A DNA stretch of 64,000 nt from Symbiodinium sp. CCMP2592 (Eukaryota > Sar > Dinophyceae > Suessiales > Symbiodiniaceae), in assembly GCA_905221615.1 (NCBI GenBank), contig CAJNDT010003402.1, forward strand, positions 238,750-302,749, written 5' to 3'. Shown here piece after piece: positions 1-64,000 of this stretch. The translations under genes and the position numbers were made by a program. A model generated the notes under the pieces. The model did no database searches. It saw only the letters and a list, made by a program, of their open reading frames with translations, and was not told the origin of the DNA. Within the stretch, counting starts at the first letter, position 1; every line of letters starts with the position of its first letter.

Positions 1-2060
1 TCTTACGCGCTTCCCGTACGTAGGTCTTTCGCCTTCCATGCCTCCTGCAGGGTTTTCGTGCTGCAATCCCAGACCCCTGTCTCGCTCCGAGATTGATGGT
101 CTGGCTTGTTGCCTTCTTGCACCCGTGGTCTTTCGCCTTCCATGCCGCGTGCAGGGTTTTCGTGCTGCAATCCCAGACCCCCCGGCTCGTTCCGAGATTG
201 GGGGTCTGGCTTGTTGCCTTCTGCCTCGTGCAGGGTTTTCGTGCTGCAATCCCAGACCCCCGTCTCGTTCCGAGATTGGGGGTCTGGCTTGTTGCCTTCT
301 TCCACGCCTCCCGTAGGTCTTTCGCCTTCCATGCCTCGTGCAGGGTTTTCGTGCTGCAATCCCAGACCCCCGTCTCGTTCCGAGATTGGGGGTCTGGCTT
401 GTTGCCTTCTTCCACGCCTCCCGAAGGTCTTTCGCCTTCCATGCCTCGTGCAGGGTTTTCGTGCTGCAATCCCAGACCCGCCCGTCTCGTTCCGAGATTG
501 GGGGTCTGGCTTGTTGCCATCTTCCACGCCTCCCGTAGGTCTTTCGCCTTCCATGTCTCGTGCAGGGTTTCCGTGCTGCAATCCCAGACCCCCCGTCTCG
601 TTCCGAGATTGGGCGTCTGGCTTGTTGCCTTCTTCGACGCCTCCCGAAGGTCTTTCGCTTTCCATGCCTCGTGCAGAGTTTTTCGTGCTGGAACCCCAGA
701 CCCCCCATCTCGCTCCGAGATCGGGGGTCTGGCTTGTTGCCATCTTCCACGCCTCCCGTAGGTCTTTCGCATTCCATGCCTCGTGCAGGGTTTTTCGTGC
801 TGCAATCCCAGACCCTCCGTCTCGCTCCGAGATTGGGGGTCTGGCTTGTTGCCTTCTTCAACGCCTCCCGTAGGTCTTTCGCCTTCCATGCCTCGTGCAG
901 GGTTTCCGTGCTGCAATCCCAGATGTTCCGTCTCGTTCCGAGATTGGGGGTCTGGCTTGTTGCCTTCTTCCACGCGCCCCGTCTCGCTCCGAGATTGGGG
1001 GTCTGGCTTGTTGCCTTCTTCCACGCCTCCCATAGGTCTTTCGCCTTCCATGCCTGTGCAGGGTTTTCGTGCTGCAATCCCAGACCCCAGTCTCGCTCCG
1101 AGATTGGTGGTCTGGCTTGTTGTCTTCTTGCACGCGTGGTCGTTCGCCTTCCATGCCTCGTGCAGGGTTTTCGTGCTGCAATCCCAGACCCCCCGTCTCG
1201 CTCCGAGATTGGGGGTCTGGCTTGTTGCCTTCTTCGGTCTTTCGCCTTCCATGCCTCGTGCAGGGTTTTCGTGCTGCAATCCCAGACACCCCGTCTCGCT
1301 CCGAGATTGGGGGTTTGGCTTGTTGGCATCTGCCGCCCCTCCCGTAATTCCCTCGCTTTCCATGCCCGTGCCGGGTTCTTGCGACAATCCCAGACCCCCC
1401 GTCTCGCTCCGGGATTGGAGGTCTGGGTAACTGTCAGGTCCGCACCCCGCGTAGGTCTTTCGCTTTCCGTGCCTCGTCCATGGTTTTCGCCCTGCTATCC
1501 CAGACCCCCGTCTCGCTGCGAGATTGGGTTTCTGGCTTGTTGCCATCTTCCGTGCCGTGCCGACCCCCCGTCTCGATCCGAGATTGGAGGTCCAGGTTGC
1601 CCTGTCATGTCCGCACCCGCAGCAGGTCTTTCGCAATCCATGCCTCTTGCAGGGTTTTTGTGCTGCAATCCCAGACCCCCCGTCTCGCTCCGAGATTGGG
1701 GGTCTGGCTTGTTTGCGATCTTCCGCCTCTCCCGCGGGTCTTTGGCCTCCCATGCCCGTGCAGGGTTTTTGCGGCAATCCCACACCCCCCCGTCTCGCTC
1801 CGAGATTAGGGGTCTGGCTTGCGGCCATCTTCCGCACCTCCGTCGGTCTTTCGCCTACGATGCTTGTGCAGGGTTCTGGCCACAATCCCAGACCCCCGTC
1901 TCCAGATTGGGGGTTTGGGTTGTTGTCGATATCTGCACCTCCCACAGGTCTTTCGCTTCCAAGCCTCGTGCAGGGTTTTCGCCTGCAGTCCCAGACCCCC
2001 CGTCTCGCTCCGAGATTGGAGGTCTGGCTTGTTGCCGTCTTCCACACCTCCCGGAGGTCC
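1..2060. repeat. Hairpin satellite: tandem array of ~110 bp units
   Basis: About 19-20 head-to-tail units of 110-112 bp (for example starts near 311, 421, 533 and 644), some shortened. Each unit carries a GC-rich palindrome: CCAGACCCCC, then TCTCG, a 2-3 base loop, CGAGA, and GGGGGTCTGG. The rest reads CTTTCGCCTTCCATGCCTCG and CAGGGTTTTCGTGCTGCAAT. Units from about 1320 on are more diverged, but the palindrome remains the most recognisable part. All six frames are partly open here because the unit is poor in stop codons. Unit length varies by non-multiples of three, so a conserved reading frame is unlikely. The array continues past the left edge of the window. Confidence 0.95.
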
Positions 2061-2530
2061 AGCAAGTTAAACCGGCTTTTCGCGCAGCATCCTATGTTGT
2101 TTTTAGGGCTTTCGTAGTTTTTGCCGTCTTGTTTTGATGGAGTCTAGCTTCGCGTGCCTTTCACCCCTTTCTCTGTGGTTGGTTTCTTTTCGTTATATTT
2201 CTGACCACCTTCTCGCACCATCTTTGGTTTGTTTCCATGGCGCGAGATCTGTGTGGTTGTCACCTTTCACATGTTCCGCAGTTTGTAGGTTTGCTGCTGT
2301 TATCCCAATCTCGAGATTGGGGCTCTGGGTCGGTGCCATTTTACGCAGGTTCCGTTGAATCCTTGCCTCCCATTCTCTGTCCTTGGCTATCTTGTACTGC
2401 CAGACCGTCCGGCCTCGCATTGTTTGGGGTCTGGGCTTTTGCGATTTTCTGTTCTTCTGTCTACTTCCGTCCTCTTTGTAGGCTTCAGCTCCTTTTCCAA
2501 TCCCCTACCATTCCTCTTCTTCTGTGAAAC
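2061..2530. repeat. Decayed edge of the hairpin satellite, then unique sequence
   Basis: Two eroded copies of the hairpin can still be seen, at about 2294-2332 (CCCAATCTCGAGATTGGGG) and about 2398-2435 (CCAGACCGTCC followed by GGGGTCTGGG). The sequence between them no longer aligns to the unit. This is the expected gradient at the end of a satellite array. No gene is recognisable. Confidence 0.65.
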
Positions 2531-2653
2531 TTGGCTGCATTAGATACACGCCCTCTCGAACCCCTCGCGGAGAGCGGCTATGACGATTACGGAGCCGCTC
2601 GGAGATGCTTGGGGGGAAGTGGGTTGACGGCCGCAGTAACGTCTGTGGGCCAC

Positions 2654-2900
2654 TCTCCTCCTCCTCCTCCTCCTCCTCCTCCTCCTCCTCCTCCTCCTCC
2701 TCCTCCTCCATGTACATATGTACATATGTATGTATGCACATATGTACATATGTATATGTGTATGTACATGTGTGTGCATGTGCATATGTACCTATCGGTA
2801 CCTCAACACACACACACATCTACATTTAATATACACACCTGTATGTATGCGCACATGTGCAGGCGCGCACACACACACACACACATCCATCCATCGAGTG
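2654..2900. repeat. Microsatellite cluster (CTC)n, (ATGTAC)n, (CA)n
   Basis: About 18 CTC units (2654-2708) are followed by TACATATG-type repeats to about 2795 and CA-rich runs at about 2804-2816 and 2868-2884. Open frames here encode only homopolymers (Pro, Ser, Glu or Gly runs, according to frame and strand) and are not genes. Confidence 0.95.
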
Positions 2901-3049
2901 AACATAACGAAACATAACCATAGAGAAGCACATAGAGCTCACGACCTTTTGTCCTACCGCTGTAGAGGCTGCGATTCCTCAGGCGCACGCCCGAGCGTCG
3001 AAGGCCTGCAGCACCCAAGCTTGTCGTCGGAAGCTATGGAATTTCAGGT

Positions 3050-3150
3050 GGGTGGGTGTCAAAATTATGGTTCCTTTTTGGGACCCTATTGTAATACGGC
3101 ACCTAATATTTAGGGTACCCAAAAAGGGACCATAATTTTGACAACCACCC
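3050..3150 (+). mobile_element. Palindromic element family G, copy 1
   Basis: The ends GGGTGGGTGTCAAAATTATG and CATAATTTTGACAACCACCC form an inverted repeat of about 30 bp round a 40 bp core. A 4 bp direct repeat AGGT flanks it (3046-3049 and 3151-3154), which reads as a target-site duplication. Copies at 30404 and 48394. Confidence 0.85.
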
Positions 3151-3154
3151 AGGT

Positions 3155-4255
3155 TGTTTCAGGGTTTCAGTCAAGTTTAGAGACACCCAATATACCATAC
3201 AGTATAGCTCAGAAACCGACCGCTGTTTCAGGACTTTTCAGGACCACGAGGGCTCCACTAATTCATGGGTACTTCGGGGGTCCTGGTAGGGTTTAGGGTT
3301 TGGGGTTCAGTTGAGATTTAAGGCCTCATTCATTCTTTGGCTCCACCCGAACAAGGGCTATGCACAAATTGGGATACATGTCTCTTCTCGCGCATCAAGG
3401 ATCAAGTCGGCTAAACCGGCTGGACCTACTTACTAAGTCGCATGCTCCTTCAATCGCAAAAGCCCGCTCATTCCCAGCGCCTGGGTGGTGCTTCGACATC
3501 TGCCTGCGCTTCACATTGCCATGTCACTCCGAATGCCGCTAAATCCCATAGGGTCTTACTTGTCAGGGTTGCATAAGGGTTCTACAAGGACCCCAAATCT
3601 TAAAAGTGTTTTGTACAACTTACCTAACCCACAACGCATGAACGGTTCGATCAGGTTCATAATTCAGGAGTATTCGTTAATTCAGGATGGTTGGTCTTTC
3701 TGGGCTCACGATGTGGGGATCCGTGCACGTAATTATCGGATTATGGCTTGTATAGGCGTGCAATGAAAGATGCAAGTTGTGGAGATGTCCCTATTGACAT
3801 CCTACATCCCACGAACCCCAAACCTCAACGGCCAAACGATCATCCACTAAGTCTGACCCCCCAAATGATACAGAAGGAAAGCCCGAAAATGATTTCAACC
3901 CCCCAAAGGCCAAAACTTGACAAAGCTTACAATTCGAGCCAAGCCCCGCAGAATCCCTAGAACCACTCTCAGAACCCTGAACGAACAAACAAGAAACAGC
4001 GCCAAAATGAACCCCGAAGCACAGAAACCAAAAACGAAGAAGTCTTTAGGGTTCAAGGTTTAGAAGTTTAGGATTGAGTCTTACCACGAAGGGCCCCCCA
4101 ACAAAGCACCCTCCTAGTCAGAAGCTGCTACTTCGGAGTGTAGCTCGAGTGCAACGCCCGAGAATAGAAGATCTGATCCCATCAACCTGAAGCCCTCAAC
4201 CGGCCCAGAGCCCCCAAACCCTTGGTGAAAATGGAAAGATCCGACCCCATCAAAC
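3155..4255. other. No gene seen
   Basis: Short open frames of 60-93 codons occur, but none has a convincing domain or composition. Scattered TTTAGGG/CCCTAAA fragments are present. I see no RNA gene. Confidence 0.6.
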
Positions 4256-4384
4256 TACCCATATGCCCCAGAGGAGTTCCTTTTTGGGTTCATCTTTAGA
4301 TTTCTTTAAGGTAACCCCAAAAAGGAACTACTATGGAGCCTTGAAGGTAATCCCCACAGGGAACTACTATGGAGCCTATGGGTA
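4256..4384. mobile_element. Palindromic element family F, diverged copy
   Basis: The ends TACCCATATGCCCCAG and CCTATGGGTA are inverted. The inner arms read GAGTTCCTTTTTGGG and CCCCAAAAAGGAACTACTATGG. The right half is duplicated internally: GGAACTACTATGGAGCC occurs twice, about 54 bp apart. Compare family F at 58773 and 60219. Confidence 0.7.
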
Positions 4385-4471
4385 GAGTCCAAGCCCCTAA
4401 ACCCTTGATCCTGAACCCGAACAATAAGCTCTCAGCCCACGCTCGACACCCGAAACCCCCAAACCCCACGA

Positions 4472-4560
4472 AATGGTAGGTTCGTGTTTAGGGCTTAGTG
4501 TTTAGTGTTTAGGGTTTAGGGTTTAGTGTTTCGGGTTTAGGGTTTAAGGTTTCGAAATGG
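4472..4560 (+). repeat. Interstitial telomere-like block (TTTAGGG type)
   Basis: Degenerate heptamers with TTTAGTG and TTTCGGG variants, G-rich strand on plus. A weaker patch with the same motif lies at about 4645-4700. Confidence 0.85.
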
Positions 4561-4974
4561 TAGGGTTTTTATTTTTAATGCTGTACTCTACATACCTTAG
4601 TATTGAGAGCCCAAGCTCTGAACTGCGTCGTCGCTTTTACCTTTACCGGGTCTTAGGGTTTAGGGTTCAGAGCTTTAGGGTCCAGGGTGTAGAATTTCAG
4701 TTAGGGTAGAGGATAGAAGTCCATGCACTCCAAGACACCTTTCCTCATGTAGGGGCCTTACGAATTAGCACGAAGCTTCACATAAATATCATGCTCCAAT
4801 GACGTACGCCCCAAAACATCACCCCAGAAAGTCCCTAAAAGAACCCCGTAAATGCTCGAACACGCCCAAATCGGCCCTGAATCAACAACAACCCTCTCAG
4901 GACCTCAGTTTTAAGGATGAATCAAAAACATACTTCAGAATGCTAAATGATATCCTGCGTATATCACACTACAT

Positions 4975-5573
4975 TCATGGGATATATATATATATATGAT
5001 CTTAAACATGGTCTTAAGCTATAAAATATTATTATAGTTGTTACTATTAGTTATATTAGGTTATACTAAGTTAGCTTTTGAGTGCTTTCACTATAGTCGT
5101 GGCAGAAACCAGAGGTGCTGAAGCTGCCGAGCGGCCTGGCAGTGAGCGGCGGCAGAGTTCCCTTCCACCTTTGCAAGCAGCTCTCGAGTTAGAGCTTAGG
5201 TTTCGGGTTTAGGGCTTTAGGCCCTCGGGTATAGGGTTTAATGGGACTCATGGCTTTAAAATGCAGAGGTAGACAGGCACATAGGTACATAGACGTAAGT
5301 TACAGGTACCAAGTTGTGAAGGTGTGTAGATGTAGAGTCACATAGGCACATTCATACACAACTATGCAGGTTTGTAGATATATAGGTATGTAGATATATA
5401 GATATACAGTTATACAGTTATAGAGATATAGCGGAAAAAATATTTATATACAGTTATACAGTTATAGAGATATAGCGGGAAAATATTTATGTATGTATAT
5501 ATATATATAGAGAGAGAGATGTGTGTTTACATCTATACACATACTTTTTTTGTATATATGTGGTCACCCCCCA

Positions 5574-5604
<31 letters not shown>

Positions 5605-5715
5605 TGCACAGATATCTCGGTATATACATATGTAGTTATATAGGTATATAGGCACCTAGTTATTTGCAGATATATACATACGTTATTTGATATATAGATT
5701 TACAGTTGTATCGGT
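4975..5715. repeat. AT-rich simple-sequence region
   Basis: It contains (TA)n at 4980-4998 and 5574-5600, many TATAGGTA/TATACAG variants and a 44 bp tandem duplication (units starting at 5406 and 5450, each with ACAGTTATACAGTTATAGAG). The nearest long open frames are artefacts of this composition. Confidence 0.85.
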
Positions 5716-7846
5716 ATGTTACATAGATATGTCTGTAGGTTAACATATGCCTGTATTGTCGGGCGTTCGACGTTCCGCCCTCGCCCTGGCATAATCCTCC
5801 CATTGCAGGGTGGACGGCAACGAATCTTGGTAAAAGGTATTGTTTCTGTACCCGAACTTTGTGGTGAACTGCTAAAAAAACGGTACACACACGGAGATAG
5901 ACCCAAGCCGGGAGCGAGGAACCACATCCGTCCACACACTGGGGCTTGGGGATTGGTTAAAAGGAAAACCACAAAGGAAACTTTCAACGACAACCCAAAC
6001 CCATGCCCAACCACCCGCCCCAACTGTGGAGGCGGGTACGTGCTGGGCTTTGGGTGGGGCAAGGGTGACCAAGTTTACTAACATGTTTGCGTCTATTCTA
6101 TCTGCATGCAAAGGCTGGAGACGAATTGGTGGGGCGGCGGTACAAGCACTGAGCCTTCAGACTGAGGGTTCTTCTCCTCGTGCCCCGTCAACCCCAAATC
6201 CTCCGAAGCTTTCAAGCAACCCTGAACTTCAAACAGCTATATAAGCTTTCCCAACTCCAAAATTCACGTGATCGGACTGACGGCTTCGATCGGTCCGAGG
6301 CACATCTTCGTTGCCGCCGGGGCCTCCTGTCGCAAAGCTTTTAGGGTTTTGGCTTTTGACTGAGTTGTTGTAGCTGGCCCGTCGGAAGGTCTAGAGTGCA
6401 ACCAGCGTCCGAAGTCTCAGCGTTGCAAACCCTCCCAGCGCACCCAGGCTGCTTGTGCCTCTCCTCATGCATCACTGCCGTCGCTGTCACTGCTGTCACC
6501 ATTTTCAGCACTTCCCCTCCGACTGCCACCGTCTGTCGCACCATCTTCGCTGGAATCTTCAGAAGTACCTTTGTGACCGCTAACAGCACCATGAGCTACT
6601 GTCTCCGTGCAAGCATGTGTGCCGTTCTGTACCCTAAGACCTTATAAACTCCGTCGAACCCACCCTTGTGCCCCGTCCCATTTCAATGATGAAGAACAGC
6701 TTTAATTTACTTTAAACAATCCTCGAAGGCTTGCCCGGTTGGAGAAACGACTTCCGCGCCTTTGTCAAGGAAAAGCAACCGCCATGTTGACGTATAAAAT
6801 ATGGCTCGTCTGCCCTAGTTGGTGCGCTCGTGGCACCTAGCGGCAGGGCTAGGGGCTCAGAAATCTCGCGTCGAGTTTAACAACACGCTCAAACCTTGTC
6901 GCAGCCATGTGTGTCAAGCAGGTATGTTCCTTTGATGTGTCGTTGCCACCGAAACATTAATTCGCCTGATCTCCGGCATATGGTCTTATTGAAATAGGCG
7001 GTAATTCGCAAAAAGGCTTTCTTGCCAACAGAAGGCCCGCCCGTTGAAGACCTGGCATTGCAAAGACCGCAGCATAACGTGTCGAGAAATTGGCTGTCTG
7101 TCACCTTCGTCTTGACAGATGTTGATATCTGGCCCCAACATTTCACTGAGCTCAGTGACACCGTCGTACGGTAGCTTAAGCTACGGACCCTCAAGCACCA
7201 CACCCTGAAAGTACCCTTACAATGTTATTTCCAAACCAAATCCGGGACCTTAGTGTCCAAGTATAGAGCCTCAATGGTCGGACCCTTATTACAACGGACT
7301 CGAAATGAACACAAAACACTCCTACACCTGAAAATCTCCCGGCAAGGTTTAGAGGTTCAGGGGCTATGGTCTCAGGGGTCGATGGGTTTCCGGTTAGATT
7401 CCGTTGAGGAGGCTTGCATGTAGGGTCCAAGGCATGAATGACAGATGGTTCGAAGCGACTCTGTACAGGACGAGGGCGTAAGTAGCAGAGTGAACATTCT
7501 AGGCACCTAAACAGCATAATTCCCCGAGCCCCAAACCCTAACCCCCGAATGCTAGCAGCACAAACCCTAACCCGTAAATAGTTGCTTGGACCAAGACCCT
7601 CGGCGGGGACCATGATACTGAAAGACAGGGGTCTCCAACAGTAGGACAACCAATCCGGAGCAGACTCTTGAAGCCAACAGCCAGGTGATATGGGGCCAGA
7701 GTAAGTAGAATAGGCCGTGGGGGTATATTCTGCTATGGCAACTTCAGGACTGCGCGGGAATGTCCGTGGAAAAGGCCGGTGTTTAGGCTCGGGTTTGACA
7801 TAAAGGCAATTCGAAGAATTCAATTCATATTGCCGTGGCCTGGGGG
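5716..7846. other. Low-repeat stretch, no confident gene
   Basis: Unlike most of the window, this stretch has few recognisable elements. Overlapping open frames exist on both strands (plus 5716-6081, minus 5700-6062, minus 7191-7823, the last about 210 codons). None shows a recognisable domain, and the opposite-strand pairs mirror one another. The 7191-7823 frame crosses CCCTAAA-like motifs. Spliced exons cannot be excluded by eye. Confidence 0.5.
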
Positions 7847-7847
7847 G

Positions 7848-7907
7848 CTCTAAACCCTAAACCCTAAACCCTAAACCCGAAACCCTAAACCCTAAACCCT
7901 AAACCGC
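7848..7907 (-). repeat. Interstitial telomere block (CCCTAAA)n
   Basis: About eight near-perfect CCCTAAA heptamers with one CCCGAAA variant. A second short block lies at 8002-8042. Confidence 0.95.
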
Positions 7908-8071
7908 AAAGCTTTTAGTCGCCAAACCCTCAAACTCACGTATGTCGGTTGCCGTTTTCTACCACAACAAGAGAGACACACACGACACAGCTTTGCATCT
8001 AAAACCCTAAACCCTGAACCCTGACCCCCTAAACCCTAAACCCATGTCCAAACATACAACGACAAGGCCCC

Positions 8072-8181
8072 CCCAGACCTTCCAAAAATCCCTTAATTAA
8101 GGAATATACCTTAATTCATATTTGGGATCCCATTATAATTTAAGGTATATTCCTTAATTAAGGGATTTTGGAAGGTCTGGG
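8072..8181. mobile_element. Palindromic element family C, copy 1
   Basis: The ends CCCAGACCTTCCAAAAATCC and GGATTTTGGAAGGTCTGGG enclose an almost perfect palindrome with CCCTTAATTAAGGAATATACC arms and a core containing GGGATCCC. Flanking CCCC on both sides may be a 4 bp duplication, but the run of C makes this uncertain. Confidence 0.85.
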
Positions 8182-8312
8182 CCCCCTCCGGAAAAAAAAA
8201 AACCTTTGGATAGAAGCCTGTTGAACCTTACCCCTATACCCTTTACCCTATCAACTCTGAACCCTAAACCCTAAATACTAAACCCTAAGCCCTTACTTCT
8301 AGGCCCTTTACT

Positions 8313-8405
8313 TACCTTTGGTTAGTAGGGAATGGAAGAATGGTAGTAATAGCAGTTATAGTAATAGTTGTACCCCATTCCTCCATTCCCTACTAACCAA
8401 AGGTA
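8313..8405 (+). mobile_element. Palindromic element family J, copy 1
   Basis: The terminal repeat TACCTTTGGTTAGTAGGGAATGG ends in its inverse, CCATTCCCTACTAACCAAAGGTA. TA at both outer ends fits a TA target duplication. The core is (TAG)n-like. Other copies at 12260, 12629 (inverted) and 38470. Confidence 0.85.
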
Positions 8406-8549
8406 AGTTTGCCCTACATGCCAAACCGTTACCCCTGGGCCCTTAAGCCAATCAACTCTAATCTCTAAGACTCTAAACCCTAAACCCAAAGCCGTAAGCC
8501 CTTACCCCTAGGCCCTTAACCCTACCAACTCTATAGTATACTATAATTA
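8404..8549. repeat. Inverted segmental duplicate (partner 12484-12630)
   Basis: This stretch beside J copy 1, including GCCCTACATGCCAAACC and CTAATCTCTAAGACTCTAAA, reappears in reverse complement beside J copy 3 with few mismatches. The duplicated unit, with the J elements, spans about 235 bp. Confidence 0.85.
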
Positions 8550-8740
8550 CAATAAGGAACCTCCAAGACCCTCTTCTAATTATTAAGGCCTCTATACTAT
8601 CAACTACTAAACCCTAAATAGATCCCTCAAAAGTCAAAGGAGACCTTCAAGAACCCCTCAAAAGAACCCTTAAAGGAACCCTGAAAGGAACCCTAAAAGT
8701 TTCCCTTAAAGGACCCCTTAAAGGAACCCGGGAAGGAACT
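8550..8740. repeat. Family H right half and (CCCTTAAAGGAA)n tract
   Basis: CTTCTAATTATTAAGGCC (about 8575-8592) is the right end of family H. From 8640 to 8738 a low-complexity tract repeats AAAGGAACCCTT-like units of 15-20 bp. Confidence 0.6.
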
Positions 8741-8746
8741 CTATGA

Positions 8747-8860
8747 TGGGAGGCCAAAGGGGTTTAAGATTCTTGGGGTAGGGATTCCTTAATATGAACC
8801 CTATTATGGGAACCCTAACCCCTACTAAACCCCCATAGGCTAAAACCCCTTGTGGCCTCC
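8747..8860 (+). mobile_element. Palindromic element family I, copy 1
   Basis: TGGGAGGCCAAAGGGG pairs with CCCCTTGTGGCCTCC across the element. Inner arms hold GGGTAGGGATTCC and GGAACCCTAACCCC-like motifs. TATGA lies on both sides here, but ATGATGGGAGGCC is conserved in all three copies, so ATGA may belong to the element. Confidence 0.8.
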
Positions 8861-8872
8861 TATGACCTAAAC

Positions 8873-9325
8873 CCTAAACCCTATAATTCCTAAACCCCTA
8901 AAACTCCTAAACCCTAAACCCCTAAACCCTAAAAGTAACCCTTAAAGGACACCTTAAAGGACACCTTAAAGGAACTCTGAACCGAAGCCCTTTTAATGTC
9001 GCCTCCACGGAGCTCTGCAGTTGCCAGCGTTGCCGTGCCTGCGGCAATCCTGGGTCAATAGGGCTTGGGCTTTAGGGTTTTAGAGTTTAAGGTTTACGGT
9101 TTAGGGCTTTAGGGTTTTAGGGTTTAGGGCTTTAGGGGTTTAGGGTTTAGGGCTTTAGGGTTTTAGGGTTTAGGGCTTTAGGGTTTTAGGGTTTAGGGCT
9201 TTAGGGTTTTAGGGTTTAGGGCTTTAGGGTTTTAGGGTTTAGGGCTTTAGGGTATAGGGCTTTAGGGTTTTAGGGTTTAGGGTTTTAGGGTTTTAGGGTT
9301 TAGGGTTTAGGGACCCTAAACCCTA
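8873..9325 (+). repeat. Telomere-like block with ~23 bp higher-order unit
   Basis: From 9060 the sequence is made of TTTAGGG, CTTTAGGG and TTTTAGGG heptamers and octamers. Between about 9105 and 9290 these recur in fixed order as a unit of about 23 bp (TTTAGGGC, TTTAGGGT, TTTAGGG), so the block amplified locally rather than being a simple telomere tract. 8873-8990 carries CCCTAAA-like and AAAGGACACCTT repeats. Confidence 0.9.
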
Positions 9326-9329
9326 CCGG

Positions 9330-9890
9330 AGGGCCACTGTCACTTTTCAATAGCTGAAGGAAGGGTTTAGATTGCTCGCGAGGCGTTTCAGTCGGCGCAG
9401 CCCTCGGTTCGGTAGCTCGTGCTGTCACATATGCATTCCCCCCACTGTCCACCATCACCACCACCACACCACCACAAACAACACCGCTACCGCCATCAGC
9501 GTCGCACCCTCACAGCCACCGTCGCCCTCAAAACTACCACAAAAACGAGCACCTCAACAGCCATAACGCTACTATCGTAAGTGCGAGTCGCAACATTCTG
9601 TTGAGGTTTTCATACAGTAACGTCATCGCTATTAAGAGCGGCATATCAGTACATCCTTTGCCCGAACACACAAGGTTTTGTCACCGAGAATCAGGGAGGC
9701 CCCGAAGATGCTCAGAAGGCCAACACGGCCGAAGAAGATCACCTCTGCAGGCTGCTATGAGGCACAGTGCTGGACAGGATTTTCAGCTCGTTATGAAAAA
9801 GTCTAGAAATGAAGTCTGGTGGGCGTAAGGTGTAAATGAATCGTTGCACACATGTGCAGGGCGTTACAAGAGCCTGGCTTGGGCTTACCA
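9330..9890. other. No gene seen
   Basis: Contains a 64-codon frame with a CAC/CAA-rich (His) stretch at 9372-9566 and a 75-codon frame at 9601-9828. Neither has a recognisable domain. Confidence 0.5.
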
Positions 9891-9892
9891 CT

Positions 9893-9996
9893 GGGGCCTT
9901 AATAATCAGAACAGATTTCTGGGATAGATTATAAAATACTTGTAATATGGAATCCCCGAAATAGTAATAGTATTGGTAATTGTTTAAGCCCCTTTA
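9893..9996. mobile_element. Palindromic element family H, diverged copy
   Basis: GGGGCCTTAATAATCAGAA at the left and GGTAATTGTTTAAGCCCCT at the right are inverted, with a central TATAAAATACTTGTAATATGG. Family H is the least conserved set in this window. Confidence 0.65.
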
Positions 9997-10104
9997 TCAG
10001 GTGAGCAGTTGGACACTGCATAAAGCTTTCGGAACTCAGCATAGAGGTTGAAAGCTCGTTCATCAGAGGTCGAGAGACTAGGGTCGACTTGACAGGTTAG
10101 TTAA

Positions 10105-10214
10105 CTAGACCTAGGAGTAACCTAGGAATGACAAGGGTGCCCTTTTTGGTTTAAAGGGTGTTATAAGGGAACCTAAACCCTAAAAAGGGAAAAAGTGCCT
10201 ACTCTGGGTCCTAG
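10105..10214 (+). mobile_element. Element family D2, copy 1
   Basis: Starts CTAGACCTAGGAGTAACC and ends CTACTCTGGGTCCTAG. The body has AAGGGTGCCCTTTTTGG and TATAAGGGAACC as in family D. The flanking TTAA/ATAA could be an imperfect 4 bp duplication. Sister copy at 63337 in the same orientation. Confidence 0.8.
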
Positions 10215-10356
10215 ATAATGCCGAGGTAACTTTCAACCCAACCGTTCAGCTTGATTTGCTACATGATGCTTCAGCACAAACACCACTGGCAGCACAGATG
10301 CGATTTGGAAACATACTCCGCTCGACTTGGAAATTCCGGGCTCTGCTTGTCATAAT

Positions 10357-10470
10357 ACCCTAAACCCTAAACCCCTAAACCCTAAACCCTAAACCCCTAA
10401 ACCCTAAACCCTAAACCCTAAACCCCTAAACCCTAAACCCTAAACCCTAAACCCCTAAACCCTAAACCCG
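10357..10470 (-). repeat. Interstitial telomere block (CCCTAAA/CCCCTAAA)
   Basis: About 15 units, mixing 7-mers and 8-mers in a semi-regular order. Confidence 0.95.
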
Positions 10471-10474
10471 AACC

Positions 10475-11640
10475 CTGACGCTCAACTTTAACACCTGTCG
10501 GGTTTGGGCTCGCACAGTACTTCATGTGAACGACAAAAGGGAACCCTCAGGAATAGTGACACTGGTTGTTCCCGTACATAGTTAATCTACATCCCTGCGG
10601 CAAGCTCGGCCCGTGAACCCTAATCGAAAAACCCTAAAACCCTTTACAGCCCTTACGATAACCCGTATAGTAACCCTTACAGATCCGCCACTGGGGTCTG
10701 TCAAAGGACTAGTCAATACAGCTGCTGAGGTTCAAGGTCAGGGTTAAACCTTGGGGTTTAGGGTTATGGCTTCAAGCATGCGGGGTTTGAGCCTCTAGCC
10801 AACCTTTTTGAGGCCATGGGTTGAGAGGGAACAAATCTGCTGCTTGCCAAGCTCGCGGCAATGCCCGAATGTGTTAAACCGGAACAACCCCTCATACAAA
10901 TGTGTATGGGCCCAGTAGACTCAATAGTCAGGGTCACCTTCTCCCTACTGAAGACAGCTACGTGTACCTTCGTACCGAGCATTGTTGCCATAGAAAAACA
11001 GTCTCTGGAACAGTGGTCGCGAAAACGGACACTGCCAAACAGTACCAACACCCTAAACATATTTGGGTAGTGCGGCAGTCAGTTCCAGTGCTCCTGCTCT
11101 CTGCATCTGACCTTGAGCCTAACCGCTAGTCACCAGATTCACAAGATCCGGCTGACACTGGGAATCAGACAGTAGACGAAATAGTACAGAGCAAGCAATG
11201 CCATCACTACCTGGTCCTTGTCTGCCTTTATATGTTCTTAACAGCAGCACCCAACCGCAGGCAATTCATGCGATGTGCCTGCAACAGGAAAGCATCGATG
11301 GTCTCCGTCTGCACAAGCCTTGGCCAAGCAAGGATGCAATTAAAGACCCCAAGCTCTTAGCTTAACGCCACAGCCCTGGAGCCCAAAACCGTTGAAACGC
11401 TCTGGCCTTTTCAAACACACTACAACTCCGCACGCTGAGTCCTTGAAGCACTAAGCCCCGTGGCATATGGAGGTTCGAGGTATAGCTTCTCAGGCCAGCT
11501 GGCTGTTTAATGGAGGCTTGCTCTGGGATTCCACGCCGCAGAAAGCAACATGGTTCAGGAGCCTTCGTGATGAACTTGCAGTGAGCAGTTAGGTTCTTTA
11601 TTCGAAGAACTTTGGAGGAATCTATAACAACTATAATAAC
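10475..11640. other. No gene seen
   Basis: Open frames at 10764-11060 (minus) and 10861-11070 (plus) are short and mirror each other. No palindromic element of the named families is evident. Confidence 0.5.
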
Positions 11641-11740
11641 ATGATGTGGGGACCCAAAGTGACAGGCTCACTGACGATTCAGACCCCTGTGTTACTAACG
11701 GGCTGGTGGTAGTGGGGGGTGGCACCGGTGGTCATGGCAG

Positions 11741-11808
11741 TTGTGGTAGCAGTAGCAGCAGTAGCGGTAGTAGCAGTAGTAAGAGAAGTAGCCAAAGTAT
11801 CAATAGTG

Positions 11809-11849
<41 letters not shown>

Positions 11850-11853
11850 TGTT

Positions 11854-11905
<52 letters not shown>

Positions 11906-11995
11906 AGGTAGTAGTAGTAGTAGTAGCAGTAGTAGTAGTAGTAGTAATAGCAATGGCAGCAGCAGGAGTAGCAGTAGCAAAAGGAATGGAAGATT
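11741..11995. repeat. Trinucleotide microsatellite (AGT)n
   Basis: Long (AGT/TAG)n with AGC and AGG interruptions. All long open frames over this interval (poly-Ser, poly-Val, poly-Thr, poly-Leu, poly-Tyr) are translations of the repeat and not proteins. Confidence 0.95.
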
Positions 11996-12259
11996 CGGAG
12001 TTTGCTCGGTTGTTGTTCGTGTTGTTGTCGTGGCCCAATTGTCGTCACTGGTGGCAGTTGTGGAGGCGATCCCGGTTGTGGTCGCCACCAAATCTGCTGC
12101 AACGCTGTAGTAAAGCCGACATGCAGTGGACTGTCTTCATCTAGGCTTGGAAATATCCAGGGAGCAAAAAGTATAGACATCTATTTCATGCTTGTTCCCT
12201 TTAAGTAACAGGTCCCCCCAACAAGCATAAAAGTATTGTACCCCAAAGCCCAGTCATCT

Positions 12260-12356
12260 TACGTTTGCTTAGCAGGGAATGGAAGAATGGTAGCAATAGT
12301 AGTTCCAATATGTTGTAATTGTGCCCCATTCCTCCATTCCCTACTAACCAAAGGTA
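12260..12356 (+). mobile_element. Palindromic element family J, copy 2
   Basis: TACGTTTGCTTAGCAGGGAATGG at the left and CCATTCCCTACTAACCAAAGGTA at the right. TA at both ends. Mutated at the left terminus relative to copies 1 and 3. Confidence 0.8.
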
Positions 12357-12483
12357 GGTCATAGAACAAAGCAGAGGCCCAGAGCCACAACAAAAATATC
12401 GCTTTGCGAGCTGCAGAGTAGACAGCGCGGAGGGTATGTGCCGCAAGCCGAGTGTGAACCACTGCTGCCCGAGGACCTGGGAC

Positions 12484-12630
12484 TTAATTATAATATACTA
12501 TAGAGTTGATAGGGTTAAGCGCCTAGGGGTAGGGGCTTGCGGCTTTGGGTTTAGGGTTTAGAGTCTTAGAGATTAGAATTGATTGGCTTAAGGGCCCAGG
12601 GGTAAGGGTTTGGCATGTAGGGCAAACTTA
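12484..12630. repeat. Inverted segmental duplicate (partner 8404-8549)
   Basis: Reverse complement of 8404-8549, abutting J copy 3. Includes GGCATGTAGGGCAAACTTAC. Confidence 0.85.
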
Positions 12631-12715
12631 CCTTTGGTTAGTATGGAATGGAGGAATGGGGTAGAATTATAACTACTACTACTACCATTCTTCCATTCCC
12701 TACTAACCAAAGGTA
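12629..12715 (-). mobile_element. Palindromic element family J, copy 3 (inverted)
   Basis: Ends TACCTTTGGTTAGTATGG and CCCTACTAACCAAAGGTA with TA on each side. Opposite in orientation to copy 1, with which it shares about 145 bp of flank. Confidence 0.85.
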
Positions 12716-12799
12716 AGGAGAACATGCCGTGCCTGATCCTTTCGACATAATGCTTCGGACTCAGATTTCGGCTTAATTAGGGGTAGAGCTGAGGCTTAG

Positions 12800-12840
12800 A
12801 AACCGGTTTAGGGTTTAGGGTTTAGGGTTTTAGGGTTTGT
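12800..12840 (+). repeat. Short telomere-like block
   Basis: Four or five TTTAGGG units. Confidence 0.9.
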
Positions 12841-12984
12841 TCACAAGATCTCAGAACTTCCAGACATAGGGCCTGGAGTCTGCAGCTGTGTGCGACAAGC
12901 AGGTGTTCAAAGTAGCCTTGAAGTTGGTAGACATTCAACTCAGGGTCTGGAGTTCAGGCTCGCGCGTTCTCTATCCCACAATGA

Positions 12985-13100
12985 TGGGAGGCCAAAAGGG
13001 GGGTTTAAGATTCTTAGGGTAGGGATTCCTTAATATGAACCCTATTATGGGAACCCTAATCCCTACTAAACCCCCATAGGCTAAAACCCTTTTGGCCTCC
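12985..13100 (+). mobile_element. Palindromic element family I, copy 2
   Basis: TGGGAGGCCAAAAGGGG and AACCCTTTTGGCCTCC, with the same core as copy 1 (GGGTAGGGATTCCTTAATAT). Flanked by ATGA on both sides, which may be part of the element. Confidence 0.8.
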
Positions 13101-13438
13101 TATGACCCAACAGCCCGAAATCTCAAACAAGCAGCTCTGACCCTCCCTCTGACAACACCTCAAACCGAAAGCAGATCAAGAATACAATGCATGACATCAC
13201 GCTTGCAGCCCGGGGTCCGAAAAGACGGAGACTCCCACCACTCCTTAGATAACGGTGGCTATAGCTTGCTTCCTGCTTGCCTTCGGTACTCATTCGATTC
13301 CTTCACTGCTCCTGTCGTTCCCGCTGCTGACTTGAGATGACCCTTTGTGCACTAACTTCTCACGCTTAATTCCATGGCAGTTCTTGTTCTGAGTAGCGAT
13401 GACCAGAATACTGCCGTGGGAGTGGAACTGGCGACAAC

Positions 13439-13735
13439 ATAATAGTAAGAGGAGGAAGAGGGTATCAACAGTAAGCAGTAGCAGTAATAGTCCTCGTCGT
13501 AGGAGTAGTAGCAGCAGCAGCAGCAGCAGGAGCAGGAGTAGTAGTAGTAGTAGTAGTAGTAGCAGTAGTAGTAAGAGTAGTAGTAGTAGTAGTAGTAGCA
13601 GTAGCAGTAGCAGTAGCAGTAGTAGTAGTAGTAGTAGTAGGAGCAGCAGCAGTAGCCGCGGCAGTGGCAGCCGTGGTGGCAGTGGCAGTGGCCGTGGCAG
13701 TAGCAGTAGGAGTAGCAGTCTGGTAAAGTACTAGT
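13439..13735. repeat. Trinucleotide microsatellite (AGT/AGC)n
   Basis: Imperfect AGT/AGC/AGG repeat. The 111-codon serine-rich frame at 13399-13734 is a translation of it. The adjacent 13729-13760 carries nested ACTAGT palindromes. Confidence 0.9.
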
Positions 13736-13802
13736 TACTAGTTACTGGTACTAGTAACTGCAGTTGTAGAGGCAGCAAAAACCGACAGTAGTAACGGCAG
13801 TA

Positions 13803-13912
13803 CTTAAAGGATCATGGGACTTAGCAACTAGGGTTCTAATTAAGGTAACTATACTTATAACCCCAATTAAGGTACTTATAACCTTACTTACTAAGTCCCA
13901 TGATCCTCCAAG
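13803..13912 (+). mobile_element. Palindromic element family A, copy 1
   Basis: CTTAAAGGATCATGGGACTT at the left and AAGTCCCATGATCCTCCAAG minus a few bases at the right, with TA on both outer sides (13801-13802, 13913-13914). The core is GGTAACTATACTTATAACCCC. Family A is the most abundant family here, with about 20 copies in both orientations. Confidence 0.9.
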
Positions 13913-14014
13913 TAGTACGCAACACGCACAGTAGCAGCACATGCAGCCCCCGTTGCATGACGGCTTGGCTCCCAGTTGGTCGGTCGTCGGTGCTGTTTTG
14001 GCATTGTGGATGCT

Positions 14015-14123
14015 CTCAGACCTTCCCAAATCCCTTAATTAAGGAATATACCTTAAATTATAATAGGATCCCAAATATGAATTAAGGTATATTCCTTAAT
14101 TAAGGGATTTTGGAAGGTCTGGG
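14015..14123. mobile_element. Palindromic element family C, copy 2
   Basis: CTCAGACCTTCCCAAATCCC and GGGATTTTGGAAGGTCTGGG with CTTAATTAAGG arms. If the element is 14016-14122, GCTC is duplicated on both sides (14012-14015, 14123-14126). Confidence 0.85.
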
Positions 14124-14195
14124 CTCACGTGTGCTGATCAATTTTGGGATGCTGAGGGCTCAGCGTTACTTGACAGGGCTTAGGCTACGCCATCT

Positions 14196-14301
14196 GGGAG
14201 TTTCCGAAAATAGGGGATCCTAATATGGTACCTTGAATAGTATAGTAGGATCCTTATTATAAGGGCACAAAATAGGGTACCCCTCATTTTCGGAAACTCC
14301 C
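14196..14301. mobile_element. Palindromic element family B, copy 1
   Basis: GGGAGTTTCCGAAAATAGGG and CATTTTCGGAAACTCCC. Flanks ATCT/ACCT resemble a decayed 4 bp duplication. Confidence 0.85.
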
Positions 14302-15580
14302 ACCTGGGGTGCGGGGTCCATTTCGGCAAAGCTACCGAGCACATGTCGCCAAGAAATGCTGGCCGAGCGATGCGAGAAGGACGTGCCGGCGAGGAGTGGT
14401 GTTAGTACCTTGGGTCCGGCTCTAATGTGCCAGAAGGGGCCTAGCTCATGGCTGGGATGGTATTAAGAGTTCTGTTTCTTATTCCTTATCGGGTTCAATG
14501 TACCCATAAAAATGTAAAACGTTACCCAGCTATGACAGAAGGGAAAGGAAGAAGTTCGAGGACTCTCACAAGACCTCCACACATGGCCTTCAGCGCGAGG
14601 GGGGGGGACCTGGGATCGAGGATGCTGTGAGGACTTTTGGTTTCCATCGGTGTACTTGCGCGTGGCCTGTCAAACTCCAGCTGCATGGAGAACTTAAGAA
14701 AGCAACAGCTCCTTGACAAGGATAGATTTCATTAACGAAAGAGCACCTTAAACTATTCAACTTCCCTGTCTAGTATTGGCCTTCACGAAAGTCAACGAAT
14801 GCACGAAAGGCTTCCCTGCTGCATGACAAACGTGTGCAACGCTGCAGACGATCATTGACTAGCACATTCACGTCATGCAAGCTTCGCAGTTGAAAGCCCC
14901 AAAACAACCAGCCTCTACACCCTAAACCCTAAACCCGAGACCCCCATAAACAGTAAAGCACTCTAAATCCCCCCAGACCCCAACCTACCGCCCACTGAAC
15001 AAAGAAACCCTGCAAGCATGTAAGATCTTGTTTCTAAATCCTAGCACAGTCCCGAACTAAAACCAATCAAACCCTGTAAGAACTTGCAGAAGCCACCAAG
15101 AAAAGCACCTGTAGAACCCATTCAAATCACCCCCAAACCTCGCGAGCCCTAAAGAAACTGAGCCCCTGACAGACAAGAGGAGCAAGTCCTGAGCTCTTTG
15201 GGGCTTAGAGTTGTTGAGGGTTTAGGAGTTAAGGTTTGGGGTCTATGCTTGTGTAGGGATTTGCGCTCAGGGTTTGGGGGTTTGGTGTGATTAAGGCCTT
15301 AGCAGTTAGGGTTTGGGGTTGTAAGCTGGTTTAGGGTATAGCGGTTAGGGAACGGGGTTTAGAGTAATTTAGGGTTTAGGCCTTCACCCCGAAACACATG
15401 CCCTTAATTGATCTAGCTTCCTCAAACGATTAAAAGAGGCTCCCCCCTAGCCTCTCTCCAGAGTCTAATCAATGTTCCTTGAGTGTGGGCCCAGTTCTGC
15501 GAGTATTTTTGGACTGTTCGGAGTTCAGACCCCTGGACCCATACAGGAGCTTAGATAACCAATCTAGGGGCTTGAATAAA
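14302..15580. other. No gene seen
   Basis: Short frames only. Degenerate CCCTAAA at about 14920 and TTTAGGG-like motifs between 15220 and 15380. No named element. Confidence 0.5.
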
Positions 15581-15584
15581 TGGA

Positions 15585-15747
15585 ACAGGGTTCCTTTAAG
15601 GGCTCTATAAGGGTTACTATAAGGGATCTATAAGGGTACCATAGTATAGGGGCCTTTTTAATTAGACTAGGGTTTTGGGGGCCCATTAAAACTATAACTA
15701 TAAGGAAACCCACCGAAATAGTATAGGTAATAATTCAGGCCCCTATA
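15585..15747. mobile_element. GATCTATAAGGG tract and family H copy
   Basis: 15585-15643 repeats CTATAAGGG and GATCTATAAGGG. 15644-15747 is a family H element with TATAGGGGCC at the left and GGCCCCTATA at the right. Confidence 0.65.
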
Positions 15748-15840
15748 TTAGCAATGCTCTTCCTTGGGGCTCCTCAGCGTCAGAGTCCTGTTATGTACCT
15801 CCAAACCCAATCAACTTAAGGCACCTACAGTATATTAAAA

Positions 15841-15897
15841 TCTTAAACCCTAAACCCTAAACCCCTAAACCCTAAACCCTAAACCGTAAACCCACTT
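15841..15897 (-). repeat. Interstitial telomere block (CCCTAAA)n
   Basis: Six to seven CCCTAAA/CCCCTAAA units. Confidence 0.95.
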
Positions 15898-16308
15898 ATA
15901 AGGCCCTTGTAGAAAACCTTTGTTGCTCCAGGGACTCTAGGGTGTAGGGTTTGGCCTTCTTGGCTTCGGGTTCCGGGCTTGGTGTCTAGGGTATGGCTGA
16001 GGGCTTATGGTATATAAGGTCTGACGGCAGGCTGGGGTGGACATGCGCAGGTCTTGCTTCCCGCTTTTTCGAAACAGTTTTGGGCAGCACAGGGGGTTTG
16101 GTGGCGTCCGCGAACTCCAGACTCTGCCAAGCTCTCCGGGCCAAATACAACAGAGACCCTGCCCGCAGATCCCAACAGCCCTTCATGAAGTCGTATGGCT
16201 TTAGATGATGTATGACCCAAGGAAAAGCAAAGATTCCTGACAGAAGAGGTGCGTGGGCTCTCTCAGCTCAGCAAACCAAGAAAAAACAACCCTTCTTCCC
16301 AGACCTTA

Positions 16309-16411
16309 AAGTAAAAGCCAGAAAGTTGGAATATGGTTATCCTAACCCTTCTATGGTAAATTATAGGGTATCCTACCCTGAAACCATATTCCAACTTTCT
16401 GGAGTTCCCTG
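16309..16411 (+). mobile_element. Palindromic element family E, copy 1
   Basis: AAGTAAAAGCCAGAAAGTTGG and CCAACTTTCTGGAGTTCCCT with TA on each outer side. The inner GTAAATTATAGGGTATCC is conserved with copies 4 and 6. Confidence 0.85.
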
Positions 16412-16536
16412 TAAACCCTAAACCCCAAAACCCAAACCTAAAGAGCAAGCGAGGTGCCATGAAGCAAAAGTACCAGACGGGCACCTCGGCGCGCACCGTG
16501 GTGCCTTGTCAGACAACACCGCGCCGGCTTTAGGCT

Positions 16537-16690
16537 TGGGCTAGGGTTTAGGGTTAAGGGTTTACGGGTTTAGGGTTTAGGGTTAAGGGTTTAGGGTTTA
16601 AGGGTTTAGGTTTTAAGGGTTAAGGGTTTAGGGGTTTAGGGTTTAGGGTTTAAGGTTTAAGGGTTTAGGGTTTAGCGTTTGAAGAAGTTT
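16537..16690 (+). repeat. Interstitial telomere-like block
   Basis: TTTAGGG with TTAAGGG and TTTTAAGGG variants. Degenerate. Confidence 0.9.
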
Positions 16691-16938
16691 GGTTAGGGCT
16701 TCTAGCGTTTAGGGTCTAAGCAGTTTATGGCTTTGGGGTTCTGGCTATCCGGTGGCTTCAGCTTAGGGCCATTGAGGTTGGCGACGGGAGTTGCATCCAG
16801 TGCGAGGAGGGTTTGTGGGTTGCGGGCCTGCCTTGTGCCTACTTGGACCCCTATGCGCTTTCGAAGAAGTCATAATTCTGCGGTTTGGAGGCCAGGCTAT
16901 GGCCCCTACTATCGCTTGGGGCTCCTTAGCATGACTCT

Positions 16939-17065
16939 ATAGTATACAGTATACTCCTTAACATAAATATGGTGTGGAGTTTACTCCTTAACAGAACTAG
17001 AGTATATCGTATACTCCTTAACACAACTACAGCATATAGTCTATGGGTGTCTACAGTATATGACT
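16939..17065. repeat. Short tandem repeat with ATACTCCTTAACA units
   Basis: Three copies of ACTCCTTAACA at about 16953, 16983 and 17012 (period about 30 bp), within sequence rich in AGTATA. Confidence 0.7.
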
Positions 17066-17139
17066 TTTAAGATGCCCCCAAAACCCTGTTCCCAGCATTA
17101 AGGCTCAGGGACCGCCGGGACCCGAGGCTTGTCGGCTTA

Positions 17140-17345
17140 ATATAGGAGTCTAGCTAAATTACCAATTCTATTTTTGGGGATTCCGCTTTATAGTTGTAGT
17201 AGAATGCATCTCCATGCCACGAGCGCTGAGACGATAAAAGGTTCCATAAAGCCTCCTGCGAGGCTGCGGGCGACTTCCCCCTATTTGGGGTCTAGGGTTT
17301 AGGGTTTAGGGTTTTAAGGCTTTAGGGTTCAGGGTTCATGGTTTA
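17140..17345 (+). repeat. Family H fragment and telomere-like block
   Basis: 17143-17205 holds ACCAATTCTATTTTTGGGGA, a left-half motif of family H. 17284-17345 has TTTAGGG variants, with inverse CCCTAAA starting at 17349. Confidence 0.6.
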
Positions 17346-17624
17346 GGGAACCCTAAACCCCCAATGTAGGAACCTGATTAAGAAACCCTGGGCCTAGAAC
17401 CCCAAAATAGTAGGACTCATATACGGAACCTGAACCCTAAACCCTTAAACCCCAAAACCCTAAAACCTTCTTTGCATGTTGATCATGTGCCCGAGAACCA
17501 ACGTGAAAGCCTGCGCTCAGAATTCAAAAACTATGTAGGGCTAAGGGCTGACGGCGACAGGGTCTACCGGGTTTGGAGTTTAGGTTGTGACTGAAAATGC
17601 CATATTCTCAGAAAGCAAACGTTC

Positions 17625-17672
17625 AGTTTAGGGTTTAGGGTGTAGGGTTTAGGGTTTAGGGTTTAGGGTTGT
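17625..17672 (+). repeat. Interstitial telomere block (TTTAGGG)n
   Basis: Five to six units, one variant TGTAGGG. Confidence 0.95.
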
Positions 17673-18460
17673 TGTAACATCGGCCTGCCATGACCTTCCG
17701 GGTGGAAATGCTGGTGCCTGCCGCGAAGAGTGCTGCAAACCTTGTTGCAAGTGGCCGGTGGTGGTGCAGGCTTCGAGGAGTGTGGTTTGGGAGGTTGGAG
17801 GATGTTGCAGCACAACAGAAACCTCCAAGCACCTCTGAAACACAAATCAAAGACCAACTACTGGGATAGAGATTTAAGATCGTAAATTGTTGCCAGAAAG
17901 ATAAGGATGTAAGACAGGAAGATATACCAAAGGTGATGATCCATACCAAAGATTGCCTGTACTTGACTGTGATAAAGCCATAAAAAGGAGTAGGTACTGG
18001 TGGAAAGCTAAACGCGACAACTAGCAGAAGCCAAGCCGGAACCCCAACCAGAATCCCAAAAAACTCCTCCGACAGTACTCACATCGAACACATGTAGGTA
18101 TAACGATGCGAGAGTGCAGAGGCCCCAGACACGAAACTCCCTAACCACATACGTATATAGGAATCATTCGGGCTCATCGTACATAACATACTAAGATCGA
18201 TGCTCGGGGTGCTACGGTTGCTATTAGGGCGGGATTGGCGAATTGAAATTAGCTTACGAAGGTCAATTCCGAGGCGGCCATCCGAGTACAGACTTATCTC
18301 ACCGCCTTCAGCCAGACATCGAGAGCTATGCAAATTGGCACCGGTTCACGGTTTCGGGGTTGAAACATACTTCCTGATTATCCCTATGCCGTCAGGGTAG
18401 GGAACCTCCTAATCAAACACTGAACCCTATCAAATTGCTCCTACTTCCGTTTGTTCAGGC
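17673..18460. other. No gene seen
   Basis: Minus-strand frames of 64-97 codons at 17649-17949 overlap each other. No domain is recognised. Confidence 0.5.
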
Positions 18461-18524
18461 CCATTGAGGCAGAAATTCGCCAAGAATATCGGTTCCCAGG
18501 CACAGCAGAACGATCACCGCGACC

Positions 18525-19047
18525 GTGGGATCAAGATACAGGTCCTGCGTTGGGAAGAGAGCAGATGTTGTCCAAGGGTTCTCGAGCCCAGGGTTGCGGC
18601 TGCCTTTGTTAAAATTGCTTTGGGACTGGGCGGTGCGACGGTGCGACCCAATATGTGGTGATTTACAACCCTCAGACCTTAAATTCCTAGAAAAAGGCTT
18701 TTTCGAGGGTGGTCTTCATGATAACCTGGTTATGGCGTCCGTTTCTACTTTATGCTTAGAACCTCCGTGTGTCTTGATTGTGGTGGCCCGCTTCTTGGTG
18801 TTGTCCTTGCAGCCTCGCTGCTTGGAGATTACGACAACCACCTGGCTTGGAGAACCTCTGGAGGTTGAGGGTTTGGGGTTTCACGACATGTTATTTCAAG
18901 GGAGAGGTCAGAAAACGGCACGAAGTAGGAACGTTGAAAACTCTGCTTCATAGCGGTCGGCAATCCAGTGTCGGCAGCTCATTTGTTGGTGGCACCGTAT
19001 ATGTAGTTGCGTACCGTGAAATGCATCAGACGGGGTGTCCCGGCTAG
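18525..19047 (+). other. Possible eroded upstream coding sequence
   Basis: Open frames at 18525-18953 and 18778-19047 lead toward the better coding candidate at 19151. The last part of the second frame (about 18980-19044) looks protein-like but ends in TAG at 19045-19047, just before an ATG in the same frame at 19054. I cannot assign a function. It could be decayed coding sequence or chance. Confidence 0.2.
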
Positions 19048-19053
19048 GACAAT

Positions 19054-19269
19054 ATGTCAATATGTGACCTCCAGCACACGGTTGCGGAGCGAATTGTGCA
19101 AGCCTTCAACCGTGGTCGCGTGCTAATGCACGAGCCCGAGTTCGACCCCTATGTTTGTGCACCCGGGCGCCTACTCTGGCACCATCCGCTCGATGCTCCC
19201 GCTCGAGGATGTTGGATTGGGATTGGGCTCCGCCCCTTCCCTCCAAATCCAGCCCGCCGGGCTTCTTAG
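19054..19269 (+). pseudogene. Short frame, likely 5' part of the 19.1-19.9 kb gene
   Basis: This 71-codon frame starts at an ATG and reads plausibly for about the first 33 residues (a helix-like charged segment, then MHEPEFDPY). After that it becomes Pro/Arg/Trp-rich and unprotein-like. The next frame becomes protein-like at that point (19151 on). This pattern fits one coding sequence with a frameshift between about 19140 and 19170. No family is recognised. It is my second coding candidate in the window, together with the entry at 19151. Confidence 0.35.
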
Positions 19270-19855
19270 CAATGCCATCAGTCGGCTCCGCAGCCGGGCG
19301 ACTTCTTCTGGCTGGCACCTTCCGCAGGTTTTGGTTTACTGGCTGCGTGGACCCATCCGCCGGCCGTTTTACTTTCCTCTGCGCTTCTTCCGGCTCGGAT
19401 GGTACATCCTAGAGGACCGGCGTGCTAAAGTCGTGCACGCGCTCTTGGAGAGCCTTGACCAGAACAGCTCCGTCTATGACGAACTCTCGGACAAGTACAT
19501 CCTGGGAGACAATCCTGCGTGTGACACCTGGCGGAGTGAAGGGCAGGCGTTTCTGGACATGGGTGGCGTTGGTCCGGGCCTACCAGAGATCTTTCTTACG
19601 CCCCGGCTTATACCGGATCTGCACCCTCCTTTCAAGCCGCATAAGAAGTATAACGTTCGCCAGTTACAAGATAGCTATGACGACAATAAGACCCGCTTCC
19701 TCTACTCTTTGTGCGAGGAGGCCTTCAATGACCCCGGCCGTGTTTTTGGGCGTCAGCTGGAGATTTGGCCACGCTATGGCCTCCAGCCCCTGAACGTGCC
19801 ACGGCCCGAGGCTGGCCGGCATCAGAGACTCTATCTGGGCTGGAATACACAGTGA
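19151..19855 (+). CDS. Hypothetical protein, 234 aa (probably a 5'-broken gene)
   Basis: The frame from ATG 19151 to TGA 19855 has balanced amino-acid use, many C/G-ending codons and acidic, basic and aromatic residues in natural proportions. It stands out from the repeat-derived frames. Visible features are an aromatic/basic segment near residues 60-85 (RRPFYFPLRFFRLGWYILED), an acidic-polar middle and a charged C-terminal third. There is no signal peptide and no clear membrane span. I do not recognise the family and make no functional claim. The first codons may not be the true start, because an upstream in-frame stop lies close (TAA near 19124) and a better N-terminal continuation exists in the neighbouring frame. 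It may be a decayed gene, an exon or a captured fragment. Confidence 0.45.
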   Translation: MFVHPGAYSGTIRSMLPLEDVGLGLGSAPSLQIQPAGLLSNAISRLRSRATSSGWHLPQVLVYWLRGPIRRPFYFPLRFFRLGWYILEDRRAKVVHALLESLDQNSSVYDELSDKYILGDNPACDTWRSEGQAFLDMGGVGPGLPEIFLTPRLIPDLHPPFKPHKKYNVRQLQDSYDDNKTRFLYSLCEEAFNDPGRVFGRQLEIWPRYGLQPLNVPRPEAGRHQRLYLGWNTQ

Positions 19856-20548
19856 CGGGTCTGGCAAGGGCCGCAGATTGGAATGTGCAAAAGAGGGGGG
19901 GCCGTCATATGGATGGCTACCCACCGCGACCAAGTGCGCACTGTGTGAGTGATTCGGGATGCACTCACGTGCGTGGTTGCTTGTCGGCATTGAGTCGCAT
20001 TTTGGTCTTGGCCTGATGCCTGCACCAGCCATTGGACTTTTGGACTTGTGTGTGCACGACCCACTTTAGTGTGCACGACTCAGCTAAAACTTGACGCGAG
20101 GGTAGACCGTTGTCCGCGGGGACTAAAACGGCTGCCGGAGCTTTGCATTGGGCTCCACTCGTTGTCTTGGGCGGCTTTGGGCGACGGCCCACTGTTGCTT
20201 TAGCTTGAGGTCGCTGAGAGCGAGGCCTTTTTCAAACGCTGAACGGCTCCTGCTGACTAAGGCCGCACGCCGCAGCTAGTACGTAACCTCCTCCACTAGA
20301 CTAGTCCTACGTTTCACCGCTGTTTTGTGTGTGTGTGTGTTTGTTCGTTTGTTTGTTTATTCGGACCGAGCCCTGCAGCTGCAGCAACCGAGGCTGCTCC
20401 AAAATACGAGCCATCAGTGATCCGGCCCCTCTCGCATGCAACAGGTAGATTCCGTAGGTGGCTCTCCACGTCGAAAATCGAAAGCCGCCCGCCGTGCATA
20501 GATTGACTGAAAGTTCCGCAGGATACCGAGAACATACCTGATCCTACT
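19856..20548. other. No gene seen
   Basis: Short opposite-strand frames only. A (GT)n/(GTTT)n run lies at about 20323-20360. Confidence 0.5.
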
Positions 20549-20612
20549 GAAACCCTAAACCCTAAACCCTAAACTGTAAACCCTAAACCCTAAACCCTAA
20601 ACCCTAAACGAA
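20549..20612 (-). repeat. Interstitial telomere block (CCCTAAA)n
   Basis: Eight to nine units with one CTGTAAA variant. Confidence 0.95.
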
Positions 20613-20723
20613 ATCCATCATTCACCGACAACTCCGGGCTCGTGCTCTGAAAGACACGAAGCCTCGGACCTCCGCAAGTAGTTGCTAAAGCCACCTCCGG
20701 TCACATGAGACTGCTAATCATTA

Positions 20724-20819
20724 CCTTAACCCTGAAGAACCTACCGTTTTAGGGTTCCCTATGATGATTTCCTTATATAAGTCCTTTGGAAGCTTGGTTC
20801 TGATTCTTCAGGGTTAAGG
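20724..20819. mobile_element. Palindromic element M (single copy)
   Basis: CCTTAACCCTGAAGAA at the left and TTCTTCAGGGTTAAGG (one gap) at the right form inverted ends of about 16 bp. No second copy seen in the window. Confidence 0.65.
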
Positions 20820-20982
20820 TGATTAATAACAGACAAAAGCTAGCCAAATATATTCTGAAGGCACAGGCACCAACACCTTCTAGTTTTGTCTCCTCGTGCT
20901 TCGAAGAGTGATGGCCAGCAGCTTCGTCCTTCGACATGCAGCTTGAAGCAAACGAGCAACAAACTGAAGTTTTAGCTCCAAG

Positions 20983-21062
<80 letters not shown>
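20983..21062. repeat. Microsatellite (TAC)n, about 26 units
   Basis: Perfect ACT/TAC run. The flanking 65-86 codon frames are poly-Val or poly-Leu artefacts. Confidence 0.97.
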
Positions 21063-23270
21063 CTCCAAAAGCCCCAAAAGGAAATAACGTCCATGCCGAA
21101 AGCCTCAGCCCTAAAGCCCTTATCTGGGTTGTAGTTTTAGGGCTTCGAAAAGTGTTGATGAAGAGGTACCTCTATAGGGACCATAAGGGAAATTAAACAG
21201 TTTCCCAAATTGCCACCTAGTTATACTCCCTAACCTCAATCTAAACCCCTGACTCTTGCGCTACCGGTCGGAAAAAGACAGGTTCGAATCTTAGCGCGAG
21301 TCCGGAATGTGAAGGTTACTTTAGGTTCAGGGTTTCGGACTTACTAAACCCTAAACCCTAAACCCCAAACACGGCCGAGGGTTCACGGGGTGCCGTTTCC
21401 AAGTCTTGGGCTCAGGCCGTATGGATTTTGAAGCGAAGATACGGGCTTACATGGAGTTGGGTTTAGGGCTTAGGGTTTAGGCACACCGGGCCGGAAATAT
21501 GAATTATACCAGACTTTCAGTAGCATGATGAGTGCTGCAGGTACGAACAATATTCGATTTGTTCTAGCCCCGGTCTTGACTTTTACACGGAGGATCCGGG
21601 GACTTAGCAAGCACGGCCGTGAGTAATCCCAAGCGGTTTGGATTGGCTCTAACCCGAAACCTAATCGTACACCATAGTTGAACCCTAACCTACAAATAAA
21701 GTAGTTCAGCTAGTTGCATCTCTCCTGTGAGTAATTAGTCTTGGATACGGCTAGCATTGAGAGAGGGTGTTGGCCTGAGCAAAACACCAGGTAATGTTCA
21801 AGACATGTCAAGAACGTCTCAGCGACCACTGTAAGGTGTCCACAGCAATGTTCCTGGCAAAATATCCTCCTAAATCTCTCATACTAGCCTGCCCTTACAG
21901 TAGTAGCCCGTCGAGATCCCTTATGTCACTCATAGCAACCTGCATAGTAAGTAGCCCTTATACACCCCTTCTAGTCACCTTTACGAAAAAAATATCAACA
22001 TAGTTCCTCTTCGCCATGTGCAGCTCGATGTCACCCTGCAAAGCACCGTGCCTTGTCTTAATGGTACGAATATTATCGTGCTTCTCCATGTTAGTACGGT
22101 GGTAGATTTATTTTTCGTAGTAGTATTATGGCTATGAAATCATGATTATGATGGTGATGATCGTTACTAACACAAATACTGTTATTGTTGCTATTATTGC
22201 TAGTTTTGCTTTCGTATTTACTACGATTAGTAATAGTAGTCGTCGTGGTACTATTGCTAGTATGAGTTTATTGTTGTTTTGTAAAGGCACGAATTGCTCT
22301 GCTATATGTAATATATTTTAAGACTATACTTGTGCACAAAAAAATGAAGACTCAGAATAGTATCCGTTTTGGGGGATTTTATGCAACTGACTGATTGCGT
22401 GGTTCGTCTCGGTGCCCCGCGAGAAGATGGGAATCAAATTGCGTTGTTGTACTACTTCTGTTTGCTCAGGGCAAGACTTCAAAAGCAGCAACCAGATTCA
22501 ACTTGTACTGCACAGATCTCCAAGGATAGACATTGCTCTATCCGGAACAGCCGCTGCAACAACAACAATGACGACACGCACTTTTTATGGTATTTATTCT
22601 TGAAAAGCAACTTACCCTCAAATCTAGAACCTTCTACATACCCAGTCATACCCAGAAAAAAAAAGTCGCTGATGGCCTGTATATCATCAGATAGCTTAGC
22701 TTTTGAACAAATTCATGAAAATAACGATCGGCTTCGGAGATGATATTAACCTCACACCCTCTTAGGGAAGCAGTTGTAAGTTGTAACATTGTTCCCATTC
22801 CGGGTGGCTGGAAATACAGTGTTATTTTGGCAACCAATTTCCTCTGGGACTTTGATACAGAAGCTGGCACATAGGTGAAAGCTCGAAACTCCATCCGCAT
22901 GTTTCTCCAAAGATTAGGGAAGATCAAAGTTAGGATATCCAGCTGAAAAGCCAAAAATAACCTCCCCCTCACGGAACAACAAACCCGAGATTTTGATTGC
23001 ACTAACTGCACATGGCTATTGGCCGAAACTTGAAAAGCAATATCATCAAGAAGGGGTCGCAAGAGATTCAGAGGTCCACTGCAAGCTCGCGGTGTTTACA
23101 CCGTGACCTACCGTATTACTGGTACCGATTACATGCGACAACTGAAACTTTAGATACCTTTGGGTAGCAAACAATTAAACAACGCCACAAGAACATCCAA
23201 CGTCAACTGCGGAAGCCGAGTGTCTTGAAATTGACTTCCCACCTGTGCCATACGCTAAACAAGACTGTAA
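21063..23270. other. Long low-repeat stretch, no confident gene
   Basis: Few telomere-like motifs (21340-21370, 21465-21480) and no named palindromic element. 22080-22280 is rich in degenerate ATT/GAT/GTT triplets. Frames of 124 codons (plus 22369-22743) and 138 codons (minus 22646-23062) overlap slightly on opposite strands. Neither has a recognisable domain. If the window hides a spliced gene outside the LRR locus, this AT-richer interval is one place to look. Confidence 0.45.
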
Positions 23271-23371
23271 TACAGGGGCCTTAATAATTACAAACACGAT
23301 TTTGTGGGCCCCTTATGACAATTATTGGAAAACGTACCCAAAACCCTACTCCACTTGTCAAGGCCCCTATC
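23271..23371. mobile_element. Palindromic element family H
   Basis: TACAGGGGCCTTAATAATTA and CAAGGCCCCTAT, with GTGGGCCCCTTATGACAATTA in the core. Confidence 0.7.
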
Positions 23372-23539
23372 CTATGTTATAGTACCCTTATAGCAACCCT
23401 TATAGTAATCCTTGTAGGCTCCTCAGTAAGGCCCCTATAGTACAGACAGGTGGTCCTTGGCGACGAGGATGCATCCCAGCAAGGAGAGGCCTCCCGGCAA
23501 TAGCGGACATCGAAAACCCCACAGAAGCTACGCCAGGGA

Positions 23540-23846
23540 TCTGTAATAGGGTTCTATATTTAGAATAGGGCCGTTTGAAGGGTTTCCTTTAAAGGGCTCT
23601 ATAAGGGCTACTATAAGGGTTTATTTAGCATAGGGGCGTTTGAAGGGTTACAAGAGGGCTCCTTTTAAAGGGTTCCGTTTAAAGGGGTCTATAAGGGCGG
23701 CTACTGTAAGGGCTATTATAAGGATTTAGAATAGGGCCGTAACAATTACCAATACTATTTTGGGGATTCCTTACTACAGTTATCACTATAGTATAATGGG
23801 CCCCAAAACATCCCAAAACCCTATTGCAATTGTTAAAGGCCCTATA
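23540..23846. mobile_element. GGGCTCTATAAGGG tract and family H copy
   Basis: 23560-23715 repeats GGGTTCC, TTTAAAGGG and CTATAAGGG. 23730-23846 is an H element: ATAGGGCCGTAACAATTACC and TTGTTAAAGGCCCTATA. Confidence 0.65.
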
Positions 23847-24361
23847 GTAACCCAAACCCCGCAAACCGTGTCGAACTCTCGAACCCTGATTCGATCGGTA
23901 GACCCCTGCGCAAACATACCTGGCTTCTGTTCGTATATGACTGCCCCAAGCTACAAGGCAGAGTCTGCAAGGTCCAAGTAGAATCTGAAGGCGCAATTTA
24001 TGAAGTCTAGTTTGGTTTCTAATCCCCCCGAAGACCCTGAACCCTCTTCAGAAGGTATGTTCCTGCTTTCTGTAACCGCTCTACATTCAAACGGTGTCCA
24101 CGGATTTCTACCCCTTGCTTCGGAATACTCCTTAACATAGGGCGTCGTTAGTTTCATCTCGGGGTCCACAATGTTTTTGGAATGGGTCTGAGGATATTGA
24201 AATACAACAATGAGGAGCAACCCGGTTTAGGTGCTAATTCAGGACCCTATGCTATAGACAATTAAGCGGCCTGTGGCAAAGACGTGGATAAAACCGAGCG
24301 CTTCACCAAGCACGCAAGCACCTGTCAAGGCAGGATATGGGCCAACCTAAGCACAAAATCC

Positions 24362-24486
24362 CAAAGCCTTAAAGGGGTTTTAGCCTATTGGGGGTTTAGT
24401 AGGGATTAGGGTTCCCATAATAGGGTTCATATTAAGGAATCCCTACCCTAAGAATATTAAACCCCCTTTTTCGGCCTCCCATCATT
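24362..24486 (-). mobile_element. Palindromic element family I, copy 3 (inverted)
   Basis: Reverse of copies 1 and 2: GGGGTTTTAGCC and TTAGGGTTCCCATAATAGG, then GGCCTCCCATCAT at the right. The left terminus is diverged. Confidence 0.75.
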
Positions 24487-26683
24487 GGGGATTAGAGAAC
24501 TCAACCCTCAGGACTGGCATTGCTCAGGATCTCCAGCTTGGATGCAACCAGCCGATAGAACTCTAAACCTGTCTTTGTTTAGCACGCTGTTGCCGGTGAC
24601 TTGCTCTTTTGAGTGGTTTAGGGTTTGGGGAGATCTCGGCAAAGCTGGCAAACTGGAACTCTGCGAAGTTCTCCTCCTTCGGATCGCTATTACCGCAAAG
24701 ACGTACATGAATTTTGAATTCTTTTGGATGCCCACTTCACCTAGTCTACGTAGAGCTCTACGCCACCACAGTATAAGCATGGCACACAAGGGTTCCTGAG
24801 TCTTCAGTTGCCCTGAGCCGTGAAACCTGCACCCGTATCCCGATGTCCTGTTGACTGGACCTAACTTTGCCTCAGCTGTTCAGGATCTAGTTGTTGAGCC
24901 CCAAACCCTGAGCCCGTCCTACTTAGAGATCTGAATAACTCGCGCACATCATGATAAGTAACAAATAACAGTTGAACCTGTAAATCCCAGCATTCGTATC
25001 ACACAGCATATAATAGGCAAGGACAGTTTATTGCCCGAGGTCGAAAGAGCGGGAACTCCCTCCTACGTAGCACGCTCAGTGTACGACACTCTCGAGCTCG
25101 GGTTGGCACCCAGCAGCGCTGCAAAGATGGGCTTAACCTTTGTCTCGAAGGCTGTAGGCAGGGCTACAGGGTTTAGGGTTTAGGTTTGAACTTGTTCCTG
25201 CATGTGCTTTGCCACTGCTGGTTGCTACCGCCGTCTGTCCTATGGTTGTCCGAAGCCTTGAACCGCAACGCATCTTGGAAGTTTGACTCTGACCCTCAAG
25301 TTCCTGCTCGACAGAGGAGTGCTCTCTGCAGAGGCAAACCTTTCTCAAATGGCAATGGTAAGCAGCATATATGCCCATTCGGGCCATCTTCGGCATCCGA
25401 AAGGAAAATGCGACAATTTCAGAAGATGGGCTCCTCAACTAGCATCAACCCCAATTCCCAGCCCATGCTTTGGAAGACTTGTGGAGCCTGACGCTTGCAA
25501 CGCCCGTGCCAAGCCACAAACGCTACTGATCAGGGCTCCTACGAACAGGTTATTAGGGGTCAGGGTTGAGGGCCGGTACAGGGTGGCTTCGAGGTTTTGT
25601 CGCTTGAAGCTCTGGTCTCAAGGTAGTCTTGTTTTGAACAGCAAAGGTTCAAGGCTGCAAAGCTTGGGTTTTACGGCTCAAATTGCCCCGGGAGTTTGGT
25701 TGAAGGTCGAAGGCGTGGAGGAGAAATCTCATATTGGGCCGTAATAAATGGAAAAGGGTTCGGGGCTCTGTTAAAGTTTTGTTACAGTCAGAGAACAGCT
25801 TTCTGAAACACATATGAGGAGATGTTCTTACCAAATTATTCATGCCCTTTGCATAGTAATCCGTCAGCCTGCAAACGTGCCAAGGCACGCTATAGATGGA
25901 GATGCTGTCAGCCAGCGGCAGCGCGATGATGCCCACGAAGTAGCCTTCGTTCGGGGAACGCTTCCGTTTCTTCTGCTTGCGACCTAAACCCTGAAAGGGT
26001 TTAAGGTTTGGGTTTTCGGTTTTACCCAAATATCCTAGAATCAGAAACTCTCCAGGTTTAGTGTAATTGCCCCTCAAAACGGAAAGGCTGCTACTGGGGA
26101 ACCTAACACCCGCGCTCCACGACGTTGGCTCCGTGCGAAGCTGGCTCGCACTTCCAAACCTTGAACTTGCACGGAGTCCCTTACGTACTTGTCCAGTATC
26201 CTAGGGGCACTAAAGGTTGAATGTGTGGATTATGTAGGGTTTATAGTACCCCAAGAAGGCTGCAGGTTACCTACCCGACTACTAAATTGAGACCACGGAA
26301 AAAACGGAACCCGAAGAATCCACAACATAACTAACAAGCACCTGCAGAACGCACACCCAAGGCTCGAAAATCCTACACCCTAAACCCTGAACCTGAAATC
26401 CTCCCTGGAAACCTCTTCAAATCCTGTGAAAGCCCTATGGCCCGAAAAGCCTCCACTTGTAAAGCACGTGGATCAGAAACCGTGAGCCCTGAAACTCTTA
26501 ACTCCGAATCCGCAAACCTGACACCCTAACTAAACTCTGAACCTTGGCCCCTAAAACTTTGAAAACCGCATATTGTGGCTCTATGTAAACCTCTGATTAT
26601 TGAACTCCTCTATATAAGAGCCTTAACGAGCCTTATCATAAGGATCCCCGCTCCAATCTCTTCTAATCAGGGTCTTCAGTAAC
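24487..26683. other. No confident gene
   Basis: Frames at 24485-24799, 25186-25491, 25283-25744 (153 codons) and minus 25649-26077 overlap on both strands and lack recognisable domains. Sporadic telomere-like motifs only. Confidence 0.45.
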
Positions 26684-27190
26684 GTAGGGGCCATACTAGT
26701 TAGAATAAGTTTTTGCGGTAAAATATACTGAAGTTATAGCAAGGAACCCACCAAAATAGTATAGGTAATGATTGAGGCTCCTATACTAAATTCTGATAAT
26801 AGCCCGTATAGTAGCCCTTATAGACACCCTTTAAAAGGAACCCTTTAAATGGAACCCTAAACCCTTATCTTGTAGTAGCCCTTGTAGAACCCCTTAAAGG
26901 AACCCTATTCTAATTGTTGAGGCCGCTATAATCTAAACCTAAATCCTTATAATATACTGTAGCCCTTGTAGTAATCCTTATAGACCCCTTCAAAAAGAAC
27001 CCAAAACCCTTCTGAAGGGGCCTTATACATCCCTTTTAAGGAGCCCTTTACAGGAACCTTGTTCTAATTATAAAGCCCTTTAAAGGAACCTTATTCTAAC
27101 TATAGACCCCTTTAAAGGAAGCTTCTCGGACCTTATTCTAACTATAGACCCCTTTAAAGGAACCTTATTCTAATTTTGTAAGGCCCAGAC
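26684..27190. mobile_element. Family H copy plus (CTTTAAAGGAACC) tract
   Basis: 26684-26786 is an H element (GTAGGGGCCATACTAGTTAG to GAGGCTCCTATA). 26800-27180 is a low-complexity tract built from TATAGTAGCCC, CCTTTAAAGGAACC and TTATTCTAA modules, with CCCCTTTAAAGGAACCTTAT repeated two to three times near 27075-27170. Confidence 0.65.
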
Positions 27191-27194
27191 AGTA

Positions 27195-27323
27195 CCCAGA
27201 GACTCCAATATCCCTTAATTACTCCAATATCCCTTAATTAAGGATTATACCTTCAATTATAGTAGGATCCTTAATATGGATTTAAGGTATATTCCCTAGT
27301 TTAGGAATATTGGAGTCTCTGGG
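27195..27323. mobile_element. Palindromic element family C', copy 1
   Basis: CCCAGAGACTCCAATATCCC and ATATTGGAGTCTCTGGG, with TA on both outer sides (27193-27194, 27324-27325). A 19 bp stretch ACTCCAATATCCCTTAATT is tandemly doubled in the left arm. Confidence 0.85.
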
Positions 27324-27397
27324 TAACCCCAAAAGCTTACGGCAGAGCCCGGGTCATGGGCCGACGATGGCGCAACAGCCCAGGATGCCTCCGGAGT

Positions 27398-27515
27398 CTC
27401 AAAAAATGGATTTAAATCTCTTTTTTGTGGATTTTAAGTCTTGTTTTATGGATCTAATTTTTTATGGTTTTAAGTTTTTTTTATGGATGTAAGTTGTTTT
27501 CTTATGGATTTAGGC
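27398..27515. repeat. T-rich tandem repeat (TTTTATGGATTTAAGT)n
   Basis: Five to six imperfect units with TTATGGAT as the constant part. Confidence 0.75.
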
Positions 27516-27679
27516 TTTAGGACCTAGGGTTTAGGATCTAGGATTTTAGAGGATCTAGCAGGGCTTTGGCTTGCAAGTTCGTCTGGTATTTGTTTTGGGG
27601 TTCTGGCACAAGGTTCCACAGGGCGCAGCTGGAGAACTGTATGATCAGGTGCCGGACGGAAAAAACACTAAAACCCCTA

Positions 27680-28200
27680 AGCCTAAGACCCTAAACCCCA
27701 AAACACCCAAAGAGCCCTAAGACCCTAAAACCCTAAAATCCCTAAAACCATAAATTCCTAAACCCTGAAACCCTAAATCCCTGAAGCCATAAATTCCTAA
27801 ACCCTAAAACCCCAAGACCCTAAAACCAAAAAAACGAAAACATCCAAAGCGACAAGCCTGGCCTCGCAATGCGAGCCAACCACGAAGGTGGGCTGGACCC
27901 CACGGCGATCTGGACCAGTTCTTTGGAATTTCGGGTTCTAAAGTTTAGGATTCAGGGTTTAGGGTTTAGGCCCCTTTAAAGGGATCTATAGGGGTTCCTT
28001 ACAGGGATCTATAGGGTTTAGGGATTAGGGTTTAGAGCTCAGGGTTAAGGGCTTGGGGTTTAGGGTTTAGGATTCAGGGTTTAGGACCTAGGGCTCAGGG
28101 TGAAGGGCTTGGGGTTTAGGGTTCAGAGTTCAGGGTTTACCATTTAGGATTCAGGGCTCAGGGCTTATGGTTTTGGGTTGAGGGTTTAGGGCGGTTTAGG
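27680..28200. repeat. Degenerate telomere-like blocks, orientation switch
   Basis: 27680-27850 is CCCTAAA-like (with CCCTAAAACC and CCTAAATCC). 27940-28200 is TTTAGGG-like (with TTCAGGG and CTCAGGG). The strand switches across about 90 bp of unique sequence. Confidence 0.8.
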
Positions 28201-28230
28201 GCTCTGTTCCGGAACCCAGTACAGGGATTT

Positions 28231-28332
28231 GGGGGTTTCCGAAAATAGGAGACCGTAGTATAGTAACCTCAATAGTAGGATCCCTCTTATAAGGACCCCA
28301 AAATAAGTTACCCCTAATTCTCGGAAATTTCC
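28231..28332. mobile_element. Palindromic element family B, copy 2
   Basis: GGGGGTTTCCGAAAATAGG and TTCTCGGAAATTTCC, flanked by a 4 bp duplication ATTT (28227-28230, 28333-28336). Confidence 0.85.
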
Positions 28333-28443
28333 ATTTGTGTCGTGGCACATTTAACACATGAACGGGCTGGGATGTTCAGGATGTTGGGGCACATTGTTTG
28401 GGATGGCTTGAGGCTAAAGTAGAACTCCCCGACCCTACCTATC

Positions 28444-28555
28444 CTAGGATACCCAGGAACCTAAGAATAAAAAGGCCTCTCTTTTTGGTATTGGGTAACT
28501 TTATAAGGAACCTAGGACTACAAAAAGGGAATAAGGGTACTACTGGGCATCCTAG
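28444..28555 (+). mobile_element. Element family D, copy 1
   Basis: Starts CTAGGATACCCAGGAACC and ends TACTGGGCATCCTAG. The body has AATAAAAAGGCCTCTCTTTT and GGTATTGGGTAACTTTATAA. Flanked by TACCTATC (28436-28443 and 28557-28564, with one extra T before the second). Confidence 0.9.
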
Positions 28556-28694
28556 TTACCTATCAGTTTAGGGTTTATGGGAAATACACCTACCTGGAAG
28601 GCTACATATCTCTAAACTAATCTCTAACCGTAGCCTACTTACGAGTCTCCCGAGCCTCCGACCAGCACGCTCCCATGCAACACATGCCAGTATA

Positions 28695-28826
28695 CTTGGA
28701 GGGTCGGGGGACTTAGTAACTGGTTAATTTAGGGACTTATAAGTACCATAACCCCAATTAGGGTCCCTTTTAGGGTACCTATAAGTCTACTTACTACCTA
28801 CTTACTAAGTCCGCCGACCCTCCAAG
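28695..28826 (-). mobile_element. Family A variant, copy 2
   Basis: CTTGGAGGGTCGGGGGACTT and AAGTCCGCCGACCCTCCAAG with TA on each side. The core is longer than usual, with a repeated TACTTACTACC. Confidence 0.85.
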
Positions 28827-28941
28827 TACTGGGCGCTGCACTCGCAGCGCGCTAGGAAGAAGGATCCGATGATGCCGGTCCTTTGCGAGGCAGAGCGCTC
28901 GAAGGAGCCCTTGGCACCCATTCCCCCCAACCATGCTCGAA

Positions 28942-29050
28942 ATAGGGGCCTTAACAATTAGAATAAAGTTTTGGGGCATCTCATACTATGCCTATAATAT
29001 AATAAGGAACCATGAGGAACATTATTGGAAATTATTGAAGCGTCAATAGT
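28942..29050. mobile_element. Palindromic element family H, eroded
   Basis: AATAGGGGCCTTAACAATTA at the left; the right end (ATTATTGAAGCGTCAATAG) has lost GGCCCC. A minus-strand frame (28958-29368, 136 codons) runs into it and is unconvincing. Confidence 0.55.
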
Positions 29051-29473
29051 AGTCCCGACGGAGGTGACCACAAAAAACTGCCTTGAAGCTTCTCTCAAAT
29101 CTTTCGAAGCACTGACACGGCAACGGCTGCTGAACGCTGGACCTTTATCATTGCTGTCCTGGTGAAGTTTACGGCTTACGGGGAGGCTTGCAAAGTGACA
29201 GCTTCTGCTGATGATGCTGCGACTGCGACACATGATGCTTGCCAATGTGGAATTGCAGGTGCTGGGACAGTTCTCAATATACCCACATGTCAGGCACACT
29301 TCCGCTTGTGTTCGAAGTCTGCACAGTATCATCGCAGAAAACCTGCACTCCATAACATCTCGAATCATGTGACTGAGATGTGATTCATGGTCTTGAGTCT
29401 TGAAGCTGCTCTGATTTCCTGTCGTTTATTATTGCTCTTTGCTTTTTATGTACCGAAGGCTTAGGTGGCCTAA

Positions 29474-29574
29474 GGGCTTCCGAAAATAGGGGACCATAGT
29501 ATAGTACCCCAAATAGTAGGATCCTTATGAAAAAGGACCCCAGAGTAAGGTACCCCTAATTTTCGGAGACTCCC
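29474..29574. mobile_element. Palindromic element family B, copy 3
   Basis: GGGCTTCCGAAAATAGGGG and ATTTTCGGAGACTCCC. No clear flanking duplication. Confidence 0.8.
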
Positions 29575-29713
29575 ATTTGGGGGCCAACCCTCATCCTCCA
29601 CAGCCCGTTTTTCTACCCTGAACTGAAACCTTCTGAAAGCCAGAAGCCAGCTGCGAGTCCCAGCGTCTGCACGATGGCTCGACCCCAAAGCACGTCCTGT
29701 GTCTCAACCCTAA

Positions 29714-29824
29714 CTAGGATACCCAGTAACCTAGGAATAAAAAGGCCTCTCTTTTTGGTATTGGGTAACTTTATAAGGAACCAGGACTACAAAAAGGGAA
29801 TACGGGTACTACTGGGCATCCTAG
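29714..29824 (+). mobile_element. Element family D, copy 2, with 16 bp flanking repeat
   Basis: Starts CTAGGATACCCAGTAACC and ends CTGGGCATCCTAG. The exact 16 bp TGTGTCTCAACCCTAA lies immediately before (29698-29713) and immediately after (29825-29840). Confidence 0.95.
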
Positions 29825-30090
29825 TGTGTCTCAACCCTAAAGTCAGGGTTTAGGATCGTTTAGGGTTCAATTTTGAGGGTTTAGGGGAGCCTCTCTGGCT
29901 TGCATGGGGCTTGGGGAGTTTAGCGAAGGCTTCGGTTTGGGGTTTGAGGCTCTGAGGATCAGGGCTTATAGGGTTTAGGGGTTTAGGGAGGATCAGGCTC
30001 TAGCTCATGATCTAGCCTCCAACCCTAGACTCCAAGACTGTACTCATGTGATATTAGGGTTTATCCGTCCATCCCTTTCCCACCCCCACA

Positions 30091-30300
30091 CAACCAAACA
30101 ACCAAACAACCAGCCAGCCAACCAACCAACCAACCAAACAAACAAACTCTAAGTAACTAACAACAAACATGACAAACAAACAAACACATTTTCGCTTCAC
30201 GGACTTTCAATCTCCTTCCCCTGTCATCTTGACACAAGATTATGCGCAATATGCATAAATAAATAAATACATATACATATATACATATATATAGTAGACA
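30091..30300. repeat. (CCAA/CAAA)n and (TA)n simple sequence
   Basis: 30095-30190 repeats AACCAAACAACC and AACAAAC. 30255-30295 is TACATATA-rich. Confidence 0.85.
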
Positions 30301-30403
30301 GAGTTGTACCCCAAACTCTAAACCAAGGCCCTAAACCCAAGCTCAGGGATTCACATTAAGGCAACCCCCTCATCCCTAAACTCCAGACACCTCATATTAA
30401 TAT

Positions 30404-30509
30404 GGGTGGTTGTCAAAACTATGGTCCCTTCCCTTTATGGGTCCTTATTATGATACGGCACCTAATATTTAGAGTACCCAAAGAGGGGCCCTAATTTTGA
30501 CAACCACCC
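30404..30509 (+). mobile_element. Palindromic element family G, copy 2
   Basis: GGGTGGTTGTCAAAACTATG and CTAATTTTGACAACCACCC, with 4 bp duplication ATAT (30400-30403, 30510-30513). Confidence 0.9.
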
Positions 30510-30532
30510 ATATAAACCTAAACCCTGAAGTC

Positions 30533-30644
30533 CTAGGACACCCAGTAACCTAAGAATAAAAAGGCCTCTCTTTTTGGTATTGGGTAACTTTATAAGGAAC
30601 CTAGGACTACAAAAAGGGAATAAGGGTACTACTGGGCATCCTAG
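30533..30644 (+). mobile_element. Element family D, copy 3
   Basis: Same ends and body as copy 2 (CTAGGACACCCAG). Flanked by AGTC (30529-30532, 30645-30648). Confidence 0.9.
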
Positions 30645-30764
30645 AGTCTAAAGCCTCTACACACTGAAGCCACGCATTCAGCAAGCAGTTCAAAGGGTCC
30701 AGAGTGCTGAGCCCGGTGGCGCAGACCTGCGGCCCAAGGGAAAGCTTCTAGTATAGTTACTATA

Positions 30765-30874
30765 CTTAAAGGATCATGGGACTTCGTAAATAGGGTTATA
30801 ATCAGGGTAACTATACTTATAACCCCAATCAAGATACCTTTAACCTTGCTTACTAAGTCCCATGATCCTCCAAG
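30765..30874 (+). mobile_element. Family A, copy 3
   Basis: CTTAAAGGATCATGGGACTT and AGTCCCATGATCCTCCAAG with TA on each side. Confidence 0.88.
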
Positions 30875-31077
30875 TAAGGAACCCACAGGGACTATCACCA
30901 GTATCATCGTCATACTTCAAGCTCTTACGGTACTTGCAGGCTTAGGGTTGTTCATAAGTTTTGGGCTTCAGGGTCTACGGCCCATCTTTTGAAGACTCAA
31001 AGGTTTTAGGGTTAGGGCTCACTGTGTTGGCGCGGTCAGGGTTGTGGGTTCAGGAGTTCAGGGTCTAGGGCTACTGA

Positions 31078-31135
31078 CGGTTTAGGGTTTAGGGTTTAGG
31101 GTTTAGGGTTTAGGGTTTAGGGTTTAGGGTTTAGG
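31078..31135 (+). repeat. Near-perfect telomere block (TTTAGGG)8
   Basis: Eight consecutive perfect heptamers, among the cleanest blocks in the window. Confidence 0.97.
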
Positions 31136-31242
31136 GACAGGCTGGATTGAGCATTTGAGCATGTGTGTTTAGGAGCGCTGGGCATCTAAAGCTAACGTGA
31201 AGATCGACATTGCTTAGCCAGAACTTCGTGTGGTCTTATAGA

Positions 31243-31355
31243 CTAGGATACCCAGTATCCTAAGAATAAAAAGGCCTCTCTTTTTGTAAATTGGGTAACT
31301 TTATAAGGAACCTAGGACTACAAAAAGGGAATAAGGGTACTACTGGGCATCCTAG
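31243..31355 (+). mobile_element. Element family D, copy 4
   Basis: Starts CTAGGATACCCAGTATCC and ends CTGGGCATCCTAG. No flanking direct repeat seen. Confidence 0.88.
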
Positions 31356-31554
31356 TTGTTGCAGTTGGGCTAGAAGCAGCAACACTACTCCCTGTGAGGT
31401 TTGGGGGGAGAAGAACTCGTGACTCCGGTGAGACTTCCTGCCTTAGCCTGGGACTCTGTTTTGAATTTAAAACCTGAGCCTGGGAGGGCAAGTGCTCAGA
31501 TCCGGTGCCGAAGCGGAAGGAAAGAAGCCTGAACAAGCCCTGAGTGCTCCTTAG

Positions 31555-31860
31555 GGTTCCTTTAAGGGGACCTTTAGGGGTTCCTTTAAAGGGATCTATA
31601 AGGGTTCTATAAGGGGATCTATAAGGGGGCTTAGGGTTTAGGGTCTAGTTGGAGGGTCATGGGACTTAGTAAGTAGGGTTTAGGACTCCTTAAAAGGGAT
31701 CCTTAAGGGGTTCCTTAAAGGGATCTAGCGGGTTTAGGGTTTAGGGTCTACTTGGAGGATCATGGGACTTAGTAAGTAGGGTTATAAGTACCTTAATTGG
31801 GATTATAAGTATACTTACCCCAATAATAGCCTTAGTTACTAAGTCCCATGATCCTTTAAG
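31555..31860 (-). mobile_element. Family A composite, copy 4
   Basis: A first A end at about 31646 (TAGTTGGAGGGTCATGGG) is followed by a CCTTAAAGGGATC-type filler and TTTAGGG, then a complete A element at 31751-31860 with TA on each side. 31555-31640 is the same filler (GGGATCTATAAGGG). Confidence 0.8.
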
Positions 31861-32095
31861 TACCTTGGAAGAACAGCTACCGGTCAACTTAGAATGTTCC
31901 AGTGTGCTGTAGTAAATGATAGTGTATGATAGCATACTCTAGACCTCACAAGTTAGAACGTGCGCTCTCTCTGCACATCAGATGCACTGCGAGCCTGGAC
32001 ATCAATTAGGGGTTCGAGCATGTGTGTCCTTCGGGTGGATCCGCTGGGAAGCCGCTAGTTGCGTTCGGGCGGGATCTAAATTTGAAGCAGCATGT

Positions 32096-32172
32096 GGGAG
32101 ATTCCGAAAATAGGGGACCCTAATCTAGTACCCCAAATAGTAGGATCTTATTATAAGGAGCCCCAAGTGAGT
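32096..32172. mobile_element. Family B, truncated copy 4
   Basis: GGGAGATTCCGAAAATAGGG and the core TAGTAGGATC are present, but the right arm after AAGGAGCCCCAA is missing and unrelated sequence follows. Confidence 0.75.
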
Positions 32173-32293
32173 TCGGACGAGCAATGGCCTTGACTAACAT
32201 CGCCGCCAAGGCGAAGCTTGCTGCAGCAGCTATGCTCAGCCTCGCTTTTCAGAGCATCGGGATGATGGAGGCACGGCGTTTCGTGTAGGTTGT

Positions 32294-32545
32294 GGGGTTT
32301 ATGGACTTTAGAGACTAGGATACCCAGTAACCTAGGAATAAAAAGGCCTCTCTTTTTGGTATTGGGTAACTTTATAAGGAACCTAGGACTACAAAAAGGG
32401 AACAAGGGTACTACTGGGCATCCTAGTCCCCCCCTATAGATCCCTTATAGTACCCTTATAGATCCCTTACAATACCCTTATAGATCCCTTTAAAGAAACC
32501 CTTCCAGGAACCTAAAGTTCCTAGGAGGGGTTATGGACTTTAGAG
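32294..32545 (+). mobile_element. Family D-long, copy 5, with ~20 bp flanking repeat
   Basis: D core at 32315-32426, extended by TCCCCCCCTATAGATCCC and further CCCTTATAGATCCC modules to CTAGG at 32525. TTATGGACTTTAGAG occurs exactly on both sides (32299-32313, 32531-32545), extending to about 20 bp with one indel (GGGGTTT/GGGGTT). The same 3' extension follows copies 7 and 8. Confidence 0.9.
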
Positions 32546-32599
32546 TTTGGGGATTCGAGGGGTGCGGTCTTAAGGTTCGGGGCTTGGTCTTTGGAGTCC

Positions 32600-32772
32600 C
32601 GGATTCAGGGTTTAGGGTTTAGGGTTTAGGGTTTAGGGGTTTAGGGGTTTAGGGTTTAGGGTTTTAGGGTTTAGGGGTTTAGGGGTTTAGGGGTTTAGGG
32701 GTTTAGGGTTTAGGGTTTAGGGGTTTAGGGTTTAGGGGTTTAGGGGTTTTAGGGTTTAGGGTTTAGGGTTTA
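32600..32772 (+). repeat. Interstitial telomere block (TTTAGGG/TTTAGGGG)
   Basis: About 22 units mixing 7-mers and 8-mers. Confidence 0.96.
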
Positions 32773-33250
32773 ACTTCCAGGATTCAGGTCTTGACGTTAA
32801 TGGGTTCCGGGTTGAGGCCTGTCGCTGATGCAATTCTACAAGGGCTGACACGAAAGCTAAGTTCTTCCGCTCAAACCCCGAGTACAGCCTCAACTTCCCA
32901 AATAATGTGCGGCTAAGCCCGCTACAGGAATAAACAACCTGCAAAACTTGCCTTCATAAACCTTTCTTCGCTGAACCGCCACAAATCCAAAAAACAACCG
33001 CGAAAACCCCTTCCTCTTCCACGCCCACACCCTCACCAATCCCCCATACTCCCCCCATACTCTTACGAATGCCCTAAACCCTAAACTTCACCTAAAGACT
33101 AAACCTGCAACCCTAAACCCTAACCCTGAAACCCTCAACCCGGCAAACCTCTTGAAGATCCACGGCCAGGCCGCAAAACACCTCGCAGACGCCCGGAGCA
33201 GCGGGGGAGTGACTTCCTGGCACTTCCACACATCAAAGGCTCCTGTTTGT

Positions 33251-33356
33251 TAATGTAGGGGCCTTAATTTTTAGAACATGGCTTTGGGGGATAATATATT
33301 ATAATTATAATAAGGAACCCCCAAACCCTATTCTAATTATGAAGGCCCCTACATTA
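33251..33356. mobile_element. Family H, best-preserved copy
   Basis: Perfect 15 bp inverted ends TAATGTAGGGGCCTT and AAGGCCCCTACATTA, with AATTATAATAAGGAACCCCC in the core. This copy defines the family ends. Confidence 0.85.
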
Positions 33357-33950
33357 CAGGTTCCGTCCTTTCGAAGAGTTGGATAAGAGAAGGTGCATAG
33401 TGAACTTTTCTCCAAATATTCACTCGGTTGTACGAGGGCCTTGGAATGTTTCTGGTTTTCCAAAATATAAGGGTCTTGACGAGGCTTTACATGGCTCTAC
33501 AACAGGCTCTATCGAGGCTTACAGTGTGTGGGGAGGGGCCGGGGTTTATGTTCACAGGATCTTTGCTTTCGGTACTCGGGCTTAGGTATGTGTCTTTCTT
33601 CAACTGCTCGATCGTACTTGGGGCTCCTGAACGAGCTCAAGCATGCACCATTTCCAGGATTCAGGCACCCCAACGAATATTGCTACAGTATTCAGGTCTC
33701 TCTTTATTCGTAGAGCTTTAGGGTTTGACAAACCTCGACAAGTTTGACTTCGGTCTCTTGGTTCAGGTTTTCTTGGTGTTTCTGGATTCACATTTAGCGA
33801 TTCCAGGAATTCATCATGGGAGATGATTTCCGGCTTTGGGCATCTAGGTTTCATCAACCTACGGTTGAGGCTACTACCTGCTACCCTCCACAAGTCAAGA
33901 ACTTGAAACATGAGTGATTTGCTACAGGGCTTGGAATCGTGATGACACAC
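33357..33950. other. No gene seen
   Basis: Frames of 60-125 codons on both strands (33379-33721 plus, 33600-33977 minus) overlap and lack recognisable motifs. Confidence 0.5.
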
Positions 33951-33952
33951 AA

Positions 33953-34068
33953 CTAGGATACCCAGTAACCTAAGCATAAAAAGGCATCTCTTTTTGGTAT
34001 TGGGTAACTCTATAAGGAACCTAGGACTAATTACAAAAAGGGAATAAGGGTACTACTGGGCATCCTAG
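33953..34068 (+). mobile_element. Element family D, copy 6
   Basis: Starts CTAGGATACCCAGTAACC and ends CTGGGCATCCTAG. Flanked by ACAA (33949-33952, 34069-34072). Confidence 0.9.
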
Positions 34069-34229
34069 ACAATGTCCGGCGGAAGTCCACTTCCTAAGGC
34101 CAAGTAGGCATTTGTCATTCGATCCTCTTGCGTCCGTCTTGCCTCGGCAAGGCGCGGTGCACCGAAGCCATGCATGGCCATGCGCCACATCAGCCCTCTC
34201 CACATTTCGCTTCTCACCATGGTCAACAA

Positions 34230-34347
34230 CTTAAAGGATCATGGGACTTAGCAACTAGGGTTAATTCTAACTGGGGTAACCATACTTAAAACTCCAATTA
34301 GATAAGGTACTTATAACCTTACTTACTAAGTCTCATGATCCTCCAAG
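34230..34347 (+). mobile_element. Family A, copy 5
   Basis: CTTAAAGGATCATGGGACTT and AAGTCTCATGATCCTCCAAG. The flanks are not TA here (CAA and AAC), so this target differs or has mutated. Confidence 0.85.
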
Positions 34348-34497
34348 AACCACTGGTGCAAACCAGCCCAACTGGTAGCAGAAAACTGCCCTATTTGCGC
34401 AATCACGGCTCCAGGTCTCATCATAGGCGCCGCGAATATGCTCTGGATTCGTGCCCATGCTGGTTGTGTCGCTGATGGGAGATACACACTGTAAGAA

Positions 34498-34605
34498 CTA
34501 TAGGGGACTTAATAATTAGAATAAGGTTTGGGGGTATAAATTTTGCCATAATTACAATATAATGGGCTCCAACACTCTATTCTGATTTTGAAAGGCCCTG
34601 TATTA
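34498..34605. mobile_element. Palindromic element family H
   Basis: TATAGGGGACTTAATAATTA and AAAGGCCCTGTATTA. Confidence 0.7.
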
Positions 34606-35076
34606 GCGATTTGTTGCGCACCACTATACTTGGTTTGCACCTCCACGTCAACACCAGCTGTCCGACGTCGGCGCCGCTTTCGTTTCAGCTCGTCGTACAT
34701 CAAAACTGACACCCATGAGATGAAGCCCAAACCCCAAGCCCCCAGCCCTAAACCCTCCGAAAACACTGAGACCTGAAACCTACCTCAAAACTTAACCCCC
34801 CGCCTTCTGAGCCCTGAGGAGGTCGAGGGCGGACCAGTTATGTAAGTTGAAACCGCTGTCCTGAACCCTCGACCCCAAATCCTGAAGCCTACAAACCCCA
34901 AACCCAAACCCCAACGTCAGAAACCTCTTACAGGAGCCAGAGAAAACACCCTATAGCTACCTGAAGCCCACTGAACCATGGAATTCACGCCTTAGGGGTT
35001 TTGGTACTACAAAGGACACTAATACTCAAAAGATGATTTTGGGAAACACTAGACCCTACGTATACTACGACACCCG

Positions 35077-35362
35077 AAGGACTGTTTCTTGGTATCACTT
35101 ATCTAGGATACCCAGTAACCTAAGAATAAAAAGGCCTGTCTTTTTGGTATTGGGTAACTTTATAAGGAACCTAGGACTACAAAAAGGGAATAAGGGTACT
35201 ACTGGGCATCCTAGTCCCCCCTTATAGATCCCTTATAGTTCCCTTATAGATCCCTTACAATACCTTTTGGGACTACCTTATAGGATTCTATATATGAACC
35301 CCACAAAGGAACTACTTTGGGGCCTTAGGGTAAGGACTGTTTCTTGGTATTACTTATCTAGG
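35077..35362 (+). mobile_element. D-long plus partial F block between 31 bp direct repeats
   Basis: D copy 7 (35103-35214), its TATAGATCCC extension (35215-35265) and an F element lacking its left end (35266-35331) form one block. A 31 bp sequence (35077-35107; begins AAGGACTGTTTCTTGG, ends ACTTATCTAGG) recurs at 35332-35362 with one C to T change. Confidence 0.93.
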
Positions 35363-35520
35363 TGGGGCTTTTAGAGCCTTTGAAAAATATTAGTAAATAA
35401 GATCCTCTTAAGCCCAATAAGGGAAAATATGAAATGTCCCAAAGCCCTACCTAGTAAACCCACCAAACATTATAGACCCCTTTAAAAGAACCTTATTCCA
35501 TTCTAATTTTGTAAGGCCTA

Positions 35521-35611
35521 TCCTCCAAGTAGACCCTAAACCCTCTAGATCCCTTTAAGGAACCCCTTAAGGATCCTAAACCCTACTTACTAAGTCCCAT
35601 GATCCTCCAAG
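35521..35611. mobile_element. Family A rearranged fragment
   Basis: Two A right ends (TCCTCCAAGTA and AAGTCCCATGATCCTCCAAG) bracket CCCTAAACCCTCTAGATCCC filler. No left half. Confidence 0.7.
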
Positions 35612-35691
35612 GAAGGCCTTTGTCCGCCCCCCGTCTCCGTTTGCACGCGCTCATGGCGAGGTGAAGCAGAGGCCATGAATTCGGATTTGCG

Positions 35692-35808
35692 GTTTAGGGT
35701 TTTAGGGTTTTAGGGTTTTAGGGTTTAGGGTTTAGGGTTTTAGGGTTTAGGGTTTTAGGGTTTAGGGTTTTAGGGTTTAGGGTTTAGGGTTTAGGGTTTA
35801 GGGTTTGC
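35692..35808 (+). repeat. Interstitial telomere block (TTTAGGG/TTTTAGGG)
   Basis: About 15 units. Confidence 0.96.
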
Positions 35809-36044
35809 GGCCGTCGGCTTGTTCTGCGTTGTTCTCAAAGGGCTGTGAAATCGTTGCTTCTGTCCCTTGTTACTCAAGATTTTGTTGGGACCTTTCAAGG
35901 CTATGGTGGGGTAGGAACTTGCAGCTAAGACAGAAGCCCCGGTGATTGACCTGGGGTTTGGGGGATTCCATACAGTTTATAATAATGGGGATACGAATTA
36001 TTCGGGCTTGGGCTTAGGGTTTGAGGACTTGGAGTGCATGGGTT

Positions 36045-36154
36045 CCCAGAGACTCCAATATTCCTTAATTAGGGAATATACCTTAAATCCATATTAAGGA
36101 TCAAATTATAATTTAAGGTATAATCCTTAATTAAGGGATATTGGAGTCTTAGAG
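36045..36154. mobile_element. Palindromic element family C', copy 2
   Basis: CCCAGAGACTCCAATATTCC and GGGATATTGGAGTCTTAGAG. Right terminus mutated. Confidence 0.8.
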
Positions 36155-36453
36155 TTAGTGAAATGTTCTGCGGATTTACAGGGGTTCTACACGGGGTGGA
36201 CATGATTTGTCGGGTTTGGGGTTTCGTGGTTGCGTGTGTACGGGCTAATAGCATAAAAGGCCTAATCTGTAAACCCTAAACCCAGGTCCTAAACCCAAAC
36301 CCTACACCCTCAACCCAAAACTCTGAACCACAGAGGGTCTCATGTTCAGGATATTCGTATTCTGAGTTAGCTGTCGGGCCAACAGGCACGGGGTTTGCAA
36401 AAGGACTCATGAGCCCTATTAAACAATCAGAAGAACCAGCGGCATCAACTACA

Positions 36454-36600
36454 CATGTGTATGTTTATATGACATATCTCTATACATATATGTATATGTA
36501 GTATATTTTGATATAATAAATTGAACACACACATACGTATGTGTATATATATATATATATACACATAGACATATCCCGCGAGAGATATAGCTGCAAAGAC
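36454..36600. repeat. TATATG/TACATA simple sequence
   Basis: (TA)n with CACATACG and TATACATA variants. Confidence 0.85.
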
Positions 36601-36635
36601 CGGTATATCGATGAGGGTCATGAGGCTCAGTATAT

Positions 36636-36736
36636 GGGAGTTTCCGAAAACAGGGGACCCTAATATAGTACCCCAAATATTAGGATCCTTATTATAAGGA
36701 CCCCAAATAAGGTACCCCTAATTTTCGGAAACTCCC
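36636..36736. mobile_element. Palindromic element family B, copy 5
   Basis: GGGAGTTTCCGAAAACAGGG and TTTTCGGAAACTCCC, with 4 bp duplication ATAT (36632-36635, 36737-36740). Confidence 0.92.
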
Positions 36737-36740
36737 ATAT

Positions 36741-37967
36741 CAATACTACAGTCATAAGTACCCCAATTGGGATGCCCTACTCGCAACCCCTCCCGAAAAC
36801 CACCTTATGACCGACTTCGCCTAAATCCAAACCCCGTAACCCTGAAAACCCCCAAAACACATGCTAAGCTACAACATCTTGGAATCTTGGAATGCCCCTT
36901 TGCCTAACCATTCATTATACTGCCCATGCTCATGCTCGCATCACGCCTCGCATGTTCAGTGCCTGTATCGTCATGTTGAAAAAAAACTAAATGAAATGTA
37001 AACCCCAAGATTTTGACTTCGACACGCTATCAGGACCCTCGCGAACGCCTTCAAAAAATCTGAAAATAGTCAGTATGTAAGTTTTGCAATAGAGACCCTA
37101 GATGCCCGGACCCATCAACCCTCAACCTTTACAGAAACCCTTAATGTAACCTTTTTCATTACTAGTAACCCCTCTAATTCAAAGTAAGACCTTAGAGTAA
37201 CCCTGTATAGTAACCGTGATGCTTTTGCGCTCCCGCCATCAAACTCTGCTTGTCAAGCTCGGGAGCCGGCACAGAGCCTGTACACTCAGGTGGAATCGAG
37301 CTGCTTACGGTTTAGAAAGAATGGCTTCGTGCGGAGGGCTCTTGGCTTCTAGGAAGCAAGCACTTCCAAACCCTAAACCCTAAACCCCTAAACCCTAAAG
37401 CTTTGAATTTTTTGTTTGGCGGACGTGTCGGATCCTTCGCAGAGCGCAGGCATGACTCCCTCAGTAAAGTGGAGCCTTCCCCACCTTTGGGAAGAAGCCG
37501 ACAGAGCCGGTAGTAGAGGCCTAGTGTAGCGTTTAGGGTGTAGTGTAGGAGTGTAGGATGCAACTTGTTAGGGGATGCTCCATGCGAATTTTCCGGGTCT
37601 GCCTTGCTCTTCAGCGTCTGGGGGGCGCAGGGGGTATGTAGAGAGACGTCGGCGCCCTCAAGAAATCAGGGCCCCTTGGCTTTCGGGCTTCGCGAAATCA
37701 TACCACCAGATCTAGTCAGCAGTGTTGGATTCAAGGAGAGACGCAACAAAAACCCTTAGTCCAGGACCTACATACAAATCCATGTACACCCTGACGCTGC
37801 AAAATTTCAATCTCCGATAGAAGCTTGACCAAAAATGCCTGTTGATTTCAAGAGTGCCGGCTGCAACCCCTTAACCGAATCTACTGGGTTCCTAAACCCC
37901 TTAATCCCCTAAACCCCTAGATCCCCTAAAACCTCAACCACTAAACCCTGACCCTTAAACCGTAACC
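36741..37967. other. No gene seen
   Basis: Short frames only (60-83 codons near 37312-37759). A short CCCTAAA block lies at 37369-37398. Confidence 0.5.
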
Positions 37968-38085
37968 TACGGTAGAAGCCCAAAAGTTGGAAACCCAATA
38001 GCCTCAATCCTTACCAGGAATGCAAAAGGGATCCCAGCACTATTTGACCTTTATCAGGTTTCCAACTTTATGGGGTTTACTGTAA
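37968..38085 (+). mobile_element. Diverged E-like palindromic element
   Basis: GTAGAAGCCCAAAAGTTGGAA at the left and TTCCAACTTTATGGGGTTTAC at the right resemble family E ends, but the core is unrelated. Confidence 0.5.
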
Positions 38086-38282
38086 GTACCTTTAGAATTT
38101 TGGGGGTTCCTTTAAGGGATCTATACCTACAACTATAGTATGAGCCCTAAACCCTAAACCCTAAACCGTAAACCGAATTGGAGGGGGCCCCGATCTGGGA
38201 AGGCTGTCATCTGAACTGTGCATATCCGGTCTACGGCTCCGGGAAACGAAGGTCGGCCATCGTCTCTTAGGCCTCGTCGGGT

Positions 38283-38460
38283 TTGGGATTTTAGGGTTTA
38301 GGGTTTTAAGGTTTTAGGGTTTAGGGTTTAGGGTTTTAGGGTTTAGGGTTTTAAGGTTTAGGGGTTTAGGGTTTAGGGTTTAGGGGTTTAGGGTTTAGGG
38401 GTTTAGGGTTTAGGATTTTAGGGGTTAGGGGTTTAGGGTTTAGGGGTTTATGGTTTAGGG
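38283..38460 (+). repeat. Interstitial telomere block
   Basis: About 23 units of TTTAGGG, TTTTAGGG and TTTAGGGG. Confidence 0.96.
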
Positions 38461-38469
38461 CGGCTGTGC

Positions 38470-38557
38470 TAACCTTTGGTTAGTAGTGAATGGAAGAATG
38501 GTAGCAATAGTAGTTATGATTGTACCCCATTCCTCCATTCTCTACTAACCAAAGGTA
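38470..38557 (+). mobile_element. Palindromic element family J, copy 4
   Basis: TAACCTTTGGTTAGTAGTG and CTCTACTAACCAAAGGTA. TA at both ends. Sits at the edge of the telomere block. Confidence 0.82.
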
Positions 38558-38589
38558 AGTGTGGGGCTGGAGGGTTTCGAATTTAGGGT

Positions 38590-38870
38590 CAGCTGGCTTT
38601 GCAGGAGCAGCAGTACTAGTAGTGGTAGTTGTGGCAGTAGCAGCAGCTGCTGTGGTAGTAGTCGTCAACAGCAGCAGCTGGAGTAGTAGTAATAGCAGCA
38701 GTCGTCGTCGTAATAGTATTAGTAGTTCTACTAGTAGTTGTCTGGTATTTATGTCGTCAGTACTAGTACCAGTGTTACTACTACTGCTAGTACAAGTATT
38801 ATCGTACCTGCACAAGTAACAGTACTACGTTCTACTAGTACCACTAGCAGGACTAGTACTAACTCGAGGC
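38590..38870. repeat. Degenerate trinucleotide region (AGC/AGT/ACT)
   Basis: Imperfect triplets with many CTAGTA palindromes. Frames of 79-111 codons are artefacts. Confidence 0.8.
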
Positions 38871-39209
38871 ACGGCATACATGCTAGACCGAAGGTACAAG
38901 GAACAAAGCTTCTTCTCAATCGAACGCATTGGAAGCGTTTCGCTCCAAGACACCAAACTACGCCCCCGAAAGACTGAACACCGAAATCCTTACTTCGGCC
39001 TAAAGCCCAGCAGATCTGAAGAAGTACCCTAAACCCTAACCCCTCAACCCCTTAGCCTAAACCCTAAACCCCTAAACCAGAAACCCTCAGAAGTCCTTCA
39101 TCCCTTCATCCGCAACTCCGACTCTGCCAACCACATGTCGCTCAGCTGCTTCTGTGCGTCTGGCTGCAGACGGCGTGTTTATGCCTTAAGTAAGCTCAGC
39201 AAACCTTAT

Positions 39210-39311
39210 GGGAGTTTCCGAAAATAGGGAACCCTAATATAGTACCCTAAATAATAGGATCCTTATTATAAGGACCCCAAAATAAGGTACCCCCTATTTT
39301 CGGAAACTCCC
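39210..39311. mobile_element. Palindromic element family B, copy 6
   Basis: GGGAGTTTCCGAAAATAGGG and TATTTTCGGAAACTCCC, with 4 bp duplication TTAT (39206-39209, 39312-39315). Confidence 0.92.
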
Positions 39312-39384
39312 TTATAAGCTCTAAACCTTAGAGCCTGGGCCCCGGAACCCTGAGCCGAACCCTTAAACTTTGCACCTTCAACCC

Positions 39385-39690
39385 TACTTGGAGGATCATG
39401 GGGCTTAGTAAGTAAGGTTCCTTAAAGGGCTTCTTAAAAGGGATCCTTAAAGGGTTCTTTAAAGGGATCTATAGGGTTTAGGGTTTAGGGTCTACTTGGA
39501 GGATCATGGGACTTAGTAAGGTTTAGGGTTCCTTATGGTTCTATAATAGGGTTCATTAAAGGGATCTATAGGGCTTCTATAGTGGGGATCATGGGACTTA
39601 GTCAGTAAGGTTATAAGTACCTTAATCGGGGGTATAAGTATAGTTACCCTAATTATAACCCTAGTTACTAAGTCCCATGATCCTTTAAAC
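39385..39690 (-). mobile_element. Family A triple composite
   Basis: A left ends at 39387, 39495 and about 39592 precede one right end (GTCCCATGATCCTTTAA). The spacers are GGGTTCCTTAAAGGGATC filler with TTTAGGG. The inner unit 39495-39688 matches the composite at 62046-62244. Confidence 0.82.
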
Positions 39691-40922
39691 AGACCCTCAA
39701 GCCTCAACCCTAAACCGTGAGCACCCTGAAAACCTGCACTCCACTTGCAACTAAAGGTTTTGAAGATCGTGGAACACTGGCTCTGGTTGCTGGGATTTAG
39801 GGTCTGAGGTTAAGGGTACAATACTTGGGGTCTAAGTGCACACTCCTGCCCTAAAGACCTCATCAATGCTGGGATTACGCCCTAAACCTTCAAACAAAAC
39901 CACTAAACCGCTACTAAACCCCGAAACTTAAACCCTTAACCGCAAACCCCAATCCTTAAACGCTAAACCGGTCGACCTCATGCTCAATCAGGTCCACAAT
40001 GTCCTTGATCAAGGCCTGGAACGTAAGACGAGGTTGTCAAGAGATGCCCTGTAGTGAGCTTGGTACCCATACGCGAACTGAAACTGTAGCTATTTCTTAA
40101 GGTGCCCTTGCACAAAAAAAACATTGTAGCTGTCTGTGAATTAGGGATTATAGAAACACCAAGCATGTAAAAAACTTTCGAAGTACCACGAAGCGCCTAT
40201 CAGTCGCGCGTTCACACGATAATCACGCTCTACCCAATACCGCAAAGAAAATGCCCTTGTCAACCCAACCCACTGACGGCAGTATATTCCTGATCAGATG
40301 CGTCAGATTTACCCTAAACCCCAACCCCTTCCAGGTGTTCAGCTGGGCTTTTAAGTAACCAGGGACAAAAAATTCTAAACTCATATTTCATAATGGTTCT
40401 TTTAAGAAAAAATTTAAAGTATGGTACTCCACAGCCCAGTAAAGGTCTCAAATGGCCGCTAGCCAAGAAGCCGCAAGGGCTCCTGCCTTGTTGATGGGCG
40501 GAATGCCGTGCTTCATGAAAATCATCTTCACCTGGTTTAGGGTTTAGGGTTTAGGGTTTAGCGAAGGTTCCCTTAGAGCTACCCGAGCACCAAGCCATCG
40601 TCCATCAGGTCTTCACTAGGGGTTATATGCGGATTTTATACGCCGACAAGAAAGGGTGCTGGGATCCGCTGAGTTTGCCTATCTTCTACGGGAGTTTACT
40701 TGAACAGGGATTAATAATTCAGTATACAACAAACGCTGCTGCCCGAAACTTTCAATGAGATCGACGGGACGCTCTCCGAAGTCTGACCGGTTCCGAAAGA
40801 TTTTGAACTGACATCGGACTTCGTGCTGCGTAGATCCCCTAAACCCTAAACCCTAATCCCCCGTCGAAGCCTTCGAGAGAAAGGCAAACCCCAACCTCTG
40901 GCTTTAGTTTGGCACTCAGGGC
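39691..40922. other. No gene seen
   Basis: Weak CCCTAAA motifs at 39880-39970. A short TTTAGGG run at 40534-40560 and CCCTAAA at 40838-40855. Confidence 0.5.
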
Positions 40923-41033
40923 TTGGGTACGGCGCCCATACAGTAACAGTCTATAATGGGGCTACTATTAAGGGCTTTATATATCTATATTATGAATATT
41001 CTCCAACTGTTGCTGAGTGGGGGCCGTACCCAA
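40923..41033. mobile_element. Palindromic element L, 16 bp ends
   Basis: TTGGGTACGGCGCCCA and TGGGGGCCGTACCCAA are inverted with one mismatch. Flanked by CTCAGGGC (40915-40922) and CTTAGGGC (41034-41041), an 8 bp repeat with one mismatch. Single copy in the window. Confidence 0.8.
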
Positions 41034-41089
41034 CTTAGGGCCTCAGGGCTCAGGCCCGGCAACCTGCATGCCGGTGTCGACAATTAGGG

Positions 41090-41215
41090 GGGGTTAGGGG
41101 GGGGGGTTTAGGGTTTAGGGTTTGGGGTTTAGGGTTTAGGGTTCAGGGTTTAGGGTTTAGGGTTTAGGGTTCAGGGTTTAGGGTTTAGGGTTTAAGGTTT
41201 AGGGTTTAGGGGCAA
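41090..41215 (+). repeat. Telomere block with poly-G start
   Basis: Begins with G runs (41090-41106), then TTTAGGG, TTCAGGG and TTTGGGG units. Confidence 0.93.
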
Positions 41216-41399
41216 ATGTCAACCCTCTTCTGTTGGGCTCCTGAAAGGCCCCATCAGTAGAACCACCCTAAACCCTAAACTCTAAGCTCCCGAAACGCAA
41301 AAGCCCAACATGCCGAGCCATCTTCGCTGCCCTGCCTTGTCTTCGACTTTGTGGCTGCTGTCGTCCAAGATGCCTTTGATCCCCTGGTACCTGGACTTT

Positions 41400-41735
41400 C
41401 GGGTTTAGGGTTAAGGGGTTTAGTAGAGTTTAGGGTTTAGGGCTTTCAGGGTTTAAGGTTTAGGGTTTTCGAAATTCTCCGAAATCTTCAGCATGGGGGC
41501 ATTTTCCCAACCCACCCCAAGTTCCGGGTTAAGGGTAAATGCAACAACCGAGCTTAGGATTTGAGCTCTGTATACAAATCTGAATGGAAGAACTCTGCAA
41601 AGGGGTGGTTTCAGAGCCCCCTTAACCCTAAACCCCTAATCCTGAACCCTAAACCCCTACACCCCTGAACCCCTAAACCCCTAAACCCCTGAACCCCTAA
41701 ACCCCTGAACCCTAAACCCCTAAACCCACAGCCCG
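41400..41735. repeat. Telomere-like blocks in both orientations
   Basis: 41400-41475 is TTTAGGG-like. 41625-41730 is CCCCTAAA/CCCTGAA-like, 8-mers prevailing. Confidence 0.85.
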
Positions 41736-41822
41736 GAACCGAATCCGTAGATTTCCTTCTCTGGCTCCGTTGAAGCTGCCGCATTGGGCTTCAGGAACCA
41801 TGGTCAGTTTAGGTTTTAGGTT

Positions 41823-41950
41823 TTAGGGTACTTTATAAGGCCAGGATAAAGGTACCATCAGGGTACGCTATCATAATTAAGGGTATACTATAATAAATTG
41901 TGAGTACTATTATGATAACAAAAAAGGTATATAATAAGGATAGTATAAGG
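41823..41950. other. AT-rich stretch with TATAATAA motifs
   Basis: Repeated GGGTA, TATCATAATTAAGGG and TATAATAAGGATAG hint at an eroded palindromic element, but I cannot pair clear ends. Confidence 0.35.
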
Positions 41951-42239
41951 GGTTTAGGCTCCATTGGGCCTACGGAAGTTTAGGGACTTTTGGATGCGGG
42001 TCGACGGGTTGAACTCAAAAACCCAAAGCCCTTTCTGAAGAGGCTGCGGCAGCAAAACACTAGATAACCGAAGACAACTCATGCACTGAAAGTTCAGATT
42101 TTGGGGCTTCGCCAAGAGGGGAAGGTATACCTTGCACAGGACTTGCCACCGAACCTCACAGAATGTGTTCGCACAGCAGAGCGTTAATTTGAGACGCAAA
42201 GGATGGAGCTGCAATCAAGCCTCACCTGCCCTCCCCTTG

Positions 42240-42342
42240 AAGGGAACTCCAGAAAGTTGGAATATGGATTAATGGTAGGATCCCCTATAATTTACCTTAA
42301 AGGGGTTACGATAGTGATATTCCAACTTTCTGGCTTCTACTT
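42240..42342 (-). mobile_element. Family E, copy 2 (inverted)
   Basis: AAGGGAACTCCAGAAAGTTGG and CCAACTTTCTGGCTTCTACTT. Differs from copy 3 at only about two positions over 100 bp. Confidence 0.9.
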
Positions 42343-42861
42343 TAAACCTGAACCCAAACTCTGTTCCGAGCCATAGCAGCCTTCACAGTCTAGTCTTTGG
42401 GACCATCTAGGTGCAAGAAACAGGACTTTCTCATGACCGCAGTCGAAGGTGTACACTAACAAGCGGGCACCAATCGCAGTTGTCGTCAGCAGAGGCACGC
42501 TATAAAGACTCTAAACGTGCAGGGGTATAAACGGACGGGGCGCGTGCCCCCCCCAGCCCTTGCTTAGCCACCCTGCACCCTAGGGCCAGTATTAAACTAT
42601 TAAACCGAAAACCTAGAAAACCTCCAAGCTTCAAGTTCGAATCCCTTCATCCTGCATTCCGCATCCGAAGTCCTGTCTACAGACTTCCGGCAAAGGGGAT
42701 TCTCCGGTAGCCCAAAAAGCACCTAAATAAGCACCTTCCCTTTAATTTAAGGGAGCCACGAAAGAAAGGCTCTCCCATCCCGACAGTCTGTGTTCGAGTT
42801 TCGGGTCGCACTAAGCTCAGGGTTCACCACCCTAAACCCCTAAACCCTGAACCCTAAACCC

Positions 42862-42955
42862 TACCTGGGGATCCGAAACCCTACCGTTTTAAGGGTTCTA
42901 CCCTCTAATTAAGGGGTCATAACCTACTATGTTGTAGGGTTTGGGGTCACAGGTA
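42862..42955. mobile_element. Palindromic element O inside a telomere-like block
   Basis: TACCTGGGGATCCGAAACCC and GGGTTTGGGGTCACAGGTA (imperfect). CCCTAAACCC lies on both sides, so the element sits within a CCCTAAA block at 42830-42990. Confidence 0.65.
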
Positions 42956-43063
42956 AACCCTAAACCCCTAAACCCTAAACCCCTAAACCCCTGAACTCTG
43001 AACCGTGAGCCCTAAGCCCACGAGCTGAAGGCCTTAAAGCTCAGAGCTTGGGGATTGGGTTTA

Positions 43064-43300
43064 CTCCAAGGGTAAAAGGAGGGACCCTTAACAAGGACCC
43101 CCATGTATATACCCTTAGTATAACTATTATATACCCATTATATAGCCCATTATAGGGTAGGGGGCCCCATTAAGGGTCCCTCCTTTTCAATCTTCCCCTT
43201 TGAATAGTACTAAACCCCAGTATACCCTCAATATAGCTATTATATACCCATTATAGGGTAGGGGTCCCCAGTAAGGGTCCCTCCTTTTTCCCTTTGAGTT
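43064..43300. mobile_element. Family K, tandem copies 1 and 2
   Basis: TCCAAGGGTAAAAGGAGGG, then CATTAAGGGTCCCTCCTTTT and CCCCTTTGA. The second half (ATATAGCTATTATATACCC to GGGTCCCTCCTTTTTCCC) is repeated at 43206-43299. Confidence 0.78.
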
Positions 43301-44590
43301 TAGGGTTTGGGGAAGAAGAGCAGTCCGAACCGTATCTCGGAGGGTCGGCTTGTCTTCGCTTGCATGAGGTGGGGGCCTTCATGCTTAAAATGGGGGCTTA
43401 GGGGGCATGATGTAGCAAATTTCGGGGGCTTTAGGGGGCATGATAGAGCAAATTTTCCGGGACTAGTGGACGAGTTATAGGAGAAGAGTTTACTCATAAG
43501 TCGAACCCCTCTATCGCACAACTGCGACCGGTGCCCACGGCAACACGCTGTGCCTAGAAGCTGGCCCGGGTGAAAACAGGAAGAGGTGCATGAGCGCAAG
43601 CTCATCCTATGTTAAGCCCGACCAGAACACAATCAGCAATAGTCCTACTAACTACAAAACATTGCGACAAGAGCGGAAAAATCGGAAGATTCTGCGCCGC
43701 TGCATAACAATATCCGCGTTACATTCGGGAATTATGATAGGTTATGCACCAGGGTCTACATTAGGGCTTAAGAACTTCGGGTATCGGGGGTCCCACCCCG
43801 AAGCTGTTGTTGAAACAAACGAAAATCTAAGCTGCAATCGGCTTAGGTTTTAGGGTTTAGGGCTCAGGGTTTACGGGCTTATGGTCACTAGTTCCTTTTG
43901 TGGTTCATTTTTGGGATCCTAGAGGGTAATCCCAACAAGGGAATACTATGAAGTGTATGGGTATGGCCATTGCTTTAGAAGCTCTCTACCGATTCCGAGA
44001 GCGTAGCTGATCTCTATGCAACCACTTCAAAGTGTTGGACCGAGGTTACCAGCAGTGTTGCTATCCATCAGACTGTTACTGACGCGAATAAACACAAACA
44101 TATGAAGTTTGGCATCCCGCTGCCGAATACGATGCATTACAAATTACACCAAACACTCCCCGAAATGGATGCTATATGAGAGTCTCACAATATCTCATGC
44201 TGCAACTATGAAGGGATTACACCGGAAGACGACGACGAAGTGAACCACCTCGAATCTGCGGTTGGCCACCCGGACTTGAGCTGTGAAGGGGTGAAACGTT
44301 TCGGAAGATCCTGCACCACGCTGGCCTGATTTGAGGCGCAGGGCTTCTTGGGGTTTCGGGTGCAGGGAGTATTCATGATTCTTGCAATAAGCCCCTGACC
44401 TGAACCTGTATATACCCTATTTCACCGAAAGACCCTGAATCATAAAACCCTAAACCCCAAAGACCCAAACAGGCCTAAGCTTCAAACGGGTGGGTCACTC
44501 CCGGGCCCCCCACGCGCCCATTGAAGGTATCTCATATTTCTCAGGGAGGGCTAGTTGGGAGGTTTAGGCAAACCCTAATCCTTGACTACT
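43301..44590. other. No confident gene
   Basis: An 87-codon frame at 43590-43853 and a 101-codon minus frame at 43300-43605 have no known motif. A diverged F-like stretch lies at 43890-43972 (CTAGTTCCTTTT to TGTATGGGTA). Confidence 0.45.
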
Positions 44591-44596
44591 ACGCAA

Positions 44597-44606
44597 ACAA
44601 CAACAA

Positions 44607-44660
<54 letters not shown>

Positions 44661-44684
44661 CAACAGCACCAGCAGCAGCAGCAG

Positions 44685-44738
<54 letters not shown>

Positions 44739-44790
44739 AAACAGCAACAGCAACGGCAACAGCAACAGCAACAACAACTTCTTCTTCTTC
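44597..44790. repeat. Microsatellite (CAG)n / (CAACAG)n
   Basis: About 14 CAG units, then CAACAG hexamers. The Ser/Ala/Gln/Leu-rich frames are repeat artefacts. Confidence 0.96.
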
Positions 44791-44867
44791 GTTATGCTAA
44801 GACCCGGTTAGACTCTTTGTCAAGCCCTCATCGATCGGCTGCACCTATACCTCAGCCATCCTTCGGT

Positions 44868-45080
44868 CAAAGGTGAAAAAGGAGGGACCCTTACTGGGGA
44901 CCCCTACCCATAGGGAAGAGGGTTCCTTTAAAGGGGCCTATAAGGACTACTATAAGGGGCTATATTGAGGGTTTAGGGTTTAGGGTTTAGGATATAATGG
45001 GCTATATATTCGGTACATAATAGCTATATTAAGGGTATATACCTAAGGGTCCTTCTTAAGGGTCCCTCCTTTTACCCTTG
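44868..45080 (-). mobile_element. Family K, copy 3, with internal telomere repeats
   Basis: TCAAAGGTGAAAAAGGAGGG at the left and CCCTCCTTTTACCCTTGGA at the right. The core is interrupted by GGGCCTATAAGG filler and about three TTTAGGG units (44968-44990). TTCGG on both sides may be a 5 bp duplication. Confidence 0.8.
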
Positions 45081-45121
45081 GATTCGGGCCCACCTACGAC
45101 CGTAGCCCCCATATGGTACTA

Positions 45122-45232
45122 CAAGGGCCTGAACAAGTAAACAGATGTTTAAACAGATGTTGGGGGCTCCTTATGATAGTTAGAGTATAGTATCCCCCAA
45201 AGCCTGTATTCTAATTATTAAGGCCCCTGTAT
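45122..45232. mobile_element. Family H with 10 bp flanking repeat
   Basis: AAGGGCCTGAACAAG at the left and CTAATTATTAAGGCCCCTGT at the right. TATGGTACTA lies on both sides (45112-45121, 45233-45242). Confidence 0.8.
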
Positions 45233-45505
45233 TATGGTACTAAAAGTGCAGTAGAAAAATACCATGGGGTTTGGGGTATAGTGTACTATAACAATAACAG
45301 GACCCTTAAGGCCTTTCAGGAATAATGTTGATAATCAATTATTCCGGCTTCTATAGTGCACTCTGCCCCTTCTTTCAAAGCTTGAGGTGTGGGCTTGTTC
45401 AGGGCCCTTGCTATGCAGTAGTCAGTATGGACGTCTTGCTCACGCTTGCGCATGTCTTCCTTGAGAATCTTAAACGTTTCGCCCTCCCAAAACCCCTGAC
45501 CCCTA

Positions 45506-45608
45506 AAGGGAACTCCAGAAAGTTGGAATATGGATTAATGGTGGGATCCCCTATAATTTACCTTAAAGGGGTTACGATAATGATATTCCAACTTTCTGGC
45601 TTCTACTT
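45506..45608 (-). mobile_element. Family E, copy 3 (inverted)
   Basis: AAGGGAACTCCAGAAAGTTGG and CCAACTTTCTGGCTTCTACTT with TA on each side. Near-identical to copy 2. Confidence 0.92.
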
Positions 45609-45710
45609 TAGAGACCACTAACAACTAACCTCCAAGCCAGTCCTAAGCCCCTGAACCCAGATACTCACTGTCCAGACTCCTAGTTAGACCAAATCAAACC
45701 AGGAACTCAT

Positions 45711-45825
45711 CCTACTATTACTATTACTATTACTAGTTCTATTACTATTACTAGTACTATTACTATTACTATGACTATGACTATTACTATTACTATTACC
45801 ATTACTATTACTATTACTATCAAGC
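45711..45825. repeat. Microsatellite (ATTACT)n
   Basis: Hexamer/trimer mix TACTAT with a few CTAG and ATGACT changes. Confidence 0.95.
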
Positions 45826-45978
45826 TCCAAGACGCCCTAAGACCCGGACTAAACCTCATACCCCCAAATGCCCTGAAAGGAAGCCTCAATCCTCAAAACG
45901 AAGCCCCCACCACCGCACAGGCCTCGATAGAAACCCTGGCCTGTCAAGCTCCTGCGCTGCAAACTCCTCTAAACCCTA

Positions 45979-46088
45979 CTTAAAGGATCATGGGACTTAG
46001 TAACTAGGGTTATAACTAGGGTAACTATACTTATAACCCCAATTAAGGTACTTATAACCTTACTTACTAAGTCCCATGATCCTCCAAG
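45979..46088 (+). mobile_element. Family A, copy 6
   Basis: CTTAAAGGATCATGGGACTT and AGTCCCATGATCCTCCAAG with TA on both sides. Close to copy 1 throughout. Confidence 0.92.
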
Positions 46089-46633
46089 TACCTGGGGTTT
46101 AGGGTTTAGGGTTTTAGGGTTTAGGGTTCCCTTTCAGAGCTGGTGAAACACAACAAGTAACACTGCAGAACCCCGTACGACCCAAAACAAAAAAACAGAA
46201 CACCATTGAATGCTCGCAAATCCCGTAAGCCCCAGACACCCTGTTAACCCTTTCAGAACACCCACACTCCGGCCTCAGGTCAGTAGCCCCAATTGGCCAT
46301 CGGCGGTGCCGAACCGAACCTAGAAGGGTCCATGTTTGTGGCTTCGCGTCCCCAAACCATACACCATGTGGCCGGCGCGTTTCTGCATACGACATCGTCA
46401 CTGTGCTGCAAGGTCTGAAAGGATGTTGTTACATTTTCTCAGCTTTGCAATGCTTTATCGGGCTGGTGGGGTTTTGGTGGGGGCTTTACAAGGGTTCTTC
46501 GGGCTACAGGGTTTTAGAAGGTGTCGTAGGCTTTCATAAGGGGTCTTTAGGCATTGTCGGGATGACAGCGGTTGTGTTGGGGATCAGGATTCGGGTTTAG
46601 GGTAAAGGTGTCTCGGGTCTACTCCTTTTATAT

Positions 46634-46734
46634 GGGAATTTCCGAGAATAGGGGACCCTGATATAGTACCCTAAATAGTAGAATCTTTCTTATAAGGATC
46701 CCAAAAAGAGGTACCCTAATTATCGGAAACTCCC
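46634..46734. mobile_element. Palindromic element family B, copy 7
   Basis: GGGAATTTCCGAGAATAGGG and ATTATCGGAAACTCCC, with 4 bp duplication ATAT (46630-46633, 46735-46738). Confidence 0.9.
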
Positions 46735-47087
46735 ATATGGATTAAGCAAGAGAGCAAGAGGTTCTCTTTGCCAGTCATCAGCAGCGTAATCAGGACTTGG
46801 CTCAGCATAGCCACTGCGGATCTACCTACGTTGAGCGGGCTCGAAGATGCTACTCTAAAACCCCCAAACCCAGACCTTCTGCGACATGCAAGCCCGAAAA
46901 CAAACAAAAGGACACCTAGCTCTGTGAGCTCGGTAATCTCTTGGCGACCCACGTGCCCCGAAACCGCCGAACCCTAAACTCCAAACTCGAAGCCCCCATC
47001 AAAAGAAGCTCTAAGCCGCTAGAACACCAAAAAACCCTAACCCCCCCCCCGCCCCAACCCTAAAGCCCATGAGCCCGTACACCCTAC

Positions 47088-47135
47088 AACCCCTACACCC
47101 TAAAACCCTAAACCCTAAACCCTAAACCCCTAGAC
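47088..47135 (-). repeat. Short telomere-like block
   Basis: Five or six CCCTAAA units. A C-run of 10 lies at about 47041-47050. Confidence 0.9.
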
Positions 47136-47165
47136 ACTTAAACCCCCAAACCCCAAAGCCTATGA

Positions 47166-47371
47166 CTAGGATGCCCAGTAACGCAGGAATAAATAGGGCT
47201 CCCTTTTTGGTACTGGGTACCTGTATAAGGAGCCTAGGACTACAACAAGGGAATAAGGGTACTACTGGGCATCCTAGTCCCCCCCTATAGATCCCTTATA
47301 GTACCCTTATAGATCCCTTACAATACCCTTATAGGTCCCTTTAAAGGAACCCCTTCCAGTAACCTAAAGCC
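47166..47371 (+). mobile_element. Family D-long, copy 8
   Basis: D core 47166-47277 with the same TATAGATCCC extension as copy 5 (47278-47365). AAAGCCTATGA precedes it (47155-47165). The matching right copy is split by E copy 4: AAAGCCTA at 47366-47373 and TATGA at 47476-47480. Confidence 0.88.
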
Positions 47372-47373
47372 TA

Positions 47374-47475
47374 AAGTAAAAGCCAGAAAGTTGGAATATG
47401 ATTATCCTAAACCCTTTATGGTAAATTATAGGTATCCTACCCTGAAACCATATTCCAACTTTCTGGAGTTCCCTT
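47374..47475 (+). mobile_element. Family E, copy 4, inserted in a D flanking repeat
   Basis: AAGTAAAAGCCAGAAAGTTGG and CCAACTTTCTGGAGTTCCCT with TA on each side. Removing it with one TA restores AAAGCCTATGA, the flanking repeat of D copy 8. Confidence 0.92.
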
Positions 47476-47563
47476 TATGAGCTCTGAAAGCCACTGACAT
47501 TTTGGAACTCAGCCCCCCGACTGAGCGTGCTGCGCCCCATAGCCGCCTTCGGAACCCGAAGTA

Positions 47564-47683
47564 CTGGGATGATCAGGGGACTTAGTAAGTAAGGCTATAA
47601 GTCCCCTAGTTGGTGTTATAAATACTTATAAGTATAGTTACCTTATTTATAACCCTAGTTACTAAGTCCCATGATCCTTTAAG
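47564..47683 (-). mobile_element. Family A, copy 7
   Basis: CTGGGATGATCAGGGGACTT and AGTCCCATGATCCTTTAAG with TA on each side. The core ATAAGTACTTATAAGTATAG matches the copy at 52850. Confidence 0.88.
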
Positions 47684-47872
47684 TAGGTAGCATTATTTGA
47701 GAGACCCCTTGAAGGGTATCCCTTCTGAACCCCCGAGGGTCCCCTTAATCCTGACTCCCAAAACCTTAACACCTTAAACCCATCTAAACCCTCATAGATC
47801 CCGTGTGGTAACCCTTATAGATCCCTTAATCCTAACTCTTACGAAGTTCGAGCTCCGGGCTTCTTGGGGCTT

Positions 47873-48081
47873 CTTAAAGGATCATGGGACTTAGCAACTA
47901 GGGTTAGATTTTAAAGGGCTCCTTTAAAGGGGATCTATAGGGGTTCTATTATAAGAGGGGCTTTAGGGTCTACTTGAAGGATCATGGGACTTAGTAACCA
48001 GGAATATAATTAGGGTAACTATACTCATAACCCAAGTCAGGTACTTCTGACCTTACTTACTAAGTCCCATGATCCTCCAAG
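47873..48081 (+). mobile_element. Family A composite, copy 8
   Basis: A left end, then filler TTTAAAGGGGATCTATAGG and TTCTATTATAAGAGGGGC, then a complete A (47973-48081). Same arrangement as 57628-57833. Confidence 0.85.
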
Positions 48082-48099
48082 TGCTGCTTTCGGGTTCAT

Positions 48100-48290
48100 G
48101 GGGGTTTTAGGGTTTAGAGTCTAGGGTTTAGGGTAGAGGGGTTTAGGGGTTTAGAGGGTTCGGGTTTGGGGGCTTAGGGCTGATGGGTTTATGGGCTTAG
48201 GGGTTGATGGGTTTAGGTTAAAGGTCCAGGGTTTAGGGCTTGGCGGCTTTGAGGGTTTAGCTTTGGGGTTTAGGGCTTAGTGAAGAAAAA
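48100..48290 (+). repeat. Degenerate telomere-like block
   Basis: TTTAGGG, TTAGAGG, TTGATGGG variants. Confidence 0.8.
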
Positions 48291-48393
48291 TGTAAGAACC
48301 ATAAGCCATCGGAACAAGAAGGCAACAACAGCACAAATTTTGGATCTGGGCCATATCGAAACCCGAGCTGCACCCAACCTTAAACATCTAAGT

Positions 48394-48497
48394 AGGTGAT
48401 TGTCAAAACTAGGGTCCCTTTTTGGGTACCCTAAAAACTAGGTGCCGTACTATAATAACAGGGACCCCAAAAGGGACCATAATCTTGGCAACTACCC
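48394..48497 (-). mobile_element. Palindromic element family G, copy 3 (inverted)
   Basis: AGGTGATTGTCAAAACTAGG and CATAATCTTGGCAACTACCC, with 4 bp duplication AAGT (48390-48393, 48498-48501). Confidence 0.88.
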
Positions 48498-48501
48498 AAG
48501 T

Positions 48502-49109
48502 GGTGATCCCTTCGAACCCAAACCCAGTGCACGCCGAACCTGGGGCAGGGCCCCGCCCCTCCCCGCCCGAATCTCAGGAAACACCGAAATGACTTCGAAC
48601 AAAAGCCCGGCGGAAGCTGAATTCATGGCAACCCTAGGCACGACGATCCGAATAAACATACTGCGACCCTAAAACTGCCCCAAAAATCCGAAAACACGAA
48701 AACAACTCAAGCCCTACACCAAACAACAAAACAAGACCCAAATAATAAAACCCTAAGACCCTTCACCCTCCGCCACGAACTCCTCTGAAGGTCAAGGGTC
48801 GAGTGGGCGCAGGTGCCGGTTATCCGGACAGACAGCACGGACCGAGGAAACTGGGATAAAGGTTTAGCCTTCATGGAAGCATGCACCATGAAAGAGGCTT
48901 GTGCCGACATCAACCCTTCAGCTAGCAGCAATCATCACTCAGGTGCCAGCATCAGGACTTGCACTGTCCTTCTCGTTCAAAACTTTTCTGGAATAGTCAG
49001 GCTGGGTTCGGGCGACCCTGACGACGACGAACAGCTTCTGTAGAAGGTTCTTCAATAACCAAAACAAGCCAAGGGAGAAATGCAGCATTCGACGCGATAT
49101 CACATGTGC
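48502..49109. other. No gene seen downstream of the LRR locus
   Basis: Frames of 74-76 codons on both strands. No recognisable domain and no polyadenylation signal that I would defend. Confidence 0.5.
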
Positions 49110-50867
49110 TCACCACGTGGCTACACTAAAATTCCGCGAAGTAAAAGTTCGCAGACTGCTGGGTAGCTGGATGCCCTCCAAGCTCTGGTTGAAGTCGCGG
49201 CCAAACGTCAAACTCTGCAGGCTGCTGGGTAGTTGGATGCCCTCCAGGCTCTGGTTGAAGCTGTCGCCAAAGGTCAAACTCTGCAGACTGCTGGGTAGTT
49301 GGATGCCCTCCAAGCTCTGGTTGAAGTCGCGGCCAAACGTCAAACTCTGCAGGCTGCTGGGTAGTTGGATGCCCTCCAGGCTCTGGTTGAAGCTGTCGCC
49401 AAAGGTCAAACTCTGCAGACTGCTGGGTAGTTGGATGCCCTCCAAGCTCTGGTTGAAGGCGCGGCCAAACGTCAAACTCTGCAGGCTGCTGGGTAGCTGG
49501 ATGCCCTCCAGGCTCTGGTTGAAGTCGAAGCCAAACGTCAAACTCTGCAGACTGCTGGGTAGTTGGATGCCCTCCAAGCTCTGGTTGAAGGCGCGGCCAA
49601 ACGTCAAACTTTGCAGGCTGCTGGGTAGCTGGATGCCCTCCAGGCTCTGGTTGAAGGCGCGGCCAAACGTCAAACTCTGCAGGCTGCTGGGTAGCTGGAT
49701 GCCCTCCAGGCTCTGGTTGAACCTGTCGCCAAAGGTCAAACTCTGCAGACTGCTGGGTAGTTGGATGCCCTCCAAGCTCTGGTTGAAGTCGCGGCCAAAC
49801 GTCAAACTCTGCAGGCTGCTGGGTAGCTGGATGCCTTCCATGCTCTGGTTGAAGCACATGCCAAACGTCAAAGTCTGCAGGCTGCTGGGTAGTTGGATGC
49901 CCTGCAAGCTCTGGTTGAAGCACATGCCAAACGTCAAAGTCTGCAGGCTGCTGGGTAGTTGGATGCCCTGCAAGCTCTGGTTGAAGTCGAAGCCAAACGT
50001 CAAACTCTGCAGGCTGCTGGGTAGCTGGATGCCCTCCATGCTCTGCTTAAAGCCGTTGCCAAACGTCAAGCTCTGCAGGCTGCCGGGTAGCTGGATGCCC
50101 GCCAAGCTCTGCTTAAAGCCGTTGCCAAACGTCAAGCTCTGCAGGCTGCCGGGTAGCTGGATGCCCGCCAAGCTCTGGTTGAACCTCGCGCCAAAGGTCA
50201 AACTCTGCAGGCTGCTGGGTAGTTGGATGCCCTCCAAGCTCCGGTTGAAGACGTCGCCAAACGTCAAACTCTGCAGGCTGCTGGGTAGCTGGATGCCCTC
50301 CATGCTCTGCTTAAAGCCGTTGCCAAACGTCAAACTCTGCAGGCTGCTGGGTAGTTGGATGCCTACCAAGCTCTGGTTGAAGCCGTCGCCAAAGGTCAAA
50401 CTCTGCAGGCAGCTGGGTAGTTGGATGCCTTCCATCCTCTGGTTAAAGCAGTTGCCAAACGTCAAACTCTGCAGACTGCTGGGTAGTTGGATGCCCTGCA
50501 AGCTCTGATTGAAGCTATGGCAGAACGTCAAACTCTGCAGGCTGCTGGGCAGTTGGATGCCCTGCAAGCTCTGGTTGAACTGGCCAACCAGGAACCCATC
50601 AGCAAACGTCAAACTCTGCAGGCTGCCGGGTAGTTGGATGCCCTGCAAGCTCTGGTTGAAGTCGCGGCCAAACGTCAAACTCTGCAGGCTGCTGGGTAGC
50701 TGGATGCCCTGCAAGCTCTGATTGAAGGCGAAGCCAAACGTCAAACTCTGCAGGCTGCTGGGTAGTTGGATGCCCTGCAAGCTCTGGTTGAAGTCGCGGC
50801 CAAACGTCAAACTCTGCAGGCTGCTGGGTAGTTGGATGCCTGGTTGAGCTCTTGGCTGGAGTACCAT
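49110..50867 (-). CDS. FNIP-type leucine-rich repeat protein (repeat region)
   Basis: This 585-codon frame ends at TGA 49110. It consists of 25 complete 22-residue repeats plus a partial last one. Each unit begins GIQLPSSLQSLTFG and ends FNQSLE or FNQSLQ, with two variable residues between. This matches the FNIP repeat (LTFGxxFNQ), a leucine-rich repeat subclass known from Dictyostelium and common in some protists, which forms solenoids for protein binding. Unit 4 carries a 5-residue insertion. The array ends in a divergent cap (LRTFTSRNFSVATW). There is no signal peptide or membrane span, so a soluble intracellular protein is likely. The ATG at 50867 is probably not the native start: it lies out of frame inside the upstream ubiquitin-like frame, which joins here through an apparent 10 bp deletion. 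The long plus-strand frame across 49117-50508 is its shadow. Partner and process unknown. Confidence 0.88.
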   Translation of the reverse strand: MVLQPRAQPGIQLPSSLQSLTFGRDFNQSLQGIQLPSSLQSLTFGFAFNQSLQGIQLPSSLQSLTFGRDFNQSLQGIQLPGSLQSLTFADGFLVGQFNQSLQGIQLPSSLQSLTFCHSFNQSLQGIQLPSSLQSLTFGNCFNQRMEGIQLPSCLQSLTFGDGFNQSLVGIQLPSSLQSLTFGNGFKQSMEGIQLPSSLQSLTFGDVFNRSLEGIQLPSSLQSLTFGARFNQSLAGIQLPGSLQSLTFGNGFKQSLAGIQLPGSLQSLTFGNGFKQSMEGIQLPSSLQSLTFGFDFNQSLQGIQLPSSLQTLTFGMCFNQSLQGIQLPSSLQTLTFGMCFNQSMEGIQLPSSLQSLTFGRDFNQSLEGIQLPSSLQSLTFGDRFNQSLEGIQLPSSLQSLTFGRAFNQSLEGIQLPSSLQSLTFGRAFNQSLEGIQLPSSLQSLTFGFDFNQSLEGIQLPSSLQSLTFGRAFNQSLEGIQLPSSLQSLTFGDSFNQSLEGIQLPSSLQSLTFGRDFNQSLEGIQLPSSLQSLTFGDSFNQSLEGIQLPSSLQSLTFGRDFNQSLEGIQLPSSLRTFTSRNFSVATW

Positions 50868-51232
50868 GTGAGTGACATCGTCTCGTTCAGAGCAGCTACA
50901 TCAGACAGAGTCTTCTCCTCGAGCAGGCGCTCCCAAAGCATCGCGACACGACCCGCGCCAAGCTGCCGCACCAGGAACCAGATCTCGTCGCACTGGACTT
51001 GATGCAGCAGCAGCTGGCGCTGATCGATGACGCAACCACCCGATGTCAGCGAAAGTAAACCTGCAGGGTGACCAACTCCGGCTGCGATGCGTTGCGCTAC
51101 TTCCCACCCAGTTTCGGTAATGTTGACGTCCAGCTCAAAGCTGGAACCCGCCAGGCAATGAACGCTCACCGTCCGCCTGGCGCTGTCCGGACCGGCCTCT
51201 GCAGGCTGCGGGACGCTCAAAATCTGCTTCAT
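50807..51232 (-). CDS. Ubiquitin-like N-terminal part of the LRR protein
   Basis: From ATG 51232 to TGA 50807. Residues about 20-90 have the pattern of a ubiquitin-like fold: RRTVSVHCLAG (strand pair), a W-containing helix EVAQRIAAGVG, LLSLTSGGCVID and EIWFLVRQLG at the end. About 25 linker residues follow, then MSLTWYSSQELNQ, which reads as a degenerate first FNIP repeat (compare LTFGxxFNQ). After NQ the frame leaves the repeat register and ends within 9 codons. A 10 bp deletion relative to the standard unit accounts for this, so this frame and 49110-50867 were surely one gene of about 700 residues. It may now be a pseudogene, an allele with a sequencing error, or a gene using a splice or restart. 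An 87 bp palindromic element lies 2 bp upstream of the ATG, and a second copy of the start region lies beyond it. Confidence 0.75.
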   Translation of the reverse strand: MKQILSVPQPAEAGPDSARRTVSVHCLAGSSFELDVNITETGWEVAQRIAAGVGHPAGLLSLTSGGCVIDQRQLLLHQVQCDEIWFLVRQLGAGRVAMLWERLLEEKTLSDVAALNETMSLTWYSSQELNQASNYPAACRV

Positions 51233-51339
51233 GCTCAGAGAGCCCAATACCCCTTAATTAAGGAGTATAGCTTAAATAACAATATGAAGCCCCTTATGAT
51301 TTAAGGTATATTGCTTAATTGCTCAAAGTCTGCTTCATG
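51215..51339 (-). mobile_element. C-like palindromic element at the LRR start codon
   Basis: The 87 bp insert 51234-51320 holds CCCTTAATTAAGGAG at one side and AAGGTATATTGCTTAATT at the other, like family C. GCTCAAAATCTGCTTCATG (51215-51233) and GCTCAAAGTCTGCTTCATG (51321-51339) flank it, 18 of 19 identical. On the minus strand both contain an ATG followed by AAGCAG. The upstream ATG opens only a seven-codon frame that stops in the insert. Confidence 0.85.
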
Positions 51340-51396
51340 GCGCCTTCGGGCGCATAGAATCTGCCATGGCTTTGGTGGCGCTTCCTTGAGGCACTA

Positions 51397-51499
51397 CAGG
51401 GAACTCCAGAAAGTTGGAATATGGTTTCAGGGTAGGATACCTTATAATTTACCATAAAGGGTTTAGGATAATCATATTCCAACTTTCTGGCTGCTACCT
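51397..51499 (-). mobile_element. Family E, copy 5 (inverted)
   Basis: CAGGGAACTCCAGAAAGTTGG and CCAACTTTCTGGCTGCTACCT, about 165 bp upstream of the LRR start. TA lies just outside each end. Confidence 0.88.
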
Positions 51500-51629
51500 T
51501 AAGATGAGAAGCACACTTTGTATCACACTTTGTCGCATGCTGCCTTTCCATGATTATAAGCCCGGCTCCACATGACTAGCTTGTGAGGGGCCGTACTCTG
51601 TGCTGGCTCGAACCATGAAGAGCGACATA

Positions 51630-51838
51630 ATATAGAGGCCTGAAAAATTAGATGGGGGTTTGGGCCCATTTTCCATGATTAAAATATAAGGAAGTCCCAA
51701 ATCAAGCCTGCCAGCGGCACAAATCCAAAGCCCTACGGTTGATGATATAAATCCTGCATGACCCATAAAAAGGAATATACCCTAATTCCCATAGTCTAGG
51801 GTCCTTAAGGTGATGCAGGGTAAAATCATCGTCAATCC
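51630..51838. mobile_element. Eroded H-like stretch and palindromic element P
   Basis: 51632-51712 has GAGGCCTGAAAAATTAGA and TGGGTTTGGGCCC-like H motifs. 51736-51836 has GATGATATAAATCCTGCATG and GATGCAGGGTAAAATCATC as inverted ends. Confidence 0.55.
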
Positions 51839-52846
51839 TGATGACTGAATCCCAGGACACCCCCGTGCGAAGATGGCTTCCCCTCCCTCCGCCTTGTTGC
51901 GACCACTGATCATGCCCACCCATGGCCTGGCTTTGCTTTATAGCTTTGAACGTTTTGGGGTTTCAAGCTTCGGGTTTAAGGTTTGGGGTTTCGGCTCAGG
52001 GGTCTCTTTGATTAAAAGCTCTAAAAACAGCCGTATGCGAACGGGTGGAGGCAGAAGGGTGGAGGGCTTCAGATCGAAAGGGTAATTCCTGACTCAAAGC
52101 TCAGGGCTCGAGTCCAAGCTTTCAATTCGCGAGCGACCATGCTGTCAACGTTGCTTCATTGACCTCTCTGCAACCGTCCCGAATCGCGGGCGGCTGAAGA
52201 ACACACACTTGCGCAGACACTTTCAAGTAGGCTCTAAGAAGCGGTTGGGCTTCTTGTTTTCGACAGGAGGTTTGGTAGCAGGACGATGATTCCAGTCGTG
52301 ACACGTCTTTCCTTGCTTTATTATTGCCCAATAGCTGTTGACAGAGGCAATGTTCACCCCCAATGTCCACCATTGTCCACCCCAGCCGGCCCCTGCAGCT
52401 GCAGCGTGCTTGGGTTGCTCTGCAGTCGCTCTGTTGATTTCCTGCGGACGATCATACCGGCCCCCAAACCCTGAATCCTATAAAAACCCGAAACCTTAAT
52501 CCCAAAATCCAAAACCTTAAACCTCTCAAACCCCGAGAGCCCGAAAGGTTCCGGGAGCCCAGCTGTCACCCCGTCTATTGCCCGAAGCCTTTTGGGGGTG
52601 GATCGCTGCTGGCCAACCCTGCCGAATACGGTATTTGATAGGGCTTTGGGGTTTAGGGTTGAGGGTTTAGGGTTTCGGGTTTGGGTTTAGGGTTTAGGGC
52701 TGTGTAGGGTTTGATCAGCTTTTCGTGGAATTTCATGTCCGCAACGCCCTAAATCCGCCTTTCCCGAAGACCTCTAGGTCCGACACACATCCGAACACTG
52801 AATCCCTGAACCTTCAAAAGCCGCCAAAGTAGAGCATACCCCAAGC
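51839..52846. other. No gene seen
   Basis: Short frames on both strands (60-83 codons). Telomere-like TTTAGGG at 52650-52700. Confidence 0.5.
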
Positions 52847-52849
52847 ATA

Positions 52850-52969
52850 CTTTGAGGATCAGGGGACTTAGTAAGTAAGGTTATAAGTCCCCTAATTGGG
52901 GTTATAAGTACTTATAAGTATAGTTACCTTATTTATAACCCTAGTTACTAAGTCCCATGATCCTTTAAG
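52850..52969 (-). mobile_element. Family A, copy 9
   Basis: CTTTGAGGATCAGGGGACTT and AGTCCCATGATCCTTTAAG with TA on both sides. Closest relative is the copy at 47564. Confidence 0.9.
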
Positions 52970-53218
52970 TACACTCACCAAGATTCGTAAGGAGCCCTGT
53001 AAAGCATTGACCATTTACATAAGCTCAACATGCTTCATGTATACAACACTTTGGGACCCTCAATCTTGGTGTCCCGGCTTGAGGGGCGGCACTCTGGCTC
53101 CCGTAGGCACCATAGCCACCTGGGACGACAATCTCGTCTAAATCAGCTGCTCTTTTCAAGCTTTGGGGTTCAGGTTTGAGGTCTTCTCTGCTTCTTGAAA
53201 AGGGAGTTCTGAGGAGTT

Positions 53219-53306
53219 TACTATAGGGGCCTTAATCATTACCTATACCATTCTGGGGTTCCTTAGGATGGGCCCCAAAACCCTCTTCTCATTGTCAAGG
53301 CCCCTA
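53219..53306. mobile_element. Palindromic element family H
   Basis: CTATAGGGGCCTTAATCATT and CATTGTCAAGGCCCCTA. An isolated GGGGCTATTAAGGCCCC follows near 53379. Confidence 0.7.
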
Positions 53307-53410
53307 CATGAAACCCTAAACCCCTAAACCCTCAACCGCCTGAGCCTTACTCCATCCTGGCTGGGTTCTGAAAACAGGGGCTATTAAGGCCCCTACCATG
53401 GGAGTTTTGA

Positions 53411-53625
53411 TCCAAGGGTAAAAGGAAGGACCCTTAATAAGGACCCCTAGGTATATACTCTTAATATAGCTATCATACACCCATTATATAGCCCATTATA
53501 GGGTAGGGGTCCCCATTAAGGGTCCCTCCTCTTCCCCTTTGAATCAACCCTAAACCCTTATAGATCCCTTTAAAGGCACCCTAGGAGCCCTAAATTAAGG
53601 GTCCCTCCTTTTCCCCTTTGATTTT
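53411..53625. mobile_element. Family K, copy 4, plus a partial copy
   Basis: TCCAAGGGTAAAAGGAAGG to AAGGGTCCCTCCTCTTCCCC, then a right-end fragment at 53594-53624. Confidence 0.78.
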
Positions 53626-53729
53626 ATCTTCTGGTTTGCGAGATTTGAGGAGTTTAGGGCATCGAGACTCGACTTCGCGGAGTTACATCGGATTACTCAC
53701 GAGGTCTAGGGGTCGAGCCTACTGGGGAT

Positions 53730-53915
53730 CTTTAGGGGTTCCTTTAAAGGGATCTATTAGGGTTCTATAAGGGGATCTATGAGGGGGCTTAGGGTTTAGG
53801 GTCTACTTGGAAGATCATGGGACTTAGTAGGTAAGGTTATAAGTACCTTAATTGGGGTTATAAGTATAGTTACCCCAATTATAACCCTAGTTACTAAGTC
53901 CCATGATCCTTGAAG
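53730..53915 (-). mobile_element. Family A, copy 10, with upstream filler
   Basis: GGGATCTATTAGGG/TTCTATAAGGGG filler and TTTAGGGTC, then A at 53806-53915 with TA on each side. Confidence 0.85.
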
Positions 53916-53917
53916 TA

Positions 53918-54590
53918 GGGGTCGAGCCTTCGAGCCGAAGCACTAGGCCAAAAGGAAGGCTAAACCCGACCAGGATCACCCAAGCACCCTCGAATCGAGC
54001 CTTTTTGTCCCTTAATTGTGGGTATTTGTGGTATACGAGAGGGTGGTTGAGGGGTAGTTGTGGGGGTCTGGGTCAACCCTGAACCCTACCTTAGCCAGGC
54101 TGCCCCAAGAGTGTATCCAACTTGGTGTTTTATGGCTATGTGCACCAGAAGTAACAAGCTTTTACCAGGTTCACTATGTAGGTAAACCTGGAGACTGTCT
54201 GAGGGTTGTTTTGGAATCCCATAGGATGCGCTGCTCCAAAGTATAATACATCGTAGTCGTATAGTAAAAAACGTGTAGAGTACCAAGTATATAGATATGA
54301 TAATGACACCCAAAAGGACCCGAACCTTGTTTTGGCCCATGTGTAGGGAGGCCATACTGGGAGAAACGAATGACATCGTAAACCTGCAGACAGAAGGCCC
54401 CGAACACTAAAAGGCATAAGCCCTAAACCCTGAACTCCAACCACACCCTCTCGACCCCTAATCCTTGCACACCAAAAGCCTCATAAAAATCATACCCTAA
54501 ACCCTAATTAAACCCTAAACCGCGCCCTAAACCCCAAACCCTTAAGGGAACCCTATAGTACCCTCAAAGGAACCCTGAATCCCCAAATCA
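53918..54590. other. No gene seen
   Basis: Minus frames of 77-102 codons (54086-54444) overlap in three frames. CCCTAAA motifs at 54480-54540. Confidence 0.5.
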
Positions 54591-54592
54591 TA

Positions 54593-54696
54593 AAGTAAAA
54601 GCCAGAAAGTTGGAATATGATTATCCTAAACCCTTCTATGGTAAATTATAGTGTATCCTACCCTGAAAGCATATTCCAACTTTCTGGAGTTCCCTT
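54593..54696 (+). mobile_element. Family E, copy 6
   Basis: AAGTAAAAGCCAGAAAGTTGG and CCAACTTTCTGGAGTTCCCT with TA on each side. Confidence 0.9.
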
Positions 54697-54702
54697 TAAG
54701 CC

Positions 54703-54776
54703 CCCAATAAGGTAGGGATATCCCCATAAAATGCTTATGCTTATGTGCTTTTGGGGTCCCAAATCACAAGCCCCTC
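54703..54776. mobile_element. Partial family N element
   Basis: GGTAGGGATATCCCCATAAA and GCTTATGCTTATGTGC match the right half of the N element at 58902. Confidence 0.65.
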
Positions 54777-54854
54777 AAACATCACGCGTCGGTTCGGCCC
54801 GCACCTTGCTGAGCCCACTGGTCGTGACCGTGCCCATGCCCCTGGCCATGGTGT

Positions 54855-55056
54855 GACAACTTTGCCAAAAGTTTTTTTTTTTTTTTTGGGGGGTGGGTTT
54901 AGGGTTTAGGGTTTAGGGTGTGCTGTTATAAGGACAACTTTGCCAAAAGTTTAGGGTTTAGGGTTTATAGGGTTTGGGGTTTATAGGGTTTGGGGTTTAT
55001 AGGGGTTTGGGGTTTAGGGTTAAGGATTTAGGGTTTAGGGTGTGCTGTTATAAGGG
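54855..55056 (+). repeat. Poly-T, telomere repeats and interleaved direct repeats
   Basis: GACAACTTTGCCAAAAGTTT starts at 54855 and again at 54933. TTTAGGGTGTGCTGTTATAAGG starts at 54912 and 55034. Between them are poly-T (about 15), a G-run and TTTAGGG/TTTATAGGG units. Confidence 0.85.
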
Positions 55057-55267
55057 GAGCTAACATTCCCACGGGGTTCCTTCAGAAGGGGCACTGGACT
55101 GGCCGACCCTGAACCCCGAATCTCAAAGCCCTAAACCCTAAACTCTGCGTGGAACCCCCTTATAGAATTTTCACCCTGGGAAACCCTTGTACTGCAGTCC
55201 CCCTTATGAAGGTGAACCCACGGGTTTAGGCCTTAGGTGGCCCGCGGCTGAGGCTTTTAGGAGCATA

Positions 55268-55461
55268 CTTGGAGGGGCAGGGGCCTTAGTAAGTCGTTTA
55301 TAAGTAGGGTTATAATTGGGGCAACTCCATTTAGGGTACTTATAACTCTACTTATAACCTACTTACTAAGTCCCTAAACCCCATAGATCCCTTTAAGGAA
55401 CCCTATAGATTCCTTTAAGGCTCCCTTTAAGAGCCCTTACTAAGTCCCCTGCCCATGCAAG
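55268..55461 (-). mobile_element. Family A long variant
   Basis: CTTGGAGGGGCAGGGGCCTT and AAGTCCCCTGCCCATGCAAG with TA on both sides. A CCCTTTAAG/ATAGATCCC insert precedes the right end. Confidence 0.82.
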
Positions 55462-56128
55462 TAGGGTGCAGGGGGTTAGGCGATTGAGGGCTCAGTCGAA
55501 GGGCTGTGAGATCGGCAGGTTTACGCACGGCTTAGGATTTAGGGTTTGGGGTTCCTTTAAGGATACTATAGGGTTCCCTTAAGGGTTTAGGGTTTAGGGC
55601 ACGGTTTAGGGTTTAGGGTTAGAGGCTCAAGATTCGATCAGGGCTCGGAAACCGCTGTGCGAAGTGAGTCTGCTTGTCGTCTTCCGTTTCTTTGAAACCA
55701 CTATCGGCGAGTATCAGCACCGGAAAACGTGTTTGCAGGTTCTTGTTGATGTTGGTGCTGAGTCTTGTGGCCGCTCGTTGCAGCCTAGCCTGTCTTGAAA
55801 GAGCTGTGAAAGTAGGGCTACACGGGGCTACTATGAGCTCACTTAATTGTTGTTCAGCATGCATATTACTCAGGCTTTAATGGAACTAAATGTGAGAAGA
55901 GAGTTTCGAACAGGAAGGAAACCCAACAACTCGAAAAGGCATCCAGGGTAACCCTACACCCGAAATCCATTATAGATGCATCAACGACGTTTATGATTAA
56001 GTTCCTATGTCCGCCTGCCCCATGTCGCCGTAGGCACCGCCGTAGCCTCGCAGACCAAAGCATAGTTTGTGTTTCTTTGGCTTTCCTGGTTCAAGGGCTG
56101 GGTGGAGGAGGGTTAGGGTTTCGACCTT
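55462..56128. other. No gene seen
   Basis: TTTAGGG fragments at 55530-55620. Opposite frames of 68-81 codons over 55619-55880. Nothing convincing. Confidence 0.5.
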
Positions 56129-56235
56129 AGGCCCTAAACCCTGAACCCTAAACTTGAAACCTTGGGGGGGGGGAGGAGGGGGACCCTAAACCCTAAACCC
56201 TAAACCCTAAACCGTGGGGGGGCGGGGGGCTGACG
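56129..56235. repeat. CCCTAAA block flanked by G-runs
   Basis: CCCTAAA units are bracketed by a run of 10 Gs (56164-56173) and two G-runs at 56215-56230. Strong candidate for G-quadruplex formation. Confidence 0.85.
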
Positions 56236-56341
56236 AGGCTCAGGACTGTACGGCTTTAAGCCTTGAGGTCTCGGGCTTCCATGGCCGAAAGGTTTGGGGT
56301 TGACAGGCTTCTAAAGGCAGACGGGCTTTACATGACCTCTA

Positions 56342-56461
56342 CTTGGAGGGGCAGGGGACTTACTAAGTCGTTTATAAGTAGGGTTACAATTGGGGTAACT
56401 CCATTTAGGGTACTTATAACTCTACTTATAACCTACTTACAAAGCCCCCTGCCCATCCAAG
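56342..56461 (-). mobile_element. Family A variant
   Basis: CTTGGAGGGGCAGGGGACTT and AAGCCCCCTGCCCATCCAAG with TA on both sides. Sister of the 55268 copy. Confidence 0.88.
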
Positions 56462-56549
56462 TACAGTACTATAGTAGTGGTGATCTTTGGGGCTGTTGAA
56501 GAGTTTTTCTCGTCTTTAGAGATTTAGGCTTTCAGAACATGTTTCATGT

Positions 56550-56729
56550 GGTAGTGTCCGAAAATAGGAGGACCCTAACATAGCACCCTAAATAGTAGGA
56601 TCCTTCTTCTAAGCACACCAAAACAAGGTAACCCAATTTTCGGAAACTCTAAACCCTTCATAGAACCCTTATAGATAAGGAACCCTTATAGACCCCTTTG
56701 ATGGTACCCCCCAATTTTCGAAAACTCCC
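56550..56729. mobile_element. Family B, expanded copy 8
   Basis: GGTAGTGTCCGAAAATAGGA at the left. The right arm occurs twice, at about 56636-56650 and 56713-56729. The outer pair is flanked by ATGT (56546-56549, 56730-56733), so the expansion lies inside the element. Confidence 0.85.
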
Positions 56730-56802
56730 ATGTAGCGCTGAGGATTCCAGTAGCCGCAGGAGAGAGGGTACTCGGGAAGTTCGCAGGACCTGACCTTGAG
56801 CT

Positions 56803-56999
56803 ACTGTGGGTGCCTTACCCTACTTGGAGGGTCGCGGGACTTAGTAAGTAGGTAGTAAGTAGACTTATAAGTAATAAGTCCCTACCCTCCAAGTAAGGCT
56901 CCAAAGTAGTTCCTTCTTGGGGTTCATATATAGAATCCTATAAGGTCATCCCAAAAAGGAACTACTTTGGGGCCTATGGGTAACACTGTGGGTGCCTTA
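56803..56999. mobile_element. Family F containing a nested family A, 15 bp flanking repeats
   Basis: ACTGTGGGTGCCTTA occurs at 56803-56817 and 56985-56999. Between them, F (ends CCCTAAGGCTCCAAAGTAG and GGGGCCTATGGGTAAC) is split near its left end by a short A (56823-56893) whose insertion doubled TA. Confidence 0.92.
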
Positions 57000-57230
57000 G
57001 TGAACAGAAAAGGGAGTTCAGGGTAGATTATACTGCGCGTGTATACCAGGACTAGACGAGATCATTGCTACCAATTTTTTCCCACGACGATGTATCAATC
57101 CCGATTCATGCCTGGTGCTCCCGTGCCCATCTGCGTAGGGTACTGCGAAGCCGACCTGCGAAGCAGTTTGGTTAGATCAAGGGCTCCCGGTTTCAGAGTT
57201 CCTGCAATTCTTTGAACTTTGGATGGTTTA

Positions 57231-57344
57231 CAAGGATGCCCAGTAACCTAGGAATAAAAAGGGCTCCCATTTTGGTATTGGGCAACTTTATAAGGAACCT
57301 ATAGGACTACAAAAAGGGAATAGGGGTAGTACTGGGCATCCTAG
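57231..57344 (+). mobile_element. Element family D, copy 9
   Basis: Starts CAAGGATGCCCAGTAACC and ends CTGGGCATCCTAG. Flanked by TTTA (57227-57230, 57345-57348). Confidence 0.9.
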
Positions 57345-57420
57345 TTTAAGGGTTAGGGTTTAGGGTTTGGGTTCCGGTATCGGTTGGGTTTTACATGTTG
57401 CCCGGGGGGGAAGGGGCAAT

Positions 57421-57600
57421 ATTTCTCCAGCCCTGTTCAGCGTGTCAGCAGTCTTCTTGCTGCTACTGACCTACTATACAACACGATTATGTGAACCCTG
57501 TGCTGCTCACTGTTGCAGCTTTCCAGGTCACTCTTGCCGCTTTGAGTTCGAAGGCCCTACCTGCCGTCTTTACTGTCAGTCTGACGAACGTTGCTTCTGA
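57421..57600 (+). other. Possible cysteine-rich exon (8 Cys)
   Basis: The open frame from 57367 to TGA 57600 has no ATG, so it could only be an exon. Its middle is hydrophobic (SVSAVFLLLLTYY), and the last 37 residues hold eight cysteines, including one CC pair, ending CF. This resembles a secreted cysteine-rich peptide but may be chance. I make no functional claim. Confidence 0.15.
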
Positions 57601-57627
57601 GAGTGTTCTCAAACTTCGCAGGGCCTA

Positions 57628-57833
57628 CTTAAAGGATCATGGGACTTAGTAGGGTTATACTTTAAGGGGCTCCTTTAAAGGGGATCTATAGGGGTTCTAT
57701 TATAAGAGGGGCTTTATGGTCTACTTAAAGGATCATGGGATTTAGTAACTAGGGTTATAATTAGGGTAACTATACTTATAACCCCAAGTAAGGTACTTAT
57801 AGCCGTACTTACTAAGTCCCATGATCCTCCAAG
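57628..57833 (+). mobile_element. Family A composite
   Basis: A left end plus CTTTAAAGGGGATCTATAGG filler, then complete A at 57724-57833. TA at the outer ends. Same arrangement as 47873-48081. Confidence 0.87.
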
Positions 57834-58262
57834 TAAGGCTGATACTCAGTTCTCCTACCACAGCCAGTGGTGGAATTGCGCCCGTCACTAACGCAGCATA
57901 CACTTTTGGTTGCAGACAGTCTTCAAAACAGGACTAACCATCGGCACACTAAAATGAAGCAGCACGACTAAGAATTCTATCCGGTATTTCAGAAACGCAG
58001 CAAAGAAACTACCACCTCCTGTGCGCCCCTGCTTCCACAAAGCCACACGTTCCAACACATGAGTCACCGAAACAAATTTTTGCAAGCTCTGAGACTCTGC
58101 ATACAAGCAAGCAGCCGACTACATCACCCACATCCGCCCTCAACCCGTAAGCCCTCAAACCCTGAACCAAGACATGCCAGGCTGGCTCCAGTGTGCCGAA
58201 CTGCGAGGGAGCTGCAGGACCTACAAAAGAGTAAACACGGGAGCTTACGAAACAAAGAGGTA
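57834..58262. other. No gene seen
   Basis: A minus frame (57888-58106) and a plus frame (58059-58406) overlap by about 50 bp. The latter runs into a B half-element. Confidence 0.45.
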
Positions 58263-58267
58263 TCGTA

Positions 58268-58344
58268 TTTGAGGTCCTTTATAAGAAGGAACCTACTATT
58301 TAGGGTACCATATCAGGGTCCCCTATTTTCGGAAAGTCCCACAC
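58268..58344. mobile_element. Family B, right half only
   Basis: TCCTTTATAAGAAGGAACC through CCCTATTTTCGGAAAGTCCC. The left arm is absent. Confidence 0.75.
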
Positions 58345-58575
58345 TGCAAGGCGAACTTGTGAGGCCTTGCGGACGTTTGACCCTGACTGAAACGCCTAAG
58401 TCCTGAACCGGATTAATTTTTGACTTCCGAAACCACCCCTGAACCACAAACCCGAACTTCTAGAACAACTTCTCCAGGATTTCTGCTTATTGCATCGCAA
58501 TGGTGTTACTCTGTCCTCCGGAATGAAACTGACGTGCCTTGAGACTGATCTAGAGCCAAGTTGCTGCAGGTAACA

Positions 58576-58672
58576 CAGAAGCCTAAATGGCTCCTTATAC
58601 TATCCTTCAGAGTTCGAAGAAATATTTGCATATGACCCCCAAACCTTACTCTAAATATTTTGAGGTCTCTGC
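58576..58672. mobile_element. Eroded H-like element
   Basis: AAGCCTAAATGGCTCCTTATAC and CCCCCAAACCTTACTCTAAAT with TTTTGAGG at the right recall family H. Confidence 0.4.
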
Positions 58673-58772
58673 ACTAGCAGCCAGCCGACCTCGGACACCC
58701 GATTTGTCATTCCCATCCTGCTGTTCCGCACACCTTGTGGCTTAAGGCTTCCCCAACACCCTATTCTGATCA

Positions 58773-58870
58773 TTACCCATAGGCCCCAAAGTAGTTCCTT
58801 TTTGGGAGTACCTTAAAGGATTCTATATATAAACCCCACAAAAAGGAACTACTTTGGGGCCTTAGGGTAA
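58773..58870. mobile_element. Palindromic element family F, intact copy
   Basis: TTACCCATAGGCCCCAAAGT and CTTTGGGGCCTTAGGGTAA, with AGTTCCTTTTTGGG and CAAAAAGGAACT arms. Confidence 0.9.
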
Positions 58871-58901
58871 GGCCCCAAACCCATCCTGAATGCACAATCT
58901 A

Positions 58902-59029
58902 GGGCCCCCAAAAAGCACATAAGCAAAAATTAGGATAGGGATATCCCATATAAACCCCCTTTAAAAGGAAGCCCATAAGGTAGGGATATCCCCACAAAAT
59001 GCTTATGCTTATGTGCCTTTTTGGGCCCC
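58902..59029. mobile_element. Palindromic element family N, full copy
   Basis: GGGCCCCCAAAAAGCACATAAGC and GCTTATGTGCCTTTTTGGGCCC, with GATAGGGATATCCC twice in the core. Confidence 0.8.
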
Positions 59030-59100
59030 TGCAATCGAAAGACCAGACCCCCAGTTGAGTCTGCGGAATCGTTGGGTCAACAGACGAGTTGATAGTATAT

Positions 59101-59291
59101 GCGAGTTTCCGAAGATTAGGGGTACCCTTAAATTTAAAGGGATCTATAAGGGTTCCTTAAAGGGATTTTTAAGGGTTCTATAAAGGGTTTAGAGTTTCCG
59201 AAAATTAGGGGTTCCTTCTTTTGGGGTCCTTATAAGAAGGATCCTGCGATTTTGAGTGCTATATTAGGCTCCCCTCTTTTCGGGAACTCCC
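59101..59291. mobile_element. Family B, expanded copy
   Basis: GCGAGTTTCCGAAGATTAGG at 59101, a second left end GAGTTTCCGAAAATTAGG at about 59191, and one right end CTCTTTTCGGGAACTCCC. Flanks ATAT/ACAT. Confidence 0.8.
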
Positions 59292-59470
59292 ACATTCCTT
59301 CTCATTCAGGGTCCGGAAAGAGGCCAGAAATTGGAACACAGCCACAACAGATGCTTAGAATCCAACCGCTGCCAATGTTTGCAAAGAGAGCCGTTCTTAC
59401 TCTGAACCCTCTGGATCATCCCTACTACCCGAAACTAAGACCGCTGAGCCCTTGACCCCCTCAAACCCCA

Positions 59471-59570
59471 AAGGGCGCCCTAAACCCTAAACTCTAGACC
59501 CGAAACCCTAAACTCTAAACCCGAAACCCTGAACTCTAAACCCGAAACCCTAAACTCTAAACCCTAAACC
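59471..59570 (-). repeat. Telomere-like block with 21 bp higher-order unit
   Basis: CTCTAAA, CCCGAAA and CCCTAAA recur in fixed order as a 21 bp unit, about four times. Confidence 0.88.
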
Positions 59571-59668
59571 AGGGAGGGAGCACCCAGGCCTAGAGCAGCG
59601 CCACCGTGGCTCCCACCTGGAGAAGGGCGCCGGTCCAGGCGCCCACCCTTCTAAAAAGAAGCTTACTA

Positions 59669-59845
59669 CCCAGACCTTCCAAAATCCCTTAATTAAGGAA
59701 TATACCTTAATTCATATTTGGGATCCTATTATAATCTAAGGTATATTCCTTAATTAAGGGATTGTGGAAGGTCTGGGTATAGGGGCTTTAATAATTACCT
59801 ACACTATTTTGAAAGGTTCCTTACTATTGATGAAATAGTAGCCCT
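59669..59845. mobile_element. Family C copy 3, then an H left half
   Basis: CCCAGACCTTCCAAAATCCC to GATTGTGGAAGGTCTGGG (59669-59777), TA on both sides. The right TA begins TATAGGGGCTTTAATAATTA, an H left half to about 59845. Confidence 0.87.
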
Positions 59846-60033
59846 GAACCCCGGATCCTAAACCCAAGCCCTCAACCCTGAACCCTAAACCCGGAGCCTT
59901 AAATCTGTAGATCCGGACATGCACGGGAGCCCGTGTCCCGTGGATCCGAATCTCCCAGGAAGGTCTAACCCTCGGGCCCGGATCCGCGAAAGGCCCAAAC
60001 CCTCGGCCTCTAATCACAAATCCCCCTAGCCCT

Positions 60034-60144
60034 ACTTGGAGGATCATGGGACTTAGTCAGTAAGATTATAAGTACCTGAATTGGGGTTATAAGTATAGCT
60101 ACCCTAATTATAACCCTAGTTACTAAGTCCCATGATCCTGTAAG
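60034..60144 (-). mobile_element. Family A, standard copy
   Basis: CTTGGAGGATCATGGGACTT and AGTCCCATGATCCTGTAAG with TA on both sides. Confidence 0.92.
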
Positions 60145-60218
60145 TATCAAGCCCTAAGAATATTGCGCTGCTAGACCTCGACCACATAGGCCATACGAAA
60201 AGATCACAAAGCACGCCT

Positions 60219-60312
60219 TACCCATAGGCCCCAAAGTAGTTCCTTTTTGGGATTACCTTATAGGATTCTATATATGAACCCCAATAAGGAACTACTTTGG
60301 GGCCTTAGGGTA
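60219..60312. mobile_element. Palindromic element family F, intact copy
   Basis: TACCCATAGGCCCCAAAGTAG and CTACTTTGGGGCCTTAGGGTA. Core TTATAGGATTCTATATATG. Confidence 0.9.
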
Positions 60313-60427
60313 GTTTGTGGACACATACCCTAAACCAAGAAGAGCCAGCGACGGCCTCCGCCTTGCGATTGCAGAGGCGCAGGGTTGTTCCACCAGTCGT
60401 TATCGCCTTGACATGACGTGCGTGAAG

Positions 60428-60600
60428 GTCCGTGCATATACATACATACATTTATACATATCTGTTAGTCATATGTACAAGTATGTAGGTATATCTATAT
60501 GTATATATCTATGTGTATATATATATATGCATATCTACATATCTACCAGGGAATCTAGGTACACCGATCGATAGATGGACGGACGGATGGATGGATCGAT
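60428..60600. repeat. TACATA/TGTATA and GATGGATG simple sequence
   Basis: TACATA-type repeats to about 60545, then (GATGGACG)n to 60604. Confidence 0.85.
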
Positions 60601-60604
60601 GGAT

Positions 60605-61097
60605 ATACACAGATGCGTGCAGACTGTGATGTGCATCCTGTTTTTCGTTGCTATGCATCCACTCCCAGCATTTCCCTTCCCCCTCTATCCGCAACATTGG
60701 AGTTCATGGGACCCGGGAGTGAGACAACAGCACAACACTCTTGAGCTTAGATAGGGCCAAGGATTGGTTGCCATTCACATAGGTACTATTGCTACTGTTG
60801 CTGCTGTTAAACACTACTGTGGTGTTTATTACTACAGTAGTTCGGAGCGGACCATTCTTCTTGCGGAGCCAGAAGCCTATACCCCCAATCCTGAACTGTA
60901 AACCTCCAACCGTTAACCCTGAACCTAGACCCCGTACCCCGTAAACCGGAACTCCTCACAGAACACCTTTCTCGTAGTGAGCTAGAAATACTTATTTTCT
61001 ATCAGATGCTGCGACGACTTCGCAAGATGGCTACTTCGAAAACCTAAAATGTAAACCCATGTCAATGGAGCTGTCTGGGTGGGGAGCCTGAACAGGT
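60605..61097. other. No gene seen
   Basis: Short degenerate GCT/ACT triplets near 60785-60845. Otherwise featureless. Confidence 0.5.
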
Positions 61098-61205
61098 AAT
61101 ACAAAGGCCTTAATAATTGCCTATACTATTTCGGGTTTGCTTCTTATAATCACAGTATGATATACCCAAAACCCTATTCTAATTATTAAGGCCCCTATAT
61201 TCGAC
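61098..61205. mobile_element. Palindromic element family H
   Basis: ACAAAGGCCTTAATAATTGCC and CTAATTATTAAGGCCCCTATA. Confidence 0.75.
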
Positions 61206-61312
61206 CCTCATGGGAGCCCTTATAGTAACCGTGATAGACCCCTCTAAATGGAACATTACCGGACCCTATTCTATTTGTTGCGGCCCCTGTATTAAGTCCT
61301 CCTGTCCCTCGA

Positions 61313-61460
61313 GCTTAGGGTTTAGGCTAAGGGTTTAAGGTTTAGGGCGTTTAGGGTTTAGGACCGGATTAGGGTTCAGAGTTTTAAAGGGTTTAGGATG
61401 GGTTTAGGGTTTGTTTGGATTTCGGGGGTAGGATTTTAGGGCTCCTGAACCCTAAATCCT
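61313..61460 (+). repeat. Degenerate telomere-like block
   Basis: TTTAGGG with TTTAAGG and TTTAGGC variants, ending at an inverse CCCTAAA at about 61450. Confidence 0.8.
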
Positions 61461-61603
61461 AAACTGCGGAGTTCTGGGGTTCAGGGCTGAGGGTTTCGGG
61501 AACCTCCTGGAAAAGAAGCGGGCCTGGGCTTTATATAGAAAGCAGTGGAGGGGATTCAGGGTTCCGCACTGGACGCCGAAGCCAATAACCCTGCCCAGAT
61601 CTA

Positions 61604-61712
61604 CCCAGACCTTCCAAAATCCTTTAATTAAGGAATATACCTTAAATTATAATGGGATCCCAAATATGAATTAAGGTATATTCCTTAATTAAGGGATTTT
61701 GGAAGGTCTGGG
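61604..61712. mobile_element. Palindromic element family C, copy 4
   Basis: CCCAGACCTTCCAAAATCC and GGATTTTGGAAGGTCTGGG with TA on both sides. Near-perfect palindrome. Confidence 0.92.
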
Positions 61713-61869
61713 TACCTTGCATAAAGTTCTACCCACTGGTTGTAGGCGCTCATTGCCCACTGTTTAGCAGGTTTTCGGCAGGCAGGACTCCAAACCCGAC
61801 AGCCCGAAACATCCTAAGCCCTAAACACCGAAACATCGGAACCAAACAGCCGGAAACTTGAAACCCCAG

Positions 61870-61925
61870 AAGGGTTTGGGGTTTAGGGTTTAGGCTTTAG
61901 GGGTTTAGGGTTTAGGGGTTTAGGA
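61870..61925 (+). repeat. Short telomere-like block
   Basis: Six TTTAGGG-type units including GCTTTAGGGG. Confidence 0.88.
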
Positions 61926-62045
61926 AAACCGGCAGAGCCCTTTTCTGGCCGAGTTCCCCGGCTGTCGGACTCACTGTCCCAGCCACCCGCCGTCGTGGGT
62001 GTGGCCTCTTCTGTAGGCTCCTATGACCCCAACATTGACAAGATA

Positions 62046-62244
62046 CTTGGAGGATCATGGGACTTAGTAAGTAAGGTTTAGGGTTCCTTATGGTTCTAGA
62101 ATAGGGTTCCTTAAAGGGATCTATAGGGCTTCTATAATGGGGATCATGGGACTTAGTAAGTAAGGTTATAGGTACCTTAATTGGGGTTATAAGTGTAGTT
62201 TCCCTAATTATAACCCTAGTTACTAAGTCCCATGATCCTTTAAG
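62046..62244 (-). mobile_element. Family A composite
   Basis: A left end, GGTTCCTTATGGTTCTAGAA filler and GGGATCTATAGGGCTTC, then a second left end and one right end. Same arrangement as 39495-39688. TA on both outer sides. Confidence 0.87.
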
Positions 62245-62515
62245 TACTATCAATGACCCCTTGGGCGGATACTAAACTCACCCTAGACCGTTCAGGGCAT
62301 CAGGCTTGGGCTCTTCGAGTTCTGAATTTTCAGGCTTTGGTTGGGTTTGGCACGCCGCGGCCTGAAGTCACTGCTTCTGCTTTACATAGACTCTTGTTTA
62401 GGGGGTTTATAGAGAGTGAAGACTCTTCAGGCTGCAACTCCAGTGTATGAAGCTGATCAAGAAAGCCTTGGGCCCTGGGTTCAACTTCCCAAGACTTGCG
62501 CTCATCATAATCCTA

Positions 62516-62627
62516 CTTAAAGGATTATGGCACTTAGTAACTAGGCCTATATAATTAGGGTAGCTATACTTATGACCCCAATTAAGGTACTTATAACCTT
62601 GCTTACTAAGTCCCATGATCCTCCAAG
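62516..62627 (+). mobile_element. Family A, standard copy
   Basis: CTTAAAGGATTATGGCACTT and AGTCCCATGATCCTCCAAG with TA on both sides. Confidence 0.9.
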
Positions 62628-62788
62628 TAGACTAGGAGGGTGCTGGGATCGGTGACTGGAATAACCTACCGCATCCCTACTGCCGGATGAAACTGGTCCT
62701 GAGCCCCGGGCGGGCGCAAAGCTCGCCTGAAAGTAAGCGTGATTTCTCTCTTCTAGCATACTGACGGGACTTGCGGACACCTTCCATA

Positions 62789-62898
62789 CTTGGAGGATCA
62801 TGGGACTTAGTAAGTAGGGTTATAAGTACCTTAATTGGGGTTATAAGTATAGTTACCCTAATTATAACCCTGGTTACTAAGTCCCATGATCCTTTAAG
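62789..62898 (-). mobile_element. Family A, standard copy
   Basis: CTTGGAGGATCATGGGACTT and AGTCCCATGATCCTTTAAG with TA on both sides. Lies 160 bp from an oppositely oriented copy. Confidence 0.92.
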
Positions 62899-63336
62899 TA
62901 GTTGTTAGGCTTCCTTGTCTCCGGAAGTTACAAAACTTCGCAGGTTTATGGGGGCTCGCAGGCTCTAAGGGTGTACTATCAGAAATCACACAGGTCTCTG
63001 TGTTAGCTGCCTGCGATCGTGTCTTTGGGAGTTCAGGCCTTAAGCCACCTTCCGGGAAGATAGCATAAGTTTTTAGGGTTTAGGGGTCAAGGGACTTTAG
63101 GGTTTAGGGAGGCAGTTGCCGTGAAATTCTGCGTCAATCCCGAACTAAAGACCTTGATTGAAAGCTATGAACACGATCTGCTGAACAAGACCTTAGACAG
63201 CAGGATCCTTCACAGAATAAGGACCGTTAAAAAAACGCATCGTAGGATCAGTACCATCAGCATCCCTAGAAAAGCCATCAATAAACGGATCTCGATTCCG
63301 AGGTCGGGGGTTCAGGATTTAGAATCTGTTGGTTTC

Positions 63337-63448
63337 CTAGACCTAAGAGTAACCTAGGAATAAAAAGGGTGCCCTTTTTGGTTTAAAGTGGGTTATAAGG
63401 TAACCTAAACCCCCAAAAAAGGGAATAAGGGCCTACTCTGGGTCCTAG
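63337..63448 (+). mobile_element. Element family D2, copy 2
   Basis: CTAGACCTAAGAGTAACC to CTACTCTGGGTCCTAG, with 4 bp duplication TTTC (63333-63336, 63449-63452). Confidence 0.9.
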
Positions 63449-63836
63449 TTTCTTTTGAAGGCCCTTCTCTGCCGGGCCAGGTTTTTGTCAAGGAACCCTC
63501 ATGGGGCCCAGAGCCAGCGTCACAGGATGCATACAGCCGGGGGGTTCGGCCTGAAAGGTATCAAACGGGTATTCTTGAGTACTCGAAACGCTACATGCAT
63601 GAGAGTCCGTGACATGACTTCTTCAGACCAGTAGTACTCCTAAACTTTAAACCTCTGCACCGCAGACCCCCAAATCCTAAGCCCGAAATCGCCTAAAACC
63701 CTCTCAGACAAGCGGCTCCGCCGCCGTAACCGGGACTGGCTTGGCCAAATCCGGGCTTTGCCTCCAGGGCTGCGGCACTCTGCCACAAAATCCGACATAA
63801 TTGAACCCTGAGCCCCACTCCGCTCCGAGCACCTGA
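63449..63836. other. No gene seen
   Basis: Short minus frame 63693-63959 runs into the AT-rich core of the next element. Confidence 0.5.
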
Positions 63837-63996
63837 TGATGTAGGTGCCTTAATATTTACTATTAATATAGTGTTAAAATCAATTTTAATATTAAAATTA
63901 GTATTAAAACTATATATATATATATATATATATGCAGTGAGAATAGGGTTTGAGCGCACATTTTGCTGTAACTTGTCATTTAGGCCCCTACATCAC
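63837..63996. mobile_element. Family H with expanded AT core
   Basis: GATGTAGGTGCCTTAATATT at the left and TTAGGCCCCTACATC at the right. The core holds TTAATATTAAAATTAG palindromes and a (TA)n run of about 22 bp (63911-63933). Confidence 0.72.
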
Positions 63997-64000
63997 GTAG

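Follow-up and report, generated by a model that had tools for sequence, protein, structure and literature searches.

How does a transposon-like element with inverted ends come to lie between direct repeats of very unequal length? This question was raised by a first-pass annotation of the window, the whole 64-kb stretch of DNA analysed here, in which we located eleven copies of a short repeated family (family D), all on the + strand (Table 1). The element is 112 bp long, and the inverted ends that its copies had been said to share were borne out, with 14 of 15 bases matching over 15 bp. Exact D right ends numbered 5,516 in the 1.1-Gb genome (2,855 forward and 2,661 reverse), and 37 exact left ends genome-wide belonged to the GGAC subtype. 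Because 429 exact spliced-leader 21-mers were found in the genome and 0 in the reversed control, the genome is that of a dinoflagellate, and a euglenid host, which had been a candidate, was dropped on this result. Within the window, Rfam at the gathering threshold returned 0 matches and ARAGORN 0 tRNA genes, ten coding-looking ORFs gave zero Pfam matches above the cut-off, and one search with the ORF at 19127-19852 turned up no relatives at E 0.001.

Table 1. Copies of family D in the 64-kb window, with the direct repeats and fused segments beside them (TSD, target-site duplication).
Feature	Position	Strand	Direct repeat	Remarks
D copy	10105..10214	+	TSD not recognised	Diverged, 74% identity over matched part
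D copy	28444..28555	+	8 bp, TACCTATC	Single filler base on right side
Left copy of exact 16-bp repeat (29714 D copy)	29698..29713	+		
D copy	29714..29824	+	16 bp, TGTGTCTCAACCCTAA, abutting both ends	97% to typed core
Right copy of exact 16-bp repeat (29714 D copy)	29825..29840	+		
D copy	30533..30644	+	TSD AGTC, 4 bp	GGAC subtype
D copy	31243..31355	+	No abutting direct repeat	
D copy	32315..32426	+	19 bp, one mismatch, 32295-32313 / 32527-32545, flanking D + tail	Foreign tail fused at 32427-32526
D copy	33953..34068	+	TSD ACAA, 4 bp	
D copy	35103..35214	+	26 bp, one mismatch, 35077-35102 / 35332-35357, flanking D + tail	Fused tail 35215-35331, ending in part of MITE-like family FAM7; CTAGG, resembling the D start, directly after right repeat copy
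D copy	47166..47277	+		Fused to tail of same type as at 32315
D copy	57231..57344	+	TSD TTTA, 4 bp	
D copy	63337..63448	+	TSD TTTC, 4 bp	Diverged, 75% over matched part

The 4-bp repeats that had been reported beside the copies at 30533, 33953, 57231 and 63337 were all exact, and the 16-bp repeat reported at 29714 was perfect. The 8 bp given for 28444 was correct in length but not in abutment, being offset by one base. At 32315 and 35103, for which 15-20 bp and about 26-31 bp had been given, the repeats themselves were recovered with one mismatch each, but their right copies were displaced 100 and 117 bp past D, respectively. Since these right copies lie beyond D plus a foreign tail, the insertion at both sites was larger than D. 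The 11 bp reported at 47166 was not recovered; the best match there was 8 bp long, lay 88 bp downstream, and was at the edge of another element. The flanks of the 31243 and 10105 copies were checked and contained no abutting repeat worth naming. As a sample of the family, the cluster of D copies in the window is not representative, and in two of its long cases the repeats surround a composite insertion.

Flanking repeats were scored genome-wide in an unbiased list of 88 D copies with both ends, using re-paired flanks as the null. An exact 4-bp TSD was found in 54 of the 88 copies compared with 0.75% in the re-paired flanks, which is the result that the first-pass annotation had itself named as refuting its proposal of a distinct insertion mechanism; a new mechanism for the whole family is therefore not supported. 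In a separate set picked by BLAST, the repeat was exactly 4 bp in 26 of 52 copies, 16 bp in one, and 13 bp in one. Long abutting repeats (a score of 6 or more), measuring 8-26 bp, flanked 8 of the 88 copies versus 0.045% in the null (approximately 0.04 copies expected); four of these were exact and four had mismatches or an offset. Scores were low (<4) for 23 of the 88. One of the eight long repeats (L127) is located within an AT repeat. In the window, exact abutting repeats of at least 8 bp at the same spacing occurred at about 0.03% of 46,383 positions when tandem arrays and low complexity were excluded. Without that exclusion, the background at a score of at least 6 was 4.0%, versus 9 of 100 D copies, and this much higher value arose because the window contains tandem arrays. 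The claim of unequal repeats thus stands insofar as the long ones exceed chance, but 4 bp is the common case, and variable duplication was rejected as the rule of the family. The fallback proposal, that D DNA was joined into widely staggered breaks and the gaps filled in, fits approximately 9% of the copies but not the family at large.

Beside intact D ends, abutting repeats ranged from 8 bp to 50 bp, the 50-bp case being copy L014, which also has a single filler base. A division by subtype, with long repeats in GGAT and short ones in GGAC copies, did not explain the difference, since the GGAT-type list was also mostly 4 bp and the GGAC type also showed long cases (L014 and L019). A pre-existing tandem repeat combined with a 4-bp TSD was rejected by reasoning, as its repeats would not abut both D ends. 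It is very improbable that D is a SINE-like retroelement. Target-primed reverse transcription would explain the 8-26 bp duplications, but D lacks the A-rich or simple tail expected of such elements, and its duplications are not variable as a rule; the copies have inverted ends and terminate at CCTAG without poly-A, 88 of 99 have both ends intact, and 4 bp prevailed as counted above. We also regard as doubtful a post-insertion origin, according to which D first lands with 4 bp and a later excision or sister-copy gap repair slips and duplicates the flanks. The repeats are often imperfect or contain filler bases (L014, L115 and 28444) and a D-start-like CTAGG follows the right repeat at 35103, as slippage might leave them, but random slippage would rarely yield the filler-free abutment on both intact D ends that was observed at six copies (29714, L019, L064, L070, L103 and L120).

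The D copies were also uniform in strand beyond the window. When the first 100 copies of the list were compared with their neighbours, 65 of 69 pairs shared a strand (equalled in 0 of 20,000 permutations), neighbours 100-500 kb apart agreed in 19 of 21 pairs, and one strand was kept along stretches of tens to hundreds of kilobases. Switches of the D strand lay between 555 and 824 kb on C3 and between 8 and 37 kb on C58. In a control MITE-like family with a similar copy number and largely on the same contigs, only 39 of 70 pairs shared a strand (Fisher P 1.2e-7), and other families near D copies were mixed (45 same, 33 opposite and 9 ambiguous). The behaviour of these families weighs against selection, under which D would insert either way and, transcription being unidirectional over most of the genome, copies that interfere with splicing or transcript ends when in sense orientation would be purged. 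Dinoflagellate genes are described as occurring in unidirectional clusters (PMC11453091), and the gene-sense reading of the L100 copy described below appears spliceable, both of which purging would accommodate. The uniformity was, however, equally strong among pairs of the first 100 copies in which neither had a recognised donor TSD (49 of 50 on the same strand), and copies identical to the D core occurred among those with the constant strand. Purging is thus a possible explanation that falls somewhat short of probable.

In 8 of 9 comparisons, a spliced-leader copy and the D nearest to it lay on opposite strands, at long distances of 21 to 739 kb, and in the window the minus strand carries the FNIP-repeat gene (49110-50867) and the plus strand the D copies. 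A kinase-motif marker was opposite to the nearest D in 3 of 8 comparisons made by eye, which does not support an antisense relation; its motif gave 206 matches versus 79 in the reversed control, so that about 4 in 10 of the matches are chance. D may be antisense to unidirectional gene arrays, for which this evidence is limited and mixed, and the gene-sense reading would therefore be the spliceable one. We consider it unlikely that D instead prefers one orientation relative to the replication fork and not to transcription. The extent of the uniformity over hundreds of kilobases, its independence of exons, and a kinase-motif marker that does not follow the D strand would all suit such a preference, but the tendency of the spliced-leader copies speaks against it, though the fork may travel the same way as the genes are read. 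As a separate weak hint, A exceeded T on the D strand at 29 of 38 loci.

Introners are thought to account for bursts of intron gain. D copy L100 interrupts a Patched/sterol-sensing exon, of which the gene-sense strand is the reverse complement of D. The peptide joined across the empty site passed the curated cut-off for PF02460 (Patched), with E 3.3e-12 and a match spanning residues 5-65 of 66. Read in the gene sense, the TSD GTGG offers a GT donor and the AG comes from the element end, and the copy therefore looks like a removable intron with a GT...AG border. Such placement in an exon by an above-cut-off match was found for 1 of 80 four-bp copies, and one more fell just below (L121, a BT1 match with E 9.7e-5 and 21.7 bits against a cut-off of 22). 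Among 10 peptides that were searched against Pfam, 8 gave neither a match above the cut-off nor a near miss, 2 of these 8 being antisense controls. Copy L009, considered as coding when read along D, had no Pfam match. Donor-like TSDs were in slight excess, with 19 of the 80 four-bp copies having one and 10 doing so when read in mirror image.

D shares TIRs and a 4-bp target duplication with the introner type of Symbiodinium microadriaticum, for which example intron coordinates span 115 bp (PMC9860276, Fig. 2B legend), close to the 112 plus 4 of D; the likeness is one of description. The passages of PMC9860276 on these introners are silent on long direct repeats and on any strand lock at chromosome scale. 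The introner elements of Amoebophrya, as described in PMC7789003, have inverted repeats of 8-20 nt, direct repeats of 3-5 nt at their borders, and mostly non-canonical splice motifs. D resembles them in its dinoflagellate host, inverted repeats and short border repeats, but has GT/AG in its one exonic case. In the nonconventional introns of euglenids, pairing brings the ends together, and a recent gain with extended 8-nt direct repeats led to the suggestion of break repair (PMC4770533); D differs from them in its dinoflagellate host and in the GT...AG border that L100 fits. Like MITEs in general, D is short, noncoding and numerous, with inverted ends and a fixed short TSD as the rule, but unlike them it has long abutting repeats in about 9% of copies and keeps to one strand for long distances.

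Overall, we consider it likely that D is a nonautonomous, introner-type TIR transposon with a 4-bp TSD, that a minority of its copies entered wide staggered breaks, and that the strand is set mainly at insertion. D would land as a TIR transposon, usually duplicating 4 bp of the target. The long repeats may have arisen when an excised or half-joined D was sealed into a break whose nicks were far apart and the gaps were then filled in, and the composite copies when several fragments were joined or a second downstream end was used. The strand lock probably reflects the insertion step, through the direction of transcription or replication, more than later purging. A tentative extension, possible but short of an even chance, is that the machinery which integrates D responds to the direction in which transcription or the replication fork proceeds, so that a TIR transposon whose 4-bp target is nearly symmetric would be inserted one way. 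Each chromosomal domain would then hold one orientation, new introns would arrive spliceable, and the long duplications would represent joining into opened or nicked DNA.

If one orientation per domain is maintained even where a splice donor is not visible, insertion may be tunable to gene direction. The D strand would then be a read-out, obtainable from sequence alone, of the transcription or replication domains of dinoflagellates. The long duplications offer a case in which the sealing of transposon DNA into wide staggered breaks can be tested.

All 11 copies of D, a 112-bp repeat family with 15-bp inverted ends, lie on the plus strand of the window, and two of them are diverged. Along the contigs of the assembly, neighbouring D copies shared a strand in 65 of 69 pairs (among 100 listed copies), and none of 20,000 permutations of D strands gave more than 51 agreeing pairs. 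Agreement was 20/20 for pairs less than 20 kb apart, 25/26 at 20–100 kb, 19/21 at 100–500 kb and 1/2 beyond 500 kb. Two of the four disagreeing pairs were single switches along a contig (C3 and C58), and the other two flanked one odd copy on contig C2. Among additional contigs holding two D copies, agreement was observed in three of four (C846, C1090 and C4112, with C2446 disagreeing).

FAM8 served as a control family: its left arm has 4,668 exact matches, and among those listed as for D, 39 of 70 neighbouring pairs shared a strand, a result that differed from D with P = 1.2e-7. FAM8 copies were oriented as the nearest D copy in 35 cases and opposite to it in 46. FAM8 is a second MITE-like family, similar to D in copy number and mixed in orientation. 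Nine other families in the fetched loci also had mixed orientation with respect to D (the same in 45 cases, opposite in 33 and ambiguous in 9). FAM7 was opposite to D in 8 cases and the same in 1 in fetched loci outside the window, with three plus and three minus copies inside it, and FAM5 was the same in 10 and opposite in 3 in fetched loci. The orientation of these two families relative to D may be non-random, and FAM7 may be strand-locked too.

The first-pass annotation had described the direct repeats beside D as very unequal in length. When the flanks of every D copy in the window were measured, the 16-bp repeat at 29714 and the four 4-bp repeats (copies starting at 30533, 33953, 57231 and 63337) were exactly as described. 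The 8-bp repeat at 28444 was present but carried one extra base, and at 32315 and 35103 long repeats existed but enclosed D plus about 100–117 bp of other sequence; an 11-bp repeat at 47166 was not found in the measured flanks. A search of the assembly (1.098 Gb, 5,383 contigs) gave 5,516 occurrences of the exact right end of D, of which 100 listed ends were all fetched, yielding 99 distinct copies. Because the listing follows contig order, this sample is unselected for target duplication (TSD). Eleven copies with an unrecognisable left end were left out, and 88 were measured. Exactly 4 bp adjoined D in 54 of the 88; other exact abutting lengths were 5 bp (two copies) and 8, 11, 13 and 14 bp (one each). 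Four further long repeats (26, 16, 15 and 13 bp) were imperfect, with one or two mismatched bases or an offset of one base, the 16-bp one sitting within an AT repeat. Scored uniformly, long repeats occurred at 8 of 88 copies, compared with 0.045% for re-paired flanks of different copies. The 4-bp duplication is thus the rule, and unequal length holds for a long minority of about 9%. The TSD score was below 4 in 23 of the 88, and 10 of the copies with less than 4 bp agreed at three of four positions (null for such a match, 9.2%). An earlier, BLAST-picked set had 4 bp in 26 of 52 copies, 13 bp in one and 16 bp in one, and a 50-bp repeat lay beside D at locus L014. Of 46,383 window positions, about 0.03% had an exact abutting repeat of at least 8 bp at D spacing, a background that left out the surroundings of D, low-complexity sequence and tandem arrays; without these exclusions it was 4.0% (score 6 or more).

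Most D copies would have been inserted by cut-and-paste, via a transposase cutting a 4-bp stagger. The long class may have arisen when excised or half-joined D DNA was sealed into a break with widely spaced nicks, and the gaps would then have been filled in after joining. In the exact long cases the D ends are intact and the repeat copies adjoin them, which fits wide-nick joining followed by fill-in. A tail starting TCCCCCC is common to copies 32315, 35103 and 47166, and a different tail starting CCCCTA to loci L032, L089 and L139; the end of the 35103 tail is part of another MITE-like family. Such D-plus-tail composites explain some copies seemingly without a TSD. The GGAC subtype, with only 37 exact left ends bearing CTAGGAC in the genome versus thousands of right ends and with copies identical at up to 112/112 positions, is a small, nearly identical subfamily. 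One D copy plus its flanks is present on two contigs (L029 and L030), as a duplicated segment or an unmerged haplotype.

Other features of the window are listed in the table. The FAM9 ends resemble a splice donor on both strands, and FAM9 is possibly another introner-like family. Interstitial TTTAGGG-like repeats are abundant throughout the window (233 TTTAGGG and 155 CCCTAAA), distant from any known contig end.

Repeat families and other features of the window
Feature	Positions	Strand	Description
FAM3	36628-36740, 39207-39316, 58239-58343		inverted-repeat family; seeming 4-bp TSDs ATAT, TTAT, GTGT (by eye)
FAM10	3048-3157, 30403-30510		inverted-repeat family; seeming 4-bp TSDs AGGT, ATAT (by eye)
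FAM9	8310-8411, 12258-12359, 12623-12717, 38469-38563		inverted ends CTTACC...GGTAAG
FAM8	within 16298-54703	mixed	six copies
Tandem repeats	1-2143		open in several frames, both strands
FNIP-repeat gene	49110-50867	minus	long ORF, 13 FNIP-repeat stretches (PF05725, E 1.5e-153)

The 4-bp target shows near symmetry (first base T in 30/53, last base A in 21/53), and a preferred orientation of D is therefore not accounted for by the target site. The direction of D was set beside that of genes. The exact dinoflagellate spliced leader occurred 429 times in the assembly (reversed control, 0), which marks the host as a dinoflagellate. Of nine spliced-leader copies compared with the closest listed D, 21 to 739 kb away, eight ran in the opposite direction. 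At L102, one of two spliced-leader loci inspected, the leader was followed by a second partial leader, which we take to be the known sign of recycled mRNA. D was antisense to the gene at locus L100 and weakly so at L121, and the FNIP-repeat gene was opposite to D. A kinase motif was opposite to D in 3 of 8 comparisons by eye, about four tenths of motif matches being chance by control; three of the eight lay within 200 kb, and one of these was opposite. With the kinase motif against and the other evidence in favour, D is likely, rather than established, to lie antisense to genes.

When the L100 flanks were joined over the empty site with one TSD kept, the frame was open throughout and matched a Patched domain (E 3.3e-12, residues 5–65 of 66), indicating that D interrupts an exon. 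The left copy of its TSD there is GTGG, and the last bases of the element are AG; the reverse complement of D, its gene sense at this locus, has a pyrimidine-rich stretch plus several AG ends. Ten peptides were tested (8 gene-sense, 2 antisense) and one exceeded the cut-off, the BT1 match at L121 falling slightly under the curated value. Among 80 four-bp copies, frames were open over 75 bp on each side in 34% in gene sense and 24% in D sense (background 23–25%), and TSDs started with GT, GC or GA in 19/80 in gene sense versus 10/80 in the mirror reading. Both excesses are hints only. The published architecture of Symbiodinium microadriaticum introners (PMC9860276) equals that of D, a putative introner.

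It is possible that the strand lock arose through purging by selection. Pairs with at least one copy whose TSD starts with a donor dinucleotide agreed in 14 of 17 cases, and pairs with no 4-bp donor TSD in 49 of 50, a class that takes in copies without a recognised 4-bp TSD. Purging would thus need equal strength where no donor TSD appears, and would also need to leave FAM8 untouched. No report of such a strand lock was found in the titles and abstract openings of the papers listed by literature searches (consulted: PMC7789003, PMC9860276, PMC4770533, PMC11453091 and PMC12621601); the D family or its orientation may already be published, Roy et al. 2023 having treated dinoflagellate introners. 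The data leave open a bolder reading, in which the insertion step of D senses the direction of transcription or of the fork.
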